A DNA stretch of 64,000 bases. Origin: Granulicella cerasi. GTDB lineage: Bacteria > Acidobacteriota > Terriglobia > Terriglobales > Acidobacteriaceae. This document shows, piece by piece, positions 1 to 64,000 of the stretch. Every line of letters begins with the position of its first letter. Within the stretch, counting starts at the first letter, position 1. Where the stretch lies: NCBI RefSeq assembly GCF_025685575.1, contig NZ_JAGSYD010000002.1:868001-932000 (forward strand), written 5' to 3'. Below the pieces are notes generated by a model. It made no database searches. It saw nothing but the letters and a program-made list of their open reading frames with translations, and had not been told where the DNA came from. The position numbers were made by a program, and so were the translations under genes.

Positions 1-1161
1 GCCCGTCTCAAACACATACGCCTTTGGCAGACCGTCCCACGGCTTGTCCTTCAGATAATGCTCAAAGAACGGCGCTTCAATCTGCTCGCGGTAGAAGACT
101 CCCGTCTTCGCGCCAAATGCGATATCGCCAAGACGCGAGCCATCGCTGCGCGCCCATCCACCGTGCACCCACGGGCCTTCCACCAGCGTGTTCGCAGCGG
201 CCTCAGGGCTCTGCTTCGCGATGGAGTGGAAGACATGCACCGGCCCAGCAAGGTCCTCTGCGTCAAACCATCCACCGACGTTCATCACCGCCGCCTTCAC
301 GCCGTGCATGTGGCTGCCAATGTCGCGCGCCTGCCAGTACGGGCCGTAAGCCGTGTGCGTCACCTGGTCGTGGAAGTAAGCGTTCGTGCCTCCAGCGGGC
401 GAGTCGAGGTTCGCGATCGTACCCATGCGCAGGTAGTACTGATACATGTCCTGCGTCGGAAAGTCGAAGGTCGGCGGCTCGGGCTTCGTCATCGGCGTTG
501 TCTGCGGACGAAAGAACGGCGCATAGAACGAGTGGTTCGCGCTCAGCATGAACGCTCCACCGTGATACGCATCATCGCCCATCCAGAGGTCGATGATCGG
601 CGCCTGCGGGCTCGCCGCCTTAATCGCCGGGTTGGAGTCTACGATGCTCGCTGCCGTGTAGAAGCCGCCGTAGCTGATGCCCATGATGCCAACGCGACCG
701 TTGTTGTTCGGCACGTTCTTCAGCAGCCAATCAACCGTGTCGGACATATCGGTCGACTCATCAATGCCCTTGCCATCATGCGACGGCGTCATCTCCTGCC
801 ACGTGCCTTCGCTGGCCCAGCGGCCGCGCACATCTTCGCAGACAAGGATGTAGCCCGAGCGGAGCAGCGCCGGGTTCGCAGTGACATGAGGAATCTCCTT
901 CGTGCCACCGTAGTCGCCACAGCTGTACGGCGTCTTCGTGATGAGGATCGGATAAGGGCCCTTGTCCGTGAAGCCATCCTTCGGCGCCCATACCTTCACA
1001 TACATCTTCGCGCCGTCGCGCATCGGAATGCGGTACTCGTGTTTGTCCGCATGCGCGCTGAAAAACGTCACCGCTTCGCGCGCAGGATCGCTCGCCGGCT
1101 GCTGCGCCATCCCCATAGAACTCACTGCCACTAACGCCAATCCGCCACGCCACAAACGCAT
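1..1161 (-). CDS. CocE/NonD-family hydrolase (X-Pro dipeptidyl-peptidase-like), 3' end cut by window
   Basis: Reading the minus strand from 1161 gives an open frame that runs off the window edge, so the C-terminus is missing (387 codons seen). The product starts MRLWRGGLALVAVSSMGMAQ, a signal peptide, and is probably exported. The nucleophile elbow GISYGG sits in a CocE/NonD alpha/beta-hydrolase context (CEDVRGR upstream, HGGAF and GGWFD downstream), the family of S15-like peptidases and acyl-ester or beta-lactam acylases. An ATG also exists at 1191, but GAGGAG stands about 9 nt before the ATG at 1161, so I chose 1161. Substrate cannot be told from sequence. It is divergent from the VWFA-like gene across about 46 bp. 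Confidence 0.85.
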   Translation of the reverse strand, partial: MRLWRGGLALVAVSSMGMAQQPASDPAREAVTFFSAHADKHEYRIPMRDGAKMYVKVWAPKDGFTDKGPYPILITKTPYSCGDYGGTKEIPHVTANPALLRSGYILVCEDVRGRWASEGTWQEMTPSHDGKGIDESTDMSDTVDWLLKNVPNNNGRVGIMGISYGGFYTAASIVDSNPAIKAASPQAPIIDLWMGDDAYHGGAFMLSANHSFYAPFFRPQTTPMTKPEPPTFDFPTQDMYQYYLRMGTIANLDSPAGGTNAYFHDQVTHTAYGPYWQARDIGSHMHGVKAAVMNVGGWFDAEDLAGPVHVFHSIAKQSPEAAANTLVEGPWVHGGWARSDGSRLGDIAFGAKTGVFYREQIEAPFFEHYLKDKPWDGLPKAYVFETG

Positions 1162-1207
1162 CCGCTTCGTTCTCCTCAGAACCGCTTTCATTTGCGATAC
1201 TAATCGC

Positions 1208-2275
1208 GTGAAGCGCGCCCTCTGCAAACTGTTTTTCCTGCTGGCCACCTCTGCGCCAGCCTTTGCGCAGGCCGAGGATCCCGGCTACACACTGCACGTC
1301 TACACCGACCGCATCCAGTTCGCTGCGTTGATCCTCGATAAGGACGCGCAGCCGCTGGAACATCTGCGGCGGGAAGACATCGATCTCTCGCTCGACTCCG
1401 GCAAGTCGTTTCATCCCACCGACCTGCGAGTGGAGGGTGACGATCCGATGGAACTTGCGGTGCTGCTGGAAGATGCCAACTCGCAAACTCCCTTCCTCAA
1501 CGCCTTCATCGAGCAGTTCGCAGCACTTGCTCCCACGCTGCTGAAGCCTCAGGACAGCCTGCGCATCTTCGCGGTCGACTGCTCCGTCTTTGAGACACAA
1601 CCGTCGTTCAGCAACCCCACCGCAGCGCAGATCAATAGCCTGATCGGCCAGCTTCGACACCGCGAAGGGTTTCACCCCGCGAACGGCAAACGCGACTGCC
1701 ACGCTCGCTTGCCTCTCCGCGACGCAGAGCTGACAATCGCCTCCTGGCTTCAACACCAGCCGGGTCGTCGCGTTCTGCTTGTCGTCTCTCAGGGCGACGA
1801 TGGCCGGAGCAAATCCGATGCATCCACCGTGCGGGACTTCTTAGCCACCAGCGGAATCGCCGTCGTCGGCGTTCGCGATCGCGTTCACTTCTGGATGAAC
1901 AACCGTGGGCTGCCGTTCTCGCTGCAGACCCTGAACGCGCCGCATGCCTACGCTACCGACGGGATGAACGATGAGCTCGATCAGCTTGCTGCCGGCACGG
2001 GCGGGTTCGTCATGGCGAGCGAACCGGACGTCCTCGGCGCCGACATCAGCGAGATCTTCCGCCTGCTCCGCGCACGCTACATCGTCAGCTATCCCCGGCC
2101 ACATCGCGACGTCGCCGGCGTGCACCACATCGAGATCGCGACACGTGGCGGCTATACGGTTCGCATCACCGGCGCCACGGCGCCGCTCGTCACTAAAGAG
2201 CAACTCGAAGACCCGAACGCCGTACCCAGCGCAGACTCTCCCGCGATCTACGGTAAGCGCAAACCTCTGCGCTAA
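1208..2275 (+). CDS. VWFA-related exported protein, acidobacterial type
   Basis: The 355-aa product starts with GTG and a hydrophobic leader (KRALCKLFFLLATSAPAFAQ), so it is likely secreted or periplasmic. The body has the layout of the VWFA-related domain protein family abundant in Acidobacteria: a strand with 'ALILDKDAQPLEHL' near the N-terminus, a von Willebrand A-like core (MELAVLLEDANSQTP, RRVLLVVSQGDDG) and the C-terminal LRARYIVSYPRP block. The classical MIDAS DxSxS reads as E-D-A-N-S here, so metal binding may be altered. The role of the family is unknown; adhesion or protein interaction is only inferred. The GTG is chosen because it begins the signal peptide; there is no clear Shine-Dalgarno. 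The gene ends 24 bp from the convergent holA end. Confidence 0.75.
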   Translation: MKRALCKLFFLLATSAPAFAQAEDPGYTLHVYTDRIQFAALILDKDAQPLEHLRREDIDLSLDSGKSFHPTDLRVEGDDPMELAVLLEDANSQTPFLNAFIEQFAALAPTLLKPQDSLRIFAVDCSVFETQPSFSNPTAAQINSLIGQLRHREGFHPANGKRDCHARLPLRDAELTIASWLQHQPGRRVLLVVSQGDDGRSKSDASTVRDFLATSGIAVVGVRDRVHFWMNNRGLPFSLQTLNAPHAYATDGMNDELDQLAAGTGGFVMASEPDVLGADISEIFRLLRARYIVSYPRPHRDVAGVHHIEIATRGGYTVRITGATAPLVTKEQLEDPNAVPSADSPAIYGKRKPLR

Positions 2276-2299
2276 GCCCATCGCGCAGGATGCTCGTTG

Positions 2300-3433
2300 C
2301 TACGCTTCGACAGCGATCGCTCGCTCACGCCCTACCAGACGTAGGATCAAGCGTTCAAGCACAAGGCGCTTGTCAGGGGGGCTCGAACGCAACTCGATGT
2401 CCGCCTTCGCAATCCAGCGCAGGCCGCGACGCAACTCCGCGCGGTCACGATAACGCCTCGCCTGTGCGATCAACTGGTCGGCAGCGAACGGAGCGACACG
2501 GAAGCCCGGCCACAGCACCTGCCACATCGCACGCTGGTCCGTCACGCGATTCTCATTCAACACCAGCATCTGCCGGTACGTCTTCGCGAGCGTGAACACG
2601 TGCCCGATGGCCGCATCATCACCGCCTTCCGAAGCATTCAACAGGCCATGCAGCAACGCCAGAGCGCGCGGAGCATCCTTCTGGCTGATCGCATCGGTGA
2701 GTTCGTATACGCCGCGCTGCTTGGCCGCCGACACCATCTCCTCAATGTCCGGCACGTCCAGCTTCTGCTTGCCCTGCGCGCCGGCAAACAGCGTCAGCTT
2801 CTCCACCTCGCTCTCGATCGCGAGCATGTCTGCGCCCAGCGAATCGACAAGCTCATGCGCAGCGTCTGCGCTGAACTCCACACCCTTCGCCTGCGACGCG
2901 CGCTGCACCCAGGTCGTTGCATCTTCAGCGCTCACGCGCTGCAACTCGATCACGCCACAACCGTCGCCGAGCGTCTCGCGGATCTTCTCCGCGCGCTCCT
3001 TCTCGGTCATGTCCATGCGGCGCAGATCCTGCGGCAACGAAATATGGTCCGCCACAAACACAAGGAGAGCGCCGGGGTTCGGCCTGCGGAAGTATTCGTC
3101 CAACGCCTTGAACTCTTCCTTCTTCTGCCCACGCCCGTAAAGTGACTTCAAGTTGCGAATGAACAGCACCTGAAACGGAGCCATCAGCGACGGCGTCTGT
3201 GCCAGATCCAGCGCATCGAAGATCGTCATCTCGCTGGAAAGATCGATGTCATGCAGCGAGAACTCGCGCTGCTCGCGTGGCAGCAACGCGTCCAGCAAGC
3301 CGCGGCGCGCGCGCTGCTGCAGATACGCCTCATCGCCGAGCAACACATAACCCGCGCGGCGCGCATCGCCAGCCACCTCTGCCAGGAAGCGGTCTACCGC
3401 CGCAAAACTCTTGAGGCCCTTTGTAATCTCCAT
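2300..3433 (-). CDS. holA: DNA polymerase III subunit delta
   Basis: The 377-aa product matches HolA in size and layout. The N-terminal region has the LLGDEAYLQQRARRGLLDAL block, followed by the RecF-fold part (FQVLFIRNLKSL, ALLVFVADHI) and the helical clamp-loader C-terminus (ELTDAISQKDAPRALALL, RQMLVLNE). It opens the beta sliding clamp as part of the clamp-loader complex. I place the start at the ATG at 3433, with AAGGG eight bases upstream; a GTG two codons earlier is possible. It follows lptE by 11 bp on the same strand. The lptE-holA pairing also occurs in other Gram-negative bacteria, which supports both calls. Confidence 0.88.
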   Translation of the reverse strand: MEITKGLKSFAAVDRFLAEVAGDARRAGYVLLGDEAYLQQRARRGLLDALLPREQREFSLHDIDLSSEMTIFDALDLAQTPSLMAPFQVLFIRNLKSLYGRGQKKEEFKALDEYFRRPNPGALLVFVADHISLPQDLRRMDMTEKERAEKIRETLGDGCGVIELQRVSAEDATTWVQRASQAKGVEFSADAAHELVDSLGADMLAIESEVEKLTLFAGAQGKQKLDVPDIEEMVSAAKQRGVYELTDAISQKDAPRALALLHGLLNASEGGDDAAIGHVFTLAKTYRQMLVLNENRVTDQRAMWQVLWPGFRVAPFAADQLIAQARRYRDRAELRRGLRWIAKADIELRSSPPDKRLVLERLILRLVGRERAIAVEA

Positions 3434-3444
3434 CGTCACAACCC

Positions 3445-3990
3445 TTACTTGAAGCTCTCGAGCAAGTCGCTTACGAGCGCCTGCGCAAAATCATGTCCAA
3501 TGCGTCGCACCGCCGCCGAGTCTTCCTGCACGAAGCTCGAAAGATCCTGCGTCGATTGATACTGCTCGTGCCAACCGAACGCGTTGTTGCGATAGAGCAC
3601 ATGACCATCGCGCCCTTTCACCTCCACACTCGCCACGATCGTCACAAGATAACTCGACGTCTGTCCGCTGTTCGGGTCATACGTCAGTGGGGCCACGGTC
3701 TCCTGCTCAATCGTCCCACGCAGCACTGCGTCGCCCTCTGCACCGTCGAAGGTGCCATCACCGCTCGAGGTCAACACGCGATAACGTGTGCGTGTGTTCA
3801 GCTCGCGCACAACAGCCTCAGTAAACACGCTCTCCGTGCGATAAGACTGCACCTTCGTGCGAAACACCGGCACCGCGATCGTCTGCACGCCCGCAGGCAA
3901 ACGCGTCGCCGCGCCTACCTGGTGATAGCCGCATCCGGTGATCATCAGCAGCGCCGCTCCAACCGCTGCAAGAAGACTCTTCTTCGCCAC
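3445..3990 (-). CDS. lptE: LPS-assembly lipoprotein LptE
   Basis: A 181-aa lipoprotein. The N-terminus VAKKSLLAAVGAALLMITGC ends in a lipobox with Cys near residue 20, followed by GYHQVG, the usual start of mature LptE. The rest (QTIAVPVFRTK, VVRELNTRTRYRVL, LRGTIEQE) fits the LptE/RlpB fold, which plugs the LptD barrel and helps place lipopolysaccharide in the outer leaflet. The start is a GTG at 3990 with GGAG seven bases upstream; this SD lies in the last codons of the upstream M1 peptidase, whose stop is 2 bp away, so the two are probably translationally coupled. No LptD gene is in the window. Confidence 0.85.
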   Translation of the reverse strand: MAKKSLLAAVGAALLMITGCGYHQVGAATRLPAGVQTIAVPVFRTKVQSYRTESVFTEAVVRELNTRTRYRVLTSSGDGTFDGAEGDAVLRGTIEQETVAPLTYDPNSGQTSSYLVTIVASVEVKGRDGHVLYRNNAFGWHEQYQSTQDLSSFVQEDSAAVRRIGHDFAQALVSDLLESFK

Positions 3991-3992
3991 GC

Positions 3993-5693
3993 TTACTCCT
4001 TCACCACGTTCACGTAGTACTCGTCCGTATCTACGCCAAACGCGTCCTTGCTCTTCGTCCAAGGCATGGACTTCCACTCACCCGCCACCGGCGTGATCAC
4101 GTTCCAATGCGCGGCATCGCCCACCTTGATCGGCATAGCGAACTTCGCTTCTTCTGCCTTATAGCGATAGCTCACCTTGCCGTCAGCAAACTTCAACTCC
4201 AACGCAGGCGCAGCCGCGTGGCGCAGGTACTCCGCGAAGAACGGCTTCAACTCCATGCCCGTGCGCTTCGACCACCACGCCACTACATCGTCCGTCGTGA
4301 TCTGCTGATATTTGAACTGCTGATAGAAGTCGTGAATGTCGGCGAACCACTTCGCGTCATCGCCCACCATCGAGCGCAGCGTGTTGATCATCAATGCGCC
4401 TTTGAAGTACTGGTCCTGCGGAGGCTCCGCGTTCACGCCGCACGGCGGAATGATCGGCCGCTCGTTATGCACCTTCGGCTTCAGGCCGCCCGCATACTTC
4501 AGCATGTCAGCCTCGCCCCAGCGATACTCCACGTAGAGCAACTCGAGGTACGTTGTCCATCCTTCATGGATCCACATGTCGCACTTGTCGGCGGCCGTGA
4601 TCGCGTTGCCGAACCACTCGTGTCCGCTCTCGTGGATGATGATGAAGTCGAACTTCGGCGAGATGCCGACGCCCGTCCAATCGCGCTCGTAGTAGCCGTT
4701 CGCATAGTGGTTGCCGTATGCCACCGCGCTCTGGTGCTCCATACCCGCATACGGCACATCGACGAGCTTGTAGCCGTCCTTCGCAAACGGATACTCGCCA
4801 AAGTAATGCTCATACGCATCGAGCATCTCGGGTACCTGCGCGAACTGCACCTTACTCTTCTCGAGGTTCTCGGGCAGCACGTAGAAGTCGAGTGCGGTGT
4901 TGCCGTGCTTCGGCATCGACCAGTGCACATACTCGCCAATGTTCAGCGCAACATCGTAGTTGTTGATGCCGTAGCTTACCTTCCAACGCCACTCGGTGTA
5001 GCCATCGCCGAGGTCCTTCGAGCCCACGAAGTGGCCATTGGACACATCCATCAGCCCGTTCGGCACCGCGACGTTGATCTCCATGCCTTCCTGCGGCTCA
5101 TCGCGCCACTGGTCCTTGTTGGGCCACCAGGTGCTTGCACCCTCTTCTTCGCAAGCGGTCGTGATCCACGGCTTGCCCGCCTTGTCTTTGTCGAAGGAGA
5201 AGCAGCCGAAGCGCCCCTGCGTCACCGGGTGCCCGCTCCACGCGAGGGCAATGCTGTAGACCTTACCGCCCTGCAGCGTCGTCGGCGAGTCGATCCACAC
5301 CTCACGCTCGTCGCGCGTCACCTTCAGCGGCTTGCCGTCCATCGTCGCGCTGTCGATCGCGAGTTGCGGCGTTAGTTCAAGCTGCACGCGCGTCGCGTCC
5401 TTCAACATACGGAAGCGCACCGTGTTCGTACCCTTGATGAACTTGTCCGTGGGATCCACGCGCAGATCGAGCCTGTAGCTCAGCAGATCGTTGTTCGCGC
5501 GAAACTCGCCGTACGGTCCACGCAGCGTGTCATCCTTCGTCGGCGGCGCCAGCGTGTCGAGCTTGCGCGCACGCTGCGCTGCCTGTGCCGAACCCGGTGT
5601 CGTGTTCGTACTGGAACCGGTCTGCGCGGCGAGCGGCAACGCGAGCGCAACGCACAAGGATGCGGAGACGAGTGAACGATTCATCTCCTCCAT
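3993..5693 (-). CDS. M1 family metallopeptidase (aminopeptidase N-like), secreted
   Basis: A 566-aa zinc peptidase with a signal peptide (SLVSASLCVALALPLAAQ). The zinc site is HESGH at residues 354-358, with the third ligand Glu377 in IHEGWTTY, the HExxH-x18-E spacing of clan MA family M1. The exopeptidase motif is GMEHQS near 317 instead of the textbook GAMEN. The N-terminal beta domain (residues 65-250) is complete, but there is no long ERAP/PepN C-terminal domain, so this is the short form. It probably trims peptides in the periplasm. The start is uncertain: ATG at 5693 or at 5684 (MNRSL). It lies between an Ig-like lipoprotein and lptE on one strand. Confidence 0.88.
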   Translation of the reverse strand: MEEMNRSLVSASLCVALALPLAAQTGSSTNTTPGSAQAAQRARKLDTLAPPTKDDTLRGPYGEFRANNDLLSYRLDLRVDPTDKFIKGTNTVRFRMLKDATRVQLELTPQLAIDSATMDGKPLKVTRDEREVWIDSPTTLQGGKVYSIALAWSGHPVTQGRFGCFSFDKDKAGKPWITTACEEEGASTWWPNKDQWRDEPQEGMEINVAVPNGLMDVSNGHFVGSKDLGDGYTEWRWKVSYGINNYDVALNIGEYVHWSMPKHGNTALDFYVLPENLEKSKVQFAQVPEMLDAYEHYFGEYPFAKDGYKLVDVPYAGMEHQSAVAYGNHYANGYYERDWTGVGISPKFDFIIIHESGHEWFGNAITAADKCDMWIHEGWTTYLELLYVEYRWGEADMLKYAGGLKPKVHNERPIIPPCGVNAEPPQDQYFKGALMINTLRSMVGDDAKWFADIHDFYQQFKYQQITTDDVVAWWSKRTGMELKPFFAEYLRHAAAPALELKFADGKVSYRYKAEEAKFAMPIKVGDAAHWNVITPVAGEWKSMPWTKSKDAFGVDTDEYYVNVVKE

Positions 5694-5711
5694 TGTCGTT
5701 CATTCGCACGC

Positions 5712-6917
5712 CTATCTTTCACCAATAAAATGCACGCCTGAGGCTCCGCCGTTGAAATCCTGCGCGTACACCACCACAGCATAGCCGCCGGCCTCTAAGG
5801 TATCGACCCCACCGTCCTGCACGAGAACAGGCCGTGGAGTTGTATCGTTCTTGAAGCGCGTTCCGACGAGCCAAACGCCGCTTCCGTCAGCAGCCTGACC
5901 GGTTGTGCTGGCAGTGATAATGTAGCCCTTCGCAGCCAGTCCTTTCACCGCGTCCGAGACGGTGCCAAGCGTCGCTGTAATCACGTCGGTTTCGTACTGG
6001 CCGGTTGCGTCTCCCGCCCACGCATACGCGAAGTAGGTCACGTTAGAACCCACGAGATAGAACGCTGTGATCACGCGGCCATTCAGTGCCTCTTGCGCTG
6101 CCGCCATGGGAAACGCTGACAGGCTGACTGTCTGCTCCGATCGTGTATACGGTGCCCCCTGCGAATCATAGCGATAGCTGTAAGCGGCAAAAGAGCTGTA
6201 GGTCGACGGGACCTGAACCGACGACACGATCGCGTGAGAATCCGTCGCTGCGGGCAGCGTGGCACCAAAGGGATCCGAAAGAGTCGCGTCAAGTTGTGCG
6301 AGTGCAGCCACGCTGTACACAGTGCGCACCGTGCTCGAAAGCCCCATCAGTTGATACGCCCACGTGCATGCGTTATTGCCGATTTGAAGGGGCGTGCCGA
6401 AGCCACCGTAGCTGTAAGCGATGGCGCCTCCTCCAGGCACAGGACAGCCAATCGGAAGTGGGACGCCACCTGCAGCCACGGAATACCCATTCACAGTCTC
6501 CGCCGACCCCACCGAGCCAAACCGAAGATCACCCGCAGCAGGCGCTCGTGCCGTGACGTGGAGGTGAGCAACGTTACTTGTGAGGCTGGTGTTCCCTCCG
6601 CTTACCTGCACTGAGAAGCTGCCACCATCATCTGCATAAGCCGTAACAGGGGTGGAGTAGCTGCTCGACGTTGCGCCAGCTATAGCGACTCCAGCCTTCA
6701 TCCACTGATATTGAAAGGGAGACTGACCTCCGGCAACGACCGTAAAGGTGGCGGGCAGCCCCATCGGAACGCTGACATCCGCTGGCTGCTTCGTGATCAC
6801 CAGCTGCAACGCCGGGTCGGACGCGCCAGAGGATGCGCTTCCCCCACAGCCAGCGAGGACAAGCGGTACCGCAAGCAGATAGAAAAGCCGCCAGCAAGCT
6901 CTTGGGCGCGTCAACAT
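5712..6917 (-). CDS. Ig-like domain lipoprotein of unknown function
   Basis: The 401-aa product starts MLTRPRACWRLFYLLAVPLV and has a lipobox LAGC at about residue 24, so it is a predicted lipoprotein. The start at 6917 has a strong AGGAGG five bases upstream. After a Ser/Gly linker comes an immunoglobulin-like domain (ITKQPADVSVPMGLPATF, FQYQWMKAGVAIAG, about residues 37-120), a common surface module. The remaining 280 residues (for example VNGYSVAAGGVPLPIGCPVP and QYETDVITATLG) match no family I know. It ends 18 bp before the M1 peptidase start region and may be co-transcribed with it. Confidence 0.7.
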   Translation of the reverse strand: MLTRPRACWRLFYLLAVPLVLAGCGGSASSGASDPALQLVITKQPADVSVPMGLPATFTVVAGGQSPFQYQWMKAGVAIAGATSSSYSTPVTAYADDGGSFSVQVSGGNTSLTSNVAHLHVTARAPAAGDLRFGSVGSAETVNGYSVAAGGVPLPIGCPVPGGGAIAYSYGGFGTPLQIGNNACTWAYQLMGLSSTVRTVYSVAALAQLDATLSDPFGATLPAATDSHAIVSSVQVPSTYSSFAAYSYRYDSQGAPYTRSEQTVSLSAFPMAAAQEALNGRVITAFYLVGSNVTYFAYAWAGDATGQYETDVITATLGTVSDAVKGLAAKGYIITASTTGQAADGSGVWLVGTRFKNDTTPRPVLVQDGGVDTLEAGGYAVVVYAQDFNGGASGVHFIGER

Positions 6918-6971
6918 CGTTCCTCCTGAGGGAACCGTCGTAGACCAACTATGCCACAACCGCGTTGCCAC

Positions 6972-7004
6972 AAAAAGAAGAAAGGCGATCCGAAGATCGC
7001 CTTT
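6972..7004 (-). terminator. Intrinsic terminator of ftsH
   Basis: On the minus strand a 10-bp stem, AAAGGCGATC / GATCGCCTTT, closes on a UUCG-type loop and is followed by TCTTCTTTTTG. It lies 25 bp past the ftsH stop codon. Confidence 0.85.
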
Positions 7005-7028
7005 GCTTCCTATGCTTCCGGCCTGCGT

Positions 7029-8948
<1,920 letters not shown>

Positions 8949-9194
8949 CCCGTTCCTCATTTCCCTGCTCGCGAAACCGCTGCCCTTCCGGCGCGGGTCT
9001 CGCTGGCTCCGCACTCTAGTTAGACGCCGACTGACGACGAACGGTGCGGAGGTGCAAGTCCCATCATTCTACGCCTGTCGCGTCGGCAAAATCCCGGAAT
9101 TTGATGCCGCTTGCGGGGGATAAAGCGCCTCCCCCGTTCGTTTTCCGTCTGCTTCCCTCTCTGAAGACGCTGCTGCTGCCGAAATATTGTCTCG

Positions 9195-10220
9195 CTAACC
9201 CTGACGGCTGATCTGCAACTCTCGCGCGGAGCGCTCCACCCGCAACCCCTCACGCAACTCCAGCCTGGAGCCGATTTTGCCGAGCACGCCGGGATAGCCG
9301 CCAAATCCCGCCAGCGCGAGGATCTTCGCCGTCTCCTCCGCCGTCAGCCGATGGCCGAGCCCGCGCACCGCCGCGCGCAGCACCCGGCGACGCATCGCCG
9401 CGGGCAGTGCCTTCAGCCGCTCAATCTCCAGCGCACAGCTCGCCGAACCCACTGCGGTCGAGCTGGCCCGGCCGCCGCCGCGCACCGGTTTGCCTGGCAG
9501 CACCATCTGCCGCAGCAGCGGAGGAAGCTGATCCTGCCAGTACGCTTCCTCGTCGCGCGCCACGTCGGCCATGCCCGCCAGCAGCGCGTCGATCTGCGGG
9601 TTGAACTGCCGCAGCACCGGTAGCAAGTCATGCCGCACGCGGTTGCGCGTCAGCGATAGATCGCGGTTCGTGGAGTCCTCCCGCCAAGCCTGCCCACGCG
9701 CTTCGAGGAACTCCAAGATCTCCGCCTTGCGTACGCGCAGCAGCGGGCGGATCGTCCTCGGGCCATCGGCCTGCACTTCAGGCGCGATGCCCGCCAGCCC
9801 CTCAGTCCACGCGCCGCGCAGCAGCTTCATCAGCACGGTCTCGGCCTGATCATCAAGATGATGCGCCGTCGCGATCGCATCCACGGGCAAACCACGCAGC
9901 GCTTCATAGCGCAGATTCCGCGCCGCCTCTTCGAGGCCCTCACCCTCGTCCGCCATACGCGCAGGCGTATCGACATGCACCAGAGTCAGCGGCACACCGA
10001 GCCGCTGACAAAGCTCGCGCACAAACGCCTCATCCGCATCGGCCTCCGCGCCGCGCAACCCATGATGCACATGCGCCGCGCTCAGCTCGATGCCCAGCGA
10101 CTCCTTGCGTGCGTTTGCCTCCACCATCGCCAGCAGCATTGCCGTAGAGTCCGCCCCACCCGACACCGCACAGCAAACCCGCTCGCCCTTACGCAACAAC
10201 GCCGCATCCAGCGGCAGCAT
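9195..10220 (-). CDS. tilS: tRNA(Ile)-lysidine synthase TilS
   Basis: A 341-aa ATP-pyrophosphatase-family enzyme that converts the wobble cytidine of the tRNA-Ile CAU anticodon to lysidine. The P-loop SGGADS is at residues 20-25, followed by HVHHGLRGAEADADE and AIATAHHLDDQAETVLM, all characteristic of TilS. A substrate-binding region with LLRVRKAEILEFLE and the C-terminal domain follow. The start is taken as the ATG at 10220, with AAGG eight bases upstream; an ATG at 10238 (MAKGT) is also possible. tilS-ftsH order on one strand is common in bacteria, as seen here. Confidence 0.92.
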   Translation of the reverse strand: MLPLDAALLRKGERVCCAVSGGADSTAMLLAMVEANARKESLGIELSAAHVHHGLRGAEADADEAFVRELCQRLGVPLTLVHVDTPARMADEGEGLEEAARNLRYEALRGLPVDAIATAHHLDDQAETVLMKLLRGAWTEGLAGIAPEVQADGPRTIRPLLRVRKAEILEFLEARGQAWREDSTNRDLSLTRNRVRHDLLPVLRQFNPQIDALLAGMADVARDEEAYWQDQLPPLLRQMVLPGKPVRGGGRASSTAVGSASCALEIERLKALPAAMRRRVLRAAVRGLGHRLTAEETAKILALAGFGGYPGVLGKIGSRLELREGLRVERSARELQISRQG

Positions 10221-10309
10221 GATCGTTCCCTTAGCCATCGCTATCAGGGTATCGCCTTGCACGCGTTCTGAACGCCAATGAGTGGTAGCCTCCATGCCAG
10301 GAGAAAAGT

Positions 10310-10783
10310 GTGCGACTCGTAGTCAGTGGACTCAAGACGGCGAATTATCCTTTCGGAGCGATATGGGGACGCTACGTTCGCGACTTCGATCCGAGTGAAC
10401 ATTGCCAAAAGTGTTTAATCGGTAGCGCCGAGCCAAAAATCCACCGCACTCTCGAAGACGAGGCTCCTATTGATCTACGAGGTGACTTCCCGTACTTCTA
10501 TCTTTTTGCCTGGGGCAACGGAGATCGCTCAATTTCCAACGTCCACCTACCCGTCCGCGCGCACGCAGGCGCGGTTGCAAGCATCGGTTCGATCTACGGC
10601 GTCACCTTCACGCTCTACGATGCTATTGCTCTGCGCGTGGATAGGCTCCCTGATGGCTGGAAGGGAATGAACGCCAAGTACACGAGTTGCAGAAACTTTC
10701 AGTTTGGGGTGCATGCCTTCCCGGCCAGAGTCATGGGCGAATTCAAACCAGCGCAGAAGTCTTTGCTCCAGCCAGAAGGCTGA
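10310..10783 (+). CDS. Hypothetical protein, 157 aa
   Basis: I do not recognise this protein. It starts with GTG, with AGGAG five bases upstream, which supports real translation. There is no signal peptide or membrane segment. It has three cysteines (HCQKC near 32-35 and SCRNF near 129), a YFYLFAWGNGDRS stretch and aromatic-rich segments, suggesting a compact soluble fold. Codon use appears less GC-biased than in neighbours, which could mean recent acquisition; this is an eye estimate. It is divergent from tilS (about 90 bp) and 45 bp upstream of the GNAT gene. Confidence 0.6.
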   Translation: MRLVVSGLKTANYPFGAIWGRYVRDFDPSEHCQKCLIGSAEPKIHRTLEDEAPIDLRGDFPYFYLFAWGNGDRSISNVHLPVRAHAGAVASIGSIYGVTFTLYDAIALRVDRLPDGWKGMNAKYTSCRNFQFGVHAFPARVMGEFKPAQKSLLQPEG

Positions 10784-10827
10784 GTTCTGCTGCCGATCAA
10801 CGAGCGTCGCGCCGATATCATAAAGCG

Positions 10828-11286
10828 ATGCCGACTCTCCGCCGCGCGACCGTAGACGATGCCTCCCTCATCACCCAGCACCGCCACCTCATGTTCGCGG
10901 ACAATGACTTCACGACCGAAGAGCGCCTCAACGAGATGGACCACGCCTTCGAGCCGTGGGTGCGCGCAGCGTTGGCCGATGGCACCTACGTTGGGCTGTT
11001 CCTCGAGGAAGACAGCCGCGTGCTCTCCGGCGGCGGCGTCTATCTCATGCCCTTCCCGCCGCACTGGATGCACGATGAGCCGTTCCGCGCCTATCTGCTG
11101 AACTTCTATACCGCTCCTGAAGCGCGTGGGCGCGGACTTGCGAAGCAAATCCTGCAAGCCGCCGTCGATGCCGCGCACGAACTCGGTGCAAGCGTTATCA
11201 CCTTGCATGCGTCGCGATTCGGCCAGCCCATCTACGAGAAATTCGGCTTCAAGCACTCAGTCGAGATGATGCTGCGGAAACAGTAG
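10828..11286 (+). CDS. GNAT-family N-acetyltransferase
   Basis: A 152-aa protein with the GNAT fold. The acetyl-CoA pyrophosphate loop is seen in YTAPEARGRGLAKQILQAAV (R-G-R-G-L-A matches the Q/RxxGxG/A motif A), followed by the motif B region LHASRFGQPIYEKFGFK. The N-terminus LRRATVDDASLITQHR is typical. The acceptor substrate cannot be predicted. ATG at 10828 is the first plausible start. A five-unit heptamer array lies directly behind the stop codon, before ispD. Confidence 0.82.
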   Translation: MPTLRRATVDDASLITQHRHLMFADNDFTTEERLNEMDHAFEPWVRAALADGTYVGLFLEEDSRVLSGGGVYLMPFPPHWMHDEPFRAYLLNFYTAPEARGRGLAKQILQAAVDAAHELGASVITLHASRFGQPIYEKFGFKHSVEMMLRKQ

Positions 11287-11288
11287 AA

Positions 11289-11323
11289 CCCTGTTCCCTA
11301 CTCCCTAAACCCTGTACCCTGCG
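11289..11323. repeat. Array of five CCCT-led heptamers
   Basis: Exact 7-bp periodicity: CCCTGTT, CCCTACT, CCCTAAA, CCCTGTA, CCCTGCG. It fills the GNAT-ispD gap, ending 16 bp before the ispD ATG. It resembles the arrays at 18337-18412 and the arms around the four-helix-bundle gene at 54.8-55.3 kb. Confidence 0.8.
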
Positions 11324-11339
11324 CTACACTGGCTCTCCC

Positions 11340-12041
11340 ATGAGCGTTTTCGTCATTCTCCCCGCCGCCGGTATCGGCACCCGCATGGCCTCCGCAGGCA
11401 ATGCGCCGAAGCAGTTCCTCACCATCAAGGGTCTGCCGATCCTCGTGCACTCCGTGAAGGCATTTCTCGCCGTGCCGCGCGTCTCGGGCGTCTACCTCGC
11501 CGTGCGCGAGAGTGAGAAGCCACGCATGAACGAACTGCTCACCGAGCACGGCCTCACCGACCGCGTCCACGTCGTCACCGGCGGGGACACGCGTCAGGAT
11601 TCGGTCGCCAACGCGCTCGCCGCGCTGCCCTCGAGCTCGGACGACGACATCGTGCTCGTGCATGATGCGGTGCGTCCGCTGATCGATGCTGCTACGGTCA
11701 CCAAGACGATCGAAGCGATCGAAAAGCACGGCGCGGCGATCGTCGGCATGCCCGCGATCGACACGATCAAGCAGGTGGAGAAGACAGCCGACGGCGCGCT
11801 CATCACCGCGACCATTCCGCGCGAAATTATCGTCCATGCGCAAACGCCGCAGGGCGCGCGTGTGCCGCTCATGCGCAAGGCGTTCGACGAAGCCGCACGC
11901 GATGAATTCCAAGGCACGGACGAGTCATCGCTGCTCGAGCGCGCTGGCGTATCGGTGATGGTCGTGCCGGGCTCCTCTCGCAATTTCAAAGTCACGCAGC
12001 CGGGCGATCTTGAGGTGGCTGAGTTTTATCTCGCGGGGTAA
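11340..12041 (+). CDS. ispD: 2-C-methyl-D-erythritol 4-phosphate cytidylyltransferase
   Basis: A 233-aa enzyme of the non-mevalonate (MEP) isoprenoid pathway; it joins CTP and MEP to give CDP-methylerythritol. The CTP-binding glycine loop is FVILPAAGIGTRMASAGNAPKQF near the N-terminus, with the conserved Arg and Lys. VLVHDAVRPLI and the AQTPQGARVPL segment are further IspD signatures. No ispF fusion is present, since the length is that of IspD alone. It reads towards guaB; a terminator and a nested repeat element follow it. Confidence 0.93.
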   Translation: MSVFVILPAAGIGTRMASAGNAPKQFLTIKGLPILVHSVKAFLAVPRVSGVYLAVRESEKPRMNELLTEHGLTDRVHVVTGGDTRQDSVANALAALPSSSDDDIVLVHDAVRPLIDAATVTKTIEAIEKHGAAIVGMPAIDTIKQVEKTADGALITATIPREIIVHAQTPQGARVPLMRKAFDEAARDEFQGTDESSLLERAGVSVMVVPGSSRNFKVTQPGDLEVAEFYLAG

Positions 12042-12065
12042 AGCGAGGGTTTAGGCAAAGGGATT

Positions 12066-12096
12066 AGCCGACTCGTCAGGGTCGGCTTCCTTTTTG
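12066..12096 (+). terminator. Intrinsic terminator of ispD
   Basis: Stem AGCCGAC / GTCGGCT with loop TCGTCAGG, followed by TCCTTTTTG, 24 bp after the ispD stop. Confidence 0.75.
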
Positions 12097-12099
12097 CAC

Positions 12100-12362
12100 T
12101 GTCATCCTGAGCATCGCGAGGGATCTGCTTGTCGCTTGTTTCGGTACGCCCGCAAGTGAGGCACGGCAGCCGTAGCGTCCCTTCGCGTCCTTCGCGCTCT
12201 TTGCGTCGAAGCTCTTCGCTTGAGATCTCCTCCACTGCACGGAGAAAGCCCTGACGCAAAGAGCGCGAAGGACGCCATGATCACGCCACGGCATACTCAT
12301 CCCACGATCGTCCTCGCAACTGCCATCGACAAGCAGATCCTTCACTTACGTTCAGGATGACA
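12100..12362. repeat. Outer inverted repeat, TGTCATCCTGA...GGATCTGCTTGTCG type
   Basis: The left arm at 12100-12134 begins TGTCATCCTGA and ends GGATCTGCTTGTCG. The right arm at 12327-12362 is its reverse complement apart from the middle of the arm. It encloses the second palindrome at 12169-12292. The end motif CACTGTCATCCTGA also occurs at 29333-29346. Confidence 0.75.
12169..12292. repeat. Palindromic repeat family A, copy 1 (3' side of guaB)
   Basis: A perfect 23-nt inverted repeat, 12185-12207 against 12253-12275 (core CGCTCTTTGCGTC / GACGCAAAGAGCG), extends outward to GCCGT(A/G)GCG on both sides. The spacer between the perfect arms is 45 nt. A related copy is at 14094-14203, on the other side of guaB. 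Confidence 0.85.
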
Positions 12363-12386
12363 ACTCGCGATAGGCGAACCACAAAG

Positions 12387-12415
12387 AAAAGAGGCAGACC
12401 GAAACGGCCTGCCTC
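12387..12415 (-). terminator. Intrinsic terminator of guaB
   Basis: Read on the minus strand: stem GAGGCAGGCCG / CGGTCTGCCTC (one G-T pair) with a TTT loop, followed by TTTTCTTTG. It lies 38 bp past the guaB stop codon. Confidence 0.85.
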
Positions 12416-12452
12416 TGCACTTACAACGTAGAACTTACAACGTACAACTACG

Positions 12453-13973
12453 TTACTCGACGTGATAATTCGGCGCCTCGCGCGTGATGACGACGTCATG
12501 CACATGCGACTCACGCAGACCAGCGCCGGAGATGCGGATGAAGCGCGCATTCTTCTGCAGCTCTTCGATCGTCGCGCAACCGAGGTAGCCCATGCCCGAG
12601 CGGAGACCGCCGACAAGCTGGTACACCATCGACTCCAGCGGTCCGCGGTGCGGCACGCGGCCTTCAATGCCTTCCGGCACGAACTTCGCGAGGCGGTTGC
12701 CGCCCGGCGTGCCTTCCTTCGAGGTCAGCGAGACACGCTCGCCGGTGTTCATATCTTCCTTGCCCTGGAAGTAGCGCTCGCCCGAGCCCTGCGCCATCGC
12801 GCTCAGCGAACCCATGCCGCGATACGCCTTGAACGAGCGGCCCTGGTACAAAATCGTTTCGCCTGGTGACTCGTCCACACCCGCAAACAGCGAGCCCATC
12901 ATCACGATGCTCGCGCCCGCGCCGATGGCCTTGGTGATGTCGCCCGAATACTTGATACCGCCGTCCGCGATGACCGCCACGTTGTGCTTCGAAGCCGCCT
13001 TGTACGCCTCTGAAATCGCGGTGATCTGCGGCATACCTGCACCGGTCACCATGCGCGTTGTGCAGATCGAACCTGGGCCGATGCCGACCTTGATCGCATC
13101 CGCACCCGCGTCAATCAGCGCCATCGTGCCGTCGTAGGTGGCCACGTTGCCCGCAAGCAGCGTGATCTCCGGGAAGCGCTTCTTCACCTCGCTCACCGCT
13201 TCGAGCACGCGCGATGAGTGGCCGTGCGCCGAGTCGATCGCCAGCGCATCCGCGCGCATCTCCACCAGCGCTGCAGCGCGCTCGAGGAAGTCGCCGGTCG
13301 CGCCAATCGCACCCGCCACCAACAAGCGACCCTGCGCGTCCTTCGACGCGTTCGGGTACTTCAACTTCTTCTGAATGTCCTTGACCGTGATGAGGCCCTT
13401 GAGCTCATACGAGTCGTTGACCACCAGCAGTTTCTCGACGCGGTGCTGATGCAGAATCTCTTCCGCCTGCTCAAGCGTCGTGCCCACCGGAACGGTGATC
13501 AGGTTCTCCTTGGTCATCACCTCGGAGATCGGAATGTCCGTGCGCGAGACGAAGCGAAGATCGCGGTTGGTGAGGATGCCGACGAGCTTGCCGCTCTTCG
13601 TCACCGGCACGCCGGAGATCTTGTAACGGCGCATCATCTCAAGCGCAGCCGAGATCTGCTGCTCGGGCTCGATCGTGATCGGGTCAACGATCATGCCCGA
13701 CTCCGAGCGCTTCACCTTGTCGATCTCCACGGCCTGCTGCTCGATGGTGAGGTTGCGGTGCACCACGCCCATGCCGCCTTGCTGCGCGATGGCAATCGCC
13801 ATGCGCGACTCCGTGACCGTGTCCATAGCGGCGGACATAAGGGGTGTGGTCAGGGTGATGTTCTTGCTGAGGCGGGCGGCTGTACTTACTTGCGTCGGCA
13901 CAACATCCGAATACGCAGGAACAAGGAGTACATCGTCAAACGTGAGAGCTTCCACTACCGGGAATTCGATCAT
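12453..13973 (-). CDS. guaB: Inosine-5'-monophosphate dehydrogenase
   Basis: A 506-aa IMPDH, the NAD-dependent committed step from IMP to XMP in guanine nucleotide synthesis. The N-terminus [19 protein letters not shown] is typical. Two CBS domains are inserted at about residues 95-220. The catalytic loop [13 protein letters not shown] carries the active-site Cys. [25 protein letters not shown] and [10 protein letters not shown] are further conserved blocks. Length is standard. It reads from its own promoter region and ends convergent to ispD. Palindromic repeats of one family lie on both sides of the gene. Confidence 0.96.
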
Positions 13974-14341
13974 GATTGAAAGTTGATCTTAAGCCTGTTT
14001 GCGAGGCGAAGCAAATAAGGTTGCCAAATCCCGGTGCAGAACGCGGTACGGAACTCGCCGGATTGATCGAATCTTCACGCATGGCACTGCCCCCGTGGCG
14101 TGTCTCTGCGACCGTAGCGCTCTTTGCGTCGAGGCTTCTCTGAGCGTCACGAACTCGGCCGGAAGACGAGACTCGACGCAAAGGGCGCGAAGGTTCGCCA
14201 CGGTTTTCGTGCCCCGTCAGGTGATTCTTAAGAGCGAGAACCTTCGATCTCGGATTCGCGATAGACGAGCACTCTCCGCTAAACTTTCCGCACGCATCAA
14301 TCGTCTTCTCCTGCACCACCATTTTTCCGAGGACCCTCTGC
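13974..14341. other. 368-bp divergent intergenic region between guaB and the S9 peptidase gene
   Basis: The region must hold promoters for both genes, but I could not identify convincing -35/-10 boxes. About a third of it is the palindromic repeat at 14094-14203. No open frame with a credible start was seen. GAGGA eight bases before 14342 serves the S9 peptidase gene. Confidence 0.6.
14094..14203. repeat. Palindromic repeat family A, copy 2 (5' side of guaB)
   Basis: CCGTGGCG...CTCTTTGCGTCGAG at 14093-14133 is inverted as CTCGACGCAAAGGGCGCG...CGCCACGG at 14172-14203. Core and outer CCGTGGCG match copy 1 at 12169-12292. Confidence 0.75.
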
Positions 14342-16801
14342 ATGAAGCCCAAGCATCTTGCACTCGCGGCTGCAGCCATCGCTGCCTCCGCCGCCGTCGC
14401 GCAAACGGCCATCAAGTACCAGAAGCCGCCCGAAGCCATCGAAAAGCTCGTCGGCGCACAGCCGATCCCGACCGCGTCGCTCTCGCCGGACCGCAAGCTG
14501 CTGCTCATCGGCCTGCCGGACGGCTACCCAACCATCGCCGAGGTCGCCGAGCCGCGCATGCGCCTGGCCGGTCTGCGCTTCAACCCGACGACCTACAGCC
14601 CCTCGGTCGATAGCTACCGTACCGCGCTCAGCTTCCAGCCGCTCGACGGCGGCCCCGCGCGCAAGATCGCCGGCCTGCCCACGCCGCTGAAGGTCACCGA
14701 CGTGCTCTGGTCCCCGGACTCCAAGCACATTGCCATCGTGCAGCGTTTTGAAAAGACCGCGAAGACCGCGCCCGGCTTGAAGCTCTACATCGTCGACGTC
14801 GCCTCCGCGACCGCGCATCCGCTCGCCGCAACGCTCAAGCTGAACTCTGTATTGAACGGCTCGCCGTGTGAATGGATGCCCGCGAGCACCGGTCTGCTCT
14901 GCAAGACCGTGCCGACCGCGCGCCCCGCCGCGCCCAAGCCGAGTGAGGTCCCCACCGGCCCGCACGTCAGCGAAAACCTCGGCAAGGCCACGCCTGCGCC
15001 GACCTACGAAGACATGCTCGCCACGCCGGATGACGAGGACCAGTTCGAGTACTACGCTACCGCGCAGCTTACCGAAATCCCGCTCAGCGGCGCGCCGAAG
15101 ACGATCCTCAAGTCCGCCGTGCTGGACAACGTCGAGGTCTCGCCGGACGGCAAGTACGCGCTCGTCAGCATCGTGCATCGCCCGTTCAGCTACACCGTGC
15201 CGTACGAACGTTTCCCTATGCTCACCGAGCTTGTGGAGCTGAAGACCGGCAAGACGATCCACCTCAACGACCGCCCTGTGATCGACAACCTGCCCATCGT
15301 CCGCGATGCCGTGCCGACCGGCCCGCGCAGCTACGAGTGGCGCTCTGACGCCCCCGCAACGCTCGTCTGGGACGAGGCCGCCGACGGTGGCGACCCTCGC
15401 ACCAAGGTCGAGATTCGCGACCGCATCATGAAGCTCGACGCGCCCTTCGTGGCCCAGCCCACCGTGCTGCTTGAGCTGCCCATGCGCCCCGCACGCCGCA
15501 TCGTCTGGGGCAACGATCACCTCGCGCTCATCGCCGTTTCGCGCTGGGCCGACCGCAAAGCCGCGATGCTCTCGTTCGATCCCTCCACCAACGGCACAGC
15601 GAAGACCAAAACGCTTTGGGAAGGCTCCTCGCAGGACCGCTACCACTCGCCCGGCATGCCGGTGACGGTGCCGAACGCCGCTGGCAAGCGCGTGCTCGCG
15701 CTGACGCCGGACGCTTCGGCGATCTACTTCTTCTCACCCGGCGCCAGCCCCAAGGGCGACTACCCCTTCGTCGCCACTCTGCCGGTCGATGGCGGCAAGC
15801 CGACGATCCTGAGCCGCGCTGCCGATCCATACTTCACCGAGCCCATTGCCCTGCTCGGCGACGACCGCGTGCTCGTCCGCCGCGAATCGCAGACCGAGCC
15901 GCCGAACTACTTCGTGCAGACGATGAAGGGCCGCGTCGCCCCCATCGCCGTCACGCACTTCCCCTCGCCCTACGCGGGCATCGCCATGCCGACGCGCCAG
16001 TTGCTGCACTACAAGCGCGCCGACGGCGTCGACCTCTCCGCCGTACTGTGGACACCGGCGGGCTACGACAAATCCCAGGGCGCGCTGCCTACGCTGCTTG
16101 AGGCCTATCCGGCCGAGTTCAAGACGCGCGCCGCAGCCTCGCAGGTCTCCGGCTCGACCAATCGCTTCGTCACCTTCGGCTGGGGCACGCCGGTGTTCTT
16201 CACTCAGACCGGCTATGCCGTGCTGCAGAACACCTCCATTCCCATCATCGGCGAAGGCGACGCGCTGCCGAACGACACTTATGTCGAGCAACTCGTCGCC
16301 AGCGCGAAGGCTGCGATCGACTACTCCAGCTCGCTCGGCGTGGTGGACCCGACGCGCGTCGGCGTCATGGGTCACAGCTACGGCGCGTTCATGACAGCGA
16401 ACCTGCTCGCGCACTCGAACCTCTTCCGCGCCGGCATCGCCCGCTCGGGAGCCTACAACCGCACGCTCACCCCCTACGGCTTCCAGAACGAAGACCGCAC
16501 CTACTGGCAGGCCCCGCAGGTGTACTTCAATATGTCGCCGTTCTCCTTCGCGGACAAGATCAAGACACCGATCCTGCTCATCCACGGCGAGGCCGACGAC
16601 AACACCGGCACCTTCCCCATCCAGAGCGAGCGCTTCTACGCCGCGCTGAAGGGCCAGGGCGCCACGGTGCGCCTCGTCTTCCTTCCGCTGGAGCCGCACC
16701 ACTACGGCGCCAAGGAAAGCGTCGACCACATGCTCTGGGAGATGGAGCGCTGGCTCGACACGTATGTGAAGCCGAAGGAGCCGGTCGCGGCAGCGAAGTA
16801 G
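14342..16801 (+). CDS. S9-family (prolyl oligopeptidase-like) serine peptidase, secreted
   Basis: An 819-aa protein with a signal peptide (KHLALAAAAIAASAAVAQ). Residues about 50-560 have beta-propeller-type repeats (SLSPDRKLLLIGLPDG, LWSPDSKHIAIVQR, VSPDGKYALVSIVHRP). The C-terminal alpha/beta-hydrolase domain has nucleophile GHSYGAF (about 680), acid in HGEADDNTGTFP and His in LPLEPHHYGAKES. The overall form resembles the S9D/glutamyl-endopeptidase-like branch found in plant plastids and bacteria; the specificity is inferred only. GAGGA eight bases upstream supports the ATG. It stands alone, with its own terminator downstream. Confidence 0.88.
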   Translation: MKPKHLALAAAAIAASAAVAQTAIKYQKPPEAIEKLVGAQPIPTASLSPDRKLLLIGLPDGYPTIAEVAEPRMRLAGLRFNPTTYSPSVDSYRTALSFQPLDGGPARKIAGLPTPLKVTDVLWSPDSKHIAIVQRFEKTAKTAPGLKLYIVDVASATAHPLAATLKLNSVLNGSPCEWMPASTGLLCKTVPTARPAAPKPSEVPTGPHVSENLGKATPAPTYEDMLATPDDEDQFEYYATAQLTEIPLSGAPKTILKSAVLDNVEVSPDGKYALVSIVHRPFSYTVPYERFPMLTELVELKTGKTIHLNDRPVIDNLPIVRDAVPTGPRSYEWRSDAPATLVWDEAADGGDPRTKVEIRDRIMKLDAPFVAQPTVLLELPMRPARRIVWGNDHLALIAVSRWADRKAAMLSFDPSTNGTAKTKTLWEGSSQDRYHSPGMPVTVPNAAGKRVLALTPDASAIYFFSPGASPKGDYPFVATLPVDGGKPTILSRAADPYFTEPIALLGDDRVLVRRESQTEPPNYFVQTMKGRVAPIAVTHFPSPYAGIAMPTRQLLHYKRADGVDLSAVLWTPAGYDKSQGALPTLLEAYPAEFKTRAAASQVSGSTNRFVTFGWGTPVFFTQTGYAVLQNTSIPIIGEGDALPNDTYVEQLVASAKAAIDYSSSLGVVDPTRVGVMGHSYGAFMTANLLAHSNLFRAGIARSGAYNRTLTPYGFQNEDRTYWQAPQVYFNMSPFSFADKIKTPILLIHGEADDNTGTFPIQSERFYAALKGQGATVRLVFLPLEPHHYGAKESVDHMLWEMERWLDTYVKPKEPVAAAK

Positions 16802-16818
16802 GCAACGCAACAACCGCG

Positions 16819-16852
16819 AACGGCGCAGAGTTCACGCTCTGCGCCGTTTTGC
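16819..16852 (+). terminator. Intrinsic terminator of the S9 peptidase gene
   Basis: A perfect 12-bp stem AACGGCGCAGAG / CTCTGCGCCGTT with a six-base loop, followed by TTTTGCTTC, 18 bp after the stop. Confidence 0.88.
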
Positions 16853-16854
16853 TT

Positions 16855-17271
16855 CTAGAGCATTTCGACCCGGCTGCGATAAGACTCTGGCGTTTCAATG
16901 ACAAACGCCGTTTGCCCCGCGAGGGCTAACAGGTCGCTGTCGCCGCTCACGAGCAGTTCCGCATGCGCCGTGTGCGCGAGATCGAGGAATGGCTGATCCT
17001 TCACATCACGGCAGTGGATGGGACAAGAGCTGACCTCTGCCACTACCTCGCAAAACGGCAGATACTGCGCCAACAACTCGCGTTGATCCTCTGCCGACAG
17101 CCTGAACTTGGGATACGCCAGCACTCGCGTGAGCTCCGCCGCCGTAGCCGTTGCAACAAGCGGCACGCAATCGCCTGACTCCCAATGCGCCAGCAACCAA
17201 GCGAGTCGGCCCCCGCGAAACAGCAGCGCAGACACGACGGTTGTGGTGTCGAAGACGACGCGGCGCGGCAT
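16855..17271 (-). CDS. PIN-domain toxin (putative toxin-antitoxin ribonuclease)
   Basis: A 138-aa PIN-domain protein of the 'PIN family, putative toxin component' type. Acidic metal-binding positions are visible in VVFDTTTVVSALL (Asp8), in TAAELTRVL (Glu) and in the C-terminal VKDQPFLDLAHTA and VSGDSDLLAL. Such proteins act as Mg-dependent RNases. The start ATG at 17271 lies 2 bp past the stop of the AbrB-type gene, the usual antitoxin-toxin order. RNA target and toxicity cannot be judged here. Confidence 0.82.
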   Translation of the reverse strand: MPRRVVFDTTTVVSALLFRGGRLAWLLAHWESGDCVPLVATATAAELTRVLAYPKFRLSAEDQRELLAQYLPFCEVVAEVSSCPIHCRDVKDQPFLDLAHTAHAELLVSGDSDLLALAGQTAFVIETPESYRSRVEML

Positions 17272-17273
17272 GT

Positions 17274-17492
17274 TTACTCGCGCGCCCACATCACGGCGTC
17301 AGCGACATCGGACTCCGTGATGCCAAGCTGCTCGAGCTTTGCCTTCACCTCATCCAGACGGCTGGGGCGCATCGGCTTCAGCACGATGGACTCGCCATCC
17401 GTGCTCACCTCGAAGTACTCGACCTTGCCGAAGCGCGCGATAACAGCTTTGGGGAGCGTGATCTGGTTCTTGATCGTCTTCTTCGCGAGCAT
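17274..17492 (-). CDS. AbrB/MazE-like antitoxin
   Basis: A 72-aa protein with the swapped-hairpin AbrB N-terminus LAKKTIKNQITLPKAVI, which binds operator DNA, and a short acidic helical tail (LDEVKAKLEQLGITESDVAD) likely to wrap the PIN toxin. The start ATG at 17492 has GGAGG six to seven bases upstream. It is expected to neutralise the toxin encoded directly downstream and to autoregulate the pair; this is family knowledge, not shown here. Confidence 0.82.
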   Translation of the reverse strand: MLAKKTIKNQITLPKAVIARFGKVEYFEVSTDGESIVLKPMRPSRLDEVKAKLEQLGITESDVADAVMWARE

Positions 17493-17645
17493 CCGTTGCC
17501 TCCGGAGGAAAGTAAGGAAACAAGGAAATGATACTCCGAGCTGTCGCAATCGATCTTGCCTTCCCCCACAAACCGGCCTACACTAAATACAGCAGATGAT
17601 TCCTTTCTGCCCTGACCGTGAGCGCACCGGCAGTCGGCGGAAGTG

Positions 17646-17669
17646 GAGTGGGCGAAAGCCCACTTTTTT
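17646..17669 (+). terminator. Terminator-like hairpin in the rimP leader (candidate attenuator)
   Basis: AGTGGGC-GAAA-GCCCACT is followed directly by TTTTT. It lies 71 bp upstream of the rimP ATG, not behind any gene on the plus strand, so it would stop transcription before the rimP-nusA-infB operon unless read through. Confidence 0.75.
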
Positions 17670-17739
17670 ATTTGCCCTGAACTGGCCTCAGCGCATCACG
17701 CCCCGGCCCATAACCGCATCAAAAGTCGAGTCTGACGTT

Positions 17740-18327
17740 ATGGCAATTTCGCTGGAATCAATTCGCGCCACCGCAGAACGAGTCGCGACTTCGCACGGCC
17801 TGGAGGTCGTCGAAGTTGAGTTCGCGGGCGGTGGCAAGCATCGCACTCTGCGTGTTTTCGTCGAAAAGGACGAGGCCGGTCGCGCAGCTCTGCGCGCGCA
17901 GGCCGAGGATCCCGAACAGGCCGAACTATTGCCCAAGGGCGTGCCGCTCGAAGTTCTCTCCGGCACCACGCATGAGGATTGCGCGGCCTTCGCGCAGGAC
18001 TTCGGCACCGTGCTCGATGTCGAGGAGCTCATCCCCGGCACGACCGAGTACACCCTCGAAGTCAGCTCCCCGGGTCTTGAGCGCAAGCTGCTCAAGCCCG
18101 CCGACTGGACCCGCTTCAACGGCCAGATCGTGAAGCTGCAAACCTTTACTCCTGTCGAGGCTAACCGCCACTTCACCGGCCGACTCACCGCCTTCGACGG
18201 CACCGACCTTACGCTGGACCTTTCTGCCGTAAAGCAGAAGGGGAAGGCCAAGAAATCCAGCACCTCGCAGACGGTATCCATCGCTCTGCACAACGTGGAA
18301 AAGGCGCACCTCGTCGCCGAAATCTAA
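17740..18327 (+). CDS. rimP: Ribosome maturation factor RimP
   Basis: A 195-aa product; RimP assists late 30S subunit assembly. The N-terminal domain has the conserved GLEVVEVEFAGGGKHRTLRV motif, and VEELIPGTTEYTLEVSSPGLERKL is the RimP signature before the C-terminal SH3-like domain. Acidobacterial RimP has an insertion after the first domain (GRAALRAQAEDPEQAELLPK), seen here. The start ATG at 17740 has no strong SD. It is first in a rimP-nusA-infB operon, an order conserved widely. Confidence 0.93.
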   Translation: MAISLESIRATAERVATSHGLEVVEVEFAGGGKHRTLRVFVEKDEAGRAALRAQAEDPEQAELLPKGVPLEVLSGTTHEDCAAFAQDFGTVLDVEELIPGTTEYTLEVSSPGLERKLLKPADWTRFNGQIVKLQTFTPVEANRHFTGRLTAFDGTDLTLDLSAVKQKGKAKKSSTSQTVSIALHNVEKAHLVAEI

Positions 18328-18336
18328 GAAAGGCAA

Positions 18337-18412
18337 GGGTCCAGGTTCCAGGGCCCAGGGTCCAGCGAGTACATCGCGTTCCCTCACCCCTGGCCCCTGA
18401 GCCCTGAACCCT
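18337..18412. repeat. Inverted pair of heptamer arrays between rimP and nusA
   Basis: The left array is GGGTCCA, GGTTCCA, GGGCCCA, GGGTCCA (18337-18364). After a 16-bp spacer comes CCCTCAC, CCCTGGC, CCCTGAG, CCCTGAA, CCCT (18381-18412). The two sides pair imperfectly (about 22 of 30 positions). The right array ends 5 bp before the nusA ATG, where a ribosome binding site would be expected. Confidence 0.85.
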
Positions 18413-18417
18413 CGAAA

Positions 18418-20016
18418 ATGGCAAGCCCTCTTTATCAGTCCATCGAATTGCTTTCGCGCGAAAAAGGCATCGACCCGGAGATCGTGGTCGGGGCCGTGGA
18501 AGACGCCATCGCGTTGGCGACGCGCAAGTTCTACAAGACCACCGAGAACATGCGCGGTGAGTTCGACCGCGAGACCGGCGAAATCCGCGCCTATGTCTAC
18601 AAGACCGTCGTCGAAGGCGAAGAGCAGGTAGAAGAACCCGAGAACCAGTTGACGCTCGACGCCGCGCGCGAAATCGCGCCCGAGGTCGAAGTCGGCGGCG
18701 AACTGCGCTTCTATAAGGACACCTCCCCGCTCGGCCGCATCGCCGCGCAGATGGCCAAGCAGGTCATCTTCCAGAAGGTGCGCGAAGCAGAGCGCGACAC
18801 CGTATTCCTCGAATATGGCGACAAGTCCGGCGAAATCATCAATGCGACCGTCAAGCGCCTCGAGCCGATGGACGTGATCTTCGACCTCGGCAAGGCGGAA
18901 GCCCGTATGCCGAAGCGTGAGCAGAGCCGCCTTGAGCAGTTCGCCGTCGGCGAGCGCGTTCGCGTCGTACTGCTTCGCGTGGACCGCGCCGCCAAGGGCC
19001 CGCAGGTCATCGTGAGCCGCGCCGCTCCTGCGCTGGTGCAGAGCCTCTTCCAGTCCGAAGTGCCGGAAATCTACGACGGCACCGTGGCCGTGAAGGCGAT
19101 CGCCCGCGAAGCCGGCGAGCGCACCAAGATCGCCGTACAGAGCCGCGATAAGGACGTCGACCCCGTCGGCGCCTGCGTCGGCATGAAGGGCATGCGCGTG
19201 CAGTCGATCATCCGCGAACTCCGCGGCGAAAAGATCGACATCATCGAGTACTCGGACGAGATCACGACCTTTGCCGAGAAGGCTTTGCAGCCGGCCAAGG
19301 CATCGCGCGTTTCGATCACCGATCTGGCGGAAAAGCAGCTTGAAGTCATCGTGGACGACACGCAGCTTTCGCTCGCCATCGGCAAGAAGGGCCAGAACGT
19401 CCGCCTCGCGGCGAAGCTCCTGGGCTGGAAGATCGACATCAAGAGCGAGGAAGAGAAGCGCCAGGAAGTCGAACAGCAGATGCAGGCGATGAGCGGCGGT
19501 CCGTCGACGCCGATCGAGCAGGTGACCGAACTCGACCACGCCATCATGGAAAAGCTGATCGCCGCTGGCATCACGACCGTGGAAGCCGTGGCCGACATGA
19601 CCGAGGAAGAGCTCGGCGAGGTTCCGGGCATTGGCGAGAAGTCGGTGACCAAGATCGCAACCGCCGTGCGCCACTACTTCGGACACTACGAAGAAGGCGA
19701 AGCGAGGCCTGAAGTCGCCGCGGAAGAGCGTCCGGCGACTCCGGTTGCCGCAGTTGCATCCAACGAGGTCGAGGAGACATCTATGTCACAGACCCCTGAA
19801 GAGATCCTGGCCGCTGAAGGCGCTGAAAACGGTTCGGTAGAAGAAGTAGACACGGTTTCAACCGAAGAGATCGCCGACGCAGAGGATCAGGCTTCGCGCC
19901 TCGATGCCAATGACGACGCGGATGCTCGCGAAGCCGAAATTGAACTGAATAACGACACCATAGATCAGCTTGTCGACGACGCTCAGGAGAATTCGAGCGA
20001 AGGAATCGATGAGTAA
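18418..20016 (+). CDS. nusA: Transcription termination/antitermination factor NusA
   Basis: A 532-aa NusA. The N-terminal RNAP-binding domain (ASPLYQSIELLSREKGIDPE) is followed by S1 (about 130-200), then the KH domains with VGACVGMKGMRVQSIIRELR and LSLAIGKKGQNVRLAAKLLG. A helix-hairpin-helix follows (VPGIGEKSVTKIATAV, about 400). The last about 110 residues are acidic and low-complexity (EEVDTVSTEEIADAEDQ), longer than in minimal NusA. It regulates pausing, termination and antitermination. There is no recognisable SD, since the heptamer array fills the upstream gap. Confidence 0.95.
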   Translation: MASPLYQSIELLSREKGIDPEIVVGAVEDAIALATRKFYKTTENMRGEFDRETGEIRAYVYKTVVEGEEQVEEPENQLTLDAAREIAPEVEVGGELRFYKDTSPLGRIAAQMAKQVIFQKVREAERDTVFLEYGDKSGEIINATVKRLEPMDVIFDLGKAEARMPKREQSRLEQFAVGERVRVVLLRVDRAAKGPQVIVSRAAPALVQSLFQSEVPEIYDGTVAVKAIAREAGERTKIAVQSRDKDVDPVGACVGMKGMRVQSIIRELRGEKIDIIEYSDEITTFAEKALQPAKASRVSITDLAEKQLEVIVDDTQLSLAIGKKGQNVRLAAKLLGWKIDIKSEEEKRQEVEQQMQAMSGGPSTPIEQVTELDHAIMEKLIAAGITTVEAVADMTEEELGEVPGIGEKSVTKIATAVRHYFGHYEEGEARPEVAAEERPATPVAAVASNEVEETSMSQTPEEILAAEGAENGSVEEVDTVSTEEIADAEDQASRLDANDDADAREAEIELNNDTIDQLVDDAQENSSEGIDE

Positions 20017-20027
20017 AGTTCCACAAA

Positions 20028-20062
20028 ATCGGGCAGCGAAGACGCAATCTTCGCTGCCCGAT
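20028..20062 (+). terminator. Hairpin between nusA and infB
   Basis: A perfect 15-bp stem ATCGGGCAGCGAAGA / TCTTCGCTGCCCGAT with loop CGCAA, 11 bp after the nusA stop. It lacks a T-run (AAAACAGG follows), so it may be a processing or attenuation structure, not a full terminator. Confidence 0.6.
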
Positions 20063-20228
20063 AAAACAGGCACTAACAAATTTGCAACGTTCGCGCGATA
20101 ATGTAAGCAGAGGCGAGCGTTGTTTGTGACCAACGCCACCTCGACACTCTTCAACGACAAGGTTTTCTATGACCAGCTAGCGCCGAAGAGTCGGCCCACG
20201 GTGAACCGCGCGGCCCAACAAGGATTGA

Positions 20229-23200
20229 ATGAGCAAAGTTCGTATCAATGATCTCGCCCGTGAGCTTGAAGTCAAGAGCAAGTCGATTCTCGACGCCTTG
20301 ACCGCCGTTGGCGTTACCGAAAAGAAGACCCACTCCTCGTCCATTGAGGAAGACGAAGCCGAAAAGGTCCGTGGCTATCTGACCCGCGGCTCGCGTCCGG
20401 CTGCAGCGAAAACCGCTGCTCCTGCGAACGATAAGGGCTTCGACCTCTCGAAAGTTTCCAAGCCCGGCGACGCGCTGAAGGCGATCCTGGAGCGCAAGCA
20501 GGCCGAACAGGCCGCGAAGAATGCGCCCCCGGTGGCTCCGCGTCCGGCTGTGGCTGTTGCTCCCCCGGCTCGTCCGGTGGTGGCAGCTCCCCCCGCTGGC
20601 GTCGTGCGTCCCGCCGTGGCGGTGGCTCCTCCGGCAGCGCCTGTGGTGGCCGCTCCGGCAGCGCCTGCGCCCGTCGTGAACGCGGCTCCTGCTGCGCCCG
20701 CAGCACCGGCCGCACCTGTGCGCCGCGTGGTGATGCCGCAGACCCGTCGCGAGGGACCGAACATCATCTCCCCAGCACCGGCAATCGCGAGCAAGCAGCC
20801 CGCAAACCCGGTCGTGGTCGTGCGTCCGGCAGCCGTTCCGGCTGCGCCCGCAGCGGCGACTCCGGCGGCAGCGGCTCCCCGTCCCGCAGCACCGGCAGCG
20901 CCCGTAGTGGCAGCGCCGCCCGCTGCGCCTGCGGTGGAAGCACCGACCGCGCCCGTGGAAGCTCCGGCAGCCGCAGCAGCGCCTGAGGCACCGGCGGCTC
21001 CTGCAGCCCCGGCTACACCGGTTCGTCGCGTGATCATGCCGCAGACCGGCCCGCGCCCCACCTACACGGCCGCTCCTGGAGCAGCCGCGGCGGTGCGTCG
21101 CCCCATCTTTGAGCGTCCGCGCCCCGGCGCAGGCGGCCCTGGCGGTCCCGGAGGCAACTTCCCTCCCGGCTCGCGTCCGCCGCTCGCACCTGGCGCACGT
21201 CGCCCGATGCACCCGACGCGTTCGTTCCCGGGTGGTCCCGGAGGCCCTGGCGGCCCCGGCGGCCGTCCTGGCTTCCCGCCGCGTCCTGGCTTTGGCAATC
21301 GCCCCGGCTTCGGTGGCCCGCGCGCAGGCGTAGGCCCCGGTGGCATGTTGCCGCCAGCGGATGCCCCGGCAGCACCGGGAGCCAATCGTCCCGGAGCTCG
21401 TCCTGCTGGACGTGGCCGTGCGGGCGGACAACGCTACGAGAAGAACAAGGAAGTCGCTCTCAAGGGCTACCAGCCGCGCTCCGGCGCAGCTCAGATCCCC
21501 ATGGGCCAGGTGCCGATCACCAAGCAGATCACGGTGACGGAAGGTATCTCGGTAAAGGACCTCGCTGAAAAGCTCGACATTCGCGGTAAGGACCTCATCG
21601 CCACGCTGCTCATGCGCGGCGTCATGGTGACCGTGAACCAGTCGCTCGACGGCGAACTCGTCAAGGACGTAGCGCGCCAGTTTGGTGCGGACGCCACCGT
21701 CATCTCGGTGGAAGAGCAGCTGGAGAACGAAGCGCTCGAGACCCTGATCGAGAACACCGAAGGCCTTGTCGAAATCACGCGCGCCCCGGTCGTCACGATC
21801 ATGGGCCACGTCGATCACGGTAAGACCTCGCTGCTCGACGCGATCCGCTCGACGGACGTGGCGGCTGGCGAAGCCGGCGGCATCACGCAGCACATCGGTG
21901 CGTACAAGGTGCACGTCACCAAGCCCGATTCGCCGGCGTTCGGTCGCGAGATCGTCTTCCTCGATACCCCGGGCCACGAAGCCTTCACCCGCATGCGTGC
22001 TCGCGGTGCGAAGATCACCGACATCGTCGTCGTGGTCGTCGCGGCCGATGACGGCGTGATGCCCCAGACACTCGAAGCCATCGATCACGCCCGCGCGGCG
22101 AAGGTTCCGATGATCGTGGCGGTCAACAAGATCGATAAGCCCGAAGCCGATCCCTCGAAGGTCATGCAGCAGCTTGCTGCGCGTGGCGTTCAGGCGACCA
22201 GCATGGGTGGAGACATCGAATTCGTTGAAGTTTCGGCCAAGAAGCGCCTGAACCTCGACGGCCTCGAAGAAATGATCTGCCTGGTCGCAGACACGAACGA
22301 GCAAAAGGCCACGCCGGACCGCCCCGCAGTGGGTACGGTCATCGAAGCCAAGCTCGATCGCGGTCGCGGTGCGGTGGCATCGATCCTCGTGCAGAACGGT
22401 ACGCTGAAGTCGGGCGACAGCTTCATCGTCGGCAACACCTTCGGCAAGATCCGCGCCATGTTCGATGATCGTGGTCGCGCTATCGACGAAGCCGGTCCTT
22501 CGACCCCGGTCGAAATCCTCGGCCTCGAGTCGATCCCGGATGCGGGCGACACCTTCCTCGTCATGGCCGATCGCGACCGTGCCAAGGAAATCGCCAAGTA
22601 CCGCTCGATGAAGGAGCGCGAAGCTCAGCTTGCGAAGTCCTCGCGCGTCTCGCTCGAAGGCCTCTCCGAGCAAATCAAGATGGCGGGCGTCAAGGACCTC
22701 AACCTTATCCTCAAGGGCGACGTGCAGGGCTCGGTGGAAGTACTCGCCGACAGCCTCAGCCGCATGTCGACCGAGAAGGTGCGCGTCAAGGTGCTGCACT
22801 CCGGCGTCGGTGCCATCACCGAATCCGATGTGCTGCTCGCGACGGCGTCGAACGCCATCATCATCGGCTTCAACGTGCGCCCCGAGCGCAAGGCACAGGA
22901 CCTCGCCGATCAGGAAAAGGTCGAGATTCGCCTGCACTCGATCATCTACGAGCTCCAGGACGAGATGACGAAGGCGATGCTCGGCTTGCTCGACACCGTC
23001 TACAAGGAGAACTACGAAGGCCGCGCCGAAGTGCTCAACGTCTTCAAGATCACCAAGGTCGGTCAGATCGCCGGTTCGGTCGTGCGCGATGGTCTCATCA
23101 AGCGCGACATGGGCGTCCGCGTACTGCGCGACGGCACCGAGGTCTGGAAGGGCAAGTTCGCTTCCCTCAAGCGCTTCAAGGATGACGTCTCCGAAGTCCG

Positions 23201-23399
23201 CCAGGGCGTCGAGTGCGGTATCGATCTCGCCGGCTTCAAGGACATCAAGGTGGGCGACATCATCGAGGCCTTCACGACCGAGAAGATGGCCGCCGATCTG
23301 GGCCACAACGTTGCTGACCTCAAGAAGCAGCAGATGGCCGAGCTCGCCAAGGCGAAGGAAGCTGAAGACGAAGCCAAGAAGGCAGAAGCCAGCGTCTAA
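20229..23399 (+). CDS. infB: Translation initiation factor IF-2
   Basis: A 1056-aa IF-2. It starts [20 protein letters not shown], the IF2N domain. Residues about 55-400 are a long Ala/Pro/Val- then Gly/Pro/Arg-rich spacer. A second IF2N-like segment ([19 protein letters not shown]) precedes the GTPase domain with G1 GHVDHGKTS near residue 526, DTPGHEAF and NKIDKPEAD. The C-terminal domains binding fMet-tRNA follow. It recruits initiator tRNA to the 30S subunit. AAGGA six to seven bases upstream supports the ATG. The usual ylxR/ylxQ genes between nusA and infB are absent; rbfA is not next. Confidence 0.96.
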
Positions 23400-23420
23400 T
23401 TCACGAACCATTACAAAACA

Positions 23421-23451
23421 AAAACGCCGCGAGCCATCGCGGCGTTTTTCT
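23421..23451 (+). terminator. Intrinsic terminator of infB
   Basis: AAAACGCCGCGA / TCGCGGCGTTTT with loop GCCA and trailing TTTTTCTTG, 21 bp after the infB stop. Confidence 0.88.
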
Positions 23452-23482
23452 TGCGCGTTAGCATAGAGACAGGAGTTCCCCC

Positions 23483-24187
23483 TTGCCGTTGCAACGCCGA
23501 GATTGCCTTACCTGCATTGCCCGCGGGCCGGATTGCTTTTGCCATCTGCCGCACGAAGCCCTGCGCGATCTGCAGGGGCTGGGACGCAACGTGGTGCTTA
23601 GCAAAGGTCAGCAGTTGATGCACGAAGGCGATGAGGCTGAGCAGGTATACATGGTCTGTGCGGGGCACCTGAAGCTCTATGCGTCTTCTGCCGACGGCAA
23701 GGTGCTGCTGCTGCGTATGGCTGGCCCCGGGGATGTGCTCGGTCTGGCATCGGCGATCCGCGGCACACAGCAGAAGCTCACGGTGGAAGCGCTCGAGCCT
23801 TGCGAAGTAAAGTCCGTCCGCAAGCCGGAGTTCCTGCGCTTTGCGGAGAAGTATCGCGAGGCGGGCAAGAACATCGCCAACGCCACGGCGAAGGAGTACG
23901 AGACAGCACTCGTCAGCGCGCGACGTCTTGCGTTGTCTGGCTCGGCGAGCGCCAAGCTGGCCAGCCTACTCTTCGAGCTGGCGCAGCTCAACGGCCACGA
24001 CACGAAGGCAAACGCGGTTGAGATCCCCATGCCGCTCACGCACGAGGAACTCGGCTCGATGTGCGGGATCTCGCGCGAAACCGTCACGCGTACACTCACT
24101 CGTTTTGCGGCGGAAGGTTCGGTCGAGCAGCTGCCCGGTCGCCTTGTAGTTCGTGATCTTCCAGCTCTTGAAGCGCATTTCAGCTAA
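23483..24187 (+). CDS. Crp/Fnr-family transcription regulator with Fnr-like cysteines
   Basis: A 234-aa regulator. The start is a TTG with AGGAG eight bases upstream. N-terminal cysteines lie at 8, 11, 18 and 20 and a further one at 107. The C-x2-C-x6-C plus distant Cys pattern recalls the [4Fe-4S] ligands of FNR, so oxygen or NO sensing is plausible but unproven. The cNMP-like barrel runs about 25-140. The winged helix has recognition helix CGISRETVTRTLTRF: SRETVxR matches the CRP residues that read TGTGA. A CRP-type palindrome lies at 26198-26215 in front of the neighbouring oxidase operon, towards which this gene converges. Confidence 0.85.
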   Translation: MPLQRRDCLTCIARGPDCFCHLPHEALRDLQGLGRNVVLSKGQQLMHEGDEAEQVYMVCAGHLKLYASSADGKVLLLRMAGPGDVLGLASAIRGTQQKLTVEALEPCEVKSVRKPEFLRFAEKYREAGKNIANATAKEYETALVSARRLALSGSASAKLASLLFELAQLNGHDTKANAVEIPMPLTHEELGSMCGISRETVTRTLTRFAAEGSVEQLPGRLVVRDLPALEAHFS

Positions 24188-24202
24188 CAGCTTTCCACTC
24201 TA

Positions 24203-24236
24203 AGACAAAAAATACAGGGGAGGTTTCCCTCCCCTG
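24203..24236 (-). terminator. Intrinsic terminator of the oxidase operon
   Basis: Minus strand: CAGGGGAGG / CCTCCCCTG with loop GAAA, then TATTTTTTG. It lies between the convergent ctaD and Crp/Fnr genes and can also act on the plus strand more weakly. Confidence 0.8.
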
Positions 24237-24242
24237 CTTGGG

Positions 24243-25907
24243 CTAACCGACGAGATCGTGGTCCGGTTGCGGCGCGTACTCGTAGTCGTACGCTTCGTGC
24301 ACCACGATCGGAATCTCCTTGAAGTTCTCCACCGGCGGAGGCGAAGGCACGGTCCACTCGAGTCCATACGCTCCCCATGGATTCGCCGATGCCTTCTTGC
24401 CGTACTTCAGCGACCAGCAGAGATAGCAGAGTGTGAGCAGGTATCCCATGCCCATCACCGACGCCCCTGCGGTCGAGAAGACATTCAGCACCTGCCACTC
24501 CGGCGGATACATGCCATAGCGCCGCGGCATGCCCAGGTAGCCGACGATGAAGAGCGGACCGAAGGTGAAGAAGAAGCCGATGAAGATAATGATCGCGGCG
24601 ACCTTTGCCAGCGGTTCCGAATACATGCGCCCGGTCATCTTGGGCCACCAAAAATGGAGCCCCCCGAGGTAACCCATGATGACCGAGCCCACCATCACGA
24701 AGTGAAAGTGCGCGACGACGAAGTAGGTCTCCGTCAGGTGCACATCCATTCCCAGCGACCCAAGAAATACGCCCGTGCATCCACCGATAACGAACAAACC
24801 GAGGAAGCACAACGCATAGACCAGAGGCGCGCTGAACGTGATGGAGCCTTTATAAAGAGTCGCCAGCCAGTTGAAGGTCTTGATGGCCGAAGGCACCGCA
24901 ACCAGCATCGTGAGCAGCGAAAAGACGAGCGCCGAGTACTGGCTGACGCCCATGATGAACATGTGGTGCTCCCACACCAGGAAGCCGAAGACGGCGATCG
25001 CAACTGAAGAGAACGCCACAGCGGTGTAGCCGAAGATGCGCTTGCGCGTGAAGCAGGCGATGATCTCCGAGATCACGGCCATCGACGGCAGCAGCATCAC
25101 ATACACCGCCGGGTGCGAGTAGAACCAGAACAAGTGCTGGAATAGCAGAGGGTCGCCACCGATCGCAGGATCGAAGATGCCGATACCGACCAGGCGTTCC
25201 AGGGCGACGAGCACGATGGCAATCGCCACCACCGGCGTGCCGAGCACCATGATGATCGACGCCGCGTAGTGCGACCACACGAAGAGCGGCAGACGGAACC
25301 ATGTAAGCCCCGGTGCTCTCATACGATGCACCGTCACGATGAAGTTCAAGCCGGTGAAGATCGACGAGAAGCCCGCGACGAACGCTGCCAGGCCTGCAGA
25401 GATCACGTTCGTGTTCACGAAGCGTGTCGAGAGCGGCGCTGTGAAGGTCCAGCCCGTATCCACACCGCCCGCAGCCACAGTGCCCAGCAACAGCAACCCT
25501 GCGACGAGGAAGCAGTACCAGCTCAGCAGGTTGATGCGCGGAAACGCGAGGTCTCTTGCGCCCAGCATCAGCGGCAGGATGAAGTTGCCGATCACCGCAG
25601 GGATCGCAGGGATGAGCACGAAGAAGACCATCACCACGCCGTGCATGGTGAACACCTTGTTGAAGGTGTCGAGCGACATCATGTCCGGCTGCGGCGTCAG
25701 CAGTTCAAGGCGAAGCATGAAGGCCAACAGGCCACCGATGATGAAGAAGAACGTGACGCCCATCAGGTACAGCCACGCGATGCGCTTGTGGTCCTGCGTG
25801 AGCAACCAGCTCTTCACGCCGTGCGAGGCGTTCAGGTAATTCAGCTCGGCCTCGGCCGGCTCATTCCGATCGACAGTAAGGGGGGCGGTGACTGCTGCGG
25901 AACTCAT
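24243..25907 (-). CDS. ctaD: Cytochrome c oxidase subunit I (haem-copper, A2-like)
   Basis: A 554-aa integral membrane protein with about 12 helices, the catalytic subunit of an aa3/caa3-type terminal oxidase. Metal-ligand blocks are visible: MHGVVMVFF (haem a His), [13 protein letters not shown] (CuB His), and [12 protein letters not shown] near the C-terminus. The helix VI motif is YSHPAVY, not HPEVY, so the K/D-channel Glu is replaced by the YS pair of A2-type enzymes such as Rhodothermus. AGGAG nine bases upstream supports the ATG at 25907, which overlaps the stop of the Cys-rich gene. No subunit II or III gene is beside it, which is unusual. Confidence 0.92.
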
Positions 25908-26152
25908 GAATACACACTCCTTGCGCTGGAGCCGAACGCGGGCAACGTAGCTGCTGCCAGCGCTCGCAGCGCCTGCTCGGCGACAGCGAAGACGATCATC
26001 GGCGGGCATGCCTCCGAGGTGCCGTAGCCCGCGCAGGGCGCGTCCTTCGGGCAAACGACCGCGCGACGCAAAGCGTTCTTGCATCCCGGGCAGTTCCCTT
26101 TGCAGGACGATTCTTTGCCAGCCGACTTCTTTTGCAGAATGTTGAACGACAT
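25904..26152 (-). CDS. Cys-rich small protein, 82 aa, translationally coupled to ctaD
   Basis: I do not recognise the family. Six cysteines are at residues 17, 21, 24, 34, 40 and 49, in [12 protein letters not shown] then [13 protein letters not shown] and EACPP. The C-x3-C-x2-C beginning suggests a metal or Fe-S site. There is no membrane helix or signal peptide; the tail is an Ala-rich helix. GGAG seven bases before the ATG at 26152 and the ATGA overlap with ctaD support expression. Its position suggests a role in oxidase assembly, metal supply or sensing, but this is inference only. Confidence 0.68.
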
Positions 26153-26197
26153 CGCTGTTCTCCGTGACCTAAGCATCGCGCTGCCTGGCGCGCGGCG

Positions 26198-26215
26198 CTG
26201 TGATGGCCGTCACAG
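26198..26215. promoter_or_regulatory. CRP-type palindromic operator
   Basis: CTGTGATGGCCGTCACAG is a perfect palindrome in the TGTGA-N6-TCACA form, 46 bp upstream of the Cys-rich gene ATG. It is likely bound by a Crp/Fnr protein such as the one encoded at 23483-24187, whose SRETVTR recognition helix suits TGTGA half-sites. Confidence 0.72.
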
Positions 26216-26438
26216 GGTTTGTCGTTGGTGTGTAAAAGTGCTGTCGCGAGTCGTCAGCGAAAAGAGAACGACACCTTCCCTGACATACTCGTCACTGAAT
26301 CACTGACACGCTGGAAAGATCGCTTCCACCTCAACGATCCGCGAATCCCGCCGGAACTCTGGACATGCGGATCCCTGGCACTCTGATGTGCGCGACACCA
26401 TGCCACCCGGGATGAAAACGCGAGATACTGAACACGCT

Positions 26439-27614
26439 ATGAATCTCGACGCTTTGCAAACGGCTCTTCGCGACAACAACCTCGACGGCTGGCTCTTCTA
26501 CGACCACCATCACCGCGACCCCATCGCCTACCGCATCCTCGGACTGGATGCGAACAGCTTCGTATCGCGTCGCTGGTTCTATTTCGTGCCTGCGTACGGT
26601 CAGCCGAAGAAGCTCGTGCATCGCATCGAACCCGGCAAGCTCGACACGCTGCCCGGCGCAAAGGAAGAGTATTCGTCGTGGCAGGAGCTTGAGGCCAAGC
26701 TCGCTGCAATGCTCGGAGGTGCGCGCACCGTGGCGATGCAATACTCGCCGCGCAACGCCATCATGTACGTCGCGATGGTCGATGCAGGCACGGTCGAACT
26801 CGTGCGCTCCTTCGGCAAGGACGTGCGCTCGTCCGCGGACCTCGTCAGCGTCTTCGAAGCAGTGCTCACCGAAGAGCAGATCGCCACACACTACGTCGCG
26901 CAACAGCGACTCGATGGCGTGCTGCAAGCTGCATGGAAGAAGATCGGAGACGACGTGCGCGCAGGCCGCGCCATCGGCGAGATCGACGTCGTGAACTTCC
27001 TGCTTGAGGGCATCGCTCGCGAAGGCCTCTTCACCGACCACGGCCCCAACTGTTCGGCAGGACCGAACTCCGCAGACTCGCACTACGAGCCGACGCGCGA
27101 TAGCTCACGCCTGATCCAGCGCGGAGACTTCGTGCTGATTGACGTATGGGCGAAGCTGGCGAATGATCCGAGCGCGATCTGGTACGACATCACGTGGACC
27201 GGCGTCGTCGATCGCGAACCCACTGAGCGCGAAACGCTCATCTTCAACACCGTGCGCGATGCTCGCGATGCTTCGATCGCAGCGGTTGAAAAAGCTTACG
27301 CGGAAGGCCGCAGCATCGCAGGCTGGGAAGCCGACGATGCCTCCCGCAACGTGATTCGCGAGGCAGGCTTCGGCCAGTGGTTCACGCACCGTACCGGCCA
27401 CAATATCGCCATCGAACTGCACGGCAACGGCGCGCACCTCGACAACCTCGAGACACACGACGAACGCCTGCTGCTGCCGAACACCTGCTTCTCCGTCGAG
27501 CCGGGCATTTACTTCCCCGGCGAGTTCGGCGTGCGCAGCGAGGTAAACATGATCACGCGGCCCGGCAAGGCCGTCGTGACCGGGCCGCGACAAACGGAAC
27601 TTGTGCGGATCTAA
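26439..27614 (+). CDS. M24-family aminopeptidase P-like metallopeptidase
   Basis: A 391-aa pita-bread peptidase. Metal ligands are Asp in FVLIDVWAKL, Asp in IWYDITWTG, His in THRTGHNIAIELHG, Glu in FSVEPGIYFPG and Glu in VRSEVNMIT, the M24 set. The N-terminal half is the creatinase-like domain. This suits X-Pro or related dipeptide cleavage, but the N-terminal domain is divergent. The start is uncertain: ATG at 26439 is used, and ATG at 26412 gives nine more residues; neither has a clear SD. It stands alone, with a palindromic repeat 14 bp downstream. Confidence 0.88.
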   Translation: MNLDALQTALRDNNLDGWLFYDHHHRDPIAYRILGLDANSFVSRRWFYFVPAYGQPKKLVHRIEPGKLDTLPGAKEEYSSWQELEAKLAAMLGGARTVAMQYSPRNAIMYVAMVDAGTVELVRSFGKDVRSSADLVSVFEAVLTEEQIATHYVAQQRLDGVLQAAWKKIGDDVRAGRAIGEIDVVNFLLEGIAREGLFTDHGPNCSAGPNSADSHYEPTRDSSRLIQRGDFVLIDVWAKLANDPSAIWYDITWTGVVDREPTERETLIFNTVRDARDASIAAVEKAYAEGRSIAGWEADDASRNVIREAGFGQWFTHRTGHNIAIELHGNGAHLDNLETHDERLLLPNTCFSVEPGIYFPGEFGVRSEVNMITRPGKAVVTGPRQTELVRI

Positions 27615-27627
27615 AACTCGGTAAAAC

Positions 27628-27746
27628 GGGTGCCCCACATCTCGATTTCTCAGATGTGAGTCTGCAGGATTCCCGCGAGCAGAGCTTCCGCGAGCTGAAC
27701 ATCAGCGCTCTCCCACATCTGCAGCAAGCGCAGATGTGGGGCACCC
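27628..27746. repeat. Palindromic repeat family B (GTGCCCCAC type), copy 1
   Basis: Terminal 15-nt arms GGGTGCCCCACATCT (27628-27642) and AGATGTGGGGCACCC (27732-27746) are perfect inverted repeats. The 119-bp element has no open frame. A second copy is at 56830-56936. It ends 15 bp from the hydrolase stop codon and may serve as its terminator. Confidence 0.85.
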
Positions 27747-27760
27747 GACGTCCTTGCCGA

Positions 27761-28681
27761 TCAGCGCGATCGCTTCATCACCTCAAGCGTCGCCTCGACG
27801 ACCGCGTCCGGCTCTTCGTACGGTGGACAGTGTCCGACCTTGCGCAGCAGCACGCGTTCATACGGGCCGACAAACTGCGCTTCCAATCCTTCGGTCGTGT
27901 ACAGCGGATAGAGCGGATCATCGTCGCCCGTGAGCACGATCGTGGGCACAGCGATCCTGGGCTTGCTCCGGAGCTTCGCCTCCATCTCTTCCAACGAGGG
28001 GTCGCCTGCGATCATCGCCGTGCGCCAGCGATACTGCTGCAACGTCGTTGCCATCCAGTCCGCATTGCCGAAGCTCTCCGCCGCGTCCGCGAATGTGCCA
28101 TCAGAGAACTTCCAGTTGGGCGACCACATCTCCCAGCACTGCTTGGTGAACTCCACGCGCCGCTCCTGCAGCACGGTTTCGCCCAGCGGCAACTGCATCA
28201 CATGCCGATACCACTGCTGCGCCAACTCCTCCATCGTGCGCGGCAGCTTCGTCGCCAGCGTCTGCGGATCCAGCACGGTATAACCGTTCATCGAGATCAG
28301 CGCACGCACGCGCTCAGGCCAAAGCGACGCCACGACACATGCCGCGCGGCCGCCCCAGTCATAGCCCACCAAGGTAGCCCGCTCGATCTGCAACGCGTCC
28401 ATCAACTCGACGATGTCCGCGCCGAGCCGCGACTGTTGCGCGTTCCGCGCAATGGTGGCGTCGCGATACTTCGTCGGCCCGAAACCTCGCAAATAGGGCA
28501 CGATCACACGCAGTCCCTGCTTGGCGAGCGGCTTGGCCACCTTGTCGAACGAGCGCGGATCGTACGGCCAGCCATGCAGCAGCAACACCACATCGGCGTT
28601 CTCCGCGCCATACTCCTCGTAGGCGAACTCCAGCTCGCTCGTTACCACGGTCTTCACCTCAGGCCTGCCGAATCCAAACAT
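27761..28681 (-). CDS. Alpha/beta hydrolase, epoxide hydrolase/dehalogenase-like
   Basis: A 306-aa alpha/beta hydrolase. The oxyanion segment is LLLHGWPYDPRSF, the nucleophile elbow is GYDWGGR (Asp, as in epoxide hydrolases and haloalkane dehalogenases), the acid is in LTGDDDPLYP and the His in VGHCPPYEEP. An Asp nucleophile with HGWP fits epoxide hydrolase best; the substrate is unknown. AAGGAG seven bases upstream supports the ATG at 28681. No signal peptide is present, so it is cytosolic. It is divergent from the small membrane protein pair beginning at 28730. Confidence 0.86.
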   Translation of the reverse strand: MFGFGRPEVKTVVTSELEFAYEEYGAENADVVLLLHGWPYDPRSFDKVAKPLAKQGLRVIVPYLRGFGPTKYRDATIARNAQQSRLGADIVELMDALQIERATLVGYDWGGRAACVVASLWPERVRALISMNGYTVLDPQTLATKLPRTMEELAQQWYRHVMQLPLGETVLQERRVEFTKQCWEMWSPNWKFSDGTFADAAESFGNADWMATTLQQYRWRTAMIAGDPSLEEMEAKLRSKPRIAVPTIVLTGDDDPLYPLYTTEGLEAQFVGPYERVLLRKVGHCPPYEEPDAVVEATLEVMKRSR

Positions 28682-28729
28682 CGTCGATCTCCTTTAGCAA
28701 GTTCGATGCTAACTGCTAGAATCCTAGCG

Positions 28730-29146
28730 ATGGCCACTGAATCGCAGCAGATCGCTCAACGTATTCCGGGCGAAAAATCCTCGCTTCCCACGCTTGCCCT
28801 GATCGCGGGCTGGCTGATCCCCGGCGCAGGACACCTCGTCGTTCGCAAGCCGATTCGCGCGGCGCTGCTCTTCGTCTCCATTCTCGGCATGTTCGTCGTG
28901 GGGCTCTCGCTACAAGGCAAGGTCTACTCGTTCGGCACGGACTCCATCATCGATAAGCTCTGCTTCGTCGCACAGCTTGGGCTCGGCGTGCTCTTTGGCA
29001 TTGCCAAGGGTGCGGGCTGGGGAGCTTCCTCGGCTGTGAATACGATGGCTGACTACGGCGGCAAGTTCCTCATTGCCGGTGGTCTGCTGAACGTGATCGC
29101 CGCCGTAGACGCTCTTTCGCTGGCCAACGGAAGGAAGGCGTCCTAA
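28730..29146 (+). CDS. Small multi-span membrane protein (DUF6677-like?)
   Basis: A 138-aa protein with about three to four hydrophobic segments. LALIAGWLIPGAGHLVVRK followed by a helix (AALLFVSILGMFVVGLS) is a pattern of small acidobacterial and planctomycete membrane proteins that I recall as DUF6677; that name is from memory and unchecked. FVAQLGLGVLFGIAKGAGWG and FLIAGGLLNVIAAVDA are the later membrane parts. The stop TAA overlaps the ATG of the next small gene, so they are coupled. Confidence 0.7.
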   Translation: MATESQQIAQRIPGEKSSLPTLALIAGWLIPGAGHLVVRKPIRAALLFVSILGMFVVGLSLQGKVYSFGTDSIIDKLCFVAQLGLGVLFGIAKGAGWGASSAVNTMADYGGKFLIAGGLLNVIAAVDALSLANGRKAS

Positions 29147-29319
29147 TGCACAGCCACTTCTCTGCGGTCCTGCTCTTCGCACTTTTCACGTCGGTGGTCT
29201 TCGGCATCACGCAGCGCTCCGAGCCGAAGATGATGATCCGCTTCGGTGCGTTCTGCTTTGTGCTTTTTGTCGGCGGCGTGGTCCTTGCCAGCTGGCTGAT
29301 GTTCGCCATCAAGCACTAG
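29146..29319 (+). CDS. 57-aa membrane protein with FGITQ motif
   Basis: The frame starts in the TAATG overlap with the previous gene: MHSHFSAVLLFALFTSVVFG, then ITQRSEPKMM, then a second membrane helix (FCFVLFVGGVVLASWLMFAI). Two short helices joined by a basic loop are predicted. FGITQ before a charged loop and a helix is also found in the 56-aa protein at 37317-37487. Function unknown; the stop-start overlap supports translation. Confidence 0.62.
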   Translation: MHSHFSAVLLFALFTSVVFGITQRSEPKMMIRFGAFCFVLFVGGVVLASWLMFAIKH

Positions 29320-29353
29320 CTCGTCCCTACGCACTGTCATCCTGAACGCAATG

Positions 29354-29384
29354 AAAGCTCTGCTGGCTCGTCCGGCAGAGCTTT
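29354..29384 (-). terminator. Hairpin at the end of the pilus-like operon
   Basis: AAAGCTCTGC / GCAGAGCTTT, a perfect 10-bp stem with an 11-base loop, overlaps the pseudopilin stop codon on the minus strand. Only a weak T-run (CATT) follows. Confidence 0.55.
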
Positions 29385-30294
29385 ACTGCTGTGTGCTGCC
29401 TGTGCTGGAGCCGCTGCCGAAGCTGCCGGACGAGCCGCCGAAAGAACTGCCTGAAGGCGTTCCGAAGGTGCTTGTGCCGAAGGCCGATCCCGTCGAGCCG
29501 GTGCTGCCGGTGGAACCGCTGCTGCCGCCAAAGCCGGTCGCAGACTGCGAGCTCATGCCGCCGCCGAGAATGCTCACCTTGGCCTTCAGCAGCTCGATGC
29601 GCGGGTCATACCAGAACTCCCACGTCTCGTAGGTCTCCTGCGCGTTGGGCGTCAGGATGGACGATCCGGAACGCGAGGTGCCCACGCCGACGATGACGCC
29701 GCCCGTACTGTCGCCGAACATGCCCCCGCCGCTGCCAGAGCTTCCAGAAGCACCGCTGGGGCCCGTCGAGCCGCTGCTCCCGCCGATGGTCGCTTGATCA
29801 AAGCCGCCCGCCAAGCCACCCGCGCTGATTGTCGAGGAACTTGTACCCGCGCTCGTGGCGCCAGAGGTCATTCCTGCCGCCGAGCCAAGGCCGCCGCCAC
29901 CGCCTCCGATGCTGCTCAGGTCCTTGCCGAAGAAGCTCTTGATCGTCGTCTTCTGCTCGCCCTGGTGGATGAGCCGATAGTCGGCCTTGCCCGTCAACGG
30001 GTCGATGTACTTCTGGCGCAGGTAGCGGATGTTGTTATTGTTCTCGAGCGCTTTGATCGAAGCGGGATAGCCGTTGTTCTTGCGGTAGTAAAGCTGGATC
30101 GCGCGCACATACTGCTGCGCGCGATGCTCGCTTTCCACTTCCTTATCGCGGCGGAGGTCCTTCGCCACGATCGGTGCGGCGACCGCCAGCGTGATCAGCA
30201 TGATCGCCGCCACGACGATCACCGCGAGCAGCAGAAAGCCAGACTCCGCATCCGCGGGGCGTGCGCGCTGCGCGAGTTGGCGTTCAGTCAGCAT
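29383..30294 (-). CDS. Type II/IV pseudopilin-like protein with Gly/Ser-rich tail
   Basis: A 303-aa protein. After an 18-residue leader ending ADAESG comes the hydrophobic helix FLLLAVIVVAAIMLITLAVA, so prepilin peptidase would cut before Phe. The residue at mature position 5 is Ala, not the usual Glu. Next is a GspG-like stretch (RAQQYVRAIQLYYRKNNGYP, RYLRQKYIDPLTGK). From about residue 145 the protein is mostly Gly/Ser/Thr, with an ordered island near ETYETWEFWYDPRIELLKAK. It is the last gene of the pilus-like operon, 8 bp behind the PilP-like gene. Confidence 0.8.
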   Translation of the reverse strand: MLTERQLAQRARPADAESGFLLLAVIVVAAIMLITLAVAAPIVAKDLRRDKEVESEHRAQQYVRAIQLYYRKNNGYPASIKALENNNNIRYLRQKYIDPLTGKADYRLIHQGEQKTTIKSFFGKDLSSIGGGGGGLGSAAGMTSGATSAGTSSSTISAGGLAGGFDQATIGGSSGSTGPSGASGSSGSGGGMFGDSTGGVIVGVGTSRSGSSILTPNAQETYETWEFWYDPRIELLKAKVSILGGGMSSQSATGFGGSSGSTGSTGSTGSAFGTSTFGTPSGSSFGGSSGSFGSGSSTGSTQQ

Positions 30295-30302
30295 GAGAAC
30301 GT

Positions 30303-30983
30303 TTAGTGTTGCAGCGGAATCGACTGCGTGTTCTTGTTTACCAGGTCTTCGATCATCGACTGGCTCGAGCCTACGCTCTTCACCTTGTACTTGCGTGCGA
30401 TGATCTCGCCCTCGAGCGCCATGTAGACGTCGTCGCCGCTGGTATAGAAGCCCAGCATCCGGCCCTGCGCGTCCTTCTCCGTACCGAAGAACTTCAGGTT
30501 GATCGGCGGGCACGTCGGCGGGCAAGTCGGCGGCGGTGGCGGAGGAGCCAGTGGCGGCGGAGGAGGCAGCTTCACCTTCTTCGGTCGAGCCGCCGGAACG
30601 TCCGTCGGCAACGCTTCCACCATCGCGTTCAGCGAGAAGATATTGCGGCCCGAACCGGAGTAGACGAGCGACTCCGTGCGCAGCATCGCCTCTTCGTCCA
30701 GCGAGGGGTCGAGCCCCTTGCTGCTGCTCGCGAGCTTCTCTGCAGGAACGCCCGCAGCTACCGGTGCGCCGGTATTGTTGCCGCGCGCGGCAGAGGCGCT
30801 GCTGCTGCTCGTGGAAGTCGTAGTCGCTGCTGGCTTCGCCGGTGTAATCGTTGGCGGCGGTGTCGGCGCAGGCGTGCTGCCGCCGAACAACTGCGTGTAC
30901 GCGTAGATCATGCACACCAGCGCCAGTGCGCCGAGGCCGCCTGCGGCGATCGTCTTCTTGCGGTTTTCTGCGCCCTGCTTCAC
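30303..30983 (-). CDS. PilP/GspC-like membrane-anchored protein
   Basis: A 226-aa bitopic protein: cytoplasmic basic start (KQGAENRKKTIAAG), one helix (GLGALALVCMIYAYTQLFGG), then a Pro/Thr/Ser linker, a segment GSGRNIFSLNAM, a run of prolines (KLPPPPPLAPPPPPP) and a small C-terminal beta domain (NLKFFGTEKDAQGRMLGFYT, VYMALEGEIIARKYKVKSVG). That layout is like GspC/PilP, which link the inner-membrane platform to the secretin. It overlaps pilO by 4 bp. Weak sequence identity; the call rests on architecture and operon position. Confidence 0.7.
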   Translation of the reverse strand: MKQGAENRKKTIAAGGLGALALVCMIYAYTQLFGGSTPAPTPPPTITPAKPAATTTSTSSSSASAARGNNTGAPVAAGVPAEKLASSSKGLDPSLDEEAMLRTESLVYSGSGRNIFSLNAMVEALPTDVPAARPKKVKLPPPPPLAPPPPPPTCPPTCPPINLKFFGTEKDAQGRMLGFYTSGDDVYMALEGEIIARKYKVKSVGSSQSMIEDLVNKNTQSIPLQH

Positions 30984-31669
30984 TGCGCACCTCCCGCATT
31001 CGGCTTCGCTTCGTTGCCCGGAATCACCAGTTCGCGCGTCGACTCATCCACGGTCGAAGGACGCAGGTACGTCATCAGGCGGATGCGAAGATTCACCTGC
31101 CCCGTCTGCTGGCCCGTCAGGTTGATGCCACTGATCACAAAGAACGTGTGGTCACGCTCCAGCGCGTTGAGAAACTGCACCACCGGGCGGTAGTCGCCGC
31201 TCACGCTTGCGTCCATGCGGACTTCGGTGAGCGCATACTTGCCCGAGAGCTGCGGCAGTTGGCTGTACTGCACACGCGTCAGGCGTACACCGGACTTCTT
31301 CGCCAGTGCGCCAAGCTCCGCCGCCACCTGCGAGTAGGCGTACGGCAGACGCGCGCCGTAGAACGCATCCGCGTCCTCGGTCGAGCGGTCCACCTTGGAA
31401 TCGAGACCGCGCAATGGCTGCGCTGCGATCTCTGCGGCCTTGCTCTGCGCCCGCGCGGCGGAGAGTGCCGTTTCGCTGTTCTGGTCCAGCGCATTCCAAA
31501 GCACGAAGAGGTGGATGATCAGGTAAAGCACGATCACCAGCAACGCGGCAACGCCAGCGTAGTGCAGGTTCACGGCCGTCAGCAGCGCCTTGGCGCGCTC
31601 GGTCAGCTTGGGCAGGCGCCCTGCCAGCGAAGAACTATTCGGCGGCAGCGTCGGAGTCGAAGAACTCAT
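30980..31669 (-). CDS. pilO: PilO-like pilus assembly protein
   Basis: A 229-aa protein with one N-terminal helix (AALLVIVLYLIIHLFVLW), a coiled-coil region (about 65-110) and a ferredoxin-like C-terminal domain with VRLTRVQYSQLPQL and YRPVVQFLNALERDHTFFVI, the usual PilO pattern. PilO pairs with PilN in the inner-membrane platform that ties PilM and the ATPase to the secretin. 4-bp overlaps on both sides (ATGA type) show one tightly coupled unit. Confidence 0.82.
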   Translation of the reverse strand: MSSSTPTLPPNSSSLAGRLPKLTERAKALLTAVNLHYAGVAALLVIVLYLIIHLFVLWNALDQNSETALSAARAQSKAAEIAAQPLRGLDSKVDRSTEDADAFYGARLPYAYSQVAAELGALAKKSGVRLTRVQYSQLPQLSGKYALTEVRMDASVSGDYRPVVQFLNALERDHTFFVISGINLTGQQTGQVNLRIRLMTYLRPSTVDESTRELVIPGNEAKPNAGGAQ

Positions 31670-32439
31670 CGCGCACCTCCCTGCACCGGTCGTGCCGGCG
31701 GAACGAACGGCTTCAGCACGATGCCATCGCGGTGATTGCCCACATGACGCGTCGGCCCATGGCCCGCAGCGACCGGGACATCCGTTACGCCCGGCGTGCT
31801 GCTATCAGTCTTCGCCTTCGTAAAGCGGAAAGGCTCATTCGTCGGCAACGGATTGTAGTTGGCGAGGATGTCGAACTCGACGCCCGCAGGCACGGCCGGG
31901 TTCACCGGCGCACCGCTGCGTCCAGCTTCCTTCGACTGCGTCGCTTCACCGCTCAGACGCGGCTGCAGGAAGCGCTTCGAGCGTTCGAGGTTACGGACGA
32001 GCAGTACCGCGCGGTCGCGGTCACCCGCCACGCGCAGGCGGATGATCACATCGCCTTCCTGCGAAACCTGCGGCTCGATCGCCGTCACCTGCACCCCGGT
32101 CGGCAACACGGTTTCCAGGTCCATCATCACCGCGGTCCAGGAGAAGCTCTTGCGGAGGAAAAGCTGATTGAGGAAGTGCGCGCGGTCGAGCACCGCAGCG
32201 TTCTGCGGCAGCTTCATGCGGTTCTCCGCCGCGACCTTTTCGCTCTGCACCTTGTTCGTCGAGGCCTGCACCGCGGCGATCTGCTGCTCGGCGCGCTGCA
32301 GCTTCTTCGACTGCACATGCGCCCAGATACCCAGCGCGATCACCAGCACGCCGAGCGCGCCCATGACGATGCGCAGGCGCAGAAAGAATGGCCGCAGCTC
32401 AACAAACGGACGTGTTGCGAGATTGACTTGAACCTTCAT
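31666..32439 (-). CDS. pilN: PilN-like pilus assembly protein
   Basis: A 257-aa protein. The N-terminus KVQVNLATRPFVELRPF carries the conserved NLxxRPF motif by which PilN docks on PilM, followed by a membrane helix (IVMGALGVLVIALGIWAHV), a coiled coil (QSKKLQRAEQQIAAVQAS) and a small C-terminal fold with SWTAVMMDLETVLPTGVQV. The C-terminal about 90 residues are Pro-rich and extend past the usual length. It overlaps pilM and pilO by 4 bp each. Confidence 0.85.
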   Translation of the reverse strand: MKVQVNLATRPFVELRPFFLRLRIVMGALGVLVIALGIWAHVQSKKLQRAEQQIAAVQASTNKVQSEKVAAENRMKLPQNAAVLDRAHFLNQLFLRKSFSWTAVMMDLETVLPTGVQVTAIEPQVSQEGDVIIRLRVAGDRDRAVLLVRNLERSKRFLQPRLSGEATQSKEAGRSGAPVNPAVPAGVEFDILANYNPLPTNEPFRFTKAKTDSSTPGVTDVPVAAGHGPTRHVGNHRDGIVLKPFVPPARPVQGGAR

Positions 32440-33680
32440 CCGCGCAACGCTCCTCGCACTCCGGCCAGCGATCCGCGGCTCACACGTGCTGATACCGCAT
32501 CAGCGCCGATCGCGTCTGCAGTGACCAGCTCCTGCACGCGCAGCCCATCCGTACTTGCGACGCCCTGCGCTTCCAGCACGCGCTGCAACGCTGACGCGCT
32601 CAACATACCCACGCTCAGAATCGTCTCCGCTACGGCGGTCAACGTGTCCTCGTAATACGCAGCCGCCACGTTCACGGCTTGCGCCACTTCCAGCGCGAAC
32701 GCCTCAGCGGGCAGAGCCTCGGCCGAGTGGGACTCATGCAGCGCCACCACCGGTTCATGCACGACGGCGGGCACAGACACAGGCGGCACCTGCAAGATCG
32801 CGTTGTGCAACTCCGCGTTCAGATCAGCCAGCGCGCTCGGTTCGGCGTACGGCGAAGCCTGCACAGGCGCAGGCTCCTGCGCATAAGGATTGCGGCCATG
32901 CTCCGGCAGCGGCTGCTGCGCGGCCCATTCTTCCTGCGTGTCTTCGAGCGAAACCAGCGGCAGCGCCACGAGGTTCTCGTCAGCGACTGGCACCGGCGGA
33001 ATCGGCACGCCCACAGGCTCGGCATGGAGGTCCACCGTGCGATGCAGCAGCAGAATGCCCTCGCGCGAAATCGCAGTAGTGACGCTCAAGCCGCTGACAT
33101 TCACCACGAGAGATGTCTGTCCCGGCTCCAGCCCCGCCAGCGACGCCAGCGTGCTGGGCAACACTGCGCCCGGCTCGAAGCCGGCTTCGCGGACAACGCC
33201 TTCATACTCGCCGAGCACATCGCGCGGGATTGCCACAGCCAGCACGCGAACGAGTTGCTTGGTGTGGCTCAACACCTGGAAGCTCACCATCGCATCATCG
33301 GCGTCAAACGGCACCAGCTTCTTCAAGCGGAACCGCACGAGCGGAAGCGCTTCGCTCAGCTTCGTGGGGAGCGCTTCAAACTCCAGCAGCAGCACGCGGC
33401 AAGCGCCATCGGGAATCACCACGGTAACGTCAGCGTTGCGCGTGTTCGGCTTCGCGCCCACGGCGTCAAACGCCTTGCGCAGAGCGGCTACCACGGCCAC
33501 GCGATCGACGAGATTTCCGGGCTTCAGCGACGGTGTTACGGCACCGCGCTCGAGCTTCACCGAAGTGATCGCTGCCAGCGGTGCTGTCACGGACTCGGAC
33601 CGTGCGGCGGTCACGCCCTGCGGCGCAATTTCACATGCCGCGCGCGGTCGCGTTCCTGAGGCTTTGGGCAAAAAATTCAT
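32436..33680 (-). CDS. pilM: PilM/GspL-like actin-fold protein
   Basis: A 414-aa protein of the PilM/GspL cytoplasmic-domain type. VTVVIPDGACRVLLLEFEAL, FRLKKLVPFDADDAMVSFQV and RVLAVAIPRDVLGEYEGVVR followed by SLVVNVSGLSVTTAISREG match the actin-like fold. The second half (about 240-350) is an unusual Ala/Pro/Val/Glu-rich insertion. It probably binds the N-terminus of PilN and links it to the ATPase. I chose ATG at 33680; TTG at 33707 would add nine residues. A 133-bp gap separates it from pilB. Confidence 0.8.
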   Translation of the reverse strand: MNFLPKASGTRPRAACEIAPQGVTAARSESVTAPLAAITSVKLERGAVTPSLKPGNLVDRVAVVAALRKAFDAVGAKPNTRNADVTVVIPDGACRVLLLEFEALPTKLSEALPLVRFRLKKLVPFDADDAMVSFQVLSHTKQLVRVLAVAIPRDVLGEYEGVVREAGFEPGAVLPSTLASLAGLEPGQTSLVVNVSGLSVTTAISREGILLLHRTVDLHAEPVGVPIPPVPVADENLVALPLVSLEDTQEEWAAQQPLPEHGRNPYAQEPAPVQASPYAEPSALADLNAELHNAILQVPPVSVPAVVHEPVVALHESHSAEALPAEAFALEVAQAVNVAAAYYEDTLTAVAETILSVGMLSASALQRVLEAQGVASTDGLRVQELVTADAIGADAVSARVSRGSLAGVRGALRG

Positions 33681-33813
33681 CAAGGCTCTGTCTAGTGTAC
33701 CGGCCAAAAGCTGATTTTGTTCGGGCTCTTGTCCGTTGGACGCAGTGGAAGAAGAGACGTTATTTCATCCGCTTGGAAAACTTGCGGCGCTTCCTCCACG
33801 GCACCGGTACAGG

Positions 33814-35451
33814 CTATCGTCCAGCCTCGACGAAGGTCACCTTGTTGATCTCTTTCAGCGTCGTGATGCCGTCACGCACGCGCTCCAGCGCCGAGTCACG
33901 CAGGAAGGCCATGCCCTTGGCCTTGGCCTTCTTGCGGATCTCCGAGCCGGGACGCTTTTCGAGCAGCATCTCGCGAATTTCGTCGTCGAGTTCCAGCAGT
34001 TCGTGGATCGCTGATCGGCCACGATACCCCGTGCCGCCGCACTCGATGCAGCCCGGGCCTTCTTTGAAGACGACGTCGCGCCACTCGGCCGGGTCAAGCC
34101 CGTTCTCGATCAATTCTTCATCCGTGTAATGCACCGGGCGCACACAGAACTCGCAGATCTGACGCACGAGTCGCTGCGCCAGAATGCAGTTCAACGCGGA
34201 GACGAAGTTGTACGGCTCCACGCCCATGTTCAGGAATCGGCCAAGCACGTCGACCACGTTGTTCGCGTGCACCGTGGTGAACACAAGGTGGCCGGTGAGC
34301 GCTGAGTTGATGGCGATCTGCGCCGTCTCCGCGTCACGGATTTCGCCGACCAGAATCTTGTCCGGGTCGTGACGCAGAATCGAACGCAGACCACGCGCAA
34401 ACGTGAGGCCCTTTTTCTCGTTGACCGGAATCTGCGTGATGCCGCGGATCTGGTACTCAACCGGGTCTTCGATGGTGATGATCTTGTCTTCTTCGCTCTT
34501 GATCTCGTTCAGCGCCGCGTAAAGCGTCGTCGTCTTACCGGAACCCGTCGGGCCGGTGACGAGCACCATGCCGTACGGCTCCTTGATGTACTTGCGGAAG
34601 CGCGAAAGGTCCTTCTCCGCAAAGCCCACCACGTCGAGCGAGAGCTTCGTGAACTTCTCCGACATCGACTCCTTGTCGAGCACACGGAGTACGCAGTTTT
34701 CGCCGTGCACCGTCGGCATGATCGACACACGAAAATCGATGAGGCGGCCCTTGTAGCGCACGCGGAAACGACCGTCCTGCGGCACGCGGCGCTCGGCGAT
34801 GTCGAGCTCGCTCATGACCTTGATACGCGACAGAATCGTCTGGTGATGCTCGCGCGCGATGGGCGCCATCGCCTGTTGCAGCACACCGTCGATGCGGTAC
34901 TTCACCAGCAACGAGTCGTCGTAGGTTTCGAGATGAATATCCGAAGCGCGGCGCTCAAGTGCGGTGAAGATCGTCGTGTCGACGAGGCGGATGATCGGCG
35001 AAATGTCGTCGTCGGCCGTCAGCTTTTCGATCGAGATCGACTCGTCCGCGTTCTCTTCGCTCGAGAGCACATCGAAGGCCAGACCTTCGCTGGCTTCGTC
35101 GAGCACACGCTGCGACTGCTCGGTCTTCTTCAGCAGATCGGCGATCTGCGAGTTCGTTGCGACGCGCGTGACGATGCGGCGACCCAGCAGACCAGCGATT
35201 TCGTCGAAGACCATCAGGCGCGAGGGGTCAGAAACCGCGATCGCGAGATGGTTATCGTTCTGCTCCAGCGGAACGAAGTTGTAGCGGAACATCAAGTCAA
35301 CGGGCACGCTCTTAAAGAGTTCGTGCTCGATCTTGAAGTTCTTCAGGTCGATGAACTCCGCGTGGTAGCGGCGCGCGAGTCGCTGCGCACGCTCCGGCTC
35401 GGTGAGCATATCGTTGTCGTAAAGCTGCGGGATTGGAGGAGCTGCGGCCAT
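33814..35451 (-). CDS. pilB: Type IV pilus / type II secretion assembly ATPase
   Basis: A 545-aa GspE/PilB ATPase that drives pilin polymerisation. N-terminal MshEN-like domain (about 15-130), then RASDIHLE, Walker A GPTGSGKTTTLYAAL near 300, Asp box TIEDPVEYQI, Walker B ILVGEIRDAETA and His box TGHLVFTTVHAN. A zinc-type C-x2-C pair (ICEFC...CIECGGTGYRGR) lies near 470. AGGAG ten bases before the ATG at 35451 supports that start; an ATG at 35472 adds seven residues. It lies between pilC (42 bp upstream) and pilM. Confidence 0.93.
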   Translation of the reverse strand: MAAAPPIPQLYDNDMLTEPERAQRLARRYHAEFIDLKNFKIEHELFKSVPVDLMFRYNFVPLEQNDNHLAIAVSDPSRLMVFDEIAGLLGRRIVTRVATNSQIADLLKKTEQSQRVLDEASEGLAFDVLSSEENADESISIEKLTADDDISPIIRLVDTTIFTALERRASDIHLETYDDSLLVKYRIDGVLQQAMAPIAREHHQTILSRIKVMSELDIAERRVPQDGRFRVRYKGRLIDFRVSIMPTVHGENCVLRVLDKESMSEKFTKLSLDVVGFAEKDLSRFRKYIKEPYGMVLVTGPTGSGKTTTLYAALNEIKSEEDKIITIEDPVEYQIRGITQIPVNEKKGLTFARGLRSILRHDPDKILVGEIRDAETAQIAINSALTGHLVFTTVHANNVVDVLGRFLNMGVEPYNFVSALNCILAQRLVRQICEFCVRPVHYTDEELIENGLDPAEWRDVVFKEGPGCIECGGTGYRGRSAIHELLELDDEIREMLLEKRPGSEIRKKAKAKGMAFLRDSALERVRDGITTLKEINKVTFVEAGR

Positions 35452-35493
35452 GGTGTTTGGACTCCTGTCCATAAGTTCCGGTGAGCGCGACGG

Positions 35494-36693
35494 CTAGCTG
35501 CCGCCGCCCACACCGTTCAAGCTGAAGATCGGCAGATACAGCGCGATCAAAATCACAACGACGACGACGCCCATCACGATCAGAATCGCCGGTTCAATCA
35601 GGCTCATGATCGCGGCCAGCGAGGTCTGCACGTCTTCCTCGAAGAACTCGGCGACGGAGTTGAGCATCTGCGGCAACGCGCCGGTAGACTCGCCGACTTC
35701 GATCATTTCAATCGAGAGCGCCGGGAAAACGCCGGTGTTTGCAAGGCTGATCGACAACCCCTTGCCCTCGCGCACGTTCTCAACCGAGGAGTATACGGCC
35801 TTCTGCACAGAGCGTGAATCGATGGAGCGCGCCGCGGTCTCAAGGCTGGGTACCAGCGGCAGGCCGCCCTGCAGCAGTGTGGAAAGCGTTCGCGAGAAGA
35901 GGCCGACCTGATACTTCAGCCACACCTGCCCGATCACCGGCAGGTTCACGCGCACGCGATCGATCAGCGTGGCACCGCCCTCGGTCTTCGTCCAGCGGAT
36001 GATGCCGTAGACAATCAGCGCGACCACCGCACCGATGTAGATGCCGTAATGCTGTGCGCCCTGGCCGATCTCGAGCAGCAGCAGCGTGAGGCCGGGCAGC
36101 TTGGTGCCGAGCTGATCATAGAGCTGCGCGAAGCGCGGCACTACGAACGTGACCAGGAAGATGAAAAGACCGATCACCATCAGGATCAGGAAGGTCGGAT
36201 AGATCAGCGACGCCTTCAGCTTCTTGCGGAAGGTCAGCGACACTCGCTGGAAGTCGAGGAATCGCTGGAGCACCTCTTCAAGGTTGCCGGAGCGCTCGCC
36301 CGCCTGCAGGGTTACGGTGTAGACCAGCGGAAAAGAGCCCTGCGCGTCGAACGCCTGCGAGATGGCCTCTCCGGTTTTCACGCGGGTGGCCACGTCGCCA
36401 AGCTGCGCGGCGAAGCTCTCGTCCTTTTGGCGTTTGGCCAGCAGGTCGATAGAGCCGAGGATCGGCAGGCCCGCTCGGATCAGCGTCAGGAACTGCTGGT
36501 TGAAGATCAGGAAGGTGTCGAGCTTGACCTTCTTTTTCTGTGCGATGCCGAGCGTCGACCGTGGCTTGACCGAGTAAACGAGGTAGCCGGCTTGCGTGAA
36601 GCGAGCGCGCAGCTCGTCGGCCGTTGCGGCGGCGTGGGTCTGCTCAAGGATGCGGCCGCGCTCGTCGGCGATTTTTACGATGAATTCGGTCAT
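35494..36693 (-). CDS. pilC: Type IV pilus / type II secretion inner-membrane platform protein
   Basis: A 399-aa GspF/PilC protein with three membrane helices: about 170-190 (LILMVIGLFIFLVTFVV), 220-240 and 370-392. Both cytoplasmic GspF domains are present (FNQQFLTLIRAGLPILGSID; LFSRTLSTLLQGGLPLVPSL), with GERSGNLEEVLQRF and GESTGALPQMLNSVAEFFEE, the two signature repeats. It anchors the ATPase PilB. It is the first gene of the seven-gene minus-strand operon; no secretin or PilT lies in the window. Confidence 0.92.
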   Translation of the reverse strand: MTEFIVKIADERGRILEQTHAAATADELRARFTQAGYLVYSVKPRSTLGIAQKKKVKLDTFLIFNQQFLTLIRAGLPILGSIDLLAKRQKDESFAAQLGDVATRVKTGEAISQAFDAQGSFPLVYTVTLQAGERSGNLEEVLQRFLDFQRVSLTFRKKLKASLIYPTFLILMVIGLFIFLVTFVVPRFAQLYDQLGTKLPGLTLLLLEIGQGAQHYGIYIGAVVALIVYGIIRWTKTEGGATLIDRVRVNLPVIGQVWLKYQVGLFSRTLSTLLQGGLPLVPSLETAARSIDSRSVQKAVYSSVENVREGKGLSISLANTGVFPALSIEMIEVGESTGALPQMLNSVAEFFEEDVQTSLAAIMSLIEPAILIVMGVVVVVILIALYLPIFSLNGVGGGS

Positions 36694-36740
36694 TGCTTGG
36701 AAGCGATTGCTAGTTCCAGTTTAGACGGAGCAGAAATGAA

Positions 36741-36766
36741 AATGGCCCCGCGTCCGCGGAGCCATT
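36741..36766 (-). terminator. Intrinsic terminator of erpA
   Basis: Minus strand: AATGGCTCCGCG / CGCGGGGCCATT, one mismatch, two-base loop, then TTCATTTCTG. It lies between erpA and pilC and separates the two transcription units. Confidence 0.7.
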
Positions 36767-36787
36767 CTCTTGAAATCTTGTTTTCAA

Positions 36788-37183
36788 TTAGACGCTGAAG
36801 CTCGAACCGCAACCGCAGGTCGACTTCACCTGGGGGTTCTCGAACTTGAAGCCAGCGGCCTCGAGCGTTTCGACATAATCCACCGTGCAGCCGTTCAGGT
36901 ACATCGCGCTGGTCGCGTCGACGAAAACCTTCAGGTCGCCCACGTTGACGATCTTGTCCATCATGCCGGCGCCGTTCTCGAAGCTCATCGAGTACTGGAA
37001 GCCCGAGCATCCGCCACCGACCACGCCGATGCGCAGACCAGCCGGGATCGGGTCCTGCGTCGCCATGATTTCCTTGACCTTCGCGACCGCCGAGTCCGTG
37101 AGAACCACAGGGCCCTTCGCAGGAGCGCCGGTTACGACTTCGGGTGCGGTTACCACTTCAGGAGTCACAGATGCAGTCGACAT
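36788..37183 (-). CDS. erpA: A-type iron-sulfur cluster insertion protein
   Basis: A 131-aa ErpA/IscA-type scaffold. Cluster ligands are Cys59 in VGGGCSGFQY and Cys123 and Cys125 in TCGCGSS, exactly the A-type set. VDATSAMYLNGCTVDYVE is also characteristic. An extra N-terminal about 20 residues rich in Val/Thr/Ala precedes VVLTDSAVAKVKEIM. It passes Fe-S clusters to apoproteins. ErpA and IscA cannot be separated with certainty by sequence alone. A terminator follows. Confidence 0.88.
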   Translation of the reverse strand: MSTASVTPEVVTAPEVVTGAPAKGPVVLTDSAVAKVKEIMATQDPIPAGLRIGVVGGGCSGFQYSMSFENGAGMMDKIVNVGDLKVFVDATSAMYLNGCTVDYVETLEAAGFKFENPQVKSTCGCGSSFSV

Positions 37184-37316
37184 AGGGAAAAACCTCCAAA
37201 AACCTTCTTTTCAAGTCTACCGCTGCGCTCGTAGCGCGGCAAGCGGACTTTTGATCTCGTTTATCGGATGCGCGAGATTCCCGATGGATGCACGACAGGA
37301 CTAAACTGCGAACACC

Positions 37317-37487
37317 ATGCAATTCCTCGACTTTCTGGCCTCCGCGTTCATCAATACCTTCGGCATCACGCAGCCGACGGAGAAGACGCGTCGCCACGCG
37401 TCGTACTTCATTCTGTCGCTGCTGGTGCTGACCGGGGTGGTGATGATCGTCGCCGCCGTCACGTACTTCCGCGTTCTCCGCAGTTAG
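37317..37487 (+). CDS. 56-aa membrane protein with FGITQ motif
   Basis: MQFLDFLASAFINTFGITQP, then a basic segment (TEKTRRHASY) and one membrane helix (FILSLLVLTGVVMIVAAVTY). It shares FGITQ-x(n)-charged-helix with the 57-aa protein at 29146-29319. There is no strong SD; the coding call rests on composition, the second family member and the clean helix. Function unknown. Confidence 0.55.
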   Translation: MQFLDFLASAFINTFGITQPTEKTRRHASYFILSLLVLTGVVMIVAAVTYFRVLRS

Positions 37488-37605
37488 TCCCTGGGTCTAC
37501 CGGGCGACCGACTGAAATCACTTTCGTGACATCGCAACGCGGTGATTTGCATCACTGTGCAACTTTTGTGCGGGGGCGTAGTCTTCACCTAGTAGTAAAG
37601 GCCCG

Positions 37606-37679
37606 CCTTACCTCCCGAGCCCGGTTCTCGGACTCGCCTGGTATCCCGGACCAGAACGCTTCGCTTCTGGGGGACCACC
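37606..37679 (+). promoter_or_regulatory. Structured leader of the first tandem membrane-protein gene
   Basis: GGTATCCCGG at 37640-37649 is followed by hairpin CCAGAA-CGCTTCGC-TTCTGG (37651-37670); the SD GGGGGA at 37669-37674 begins in the 3' side of the stem. The same order of elements occurs before the paralogue at 38110. Confidence 0.65.
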
Positions 37680-37964
37680 ATGGATTTCATGCAAATCGCT
37701 ACAGCCCTTTGGGCAATCGCCCTCGCCGCCTTCACGGTCGCGATGGTTTACCGTGCCCACCTTACTCAGCATGAGGTGGACGAGCTCTTCCTTTCCGACG
37801 AAGACGGCAGCAATCTCCATCATCAGGAGCAGGAAGAGATCGTTCGTCGTGTGAATTGGATCCACCCGTTTTGCCGCGGTGCAGGCGCTGCCACTGCTGC
37901 TTTGACCCTGCTGATTGTAGGTGTCACCGTAGCGCGCGCGCTGCCGTATGTGCACTTCCACTAG
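37680..37964 (+). CDS. Small two-helix membrane protein, tandem paralogue 1
   Basis: A 94-aa protein of no family I recognise. Helix 1 (ALWAIALAAFTVAMVYRA, about 8-25), then an acidic, His-rich loop with DEDGSNLHHQEQ and EIVRRV, and helix 2 (AATAALTLLIVGVTVARAL). The loop is nearly identical to that of the next gene, while the helices differ more, so the loop is likely the functional part. DEDG followed by HH and acidic residues might bind a metal; this is speculation. The ATG has GGGGGA six bases upstream. Confidence 0.7.
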   Translation: MDFMQIATALWAIALAAFTVAMVYRAHLTQHEVDELFLSDEDGSNLHHQEQEEIVRRVNWIHPFCRGAGAATAALTLLIVGVTVARALPYVHFH

Positions 37965-38037
37965 GCTGCGAGATTTTTTGCAAAAAGTCGTGACACGCGG
38001 AGGAAGTGCGGCGTATGCTTCCCCCGCTTCACGGCCC

Positions 38038-38109
38038 AGCCTACCTCGCGCGCCGAACTTCTGACGCACCCGGTATCCCGGCCAGACTTCGCTCTGTGGG
38101 GATCTTCCG
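38038..38109 (+). promoter_or_regulatory. Structured leader of the second tandem membrane-protein gene
   Basis: GGTATCCCGG at 38072-38081 followed by hairpin CCAGA-CTTCGC-TCTG(T)GG (38082-38099) and SD GGGGA. Upstream CCTACCTC also matches the first leader (CTTACCTC). About 70 bp are recognisably related. Confidence 0.65.
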
Positions 38110-38382
38110 ATGCAAACCTTCGCTTATTCGATCTGGGGTATTTCGATCGCGGCATTCGTCATTCTGATGGTGTACCGCGCCAACCTCACCAATCACGAAA
38201 CTGATCAGCTCTTCCTCGGCGACGAGGACGGCACGAACTACCACCACCAGGAACAGGCAGAGATTGTGCGTCGCGTTGACCGCGTGACCACGTACTGCCG
38301 TGGCGTGGGTGGAGTCGCTGCGCTCACGACCATCGCCGTGGTCGGTCTGGTCGTTCACAACATCGTGCACACGGCGTTCTAA
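38110..38382 (+). CDS. Small two-helix membrane protein, tandem paralogue 2
   Basis: A 90-aa paralogue of the gene at 37680, 145 bp downstream. MVYRANLTNHETDQLFLGDE continues as DGTNYHHQEQAEIVRRVD, matching paralogue 1 in most positions of this loop. Helices are SIWGISIAAFVILMVYRA and AALTTIAVVGLVVHNIV. A conserved Cys precedes helix 2 in both (FCRG / YCRG). Each gene has its own leader copy, so they are probably regulated alike but separately translated. Function unknown. Confidence 0.7.
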   Translation: MQTFAYSIWGISIAAFVILMVYRANLTNHETDQLFLGDEDGTNYHHQEQAEIVRRVDRVTTYCRGVGGVAALTTIAVVGLVVHNIVHTAF

Positions 38383-38406
38383 GCTTTTGCGTCGTGCTGC
38401 CGTCCG

Positions 38407-38448
38407 TGGCCAAGGCCTGTCCTCGGGGAGGGTGGCAGGTCTTGGCCA
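38407..38448. terminator. Hairpin between the tandem gene and pheA
   Basis: TGGCCAAGGCCTGTC / GGCAGGTCTTGGCCA, 15-bp arms with G-T pairs and a 12-base loop, between convergent genes. No T-run follows on either side; terminator function is a guess. Confidence 0.45.
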
Positions 38449-38462
38449 TCCCCACGCGCCTG

Positions 38463-39305
38463 CTAGGACTCGGCCGCTCGATAGCGGCCGATCTCCTTGA
38501 CCATGGCCGAATGCTCACGCAGCGAAGCCAGCGCGGCTTCCGCAACGTCAGCGCCATCAAAGCGGAAGTCCACGTAGAAGACGTACTCCCACGGCTTGCC
38601 AGGCACCGGGCGCGACTCGATCTTCGTCAGGTTCGCACCCGTCGCCGCAAGTCCCTGCAAAGCATCGACCAGCGAACCGGGACGATGCTCAATCGCAAAA
38701 GCCGCAGTCACCTTGTTCGCTTCGCCATCAAGCAGCACTTCATCTTCTGCACGACGCACCAGATGAAAACGCGTGTAGTTCTCTGCGTGATCTTCCACGC
38801 CGGGCACGAGAATCTCTGCGTCGTAGACCTGAGCGGCCAGTGCGGGAGCAATGCCCGCGGTATCGAGAAGCCCCTGCTCCATCACATGCTTCACGCTGCC
38901 GGCGGTGTCATAGAACGAAGCGGCGCGCGCCTGCTTCTGCTCAGAAAGAAAGCGACGGCACTGCGAGAGCGCTACGGGATGCGAGAGGATGGTGTGAATG
39001 TCTTCGAGCTTCACACCCGGCGCAGCGATCAGGTTATGCACGATGCGCATCGAGATTTCGCGGTCAGGCCGCACAGGATGCGTGAGGAAGAGATCATAGT
39101 GTTCGGCGACCGAACCATGCAGGCTATTCTCGATCGGCAGCACCGCCCCGTCGACGTCACCCTGCAGTACAGCGGCGATCACATCTGCCGAGACCTGGCA
39201 CGGCACTACCTCGACGTCAGAGCCCAACATCGTCAGCGTTGCCATGTGGCTGTTCGAGCCTAATTCGCCCTGTATGGCGACGCGTTTTAGTTGCCCAGCA
39301 CTCAC
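38463..39305 (-). CDS. pheA: Prephenate dehydratase
   Basis: A 280-aa monofunctional prephenate dehydratase (phenylalanine synthesis, prephenate to phenylpyruvate). VAIQGELGSNSHMA at the N-terminus, VLPIENSLHGSVAEHYDLF and HPVALSQCRRFL are catalytic-domain motifs; the usual TRF is in ENYTRFHLV. The C-terminal ACT domain has HRPGSLVDALQGLA and KIESRPVPGKPWEYVFYVD, the phenylalanine-sensing ESRP motif, so feedback inhibition is expected. No chorismate mutase domain is present. The start is uncertain: GTG at 39305, or TTG at 39323. Confidence 0.92.
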   Translation of the reverse strand: MSAGQLKRVAIQGELGSNSHMATLTMLGSDVEVVPCQVSADVIAAVLQGDVDGAVLPIENSLHGSVAEHYDLFLTHPVRPDREISMRIVHNLIAAPGVKLEDIHTILSHPVALSQCRRFLSEQKQARAASFYDTAGSVKHVMEQGLLDTAGIAPALAAQVYDAEILVPGVEDHAENYTRFHLVRRAEDEVLLDGEANKVTAAFAIEHRPGSLVDALQGLAATGANLTKIESRPVPGKPWEYVFYVDFRFDGADVAEAALASLREHSAMVKEIGRYRAAES

Positions 39306-39478
39306 TCTTTTTCTTCTCTCCAAAACGCAAAGAAATCCTTGCGCTACAAGGACAACCTCGCACCTGCTATCGGCAACTTACCATAGCGAACGCCAATGCG
39401 CGGAGCAAGCGCACACGGCGGACAAATTTCAAAGCGCGAGCTACAGGGCCAACAACGCGCGACATTAGGAGAACACTT

Positions 39479-39628
39479 ATGCTTTGGACAATCACGATCA
39501 TCCTCGTCGTTCTTTGGCTTCTCGGCTTCGTCGGCTTTCACGTTCTCGGCAGCTGGATCCATCTGCTGCTCATCCTCGCGATCATCGTGCTGATCTTCAA
39601 CCTGCTTTCGGGTCGTCGAGGAATCTAA
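39479..39628 (+). CDS. Lmo0937-family small membrane protein
   Basis: A 49-aa protein, MLWTITIILVVLWLLGFVGF followed by HVLGSWIHLLLILAIIVLIF, two membrane helices. This matches the short Lmo0937/DUF5670-type membrane proteins, often near stress genes. AGGAG eight bases upstream. A CsbD-like gene follows 115 bp later, in keeping with a general stress role; the function is not known. Confidence 0.82.
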   Translation: MLWTITIILVVLWLLGFVGFHVLGSWIHLLLILAIIVLIFNLLSGRRGI

Positions 39629-39743
39629 AAGGCTTACGCGAGCGTTGCCTGTCTTGGACTGGGAACGCTCCTCAACAGCGCCGCGGCAGCAGAGTGCGTT
39701 GTCGCGGCGCTTCAAACTTCAGAGCACTGGAAGGAGTCGGGTC

Positions 39744-40058
39744 ATGAGCATTTCGGATAGCACTGTAAAGGGCAAGTTCGACGAAGTCGCAGGCAAGGTG
39801 AAGCAGGCCTTCGGCGAGGGCACTGACAACCAGAAGGTTGCCAACGAAGGCGCGGCACAGGAAGTGAAGGGCCACGCAGAACAGGCATGGGGCGGCGTTA
39901 AGGAAGCCACGCAGGACAAGGTGGACGACTACAAGGCTCGCCATGCAGGCGAAGCCGAACAGCACGGCCATGACATCCGCGAGAAGATCACCTCCACGGC
40001 GCAGAATGTGAAGGACTCTGTCCTCCATGCAGTGAAGGGCGACGATAGGGCCGCATAA
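39744..40058 (+). CDS. CsbD-family stress-response protein
   Basis: A 104-aa hydrophilic protein. DSTVKGKFDEVAGKVKQAFG is the CsbD motif, and a second related segment (AQEVKGHAEQAWGGVKEATQ) follows, then a charged helical tail (IREKITSTAQNVKDSVLHAV). CsbD-like proteins are abundant under stress; their molecular role is unknown. AAGGAG upstream supports the ATG at 39744. A strong bidirectional terminator follows. Confidence 0.88.
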   Translation: MSISDSTVKGKFDEVAGKVKQAFGEGTDNQKVANEGAAQEVKGHAEQAWGGVKEATQDKVDDYKARHAGEAEQHGHDIREKITSTAQNVKDSVLHAVKGDDRAA

Positions 40059-40075
40059 GCTTTCCAGTAGAAAAA

Positions 40076-40109
40076 GAAACGGCCTGCCGCGCGAGCGTCA
40101 GGCCGTTTC
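40076..40109. terminator. Bidirectional terminator between csbD-like gene and ubiA
   Basis: GAAACGGCCTG / CAGGCCGTTTC, an 11-bp stem with a 12-base loop, flanked by AAAAA on the left and TCTTATG on the right, serving convergent genes. Confidence 0.8.
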
Positions 40110-40123
40110 TCTTATGCTCGAAT

Positions 40124-41002
40124 TTATCGATGCAGGCGACGAACGAAGACGTCCACAGCGACAGCCACGAAGAAGACCATCGAGATCACACCATTCAGCG
40201 TGAAGAATGCGGCGTTCATCCGGCGCAGATCTCGCGGTGAGATGATCGAGTGCTCATAGGCGAGTAGGAGGATCACCGCGACATCGCCCGCAAGCGCGAT
40301 CGGTCCCAGCGCAAAGGCGTGCCACATGACGAAGAGCAGCGCAGCCATTCCGAGATGCATGACACGCGCGATCCAGAATGCGCCTTCGAGGCCGAACGCT
40401 GCGGGAATGCTGTTGAGCCCCGCGCCGCGATCATGCTCGAAGTCCTGGCAGGCGTAGAGCACGTCGAAGCCGCCGACCCAAAGCAAGACAATCGCCGTCA
40501 GCAGGATGATGCGCGGGTCAAGCGAACCGCGCACAGCGATCCATGCGGCGGCCGGTGCGATACCGAGAGCAAGACCCAGCACCACGTGCGACCATCGCGT
40601 GATGCGCTTCATGTAGCTGTAGGCCAGCACTACCAGCAGCGCCACAGGCGAGAGCAGCAGCGTGAGGTGGTTCAGCAGAGCGGCCCCCAGCACGAAGAGC
40701 GCGGCGGCCACTATGGTGAACGCAAGCACAAAGCTTTTGGAGAGTTGTCCGGCGGGGATCGCGCGGATCTTCGTGCGCGGGTTCTCAGCGTCGAGCTCTG
40801 CATCGGCCCAGCGGTTGAAGCCCATCGCTGCTGAGCGCGCCATCACCATACACCACACGATGAGCAGCAGCACACGCAGCGACGGCCAGCCATCGGCCGC
40901 GAGCACGGTTGCCGTAAGAGCGAAGGGCAACGCGAAGATCGAGTGTTCCCACTTGATCATTTCGAGCGTTACCCGCGTATTGCGAAGCACAGATTCCATC
41001 AC
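40124..41002 (-). CDS. UbiA-family prenyltransferase (probable menaquinone pathway)
   Basis: A 292-aa membrane protein with about eight to nine helices. The Mg/diphosphate motif NRWADAELDAENPRT near residue 62 and the second motif YACQDFEHDRGAG near 187 identify the UbiA superfamily. 4-hydroxybenzoate or the futalosine-pathway acid (MqnP) could be the acceptor. In a menaquinone-using acidobacterium the second is likelier, but the sequence does not settle it. The start may be at 41002 or one codon later. It lies 26 bp downstream of tamB on the same strand. Confidence 0.85.
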   Translation of the reverse strand: MMESVLRNTRVTLEMIKWEHSIFALPFALTATVLAADGWPSLRVLLLIVWCMVMARSAAMGFNRWADAELDAENPRTKIRAIPAGQLSKSFVLAFTIVAAALFVLGAALLNHLTLLLSPVALLVVLAYSYMKRITRWSHVVLGLALGIAPAAAWIAVRGSLDPRIILLTAIVLLWVGGFDVLYACQDFEHDRGAGLNSIPAAFGLEGAFWIARVMHLGMAALLFVMWHAFALGPIALAGDVAVILLLAYEHSIISPRDLRRMNAAFFTLNGVISMVFFVAVAVDVFVRRLHR

Positions 41003-41028
41003 TTCCTATTGTAGAAGCTGTGCCCCGC

Positions 41029-44000
41029 TTATCTGTACCGCTTGCGGATCTTGTAGACGATCGAGAAGACGCCCGACTCGTCGCGCGTTGCGACGATGGA
41101 GACGTTATCGTTCACCTGGTACTGCACCTGTATGAGTTGTTGAGCGCTCTGGTTGACGTTCGTCGCGAAGGTCAGCGTAATCTGCTTCGTGATCGGCTCT
41201 ACCACCGTGATGCGCGCCGCAGAGTTACCAAGCGTGCCCATGAACGCCGGATCGATCTTCACCGAGCCACCGCCGAAGAGCTTGTTCACACGGCTCGAAA
41301 CCGTCGCGTTCAGCGCGCCACCGAGCAGTGAGTTCGTTGTCGGATCAGTACCCGACTGCGTCTGCTGCTGCGAGTAGAGCGATGATTCTTCCTGCGTACG
41401 GCCCAGCGCCAGCAAGCTGAAGATGTCCTGCTGCGTCAGCGGCGGCGAGGAGCGATACGTCGGCTGCAAGTTGCTCGTCGTTCCGTGCACGCCGATGGTG
41501 ATGTCGTAATTCTCGACACGGGTCGACACATCGAGGTCAATCGTCGGATCAATGCGCACGGGGTTCGAGAAGTAGATGACTCCGCGATCAAGTTGATACC
41601 TCGTGCCAGCGAAGGTCGCCGATCCATCGGTGATCGTGATGCGTCCAAGCACGCTTGGCACAGCAGCGGTTCCGCGAACCGTCAGGTCCACCGAACCCGC
41701 GAGCTTCGCGTAAGAGTTCTGGAAGTCGAGCTGTGGCGAACTCTGAATGTGAACATCGAGTCGCAGCTTGTTCGACGCGGCGGTCGGATCCGGCGGCAAC
41801 TGCACGCCACCTGTACCGGAGAACGCCGCGAAGTCCACGTCAGCACCTACGTTGAAGCGCGTGATCAGCACATTGCCGCGCAGGATCAGTGCATTCGGTC
41901 CGCCCTGCAGCTTCAGGTCGGCATTCGCCGTAGCGCTTAGTCCGCCGTAGCGAATACGCACGGTGTCCGCCTTCGCAGTAAGGTCCGCAAAGAGGCCCTT
42001 CTGATAAAGGATCGAACCGCCCAGCGTGATCTTGCCGCCGCCACTCACCGCGGTGAGGTTCTCCACATCGAGGCGGCCTTCGGTGAAGACCATCGTGCCG
42101 TTCATCTGGCTCAGGCCATTCGGGACACCCGCCATCGCAGCGGCCACGTTGTCGAACTTCACGTGGCCTGTGAGCCCGGGCTTCTTCATGCGACCATCTG
42201 CTGCAACCTCGAAGGACACCTTGCCCGAGGTCACATAATCCGCATCGATGAGATGCACGATGCCCATGTTGATCGAGCCGCTCGACTTCAGGTCGATCTT
42301 GCCGCCGTTGGGGTCGTTGTCACCGAAGACCTGCGCGGTGCCCGACGCCTGCAAGTCTGTATCCTGGCCGACGATATGGAGTTGATCCAGCGACGCAACG
42401 CCGTTCCTCAACGAGAGGCGAAGCGGCTCGGCAGTCTTCAGTTCAATGCCCTGCAGCGTTACAGAGAACTGCGTGAACTCAGCGTTGCCCGCGAGCTTCA
42501 TCGGGTTCTTCGCAGGCCCCGACACGGTAACATAGCCGTTGATCTTCGACGACGCCTTGATCGATCCCGGCGAGAACGCGTTGATGATGTTGGCAACATC
42601 GACGTTCGCCACCGTCAGCTTGGCGTCTGTCTGGTATTCACCCAGCAGCGAAGTCTTGCCGGTCGCATTCAACTGCGAGCCGAGCGCATTCGCGTTCAGC
42701 GAATAGCTCACGAGCGAGCCCGCGCTGGATGCATTCAGATCAAGCTGGCCGATCTGCTGGCCCTGCACTGTGATGTTGGCGACCTTCACCTGCGCCTTAA
42801 GATTCGGCTCTGTCGGCGTGCCATCCACCTGTGCGTGTAGTGTCACGACACCGTCGACATTCGCATTCGCGGCCTTCACAGTATCGAGCTTCGACAGCGT
42901 GATGTTATTGCCGTTGAGGTCCGCCTTGATGTGCTTGGACTGCAGGTTATAGCCGCCCGAACCGGTAACTTGCATTCCGTGCGCTTGCACCAGCAGGTTC
43001 GTAGCGTCAACCTCCTGGCCCTGCATGGCGAGGTCCACGCTCACCTGCTGGAAATTCTCTCCATAAGCTGCGCCATCCGTCACGCGAACGTTACCGCCGC
43101 CGTGGAAGTTATCCAACTGCCCGGCTACATGCGCATCCACGTTGATCGTTCCGGTCACCGGCACGGCACTCTTTTGGCCAGCCATGTCGAGCAGGTCCGC
43201 CACCTGAGCGTTGGCCAGCTTAACGCCAGCGTCGACGGTCATGTGGTTGTCCCACGCGTACGTCACCCCGCCGCGACGGGAGACGATGCGATGCGGGAAG
43301 ACCTTGCCCGTAACGTTGAGGACCGCCGTACCGCGCTTGATCGTCGATGTCGCCACAGCAAGTCCGGCGTTCGGCGAGTACTCCGCATCCGCCACCACGG
43401 AGTCAATGTGGACATCCGCCTGCGACCCCATCTTCACCGCAAGATTATCCGCGTCGAGATGCCCCTTTACGTCGAGGTTCGCGATCGCTCCGCGCGCGGT
43501 GCCGTTGAAGTTCAACGCACCATGCAACACCACAGGAATCGCCGCAGTACCCTTCTTGCCATTGGCATCGAGGCCGAGCGTCTTGAACAGTTGGTCGAAC
43601 TCGCCCAGATCGTGTGCAGCAAGATTGACGCGCAGATTGGTCTGCGGATCACCCGCCGCGACGCCGAGAATGCCGCTGGCATCGAGCGTCGTCGCCGGAG
43701 TTTGGATGTTCAGCGTCTGTACACGCACGACCTCGGTTGCGCCGTCGTAGTGTCCAATAATGGCTCCGCTCAGCGGAATGTTCGACGGGTATCCACGCCC
43801 ACGCTGGCCCGTCGGCTTCAGCTTGAGGTCTGCCTGCACCTGCACGGAGTCGGAGATGTTCTTGACCGGGCCACCCCACTCCACCTTCACAGGCCCCGTG
43901 ATCGACGTGTCGAAGCCGAGGTCGCCATAGTGTTCCGGCGCGGTGATCTCCATGATGGTGCGCAGCGAGATGTCCGCCACTGTCACGGTGAGATACGCGT

Positions 44001-45405
44001 GTGCATGGTTCACAGGCACATCGGTCATGTTCAACGACTGGATCGGAGCCTTGGCGTTGATGCCCTTCGCTGCAGTGTTCGCTGTCTGCGCGGCAGCCAC
44101 GGCCGTCGATGAAGCGTTCGGTGCGTCGCTCGGCACTTCGCCGAGCCAGTTCTCAATCTTCAGATCACCGCCGATACGACCGCCGCCAGGCAGCGTGCTC
44201 GTGATGCTTGTGAAGAGTAGTTCGGTGGGCGTCACACGCAACTGTGCTGCAAGGTCGACGTCATGCGCGCGCACGTTCGGAATGTTGTAGGTGACGCCGT
44301 GCGCCTTGATGTTGCCCGCCAGCAAATAGCCCGCTTTGCAATCGGGATCTGGCGGCAGCATCTTCATGTCCGGCGGGAGCGGCTTCTTCTTGTGACGTTG
44401 CCAGAAGTGGGGGTTCTGCTGCGCGACCTGCGGCTCCACCACGCAGTTGCGACCATGAACATCGAGGTTCACAAGGCCCGCTTTGAAGCCTTCGAGGTTC
44501 ACGAGATAACCGAGTTGCTTCAGCTCAAGCGCGCCACCGAGATCCACCTGCCATTCTGGCTTAGCGAAGTGTGTCACCTTCGCATTGGCACTGAGGTGCG
44601 TCTTCTCGCCGGTCTGGTAGTCGAAGCTGTCAAGCGACATCATGTCGCGGCCGATCTGCGCGGTCAGATGCAGCTTCGATGAAACCTCAGGCTGCGGACC
44701 CATCTTCGTGCGCAGGTTGGCGAGATCCACGGTCGCGCCGTAACGATCGTCCTTGCTGATGTAGTGAACCTCGGCGTTGAGGTTCTGCGCCGCCATATCA
44801 AACGGGATCGCCTTATCGTTCACGACCGCGAGGCCGTCGGCAAGTTCAACCTGGCCGGCCTGCAGATCAAGCAGCGTGTCCTGCACCGGCTCCGTGCTCG
44901 TCGAAGGCGTCTTGGGCACCGGCTGGTTGGTGTTGCCATCCTTGTCGATGATCAGGTGGAACTTCGGCTGCTCGACGCGCAGGAAGCTGAGACCGACGTG
45001 CGACTGCGGCCCCTTGCCCACGGTGTGCGAGAGGAAGGTATTGATCTTGACGCGCAGGAAAATCTTCGCCGCAGAGAGATACGGCAGCTCGGTCGGCGCT
45101 TCCTTGCCGTGAATGACGAGCCCATCCACCTCGATAGCGAGATGCCACAGGCTGAACGCAATGTGGCCGATGTCGACGCGTCCGCCGGTAGCGTCTTCGA
45201 GCACCGACTTCACTTCTTTGCCGACACGGCGCTGGAAGTCGTCCGTCGTGGTGTACCAGCTGAGCCCGCCGATCAGCAGTGCGATGAGCACCACGAACGA
45301 AGCGAAGCTCCATCCGAGCCAGCGCAGCCAACGGCGCCGCTTCACGACGCGCGGTGTGTTTACAGACGAGGGCGTACCCTGCGACAGGTTCTTATCGTCG
45401 CTCAT
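41029..45405 (-). CDS. tamB: TamB-like translocation and assembly module protein
   Basis: A 1458-aa AsmA/TamB-type protein. After a basic start comes one membrane helix (LGWSFASFVVLIALLIGGLS, about 30-52) and then periplasmic beta-helical repeats for over 1300 residues (for example GTINVDAHVAGQLDNFHGGG, NVDGVVTLHAQVDGTPTEPN). The C-terminal DUF490 domain is seen in RGVIYFSNPVRIDPTIDLDV, SSPPLTQQDIFSLLALGRT and the final region. TamB is thought to move phospholipid or help insert outer-membrane proteins. It overlaps the SurA-like gene by 4 bp (ATGA), which puts it in the bamA operon. Confidence 0.88.
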   Translation of the reverse strand: MSDDKNLSQGTPSSVNTPRVVKRRRWLRWLGWSFASFVVLIALLIGGLSWYTTTDDFQRRVGKEVKSVLEDATGGRVDIGHIAFSLWHLAIEVDGLVIHGKEAPTELPYLSAAKIFLRVKINTFLSHTVGKGPQSHVGLSFLRVEQPKFHLIIDKDGNTNQPVPKTPSTSTEPVQDTLLDLQAGQVELADGLAVVNDKAIPFDMAAQNLNAEVHYISKDDRYGATVDLANLRTKMGPQPEVSSKLHLTAQIGRDMMSLDSFDYQTGEKTHLSANAKVTHFAKPEWQVDLGGALELKQLGYLVNLEGFKAGLVNLDVHGRNCVVEPQVAQQNPHFWQRHKKKPLPPDMKMLPPDPDCKAGYLLAGNIKAHGVTYNIPNVRAHDVDLAAQLRVTPTELLFTSITSTLPGGGRIGGDLKIENWLGEVPSDAPNASSTAVAAAQTANTAAKGINAKAPIQSLNMTDVPVNHAHAYLTVTVADISLRTIMEITAPEHYGDLGFDTSITGPVKVEWGGPVKNISDSVQVQADLKLKPTGQRGRGYPSNIPLSGAIIGHYDGATEVVRVQTLNIQTPATTLDASGILGVAAGDPQTNLRVNLAAHDLGEFDQLFKTLGLDANGKKGTAAIPVVLHGALNFNGTARGAIANLDVKGHLDADNLAVKMGSQADVHIDSVVADAEYSPNAGLAVATSTIKRGTAVLNVTGKVFPHRIVSRRGGVTYAWDNHMTVDAGVKLANAQVADLLDMAGQKSAVPVTGTINVDAHVAGQLDNFHGGGNVRVTDGAAYGENFQQVSVDLAMQGQEVDATNLLVQAHGMQVTGSGGYNLQSKHIKADLNGNNITLSKLDTVKAANANVDGVVTLHAQVDGTPTEPNLKAQVKVANITVQGQQIGQLDLNASSAGSLVSYSLNANALGSQLNATGKTSLLGEYQTDAKLTVANVDVANIINAFSPGSIKASSKINGYVTVSGPAKNPMKLAGNAEFTQFSVTLQGIELKTAEPLRLSLRNGVASLDQLHIVGQDTDLQASGTAQVFGDNDPNGGKIDLKSSGSINMGIVHLIDADYVTSGKVSFEVAADGRMKKPGLTGHVKFDNVAAAMAGVPNGLSQMNGTMVFTEGRLDVENLTAVSGGGKITLGGSILYQKGLFADLTAKADTVRIRYGGLSATANADLKLQGGPNALILRGNVLITRFNVGADVDFAAFSGTGGVQLPPDPTAASNKLRLDVHIQSSPQLDFQNSYAKLAGSVDLTVRGTAAVPSVLGRITITDGSATFAGTRYQLDRGVIYFSNPVRIDPTIDLDVSTRVENYDITIGVHGTTSNLQPTYRSSPPLTQQDIFSLLALGRTQEESSLYSQQQTQSGTDPTTNSLLGGALNATVSSRVNKLFGGGSVKIDPAFMGTLGNSAARITVVEPITKQITLTFATNVNQSAQQLIQVQYQVNDNVSIVATRDESGVFSIVYKIRKRYR

Positions 45406-46181
45406 GGCGCGGCCTCCCCTGGGTGAACCACAACCACTTGTCCTTGCGCACGCAAGCTCTTCAGCCAGTCGCCGAGCAGCGCCGAGACCTGCTGCTCCAG
45501 TAGCACTTCGGCAATGCGATCATGCACAGCGGCGAGCTTCGGAGGCGTGCCACCGGTCTTGCGATACTGCGGCGCGAAGGTGTTGTTGTAGTAGTTCGCG
45601 ATATCAGTGTCGGAGATGCGGATGCCCTGCTTGAAGCGCTCTTCCACGAAGGCAAGCACTTGCATCCGCTCCTTCCAGAGCGTGGTGAAGTCAGCCTCAT
45701 TGAAGCCATTCTTGGCAAGGAAGCGGTCCCACCCGGCCTGCGTCTCGCAAGCGTATTGCTTACATGCGGGAAGGCTCTTGCGGACCTCGTCAAGGCTCTT
45801 CTTCACGTCGTCATCGCTGATGTCGATGTCTGCCTGCAGCTTTGCCTGTTGCAGGATCAGCTCACGATTGATGAGTCGCTGAATGATGCGCTCGCGCGTG
45901 GCGTTGTCTGGCTCGCGAACAGTGAGAAAGGCCGAGAAGCGACGCTCCTCATCCACATCGGAGTCCAGCACGAGATCGTTGTTCACGATCGCCACCACGC
46001 GGTCGATCGTCTCGCCCGGCGAGGTCGGCATCTCCGGCGCCGCATCCTGCTTCACGGTCGGTTTGTCCTGCGTCCGATCGCCCTGGGCGTTCGCCGCGAA
46101 CGAGTGGAAGCCCACGCAAAGAGCCAGCGGGAGCAGCGCTGCGACGGTGATTCGATCGAGTTGGAAGAGTCGCTTCATCAT
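45402..46181 (-). CDS. SurA N-terminal-domain chaperone without PPIase domain
   Basis: A 259-aa periplasmic protein: signal peptide (ITVAALLPLALCVGFHSFAA), then the SurA N-terminal signature ETIDRVVAIVNNDLVLDSDV and the RINRELILQQAK-type helices (RLINRELILQQAKLQADIDI). The parvulin domains of SurA are absent; the C-terminus (about 180-259) ends in a helix typical of the SurA core. It probably escorts outer-membrane proteins to BamA. ATG at 46181, 4 bp past the bamA stop; overlaps tamB by 4 bp. Confidence 0.82.
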   Translation of the reverse strand: MMKRLFQLDRITVAALLPLALCVGFHSFAANAQGDRTQDKPTVKQDAAPEMPTSPGETIDRVVAIVNNDLVLDSDVDEERRFSAFLTVREPDNATRERIIQRLINRELILQQAKLQADIDISDDDVKKSLDEVRKSLPACKQYACETQAGWDRFLAKNGFNEADFTTLWKERMQVLAFVEERFKQGIRISDTDIANYYNNTFAPQYRKTGGTPPKLAAVHDRIAEVLLEQQVSALLGDWLKSLRAQGQVVVVHPGEAAP

Positions 46182-46185
46182 GCCG

Positions 46186-49100
46186 CTAGAACGCCTGACC
46201 AATCGAAAAGAAGAAGTTGAAGTGGCTGCCGTGACCGACGTACGGCCCGTTCGTCGTGTAATCCGTAAAGACCGGATACACCGGCGGATTCAGGTTGTAG
46301 CTGAAGTCCAGACGGATGGGGCCGACGGGCGTCTTGTAGCGCGCGCCGAGACCGACCGCGTGCGAGTAATAGTTGAACGAGCAGTTGCCCGCGAACTGGC
46401 CGTAGTAGTCCGTGTTGGATTCACCGGGCTGACGTGCGGGCGCGCCTGCAGGCAGGCTCAGGTCCGAGCAGGTGGACTCGTTCGGCTGATGGAAGTTCTT
46501 GATGCTCGAGAACATGTCCCGCGGGCTGCGGAAGACGTTGCCCATATCGTGGAAGAGCACGAAGGAAACACTCTGTCCCACGAACGGCAGCGTCGGTGGC
46601 GGCATACGCAGTTCGATGCTGTTCACTACGGCGCCGGAACCGCCGACCGGATAACCGGTAGTGAGGTCGCGCGGGCCCGCTTGATTGATGCCGAAGCCAC
46701 GATGGGATGTGGCGCCGCCGGCATAAAGACGCTCTGGCAGCGGAATCGGGTTGCAGGTTGCGTTCCGATTCAGCAGGCTGTTCGCGTCGGACTGATCACC
46801 GCTGCAATTCGCAATCTGGTTGATCTGCGAGAGATCGCTGACTCCGCTCGAGCCACCGAAGTAATTCTCAAAAGCCACGCGCGTGTTTCGAGCGATCGTG
46901 TACTTGTGCTTCCCGAAGGTGTAGTAGCTCGAGTGCGACAGGTCCGTGCGGCTGAAGTTCGACTCCGCGCCAAAGTATCCGTAGGAGAAGAACTCCTGCA
47001 CCGAGTAGTACACGCCCTTCTGCGCGTCGAGCGGGCTGGGGTCTCGCGTGTCGTGGAAGTACGTGAAGCCGGGGCCGCCTACCGTTACAGGCTGCGCAAA
47101 CTGTCCCACAAGGTTCGGCGTGATCTCGAGACTGTTCGAGTTCACCGACGTACGGCGATATTGGAAGTCGTAGATAAACGTGTCTGCCTTGCCGTACTTC
47201 TGAGACACGCGGAAGTCACCCTGCAGCGTCGAGGCCTGGAAGGTCGTGATGTTCTGCACGTTGGAGTAGCCGCCGCTTACGGACGCGGTCAAAGTCGGCT
47301 TGCCCAGAAACTGCGGATTGTTCAGGCTTAGCGTGGCGACCTTTTCCAGCAGGCCGTAGGTCGTATGCAACGTGAGCGACTTCTGCGTGCCGAACAGGTT
47401 GATGCGTGAGATGTCGGCAGACACTCGCGGGCTGACGCCGGCCTGGCCGTTCTGCGCCGCCGTTACGCGACGGCCTGTCTGCGTGGGGCCGAACTGCGGA
47501 GTGCCCGTCTGCGCTTCGAAGCCGAAGCCGTACGTCACATCCCATCGTTTGGCTTCGGTCAGCTGAATCAGCACGTTCTTCTCCGGCGCGCGGCCGGTCG
47601 GGTTCTGCACGGCCGCATTCACTTCGTTGAAGAGCGCGAGGTTGTAGAGGTTGCGCTGCGTCTGCAACAACGCGGACTGATCGAGGGGCTGGCCTTCATG
47701 CACCAGCACCTGCTTGTCCACGAGCGACTGCTTGGTGTAACGACGGCCTGAAAGCAGCACCTTGTCGATGAACACCTGACGACCTTCCGTGACGTTCATC
47801 GTCACATCGGTCGCAGTAGGATCGTCCGCCTGCGGCTGTTGATCGAACTCGATGCGCGCGTGCTCGAAGCCATTCGCGAGGTAGTAACTGAGGATCGCAT
47901 CGCGATCGCCGGAGAGCGTGATCAGCGAGAACGGCTGGCCTTCTTCCGTGCTCAACAGCGAATGCACGACCTTCTCGCGCGAAGCGTCGACGCCCGCGAG
48001 CTTCACTTCGCCGAACTTCTGCTGATCGCCTTCAACCACCGTGAAGAGCACCTTGATCGTTGCGATCTTCAACGCATTTCCCGCGGGGTCCTTGTCCCGT
48101 TCGGCGACGGATGAACTCACCTTGACGCGCGTAAATCCGCTGGCCCGATAGAGCGATTCGATCGAAGCGACATCGGCATTCACCAGCTGTGTCGAATACA
48201 CACCGGAACGCTGATACAGATCGCCCTTCTTCACGCGCAGACGCTCCTGAATCGTGTCCATGCTGAAGTACTTGTTGCCCTTGATGCTGACGTCGATGAC
48301 CTTATGCTTCTGACCTTTGTCCACGTCATACTGCACAGTCTCAGCGTTGGGACCGTTCTGGGTGCGCTTCACTTCATCGCGCGCGTTGAAGTAACCCTGC
48401 TGCTGCATATAGTCGCGGATGTTGAAGGCGCCTTCATTCAGCAGATCGATATCGACGGCGCCTTCCTCGTAGATCGGCACCAGCAGCTTCTTGCGCGAGT
48501 TAGAGATCTTCGCGCCGTTGATCACGACCTTCACCGACGGCCCCTGGTTGGCGAGGAAGGTAAAGTCCAGCTGCTTGCGAGCCGCCACGTAATCCTGCTT
48601 CTGCAGGCTGATCGTGCCTTCCAGGCGGTCACGCTTCTGGTAATAGCCGCGCACACCGCTCAGGGCTGTGCTCGCGGTATCGCGCGTCACCTTGGGCGTG
48701 CAGGCATGGTTGAAGAGCCGCGAGAGGCGGCCGCAGTTCAGCGAACCCTTCTTGCGGAAATCCTCCACGCTGATGCCAGGGTCGTTGCCATCCACGGCAA
48801 CCTTACCTACGCGCGCCTGCGGCCCCACATTGACGACGAAGGTCGCATTCACCTGCGCGCCGACATCGTCCGTCGTGGTGCGGACATCCACCAGCGGCTC
48901 GAAGTATCCGTTCTCCGCCAGCGACGCCATGATGCTGTTCACCGCCGCAGGAATCTGAGACTCGGTGTAGGCCGTGCCGGGATCGAGCTTCGTCGCGAAA
49001 GTCTCGAGCGACGCAAGACGCTCGGAAGAGATACCGTTCACCTCGACGCGACCGACGTAGTAGCGCGCCGTGCCCGTATAGATGAGCGTGATTGAGCCGT

Positions 49101-49563
49101 CCGCGTTCTGCTTCGCGTTCGCATTGATGTCGCGGTAGCGCCCCGAGCGGAAGAGCAGACGAAGGTCTGTACGCACATCGTCGGGGTTCAGAGTCGTTCC
49201 GGGCTTCTGCTTCAGCTCACCGCGAATCTTGTCGGCCTCGCTGAAGGAAACACCATCGAACTGGATCGCCGAGACGCGCTTGCCGCCCTGCGACCAGACG
49301 CTGTGGTCCAGTGCAGGAAGCACGTTGGTGATCGCTCCGTTGCTACCTACGTTCTTCGTGGAAGCATCACTCTGCGTAGGAGTCGTGACGTCCGCCTGCG
49401 GCACTTGCGCAGGTACTTGCGGCGAGGTCTGTGCGTTCGGCACAGCAGGAGGGTTCGGGTCAGCGGAAGGAGTTGAGGGCACCACGCCCGTCTGCTGCGC
49501 CGAGGCCTGAACCGCAGCAACGAGCAGCCACGCGATTACGGCAGCGAATGCGACCCAGCGCAT
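46186..49563 (-). CDS. bamA: Outer membrane protein assembly factor BamA-like
   Basis: A 1125-aa outer-membrane protein. Signal peptide (RWVAFAAVIAWLLVAAVQAS), a Pro/Thr-rich linker, five or more POTRA-like domains (about 80-680, for example VRTDLRLLFRSGRYRDINAN and GQPLDQSALLQTQRNLYNLA) and a C-terminal 16-stranded barrel ending in FFFSIGQAF, the C-terminal Phe that BAM substrates carry. YAGGATSHRGFGINQAGPRD resembles the VRGF/Y loop-6 motif of Omp85 proteins (here HRGF). It is longer than E. coli BamA (810 aa), mostly in the POTRA part. The start at 49563 is chosen for the signal peptide; no strong SD. Confidence 0.87.
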   Translation of the reverse strand: MRWVAFAAVIAWLLVAAVQASAQQTGVVPSTPSADPNPPAVPNAQTSPQVPAQVPQADVTTPTQSDASTKNVGSNGAITNVLPALDHSVWSQGGKRVSAIQFDGVSFSEADKIRGELKQKPGTTLNPDDVRTDLRLLFRSGRYRDINANAKQNADGSITLIYTGTARYYVGRVEVNGISSERLASLETFATKLDPGTAYTESQIPAAVNSIMASLAENGYFEPLVDVRTTTDDVGAQVNATFVVNVGPQARVGKVAVDGNDPGISVEDFRKKGSLNCGRLSRLFNHACTPKVTRDTASTALSGVRGYYQKRDRLEGTISLQKQDYVAARKQLDFTFLANQGPSVKVVINGAKISNSRKKLLVPIYEEGAVDIDLLNEGAFNIRDYMQQQGYFNARDEVKRTQNGPNAETVQYDVDKGQKHKVIDVSIKGNKYFSMDTIQERLRVKKGDLYQRSGVYSTQLVNADVASIESLYRASGFTRVKVSSSVAERDKDPAGNALKIATIKVLFTVVEGDQQKFGEVKLAGVDASREKVVHSLLSTEEGQPFSLITLSGDRDAILSYYLANGFEHARIEFDQQPQADDPTATDVTMNVTEGRQVFIDKVLLSGRRYTKQSLVDKQVLVHEGQPLDQSALLQTQRNLYNLALFNEVNAAVQNPTGRAPEKNVLIQLTEAKRWDVTYGFGFEAQTGTPQFGPTQTGRRVTAAQNGQAGVSPRVSADISRINLFGTQKSLTLHTTYGLLEKVATLSLNNPQFLGKPTLTASVSGGYSNVQNITTFQASTLQGDFRVSQKYGKADTFIYDFQYRRTSVNSNSLEITPNLVGQFAQPVTVGGPGFTYFHDTRDPSPLDAQKGVYYSVQEFFSYGYFGAESNFSRTDLSHSSYYTFGKHKYTIARNTRVAFENYFGGSSGVSDLSQINQIANCSGDQSDANSLLNRNATCNPIPLPERLYAGGATSHRGFGINQAGPRDLTTGYPVGGSGAVVNSIELRMPPPTLPFVGQSVSFVLFHDMGNVFRSPRDMFSSIKNFHQPNESTCSDLSLPAGAPARQPGESNTDYYGQFAGNCSFNYYSHAVGLGARYKTPVGPIRLDFSYNLNPPVYPVFTDYTTNGPYVGHGSHFNFFFSIGQAF

Positions 49564-49847
49564 CGCTTCGCCCACACGTCCACTCTCGCTTGCGCGATAC
49601 CCGACTCGACCCACTTGCTGCACCCGCTCTTCCGTTTCCCTTCTCTGCGGCAATAGAACCAGATCGCACGGTAGCAAAGATCACGTCGTGAAGCTACCCG
49701 ACCCGATATTCAAGTGCGCTGACGCAGGTAGCGAAACTCTCCACCAATAGTTCTCTGTATGGATGCAACTTTTTTTCCTCGGGCTGCCAAGCCAACGCAC
49801 TTCCTTCCACGGACAGCGATCACCGGACGGTTCGTATACTGAAGAAG

Positions 49848-50912
49848 ATGCCTGCCTCGCCCGCCAACGACCTGCAAGACCGCTACTCCCGACAGATTCT
49901 CTTCCCGGGCATCGGCCAGGGCGGCCAGCAGCGATTGCGCGAAGCCCGCGCCGCGGTGATCGGCGTCGGCGCGACCGGTGCGGCCACCGCACAACTGCTC
50001 GCCCGCGCAGGCGTCGGCCAGCTCACCCTCATCGATCGCGACTTCGTTGAGCCCTCGAACCTGCAGCGGCAGGTTCTCTTCGATGAGGAAGACGCACGCG
50101 ATGCGCTGCCCAAGGCGATCGCCGCGCAACGGAAGCTCGCAGGCATCAACTCCGACTGCAAAGTCATAGCGCACGTCGCCGATCTCGTGCCGGGCAATAT
50201 CGACGAACTGCTGCGCGACGCCGACCTCGTGCTCGACTGCACGGACAACTTCGAAACGCGCTACCTGCTCAACGACTACGCGGTCTCCACCGGTAAGCCG
50301 TGGATCTACGCCGCCGCCGTCGGCGGTTATGCGGCGACGATGAACATCCTGCCGCGCCGCGAGGCCGACCAAGCCGCACCCTATGAGCCGACCGCCTGCC
50401 TCGCCTGCATCTTCCCCGCCCCACCCACCGGTCCAGTCGAGACCTGCGACACCGCCGGCATCCTCTCCACTGCGGTGAACCTCGCCGCCAGCCTGCAAAC
50501 CACCGAGGCGCTGAAGTTTCTCACCGGCCAGCCGCAGCTCATGCGCCGCACGCTGGTTTCCTACGACCTTTGGACCGGCGACTTCGCCGAGGTGAAGACA
50601 ACCAGGCCCCGCACGAGCTGCGAGATCTGCGCCGCGCGCGACTTCCGCTATCTGGCGGGCGAATCGCGCCCCCACATCACGCTCTGCGGGCGCAACTCCG
50701 TACAGATCCACGAGCACCACCGCCCGCTGGAGCTGGCCTCGCTCGCCGAACGCCTGAAGCCGCTCGGCCCTGTGCGTTCTAACGATCTGCTGCTGCGTTT
50801 CAGCTACGGGGAATACACCTTGACCGTGTTCCCCGACGGTCGTGCGCTCATTCAGGGCACCACGGACACCGCCCTGGCCCGCTCGCTCTACGCCAGATTC
50901 ATCGGCAGCTAG
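49848..50912 (+). CDS. MoeB/ThiF-family E1-like adenylyltransferase
   Basis: A 354-aa ThiF-fold protein. [19 protein letters not shown], the nucleotide loop [19 protein letters not shown] (GxGATG, not the common GxGGLG), and [20 protein letters not shown] are E1-superfamily motifs. Zn cysteines are C-x2-C (TACLACIF) and C-x2-C (TSCEICAAR). It activates the C-terminal Gly of ThiS or MoaD, feeding thiazole or molybdopterin synthesis. There is no rhodanese domain; the last about 85 residues are a small separate domain ([20 protein letters not shown]) of unclear role. It is divergent from bamA. Confidence 0.88.
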
Positions 50913-51055
50913 CTGGCCCCGAGCGACCGGGCAACCTTTCCCCGCCGACCGGCCTCTCAAACTCCAGGACAACCTTTTCACCGCATCTGCTGTACGCTGG
51001 AAGCGCTGCTCGCATCCAGACTGGCAAGATCGCACACCCACCTGGATGGCACCCG

Positions 51056-51724
51056 ATGCAAGCACAAGGCCAAAGCAGAATGTCGACTGAAAAACCGAAT
51101 CCCGGCATGTTCAAGCGGAACCCGCCGATCGCCGGAGAAGCAGACGCTATCGAGCGCGCCAAGAATGGCGACGCCGACGCGTTCTCCAAGCTCTACGCGC
51201 TGCACAAGCGCCGCGTTTACACCCTCTGCCTCCGCATGCTCGGCAACGTCACTGAAGCCGAGGACATGACGCAGGAAGCGTTCCTGCACCTCTATCGCAA
51301 GCTCGGCAGCTTCCGCGGCGAGTCGGCCTTCTCCACCTGGCTGCACCGCCTCACGGTGAACCTCGTGCTGATGCACCTGCGTAAGAAGGGCTTGCAGCTC
51401 GTTTCGCTCGAAGAGACCATCAACCCGAGCGAAGATGATGCACCGAAGCGCGATTTCGGCTCCAAGGACCTGAATCTTTCAGGCTCCGTGGACCGCGTCA
51501 CGCTGGAGCGCGCAGTGGCTTCGCTGCCCCCGGGCTACCGCATGGTCTTCGTCCTGCACGACGTCGAAGGCTTCGAACACAACGAGATCGCGACGATGCT
51601 CGAGTGCTCCACCGGCAACTCCAAGTCGCAGCTCCATAAGGCACGCCTGAAGCTGCGTGACCTGCTGCGCAACCCCGAACAGCTTGCCACGGTGCCTGCC
51701 CGCAGCAAGGAGGTAGTGCACTAA
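51056..51724 (+). CDS. ECF-type RNA polymerase sigma factor
   Basis: A 222-aa group 4 sigma factor. Region 2: [20 protein letters not shown] then [20 protein letters not shown] and [12 protein letters not shown]. Region 4: [20 protein letters not shown], then [20 protein letters not shown] as the helix-turn-helix. Targets cannot be read from sequence. The start is uncertain between 51056 and ATG 51080; neither has a strong SD. The stop TAA overlaps the ATG of the 94-aa partner gene, as with sigma/anti-sigma pairs. Confidence 0.9.
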
Positions 51725-52008
51725 TGGATCTCAACGCTGTGAACTTCGACAACATGACTCCGTCGGAGTTTTCTAACTACCTGCCCGAACTGATCGCCTC
51801 GGCCGACGGCGCAAGCCTGACCGACGATCCGCGTCTCACCAACTTCCTCGCCGCAAACCCCGATGCCGCCGCGCTTGTGCGCGACCTCGAGGCCATTGCC
51901 GCCGCCGCGAAGAGCCTCTTCGAGCCCGAAGCCGAGGTCGAACCACCGGACACGCTGTGGTCGAACATCGCTTCGAAGCTCGGTCAACCCGACCCGAGCG
52001 AAGCGTAG
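51724..52008 (+). CDS. 94-aa protein coupled to the ECF sigma factor (possible anti-sigma)
   Basis: A small acidic protein (LPELIASADGASLTDDPRLT, AALVRDLEAIAAAAKSLFEP, EVEPPDTLWSNIASKLG). There is no membrane helix and no HxxxCxxC zinc motif, so it is not a classical ZAS anti-sigma factor, but acidobacterial ECF genes are often followed by such short soluble proteins. TAATG overlap with the sigma gene indicates translational coupling. Its role as anti-sigma is inference. Confidence 0.7.
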   Translation: MDLNAVNFDNMTPSEFSNYLPELIASADGASLTDDPRLTNFLAANPDAAALVRDLEAIAAAAKSLFEPEAEVEPPDTLWSNIASKLGQPDPSEA

Positions 52009-52116
52009 ACAAATCGCACCAAGCAGCGGCGGCCTTCGGGTCGCCGTTTGCTTTGCCCTTCTTCCAGCTCCCTCGCCTTCCCTCCTCCCTCGTCTTCCTC
52101 TACCCTTGAACTCGAT

Positions 52117-53136
52117 ATGAGTTTTCAGTTCGAACTGCGTCGCGTCATCGAAGGTCACGAACACTTTTCGCTTGAAGAAGCGCGCCTGCTGATGCGCCGC
52201 ATCCTGGCCGGCGAGGCCTCCGACATCGAGATCGGTGCCCTGCTCGGCGCGTTGGCCGCTCGCGGCGAAACCGCCGAAGAGGTCGCAGGCTTCGCGCTCG
52301 CACTGCGCGAGCAGGCCGTGACGCTGCCGCTTACCGAAGACGAGCGCTCCCGCATCGTGGACACCTGTGGCACCGGCGGCGACACCTCCGGCACCTTCAA
52401 CATTTCGACCGCTTCGGCGCTCGTCGCGGCCGCTGCCGGAGCGTCGGTCGCCAAGCACGGCAACCGTGCGGTCACCTCGAAGAGCGGTTCGGCCGACGTG
52501 CTCGAAGCGCTCGGTATACCCACCGACCTCGCGCCCGATGCCGCAGCGGAAGCCCTGCGACGCCATGGCTTCGTCTTCCTGCACGCGCCCTCGCACCACC
52601 CCGGCATGAAGGCCGTGATGCCCGTGCGTCGCGCCATCGGCATCCGCACCGTATTCAACGTACTGGGCCCGCTGCTGAACCCCGCTGGCGCGCGCCGCCA
52701 GGTGATGGGCGTCTACGCAGAACGCCTCGTACCGCTCGCCGCACAGGCCATGACGCACCTCGGCACCACCCACGCCCTCGTCGTGCACGGCGAAGGCGGC
52801 CTCGACGAACTCTCGCTCGCCGGAACCTCTGCGGTCGCCGAAGTGCGCACAGGCCAGCCGGTCGCGCTGCGCAGCGTTGAACCGGAAGACGCGAAGCTTC
52901 AACGCGCTCCGCTCGGCGAACTCGTCACGACGAACGTCGAGGACAGCGCCGCCGTTCTGCGAGGCATCTTCGCCGGAGAGCGTGGCCCCCGTCGCGACGT
53001 CGTTCTGCTCAACGCCGCAGCCGTGCTGCAGGTCGCCGGGCTCGCCGACACGCTCGCCCAGGGCGTGGAAAAGGCCGCCGCCGCAATTGATGCTGGCCGC
53101 GTACAGCAACTCGTCGTATCCTTGCAGCGATCCTAA
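52117..53136 (+). CDS. trpD: Anthranilate phosphoribosyltransferase
   Basis: A 339-aa TrpD (second step of tryptophan synthesis, anthranilate plus PRPP). The PRPP loop DTCGTGGDTSGTFNIST, KHGNRAVTSKSGSADVLEAL, APSHHPGMKAVMPVRR and FNVLGPLLNPAGARRQ are diagnostic. The start ATG at 52117 gives the standard N-terminus. There are no other trp genes next to it; the VOC gene follows by 14 bp and may be co-transcribed. The upstream gap is pyrimidine-rich. Confidence 0.95.
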   Translation: MSFQFELRRVIEGHEHFSLEEARLLMRRILAGEASDIEIGALLGALAARGETAEEVAGFALALREQAVTLPLTEDERSRIVDTCGTGGDTSGTFNISTASALVAAAAGASVAKHGNRAVTSKSGSADVLEALGIPTDLAPDAAAEALRRHGFVFLHAPSHHPGMKAVMPVRRAIGIRTVFNVLGPLLNPAGARRQVMGVYAERLVPLAAQAMTHLGTTHALVVHGEGGLDELSLAGTSAVAEVRTGQPVALRSVEPEDAKLQRAPLGELVTTNVEDSAAVLRGIFAGERGPRRDVVLLNAAAVLQVAGLADTLAQGVEKAAAAIDAGRVQQLVVSLQRS

Positions 53137-53150
53137 AGGAGACTGTTCCG

Positions 53151-53537
53151 ATGGCACGTGTGACCGGTATTGGCGGCGTTTTCCTGCGTACTCCCGACCC
53201 CAAGCGACTGACAGCCTGGTATGAGAAGCATCTCGGCCTGAAGCCCACGGACTTCGGCATCATGCTGCAGTACGACGACGACATCGCAGCCCAGCCCAAG
53301 GGCACGTCCATGACCGTCTGGTCGCCATTTCCGCAGCACACCGAATACTTTGGTCCCGACAATCAAGCCGTCATGATCAACTACCGTGTCGACGACATCG
53401 ACGCGATCGTCGACGCGCTGACCGAAGCCGGCGAATGGGTCGACCCCAAGCGCATGGACGAAAGCTACGGTCGCTTCGCCTGGGCCAAGGACTGCGACGG
53501 CAACCGCATCGAGCTGTGGCAGCCGCTCGGCGACTAA
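53151..53537 (+). CDS. VOC-family (glyoxalase/bleomycin resistance fold) protein
   Basis: A 128-aa single VOC unit: [20 protein letters not shown] then [16 protein letters not shown] (first module) and [19 protein letters not shown] with [15 protein letters not shown] (second). Metal ligands may be Glu in RIELWQ and others; the first-module His is absent at the usual place (GIGGVFLR). Substrate unknown. AAGGAG eight to ten bases upstream. It follows trpD by 14 bp. Confidence 0.85.
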
Positions 53538-53667
53538 GCCCTTCCGAAGAAACGATAAAAGATCGCACATCCGCACCGATAATCGGAGCGGACTCTTGCA
53601 GTGCGTTTCCCGACACCCATACGATGGCAGACGTTACGCCACGCGTAAGAATCCCCGAGGAGCACTC

Positions 53668-54840
53668 ATGAAGATTCACGAGTACCAGGCCAAAGAAATC
53701 CTCCGCAAGCACGCTGTGACCGTGCCGGACGGCGAGATGGCCACGACCATCGAAGAAGCCGAACGAGCAGCGAAGAACCTGTTCGACGCAGGCCATAATG
53801 TTGTGGTCGTCAAGGCACAGATCCACGCAGGCGGCCGCGGCAAGGGCGGCGGCGTCAAGCTCGCCAAGAGCCTCGAAGAAGCCGTCACCGCGTCCAAGCA
53901 GATTCTCGGTATGCAGCTGATCACGCACCAGACCGGTCCGCAAGGCCAGAAGGTGCAGCGTCTGCTGATCGAGTCCGGCTCGGCCATTGATCGCGAGCTC
54001 TACCTCGGCCTCGTACTTGACCGCGCTTCGGCGAAGGTCGTCTTCATGGCCTCCAAGTCCGGCGGCATGGAGATTGAAGAAGTCGCTCACGAGAACCCCG
54101 ACGCGATCTTCAAGGAGTACATCGACCCGGCCGTGGGCTTTGCTCCCTTCCAGGCCCGTAAGCTGGCGTTCAAGCTCGGCCTCACGCCCGCGCAGGTTGG
54201 TGAAGCGGTCAAGTTTATGACCGGCCTCTACAACGCGTTCATGGAAACCGACTCGTCGCTGATGGAGATTAACCCTTTCATCACCACGAAGGACGGCAAG
54301 CTCGCGGCGCTCGACTGCAAGATCAACTTCGACGACAACGCGCTCTTCCGCCACAAGGACCTGAAGGAACTGCGCGACGTTGCGGAAGAAGATCCGCTCG
54401 AAGTGGAAGCCTCGAAGTTCTCGCTCAACTACATCAAGCTCGATGGCAACATCGCCTGCATGGTGAACGGCGCCGGTCTCGCGATGGCGACGATGGACAT
54501 CATCCAGCACTCCGGCGGCTCGCCCGCGAACTTCCTCGACGTCGGCGGCGGCGCCAACCAGGAGCAGATCGAGAACGCCTTCGGCATTCTCCTCTCTGAC
54601 CCGAACGTGAAGGCGATCTTCATCAACATCTTCGGCGGCATTCTGCGCGTGGACGTGCTGGCAACAGCAGTCGTGGCAGCGGCGAAGAAGCTGAACGTGC
54701 AGATCCCGATCGTCCTGCGCCTCGAAGGCACGAACGTCGAAGAAGGCCGCAAGATCCTCGCCGACTCCGGCCTCAACTTCCAGACCGGCGCAACGATGAA
54801 GGAAGCGGCTGATCTGGTCGTGGCGGCAGCGAAGGGATAG
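53668..54840 (+). CDS. sucC: Succinate-CoA ligase, ADP-forming, beta subunit
   Basis: A 390-aa SucC of the citric acid cycle. [17 protein letters not shown] and the ATP-grasp domain ([40 protein letters not shown]) are clear, with the C-terminal CoA-ligase domain ([31 protein letters not shown]). AGGAG seven bases before ATG. Its stop codon at 54838-54840 overlaps the first arm of an inverted repeat, and the next gene is a four-helix-bundle insert, not sucD. The sucC 3' end CAGCGAAGGGATAG recurs nearly identically at the 3' end of the insert gene. Confidence 0.96.
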
Positions 54841-54871
54841 CTTCTAGCCTCTAGCTCCTAGCTTCTAGCCC
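54839..54871. repeat. Left heptamer arm (CTAGC type) of the sucC/sucD insert
   Basis: AGCTTCTAGCCTCTAGCTCC continues as TAGCTTCTAGCCC; core heptamer TTCTAGC and variants. It is the inverse of 55257-55289 at 30 of 33 positions. Confidence 0.88.
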
Positions 54872-54900
54872 AAACCTGTTGAGTCGTACGAGGTTTGTAT

Positions 54901-55263
54901 ATGTCGCAAAAGGTCGAAGACCTGCAGGTTTGGCAGAAAGCTATTCAGCAAAGTGTTGCGGTCTACAAATTGACCGAGCACTTCCCGAGGCAGGAGATGT
55001 ATGGACTTACCTCGCAGCTTCAACGGGCAGCCGTTTCTGTAGCGAGCAATATTGCCGAGGGACGAGGCCGACTCAACAACGGTGAGTTCCGACAGTTTCT
55101 CGGTATGGCACAGGGTTCGAATTACGAAGTACAGACACAGCTCGTCATCGCAAAAGAGCTAGGTCTGGGAAATCAAGATCGCATCCAGCAGGCTCAATCG
55201 CTGAACGCAGAGGTGGGACGAATGCTCACCGCATTCATCGCGACTGTTTCAGCGAAGGGCTAG
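54901..55263 (+). CDS. Four-helix-bundle protein (23S rRNA intervening-sequence/S23 type)
   Basis: A 120-aa protein with the family layout: VEDLQVWQKAIQQSVAVYKL, FPRQEMYGLTSQLQRAAVSV, ASNIAEGRGRLNNGEFRQFL and the helix SNYEVQTQLVIAKELGLG. Homologues occur in 23S rRNA intervening sequences of Leptospira and others, as free-standing genes, and as the Avd accessory protein of diversity-generating retroelements; the biochemical role is unknown. It splits sucC from sucD and lies inside 33-nt inverted arms. A small stem (CAAACCT/AGGTTTG, 54872-54898) lies just before its ATG. AT content looks higher than in neighbours. No reverse transcriptase gene is nearby. Confidence 0.88.
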   Translation: MSQKVEDLQVWQKAIQQSVAVYKLTEHFPRQEMYGLTSQLQRAAVSVASNIAEGRGRLNNGEFRQFLGMAQGSNYEVQTQLVIAKELGLGNQDRIQQAQSLNAEVGRMLTAFIATVSAKG

Positions 55264-55289
55264 AAGCTAGAAGCTAGGAGCTAGAAGCT
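55257..55289. repeat. Right heptamer arm (CTAGC type) of the sucC/sucD insert
   Basis: GGGCTAGAAGCTAGAAGCTA continues as GGAGCTAGAAGCT. It contains the stop codon of the four-helix-bundle gene, and its GCTAGGAGCT supplies the only AGGAG in front of the sucD ATG (ten bases away). Confidence 0.88.
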
Positions 55290-55290
55290 T

Positions 55291-56181
55291 ATGTCAGTTT
55301 TGGTTGATAAGAATACTCGCCTCATCGTTCAGGGCATCACCGGCCGCGAAGGCACCTTCCACGCGAAGAGTTGCGCGGAATACGCGAAGCAGTTCGGCGT
55401 TGACCTCGTCGTCGGCGGCGTAACGCCCGGCAAGGGCGGCACCACGCACGAAGGCTGGCCCGTATTCAACACGGTGGAAGAAGCCGTGCAGGAAACCGGT
55501 GCAAACGCCACCGTCATCTTCGTTCCGCCGCCCTTCGCGGCAGACGGCATCCTCGAAGCTGTCGATGCGAAGATTCCGCTGGTCGTCTGCATCACCGAAG
55601 GCATTCCGGTGCTCGACATGGTGAAGGTGTGGGACGTGGCGAAGAACTCGTCCTCGCGCCTCATCGGACCGAACTGCCCCGGCGTCATCTCGCCCGGCAA
55701 GGCGAAGATCGGCATCATGCCCGGCCGCATTCACAAGGAAGGCAACGTCGGCATCGTCTCGAAGTCCGGCACGCTGACCTATGAGGCCGTGTACCAGCTC
55801 ACGCAGCGCGGCATCGGCCAGTCGACCGCCATCGGCATCGGTGGCGACCCGATCATCGGCACCACGCACATCGACGCGCTCAAGCTCCTCAACGAGGATC
55901 CCGACACCGAAGCGATCATCATGATCGGCGAAATCGGCGGCTCGGCTGAAGAAGCAGCAGCGGAGTACATCAAGCAGCATGTGAAGAAGCCGGTTGTCGG
56001 CTTCATCGCCGGCCAGACGGCGCCTCCGGGCCGCCGCATGGGTCACGCTGGCGCGATCATCTCCGGCGGCGAAGGCACCGCAGCCAGCAAGATGGCGGCG
56101 ATGGAAGCTGCAGGCATCACCGTCGTGCAGACGCCGAGTGAAATCGGCGAAGCCATGGCGCGCGTGCTCGGTAAGGCGTAA
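55291..56181 (+). CDS. sucD: Succinate-CoA ligase, alpha subunit
   Basis: A 296-aa Suc[21 protein letters not shown], the CoA-binding Rossmann domain ([20 protein letters not shown]), [20 protein letters not shown], and the phosphohistidine segment [18 protein letters not shown] are all present (catalytic His in MGHAGAI). It works with SucC. The start ATG at 55291 follows the right repeat arm by one base, so the arm provides its ribosome binding site. An intrinsic terminator follows. Confidence 0.96.
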
Positions 56182-56199
56182 GCGACCGCAGAAGCACTG

Positions 56200-56230
56200 A
56201 AAGCCCACCAGCGATGGTGGGCTTTCTTCT
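56200..56230 (+). terminator. Intrinsic terminator of sucD
   Basis: AAAGCCCACC / GGTGGGCTTT with a short loop, then TTCTTCTTG, 19 bp after the sucD stop. Confidence 0.88.
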
Positions 56231-56346
56231 TGCGTTCAAGCAGCTTATGCGTCCGTCAGGTAAACTAATCGAAGTGCGTTCAGCGTGCTCTGATGTCGAG
56301 CGAACGCCGTATTCACCGCCATTTGCGCGGTCAGGAGATTCCCCCA

Positions 56347-56763
56347 GTGTCACAGCGTACTTTCAGCATCATCAAGCCGGACGCGGTCAAGAACGGCCAC
56401 GCCGCAGCCATCCTCGCCGAAATCTCGAAGGCTGGTTTCAAGCTCGTTGCGATCAAGAAGATCGTGCTCACCAAGGAGCAGGCCGCAGGCTTCTACTACG
56501 TGCACGCTGCGCGTCCGTTCTTCGGCGAGCTCGTCGACTTCATGAGCTCGGGCGTGATCTACCCGATGGTGCTCGAGAAGGAAAACGCGATTGCCGACCT
56601 GCGCACCCTGATGGGCGCCACCGACCCGGCCAAGGCTGACGAAGGCACCATCCGCAAGATGTTCGCCACCTCGATCGGCGAGAACGCCATCCACGGTTCG
56701 GACGCGGAAGAAACCGCTGCATTCGAAATCCCCTACTTCTTCGCAGGCTACGAACTCAAGTAG
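56347..56763 (+). CDS. ndk: Nucleoside diphosphate kinase
   Basis: A 138-aa NDP kinase that balances NTP pools. [20 protein letters not shown] is the standard start, and the catalytic His lies in [13 protein letters not shown]. The start is GTG at 56347 with AGGAG nine bases upstream; a longer reading from 56293 exists but gives a non-homologous, basic extension. A 20-bp perfect hairpin follows the gene. Confidence 0.95.
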
Positions 56764-56775
56764 ATCGTCTCCGCT

Positions 56776-56819
56776 GCAACGACAAAGGCCGCGTCTTCGG
56801 ACGCGGCCTTTGTCGTTGC
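56776..56819 (+). terminator. 20-bp perfect hairpin after ndk
   Basis: GCAACGACAAAGGCCGCGTC / its exact complement at 56800-56819, UUCG loop. It probably terminates or caps the ndk transcript, although the T-run lies within the stem and not after it. Confidence 0.7.
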
Positions 56820-56829
56820 CAATCATCTT

Positions 56830-56936
56830 GTGCCCCACCTTTGCGCAAGTGCCGCGCAGAGATGGGAGAGGCAAAGGTCCGCCGAGCTAAGCATCCTGCA
56901 AACCCACATCTCATGGAGCCGAGATGTGGGGCACCC
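56830..56936. repeat. Palindromic repeat family B (GTGCCCCAC type), copy 2
   Basis: It begins GTGCCCCACCTTTGC and ends AGATGTGGGGCACCC, the latter identical to the right arm of copy 1 at 27732-27746. Inner stems ACCTTTGC / GCAAAGGT and ACCCACATCTC / GAGATGTGGG are visible. No open frame. Confidence 0.8.
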
Positions 56937-56988
56937 GGATCAGCGCACTTCACTTCTGGAGAGGCACTTCAATTCCGGAGAGGACGCG

Positions 56989-58197
56989 TTAGCGGAAGAG
57001 CGTGAGGTCCACCGCATCGGCCATGCGCTGGTAGCCTGCATCGCTCGGGTGCAGGTGATCGCCGAGATCATACGCGGGCAGATACCGCTTCGGATTCGCG
57101 GGGTCCTGCGTGGCCTTATCGAAGTCGATCACGGCATCGAAGTGGCCACTCGTGCGAATCCAGGCGTTGATCTGCTCGCGGATCGCCTCGCCGCTCTCCG
57201 AGTAATACTTCGCACCCTCGTACGGCGTCAGTGTCGCGCCAAAGATCTTCAGGCCGCGCTCATGCGCGCGGTCGATCATCTGCTGCAGGCCGACGATGAG
57301 GTCGATCGCCGTCACGGCCTCGGGCGTTCCCGGCTGCGAGGTCATGCGGCCAATGTCGTTGATGCTTTCGAGCACGATCACATACTTCGCACCCGGCACC
57401 GCGAGCACATCGCGATCGAAGCGCGCCAGAGCGTTCGGGCCAGTCTGGTCATGCAATACGCGATTGCCGCCGATGCCCTCATCGACGACCGCGAGATGCT
57501 TCAGCTTCGCATCCGCCAGCACGCGCGCGGCGAGGAAGTTTGGGTAACGGTGGTTCGCGTTCAGCGTGGAGCCGTGGCCATCGGTAATGCTGTCGCCAAA
57601 GGTCACGACCGTCGCCGCGTCCGACGCGGAGAAGACCTCAACGCCCTTCAGGAAAAACCAGGGTCCAAGCTTCTTCGCATCCGCCATCATCTCGGCGGTG
57701 AGCTGATTGCCCGCAGCGCGGAAGTTCTCCTGCGCGGTGTAGTTGTGCGCCGTGCAGATCGTCATCGTCTGCTCGGGGACGTACATACTGACCGCGAGAT
57801 CAGCCGCCGCGGGAATCTCGAACTCTACGGGATCGCTCACCATCAGCGCGCCTGCGGGGATGACGACCGTCTCGCGTCCGCCAAACTTCACGACCTGCGA
57901 CGATCCCGGCTTGATCACGCCATTGCCGGCGCTCATTGCCACCGAGACGCCGTTGATCGTCAGCGGCGAGGTGCCGAACTCATTCGTCAACACGATGCGC
58001 GTGCCACGGCCGCCCAGCGAGAGATGGACGAAGTTGCGAATCGTCATCTCCTTGAAGGTGTCTGATTTGCTCGGACTCGCGACAGGCGCGGCGGTCCAGC
58101 TTGCCACCCAACGTCCCTCCGACTTCTTTTCGGCGTGAAGCATCGACGCGGGCAAGGTCAATGAAACGGCAAGCAAAGCGATCAACGAGCGGCGCAC
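56989..58197 (-). CDS. Secreted SGNH/GDSL-family hydrolase
   Basis: A 402-aa SGNH esterase/lipase-like protein. Signal peptide RRSLIALLAVSLTLPASMLH; block I VVTFGDSITDGHGS (Ser near 203), block II GIGGNRVLHD, block III ESINDIG, block V DLGDHLHPSDAGY (Asp/His). An N-terminal domain of about 180 residues precedes it. Polysaccharide or glycan deacetylation is possible, as in CE3-like enzymes; the substrate is unknown. The start is GTG at 58197 with AGGAG seven bases upstream. It is the last of a minus-strand run with the Spy-like and sigma genes. Confidence 0.88.
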   Translation of the reverse strand: MRRSLIALLAVSLTLPASMLHAEKKSEGRWVASWTAAPVASPSKSDTFKEMTIRNFVHLSLGGRGTRIVLTNEFGTSPLTINGVSVAMSAGNGVIKPGSSQVVKFGGRETVVIPAGALMVSDPVEFEIPAAADLAVSMYVPEQTMTICTAHNYTAQENFRAAGNQLTAEMMADAKKLGPWFFLKGVEVFSASDAATVVTFGDSITDGHGSTLNANHRYPNFLAARVLADAKLKHLAVVDEGIGGNRVLHDQTGPNALARFDRDVLAVPGAKYVIVLESINDIGRMTSQPGTPEAVTAIDLIVGLQQMIDRAHERGLKIFGATLTPYEGAKYYSESGEAIREQINAWIRTSGHFDAVIDFDKATQDPANPKRYLPAYDLGDHLHPSDAGYQRMADAVDLTLFR

Positions 58198-58260
58198 AGC
58201 AATCTCCTGAAACGATATTGCTCGCATTCTACTCAGCGCGCTTGAACGCCGTGCAAACAG

Positions 58261-58285
58261 AAACGCCCTCGCCGCAGCGAGAGCG
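58261..58285 (-). terminator. Probable terminator of the Spy-like gene
   Basis: Minus strand: ACGCTCTCGC / GCGAGGGCGT, one G-T pair, four- to five-base loop, then TTCTGTTTGC. Confidence 0.6.
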
Positions 58286-58305
58286 TCTCAAAACTTCGGG
58301 CCAGA

Positions 58306-58854
58306 CTAGCGAAGTTCTTTATCGAGCTTCACGAGTTGCTCGCCGTCAAGCTCATGGCGAATCTGCACGAGGATGTGCGCATTCAGCTTTTCGAGGTCCG
58401 CACGCGCCTGCGCCACGCGGTCAATCGCCGCAAAAACCTTCGACTCATCCTGCAGGTCCGGCGTGCTCATCGAGCCTAGCTTCTGCTCTTCGCGCTGCAG
58501 GTTGTTGTAGGCCGAAACAAGCTGGCTGCGGTTCGCCGTGAAGATGTCGTCCATGCGCTTCTGCTGATCGGAGCGGATGTTCAGCGAGTGCGAAACTTTC
58601 TTGTCGTCCCACCAGCGCCCCGGCGGGCCAAGCATGGGGCCGGAGCGCATACCGCCGCCAGAGAACCCGCTGTTGCCGCCACCGAAGTTGCCGTTAGGCG
58701 ACGAGTTGTTCATGCCGCCGGGTCCGCCGAGGCCACCATGCATCCCGCCGCCGGGGCCCTGGCCACCGCCACCGGGGCCGCGTTGCGCAAGCGACGTCGC
58801 GGCGCTCAGAGAGACGCACGCAGCCAGCGCGAGTTGTAGAAAGCGTCGATGCAA
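58306..58854 (-). CDS. Spy/CpxP-like periplasmic protein with Gly-rich N-terminus
   Basis: A 182-aa protein: signal peptide (RRFLQLALAACVSLSAATSL), a Gly/Met/Pro-rich stretch (about 25-75), then helical segments (NIRSDQQKRMDDIFTANRSQ; LQREEQKLGSMSTPDLQDES; KVFAAIDRVAQARADLEKLN) typical of the LTxxQ/CpxP-Spy fold, a stress chaperone or metal-sensor family. It is just downstream of an anti-sigma/ECF pair and may be their target, although a 53-bp gap remains. Function unproven. Confidence 0.7.
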   Translation of the reverse strand: MHRRFLQLALAACVSLSAATSLAQRGPGGGGQGPGGGMHGGLGGPGGMNNSSPNGNFGGGNSGFSGGGMRSGPMLGPPGRWWDDKKVSHSLNIRSDQQKRMDDIFTANRSQLVSAYNNLQREEQKLGSMSTPDLQDESKVFAAIDRVAQARADLEKLNAHILVQIRHELDGEQLVKLDKELR

Positions 58855-58907
58855 GGCAAGGTCCTTCAGGAACTACAAGGTACTACGGTTGTCGCGGAGA
58901 TCTTTGG

Positions 58908-59441
58908 CTAATCTCTCACGAGGTTTTTGTGCGAAGCGCGCGTGCGTTCCGACTGCGGCTCCATCGCGTAGCTGGCGAGCGTCGCATCCTGCGAACCCAG
59001 CGCGCGGTCAATGTCCTGCAACATGCGGTTGTCGTTGTCGATCTGCTCGGAAGTTGCGGCCACCGGCGTCACGTTCGCCATGCCCGTGTGGCTGATCGCC
59101 GCCATCGTCTCCGGCTGAGCCACAGGAGCAGGCGTCATGCGATCACGCATCACCGGAATCGCCACGCCTACGGCCAACGCTGCGGTTGCAGCCATCGCCC
59201 AGCCAAAGCGGTGCGAGGTGCGCGGCCTGGCGAGGATCGCCGCGCTCGCAGGCATCGTCGCCGAGCGGCGCTCCGCCCACGCCAGCGACACATCGCGGAA
59301 GCTGGCAAACGGGGCCTCTGCTTCGCGCACGCGCGTCTGGCAGGCCTCACAGCCGGCCACATGCGCCGAGACTTCGGCAGAGGCGTCGCCGATCAGCAGA
59401 TCATCGAGTTGTTCTTCAGAAAGGTGCATAGTGTTCTTCAC
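58908..59441 (-). CDS. Zinc-finger anti-sigma factor
   Basis: A 177-aa protein. Zinc-binding anti-sigma motif SAHVAGCEACQTRV (H-x3-C-x2-C, about residues 27-34), a membrane helix (FGWAMAATAALAVGVAIPVM, about 79-98) and an extracytoplasmic tail (about 100-177). It should hold the ECF sigma factor encoded upstream (4-bp overlap) at the membrane until a signal releases it. Confidence 0.85.
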   Translation of the reverse strand: MKNTMHLSEEQLDDLLIGDASAEVSAHVAGCEACQTRVREAEAPFASFRDVSLAWAERRSATMPASAAILARPRTSHRFGWAMAATAALAVGVAIPVMRDRMTPAPVAQPETMAAISHTGMANVTPVAATSEQIDNDNRMLQDIDRALGSQDATLASYAMEPQSERTRASHKNLVRD

Positions 59442-60022
59442 TGCGCAGCTCCTACCTGGGCGCGAACGGACTTCAGCGCACGGTGCAGGTGCGTCTTCAC
59501 GGTATTCACCGGCATTTCCAAGGTTGCCGCGATCTCCGCAAGGTCCATCTCTTCCACAAAGCGTAGTAGGAAGATTTTACGCTGGTTGGGCGAAAGATGC
59601 TCCAGCGCCGCCTGTACATGGGATGCCTGTTCACGCGCTAGAATGCGTGATTCCGGCGAAGATTCACCCGACGGAAGGAAGTTCGCCGCCTCCGTCACAT
59701 CCACCGCCGAGGCCCGCGCCTGACGCCAGAAGCGGAACTTCTGCAGCCGCTGCTGGTCGCGCACCAGGTTCAGCGCAATCGACGTCAGCCAGGTGTTGAT
59801 CGAGCAGTCACCGCGGAAGCTCTCGCGGCCGCGGTACGCCTTCAGGAAGGTGTCCTGCGTGATCGACTCGGCGAGGTCGGCGTCGCCGATGGAGAAGGTG
59901 ACAAAACGCAAAATGCGCGGGCGGTACGTGCGGATCAGCGACTCGATATCATCGAGTTCGTTCGCCAACGGCACGGCTTCCGGCAGATCACTCATGGTGC
60001 TGGCATGGATGGCGAGCTGCAT
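59438..60022 (-). CDS. ECF-type RNA polymerase sigma factor (RpoE-like)
   Basis: A 194-aa sigma factor. Region 2: ESLIRTYRPRILRFVTFSIG, DADLAESITQDTFLKAYRGR, INTWLTSIALNLVRDQQRLQ. Region 4: HLSPNQRKIFLLRFVEEMDL then AEIAATLEMPVNTVKTHLHR. The overlapping anti-sigma gene downstream sets it as an envelope-stress-type regulator. The start is uncertain: ATG at 60022 or 59995. Confidence 0.9.
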   Translation of the reverse strand: MQLAIHASTMSDLPEAVPLANELDDIESLIRTYRPRILRFVTFSIGDADLAESITQDTFLKAYRGRESFRGDCSINTWLTSIALNLVRDQQRLQKFRFWRQARASAVDVTEAANFLPSGESSPESRILAREQASHVQAALEHLSPNQRKIFLLRFVEEMDLAEIAATLEMPVNTVKTHLHRALKSVRAQVGAAQ

Positions 60023-60154
60023 ACTCAAAAGAGACGAGCCGCCCCGAGGAGTAAGGTTACACGTCCGGCAACTAATTTCGCCGGGAACACCTGCGTCAGC
60101 CAGCGTTTTTCACATCGAAACGCATCGTATAGCCAAATACTTAGGAGAATTCCC

Positions 60155-61342
60155 CTGTCCGACGCACACCAGACCGGCGCTCGATCCAACGACGAGCTGC
60201 ACCCCGAACAGAAGAAGCAGCTTCGCGCCCTCGCCGATGGTGAGGCCCTCGACGAGAGCCCTGACGACGAGGACGCGCCCGACGCGCAGCAAACCCGCAC
60301 CATTCGCGGACACATCGTCTTCTTCTTCGCGGTGCTGCTGTTCATCCTGCTGGCCTGGCGCCTGCGCCACGCGCTGGGAATCATCTACGTTTCGGCCCTC
60401 TTCGCCGTCGTGTTGATGCCGATGGTCGAGCCGATCACAAAGCTGCGCTTCGGCAAGTTCAGCCCCAACCGCACGGTCGGCGTAGCAGTGCTGTTTGTCG
60501 GCATCTTCGCGGCGTTGACGGCCTTCGTGCTCGTCGGCCTGCCGCCGGTGCTGCACGACATGCAGGGCTTCGCCTCTGAGGCGCCCGCGCGCATTCCGGA
60601 ACTGGTGCAGCGTATGCACAAGCTCCCCTTTGCGAACCGCATCGGCATCGACCACATTGCGGCGCAGGCGGAAGGCGCTGCCGGCAACTTCGCGCACTAC
60701 ATTCTCTCCAGCGTGCCGGAGTGGCTCTCCGCGCTGATGGACCTCGTCGAAGCCCTGATTCTCTGCATTTACTTCATGCTTGAGGGCGAGTTCGCGTACT
60801 TCTACTTCCTCTCGCTGGTGCCGAAACGCAGCCGCGGACGTCTTGCCAAGACGCTGCTCACCGCCGAACAGCGCATGAGCAAGTGGCTGCTCGGCCAGGG
60901 CGCGCTGATGCTGATCCTCGGCGTCAGCTCGACGATCGTCTTCGCCGCGCTGCACGTGCGCTACTTCTTCCTGCTCGGCATGTTGATGGGGCTCTTCAAC
61001 ATCATTCCTGTCGTCGGCGGCATCATCACGATCGTGCTGGCAGCTGGCGTTGCAGCGCTGGACTCCTGGGCAAAGATGGGCGGCGTGTTGCTCTTCTACT
61101 TCATCTACATCCAGATCGAAAACGCCTATCTGACGCCGAAGATCATGCGCACGAGCGTCGACCTCATGGGTCTCGGCGTACTCGTCGCGTTGCTCTGTGG
61201 CACCACGCTCGCGGGCGTAGTCGGAGCCATGGTCGCGGTGCCGACCGCGGCGCTGGTCGTCGTGCTGATCGATGAATACCTGGTACAGAAAGACGCCGGA
61301 GCCGATCTAGCGCAGAAGATCGCGCAGTCCAGCCGTTCTTAG
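60155..61342 (+). CDS. AI-2E-family (PurR/UPF0118) membrane permease
   Basis: A 395-aa membrane protein of the AI-2 exporter/YdiK family. A hydrophilic start, then about seven helices, with conserved features (EALILCIYFMLEGEFAYFYF, FFLLGMLMGLFNIIPVVGGI, AGVVGAMVAVPTAALVVVLI) typical of this superfamily. Family members export small molecules or act as ion antiporters; the substrate is unknown. The start looks like CTG at 60155: AGGAG stands seven bases upstream and no ATG, GTG or TTG fits before the first helix, except one far upstream at 60005. It overlaps the end of aroK by 4 bp (convergent). Confidence 0.82.
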   Translation: MSDAHQTGARSNDELHPEQKKQLRALADGEALDESPDDEDAPDAQQTRTIRGHIVFFFAVLLFILLAWRLRHALGIIYVSALFAVVLMPMVEPITKLRFGKFSPNRTVGVAVLFVGIFAALTAFVLVGLPPVLHDMQGFASEAPARIPELVQRMHKLPFANRIGIDHIAAQAEGAAGNFAHYILSSVPEWLSALMDLVEALILCIYFMLEGEFAYFYFLSLVPKRSRGRLAKTLLTAEQRMSKWLLGQGALMLILGVSSTIVFAALHVRYFFLLGMLMGLFNIIPVVGGIITIVLAAGVAALDSWAKMGGVLLFYFIYIQIENAYLTPKIMRTSVDLMGLGVLVALLCGTTLAGVVGAMVAVPTAALVVVLIDEYLVQKDAGADLAQKIAQSSRS

Positions 61343-61878
61343 CGCTTCGCCAAACCCAGCCGCTCGATCACATGCGCGACCGTCGTCGTGGGATCGAGCG
61401 ATGCTGTCTCCAGCACTTCATGCGCGATCGCCCGATAATGCGGCGCGCGGCGATAGAAGCGGGCCTCCGCCTCGTCCTTGTTCGCCAGCACCGGACGCAC
61501 CGCTGTACCAGCCTGTAACGACTGCGCGATGCAGCGTTCGTACAACTCGGTGAACGGCGCTTCCAGCACGACGACGCGCGTAGCCTCGTCGGCCGCAAGT
61601 GCGTTGCGGTTTGCGGCGATCTCCGGAGCTCCGCCGCCGAGTGCGATCACCGTTTGCTCGCGCTCGAGCAAATCACCGAGCGCTGCCGACTCTACCTCGC
61701 GAAAGTAAGCTTCGCCGCGCGTGGCGAATGTCTGCGAGATCGTCTCGCCGGTACGCGCTTCAATGGCGTGGTCGAGATCCGCAAACGCCCAGCCCAGTTC
61801 CGCGGCCAGCAGAGCGCCGACCGTCGATTTCCCCGAGCCCATAAAGCCCGCCAACACGATGCGTTTTACGTCTTTCAC
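61339..61878 (-). CDS. aroK: Shikimate kinase
   Basis: A 179-aa P-loop kinase of the aromatic amino-acid pathway. IVLAGFMGSGKSTVGALLAA (Walker A), FADLDHAIEARTGETISQTF (shikimate-binding Asp), GEAYFREVESAAL, ALGGGAPEIAANR and RPVLANKDE are the expected motifs; the lid Arg is in FYRRAPHYR. It may be co-expressed with the kinase gene upstream (27-bp gap). Confidence 0.93.
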   Translation of the reverse strand: MKDVKRIVLAGFMGSGKSTVGALLAAELGWAFADLDHAIEARTGETISQTFATRGEAYFREVESAALGDLLEREQTVIALGGGAPEIAANRNALAADEATRVVVLEAPFTELYERCIAQSLQAGTAVRPVLANKDEAEARFYRRAPHYRAIAHEVLETASLDPTTTVAHVIERLGLAKR

Positions 61879-61905
61879 AGGACTTTCAGTGTACGGCAGC
61901 CGGGC

Positions 61906-63948
61906 TCACGCGTTCAGGCTGCGATGCACAGCCCGCGCCAGGTCCTCTTTGCGGAACGGCTTCGTCAGCAGGCTGGGGTTCTCTTCCACAGCCGCATTAT
62001 TCTGCAGCGCGTTGCGCGTGTAGCCGGACATATACAACACACGCAGGCCAGGCTGCATACGTTGTGCTTCGACGACCAGGTCCGCACCGCTGCGCCCGTT
62101 CGGCAACACGACATCGGTGAAGAGCAGGTCCACGGGCGCGTGCTGCGACAACACCTCCAGCGCCGTCTGCGCGTCCGACGCCACCAGTGCGCGATAGCCG
62201 AGCATGGTCAGCAACCGCTGCACGAGCCGACGGATCGTTGCATCGTCCTCCACGAGCAAGATCGTCTCTCCGCTCGCCGAGCGCGGCATTACGCCCGTGA
62301 GCATGGGCATTGGCTCTACCGGCCGCGCTTCGCCCTGCTGACGCGGCAGCAGCAGTTTCACCGTCGAGCCTTTGCCCACCTCCGAGGTGATCCGCAAATG
62401 CCCGCCAGACTGCCGGGCGAAGCCGTAGACCATCGACAGCCCTAAGCCCGTTCCCTTGCCCACGGGCTTGGTGGTGAAGAACGGCTCCAGCACGTGGTCG
62501 AGCACCTCGCGCGCCATGCCTACGCCGGAGTCCATCACGGCAATCTGCACATAGTCGCCCGCGACAGCTTCTGGGTGCGCTGCAAGATCGGCGGCCGTGA
62601 GCGTCACGTTGCGCGCCTCAATGCCCAGCACACCGCCAGATGGCATCGCGTCGCGCGCGTTCACGGCGAGGTTCAGCAGCGCGTTCTCCAGCTGCGACGC
62701 GTCCACCGACACCGGCCATAGCTTGGGCGGCAAGGTGCACTGCACCTGAATGGTTTCGCCTAGAGAACGACGGAAAAGCCCCGTCATGTCCGTGACCATG
62801 TGCGCCATATCCACCGACCGAGGCTCCAGCGGCTGCTGCCGCGAGAACGCCAGCAAACGTCGCGTGAGGCTGGCTCCGCGACGCACCGAGGCGAGCGCTT
62901 CATACGCCATCGAACGCACTTCGGTGTTCAGCTCAGGCTGCTCCACGATCATCTCGAGGTTGCCCAGCACGATCGTCAGCAGATTGTTGAAGTCATGCGC
63001 GATGCCGCCCGTCAGCTGGCCGATCGCTTCCATCTTCTGCGCCTGCCGCAGCTGCTTCTCCACGGCGTTGCGGCTCGTCACGTCGACGACCGCGACCAGC
63101 CGCAGCGCGCCCGGCCCCGTACCCATGCCTCGACTGAAGGTATCTACCTCAAAGACGCGCCCGCGCTTGTTACATTGCCGCCAGTTGCGCAGCGTGTAGA
63201 ACTCCGCGCCGTTCGCATCACCCACCACCTCGCTCAGGCGTGGCTGTTCGTCGCCGGGATGAATGCTGCGCAGCGTCATCGCCAGAAATTCATTGCGCGC
63301 ATAACCGTAGAGTTGCAGCGCGGCGTCGTTCACCTCGAGCATCCGCAGGTCCGACGGGCTATAGAGATACATCGGTAGCGGATTGCGCTGGAAGAGGTAA
63401 CGAAACTCCTCGCGCGTGCGCTCTAACTCGGCTTCCACCTCGTTGCGACGCTCCGCCTCCTGCTGCAACTCTGCCGTCCGCTCCTCCAACGCGGTCGTGC
63501 GCTCGCCGAGCTCCAGAGTCAGGTTTACAAGGCTGCTTTCGATCGCTTTGCGCGCGCTCAGGTCCACCAACGTCAGCAGGAAGCAGTGGCTCTCGCCGGA
63601 AGGCGTGCGCGCCAGCCCCAGCTCCATCGGGAAACGCTCGCCGGTGCGCCGCAACGCGGTCAGTTGAAGATCATCGTTCGCCGAACGCGAGCGCAAGGTG
63701 CCGAGATGCTTTGCAGCGAGCCACGGATGATGCGCGCCCGGTCGTCCACCCGACAGACTGGCCAGAGGCACGCCTTCGAGTTCGCGGTCGCCGTAGCGAA
63801 ACATCTCCTCCGCGAACAGGTTCGCGTAGAGCACATGCGCGGAGTCATCCACGAGCATGGCCGCAATGGGCACGGTGTCCGCGCAGAAGCGCAGCGACTC
63901 GAACCCTGCTTCGGATTGTTTGTGAGCAGAAAAACTCGGCGGCGTCAC
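61906..63948 (-). CDS. Hybrid histidine kinase with PAS, HATPase and receiver domains
   Basis: A 680-aa soluble sensor kinase. Two PAS domains (about 20-135 and 180-300; [20 protein letters not shown] in the second), a coiled coil between them (about 137-182), then the H-box [20 protein letters not shown] (His about 325), N-box [21 protein letters not shown]1/F/G2 [28 protein letters not shown], and a C-terminal receiver with Asp in [13 protein letters not shown] and Lys in [10 protein letters not shown]. This order is typical of the FixL/hybrid kinases. There are no membrane helices. The start is GTG at 63948. No dedicated response regulator lies in the window. Confidence 0.92.
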
Positions 63949-64000
63949 AGTCTCTATGGTTAGCGGGTGCGCCGCCCTCTTGTCGAGGGTGCTAGAGACT

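Follow-up and report, generated by a model that had tools for sequence, protein, structure and literature searches.

RNA thermometers of the FourU and ROSE type hold the Shine-Dalgarno (SD) sequence in a pairing of low stability, the partner strand being rich in U or in mismatches, and translation-controlling riboswitches combine, within a 5' UTR, conserved internal-loop bases with an SD-containing hairpin that follows them. Gene regulation is poorly known in Acidobacteria, which abound in soil. Comparative genomics has furthermore yielded a set of orphan RNA motifs, the table of which includes Acido-1 and Acido-Lenti-1 from Acidobacteria, both marked there as not cis-regulatory (PMC2864571). 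The locus described here lies in a stretch of 64,000 nucleotides of the Granulicella cerasi genome (contig 2, positions 868001-932000; hereafter the window) and carries two tandem genes for small membrane proteins, each preceded by its own leader. Like the orphan cis-regulatory motifs of that set (PMC2864571), the leader is a conserved block that was recognized by comparing genomes and that precedes a single gene family; unlike Acido-1 and Acido-Lenti-1 as tabulated there, it is proposed to act in cis, and it has no match in Rfam 15.

With translation-controlling riboswitches, the leader would share its place in a 5' UTR, its conserved internal-loop bases and, in Granulicella, a hairpin with the SD after them, but in the genomes searched here it accompanies one gene family. 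With FourU and ROSE thermometers it shares a hairpin that overlaps the SD, whereas its widely conserved core lies elsewhere. The leader looks like a new orphan cis-regulatory RNA candidate to which no Rfam family corresponds: Rfam 15 gave no match at the curated threshold in the window and only one tRNA in 15 leader-bearing loci, and permissive scans of the window leaders and one further locus (L194) returned nothing better than matches at E-values of 2.3, 7.2 and 8.3. A literature search on titles and abstract openings found no description of the leader or the protein. A ribosomal-protein leader was considered and rejected, since the downstream gene encodes a two-helix membrane protein without a Pfam or NCBIfam family.

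Specifically, copy 1 (37680..37964, + strand, with a second in-frame ATG at 37689) encodes a 94-residue two-helix membrane protein of no named family, as judged from the ORF list, profile searches and hydropathy, and copy 2 (38110..38382, + strand) encodes its 90-residue paralogue, with 55% identity over residues 4-83. An earlier sequence-only reading had described two genes of these lengths without a known family, and this description is borne out: both open reading frames are present, and searches of Pfam, NCBIfam, PHROGs and PDB sequences with both proteins returned scattered weak matches only, none of them credible. Judged by curated cut-off or solved structure, neither gene matches a known protein family. 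The same reading had proposed a shared loop between differing helices, which agrees with the identity between the copies: 27 of 37 residues are identical over residues 24-60 of copy 1, that is, the loop including its edges, against 20 of 52 elsewhere, so the loop is kept better than the helices. Each window protein has two hydrophobic segments, and 77 of 83 family members pass a crude hydropathy test. The helices are joined by a charged loop, some 42 residues long, with a mean of 5.3 K/R, compared with 0.8 at the ends, and of 7.5 D/E; its richness in K/R suggests, by the positive-inside rule, that the loop is cytoplasmic. For copy 2, AlphaFold predicts a plain helical hairpin with long helices at residues 2-37 and 45-89, at moderate confidence (mean pLDDT 69.7, pTM 0.40).

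The protein is widespread in its family of bacteria. A profile built from 32 homologues (A3) detects it in 25 of 28 sampled Granulicella genomes and in 346 of 398 sampled Acidobacteriaceae genomes, spanning 72 of 79 genera and mostly in single copy. Beyond the Acidobacteriaceae it becomes scarcer: a single-protein query at E<=0.01 matches 8 of 14 genomes from another family in the order and, from further families of the class, 4 of 10 genomes, several of these matches being rows of A3 themselves. Of 297 genomes drawn across the whole phylum, 31 have a match at E<=1e-6; 29 of these are Acidobacteriaceae and two belong to another family of the class (f6). A divergent gene for an A-type Fe-S carrier (36788..37183, - strand; PF01521 above cut-off) recurs as a neighbour across many genera: its relatives, grouped as cluster c0, occur in 51 of 109 neighbourhoods of the protein family (tandem copies counted apart), 50 times upstream and on the opposite strand. 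These neighbourhood counts are lower bounds, since the crude ORF picker took overlapping antisense frames, also over the Fe-S carrier gene of the window. A GGCSG motif is found in all 51 c0 members, and the c0 representative holds a stretch nearly the same as the PF01521 protein of the window. Beyond the Fe-S carrier gene, genes for type IV pili or secretion were recognized by eye; a link of either kind of neighbour to the small membrane protein is suggestive only. Between the Fe-S carrier gene and the first leader there is also a 56-residue open reading frame with a hydrophobic stretch (37317-37487, + strand), which has no Pfam or NCBIfam match above cut-off.

Both leaders lie on the + strand directly ahead of their genes. 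The leader RNA of copy 1, taken through the ATG, spans 37599..37682 and scores 70.2 bits (E 2.5e-14 in its genome) against covariance model R1, that of copy 2 spans 38032..38112 and scores 58.4 bits (E 3.0e-11), and both are training rows of R1. Upstream, the best -10-like hexamer of copy 1 is the weak TAGTCT at 37579..37584 (+), and copy 2 has TATGCT at 38014..38019 (+); both are putative -10 boxes. The core of leader 1, predicted to fold into a hairpin of helices P0, P1, P2 and P3, occupies 37599..37656 (+) and reaches 56.6 bits (E 3.9e-10) in the core-only model R2, of which it is a training row, while the core of leader 2 (38032..38088, +), not a training row, scores lower, at 31.1 bits (E 0.0011). 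In the predicted fold of leader 1, the P1 strand UACC (37609..37612, +) pairs with GGUA (37640..37643, +), as it does in the fitted alignment. P2 encloses P3 within 37616..37636 (+), P2 pairing 37616-37619 with 37633-37636 in the predicted fold and in another register in the models, and P3 pairing 37621-37623 with 37629-37631. The P4 hairpin CCAGAA...TTCTGG (37651..37670, +; strands 37651-37656 and 37665-37670) overlaps the SD GGGGG at 37669-37673, and a P4-like hairpin in copy 2 (38082..38103, +) runs into the SD GGGGAT, where the predicted fold of this leader also pairs AUCCC with GGGAU. The minimum-energy fold shows the proposed hairpin for copy 1, with P2 in a shifted register, and not for copy 2; compared with shuffled sequence, the leaders fold with z-scores of -1.35 (copy 1) and +0.44 (copy 2). 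The motifs CxTACCTC and GGTATCCCGG, which the sequence-only reading had placed in both leaders, are indeed there; the CCAGA...TCTGG hairpin that it had likewise assigned to both, running into the SD, is exact in copy 1, whereas copy 2 reads CCAGA...TCTGTGG.

An alignment of the regions upstream of homologues reveals a block of approximately GGCCC.GCCUACC..CGAGCCCG..loop..CGGACCCGCYCGGUAUCCCGGACC. For the comparison of leaders 67 loci were chosen, leaving out near-duplicates, two non-family matches known at that point and loci without clear leaders. Model R1, which was built from 20 Granulicella leaders only, finds the leader at E<=0.1 in 71 of the 398 Acidobacteriaceae genomes and in 16 of 79 genera. 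Within Granulicella, 20 of the 21 matches with E<1e-8 are the model's own training rows, so that only the matches outside the genus are independent. There, 51 of 53 places lie upstream of the same protein family, and 45 end exactly at its ATG. Two places outside the genus (G119, L244, E 0.093; G150, L271, E 0.076) and one inside it (G019 contig 10, L245, E 0.018) have no family gene, and these weak matches are probably due to chance; R1 matches within Granulicella at E 0.2-10 and away from family genes were left out, save that on G019 contig 10. Model R2, built from 56 leaders, finds 88 places at E<=0.01, in 82 of 398 genomes and 15 of 79 genera, and all 88 lie upstream of a gene of the protein family. 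While 64 of them were already known, 24 are absent from the R1 list, and 23 of these are not training rows of R2. Before R2 and alignment A6 were made, 15 of 71 leaders had been removed as atypical rows or near-duplicates, which flatters both the R2 search and the pairing test on A6. At least one leader was checked in each of 15 genera, Granulicella included. An exact core pattern matches five times in the 28 Granulicella genomes, always at leaders of the protein family, and its reversal not at all; among 299 genomes drawn across the class, the 22 with a leader match are all Acidobacteriaceae.

As is characteristic of structured cis-regulatory RNAs, the block thus keeps its place ahead of homologous genes in several lineages, and its recovery by models across genera indicates that it is not a product of chance. 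Most homologues have no detectable leader, as R2 finds it in 82 genomes and the protein occurs in 346; the model searches used strict filters and scored few candidates per genome, so weak copies will have been missed. A subclade of Granulicella keeps the gene without a recognizable leader core. Among nine such coreless leaders (L041, L042, L045, L047-L050, L052 and L062), six hold the exact CCAGA...TCTGG hairpin, and the rest have the TCTGG half at the SD.

We propose a fold made up of a single irregular hairpin, with P0 at the 5' end followed by P1 (UACC/GGUA), P2 and P3, and a separate hairpin, P4, near the SD. Compensatory change is seen in P3: alignment A4, which is fitted to the R1 structure, contains 56 distinct stems, among them CTGTG/CACAG, CAGCT/AGCTG, CCGGA/TCCGG and CCGCT/AGCGG, which form a mean of 3.20 Watson-Crick pairs, compared with 2.54 when strands are re-dealt (sd 0.10, maximum 2.91 of 5000), in a test that places the strands by the fitted A4 and ignores relatedness. 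The P3 loop is very variable in length, and mainly through it the full-length core matches of R2 span 52 to 90 nt, as a hairpin allows. In P1, 96.7% of helix cells are paired over 71 leaders (A4), and the helix varies so little that covariation neither supports nor refutes it. P2 (CGAGC/GCUCG) often has an A-C mismatch, and its second pair is broken in 32 of 67 scored leaders (A4). A switch of P0 from CGG/CCG to CCG/CGG is weak evidence, because the CCGG of the 3' side pairs either way.

In the sequence-only alignment of 56 chosen rows, the proposed structure pairs 77.1% of cells, compared with 23-40% when it is slid along, and 67 cells show changes on both sides, compared with 38 in shuffled data and reached by none of 500 shuffles. 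On this alignment the structure counts beat all 500 shuffles on three of five measures, the other two being reached by 56 and 67 of the 500, and on the fitted A4 they do so on all five. A tree-aware G-test for covariation, run on an alignment that was likewise made without structure, yields no significant pair (best E about 10). RNAalifold finds no pair in the 71-row alignment; in 61 chosen rows, with 10 of the 71 left out, it finds only P1, weakly, and a portion of P3 (-1.33, against a mean of -0.05 and a lowest value of -1.09 for shuffled columns). When 49 of the 71 rows are arranged by hand into eight lineage groups, the 5'-end hairpin with P2/P3 appears in five, with differing details in P0 and P1, and is absent in three. 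The folding energy of the core is close to that of shuffled sequence (mean z -0.78, below -2 in 6 of 71 leaders). The covariance check that had been called for therefore gives a divided answer: P3 shows compensatory change, whereas P1 is nearly invariant, P2 imperfect and the tree-aware test null.

Several explanations compete with regulation by the leader RNA. That the leaders resemble each other merely as a relic of recent duplication, free of selection, might be supposed for genes that are tandem paralogues, yet in the protein tree each window copy pairs with its own counterpart in two other genomes (G006 and G009), and these groupings are fully supported; the tandem duplication therefore predates these species. 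A second paralogue, present in other Granulicella, groups with proteins of other genera, and several have the leader as well. Four genomes of genus g48 (G177, G251, G295 and G313) have tandem copies with a leader each, and 74-93 nt separate the end of the second motif from its gene. Leaders are, moreover, usually kept better than coding DNA: among 700 random pairs drawn from 66 leaders (five of the 71 were left out, their model match not ending at the ATG), 611 have a 60-nt core of higher similarity than their coding sequence, and in the most diverged bin the core stands at 0.70 against 0.59 (41 of 41 pairs) and 0.57 for DNA further upstream, which stays at 0.57-0.63 across the comparison. Together, the leaders of other genera, the protein tree and the similarity of core and coding sequence refute recent duplication, which we regard as practically negligible, and these comparisons indicate that the leader is under selection. 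The sequence-only reading had itself named the absence of the leader from homologues elsewhere as what would reduce the similarity to duplication; given the checked leaders in other genera, this test leaves RNA-level control unrefuted, whereas most homologues indeed have no copy that could be detected. Quite improbable as a shared function is an RNA thermometer or simple SD-sequestering hairpin formed by the CCAGA/TCTGG stem, although the exact stem (CCAGA-N4..24-TCTGG) occurs in 14 of 36 Granulicella leaders, compared with about 0.1% per leader in dinucleotide shuffles, and predicted folds leave little of the SD unpaired (median 0.15). The stem is found in none of 51 leaders outside Granulicella, the CCAGAA/TTCTGG of the window is not of the U-rich FourU type, and SD pairing is only slightly above shuffled controls (unpaired 0.162 against 0.192, below the control median in 44 of 68 leaders). 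In genus g50, furthermore, three genomes have the ATG 124-127 nt beyond the point where the R1 match ends, and in nine more it lies 125-168 nt past the core end, compared with usually 10-24 nt at the other R2 loci of the same check (exceptions of 47 and 87 nt, both in g51). In 61 of 71 leaders the motif begins 8-12 nt after the end of a -10-like hexamer, which was sought only just upstream of the motif and counted without a shuffled control. The position of the motif thus appears to follow the transcript's 5' end rather than the ribosome site, which speaks against plain SD occlusion as its common function. What the sequence-only reading had singled out, the CCAGA/TCTGG hairpin as the conserved element and a thermometer as one possible control, is accordingly replaced by the 5' hairpin P0-P3 upstream, beside the -10-like box, as the most widely kept part; its broader claim of RNA-level control is supported by the spread of leaders over genera and from the conservation of the core, whereas the stem it named is a feature of Granulicella.

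The main rivals are a constitutive structure and a site at the DNA level. In the former, a 5'-end structure would protect the mRNA from 5'-dependent decay or fix the rate of translation, with neither signal nor partner; this is possible, though doubtful. Such a role would fit a motif at the presumed 5' end instead of the SD, outer helices that are partly variable in the sequence-only alignment, and a gene as common, and as regularly single, as one that is steadily expressed; the bases drawn as unpaired (the ACCC/ACUU bulge and UAUC), however, look kept across genera beyond what a stabilizer needs, and none of the checked R2 places precedes any other gene. Improbable, in turn, is that the block is a transcription factor site just downstream of the promoter, with RNA pairing incidental. 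The block does begin directly after the -10-like box, the tree-aware covariation test is negative, and P1 is nearly invariant, for which reason its conservation cannot separate RNA from DNA; against a DNA site stand the conserved halves split by a very variable loop and the P3 stems, which are rewritten and still complementary.

The explanation that we prefer, with a probability of roughly 0.55, is a gene-specific leader RNA acting in cis, which would bind a ligand or protein and thereby adjust expression of the small membrane protein. The sequence comparisons show that the block is conserved, specific to one gene family, placed next to a -10-like box and subject to compensatory change in P3; its action as RNA, its regulation and an output in translation or mRNA stability are inferred. 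Each gene would be transcribed from its own promoter, and its 5' UTR would be the conserved structured RNA, comprising the 5'-end hairpin P0-P3 with its conserved internal-loop bases and then, in Granulicella, a shorter hairpin that includes the SD. Most likely, the leader RNA would act in cis after transcription has started and set the amount of the small membrane protein, the conserved internal loops probably binding the ligand or protein and the output presumably being translation or mRNA stability. As to how the SD might be reached, it sits in P4 of the window leaders, and inspection by eye identified no conserved alternative pairing. A switch in which CCUCC near the 5' end pairs with the SD was also judged by eye and rejected, as neither Granulicella nor g48 retains these bases. 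At twelve g50 loci (L218, L222, L236, L246-L249, L251, L254, L262, L265 and L270), more than 100 nt of additional sequence lie between the core and the ATG, and the core still lies beside the -10-like box.

A leader in at least 15 sampled genera, together with a near-universal unnamed membrane protein, provides a handle both on regulation in Acidobacteria and on the protein itself. The leader suggests that the amount of this small membrane protein is important and could serve as a reporter in the search for the signal, and the covariance model is a starting point for a candidate new Rfam family. A bolder version of our preferred explanation, which we consider speculative and unlikely, is a riboswitch-type class of the Acidobacteriaceae in which a leader anchored at the transcription start binds a small molecule or ion through its internal loops and controls the near-universal membrane hairpin protein, with diverged leaders perhaps forming a second subtype. 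Specifically, 30 homologues from genera without a confirmed leader (L133-L162) all have TATAAT 56-109 nt before the ATG. R2 leaves such diverged leaders unrecognized, with a single match at E 0.34 over 46 loci of which these are 30, and no common structure emerges over all 30 (energy 0). By eye, many of them share the layout GGGCCCYYACCC ... GGGACCGGCUC ... GAGGUGGC, and nine chosen by eye form an outer GRGCC/GGCUC and an inner CCC/GGG helix at -7.5 kcal/mol in a run without a control; this group of diverged leaders may represent another subtype of the element.
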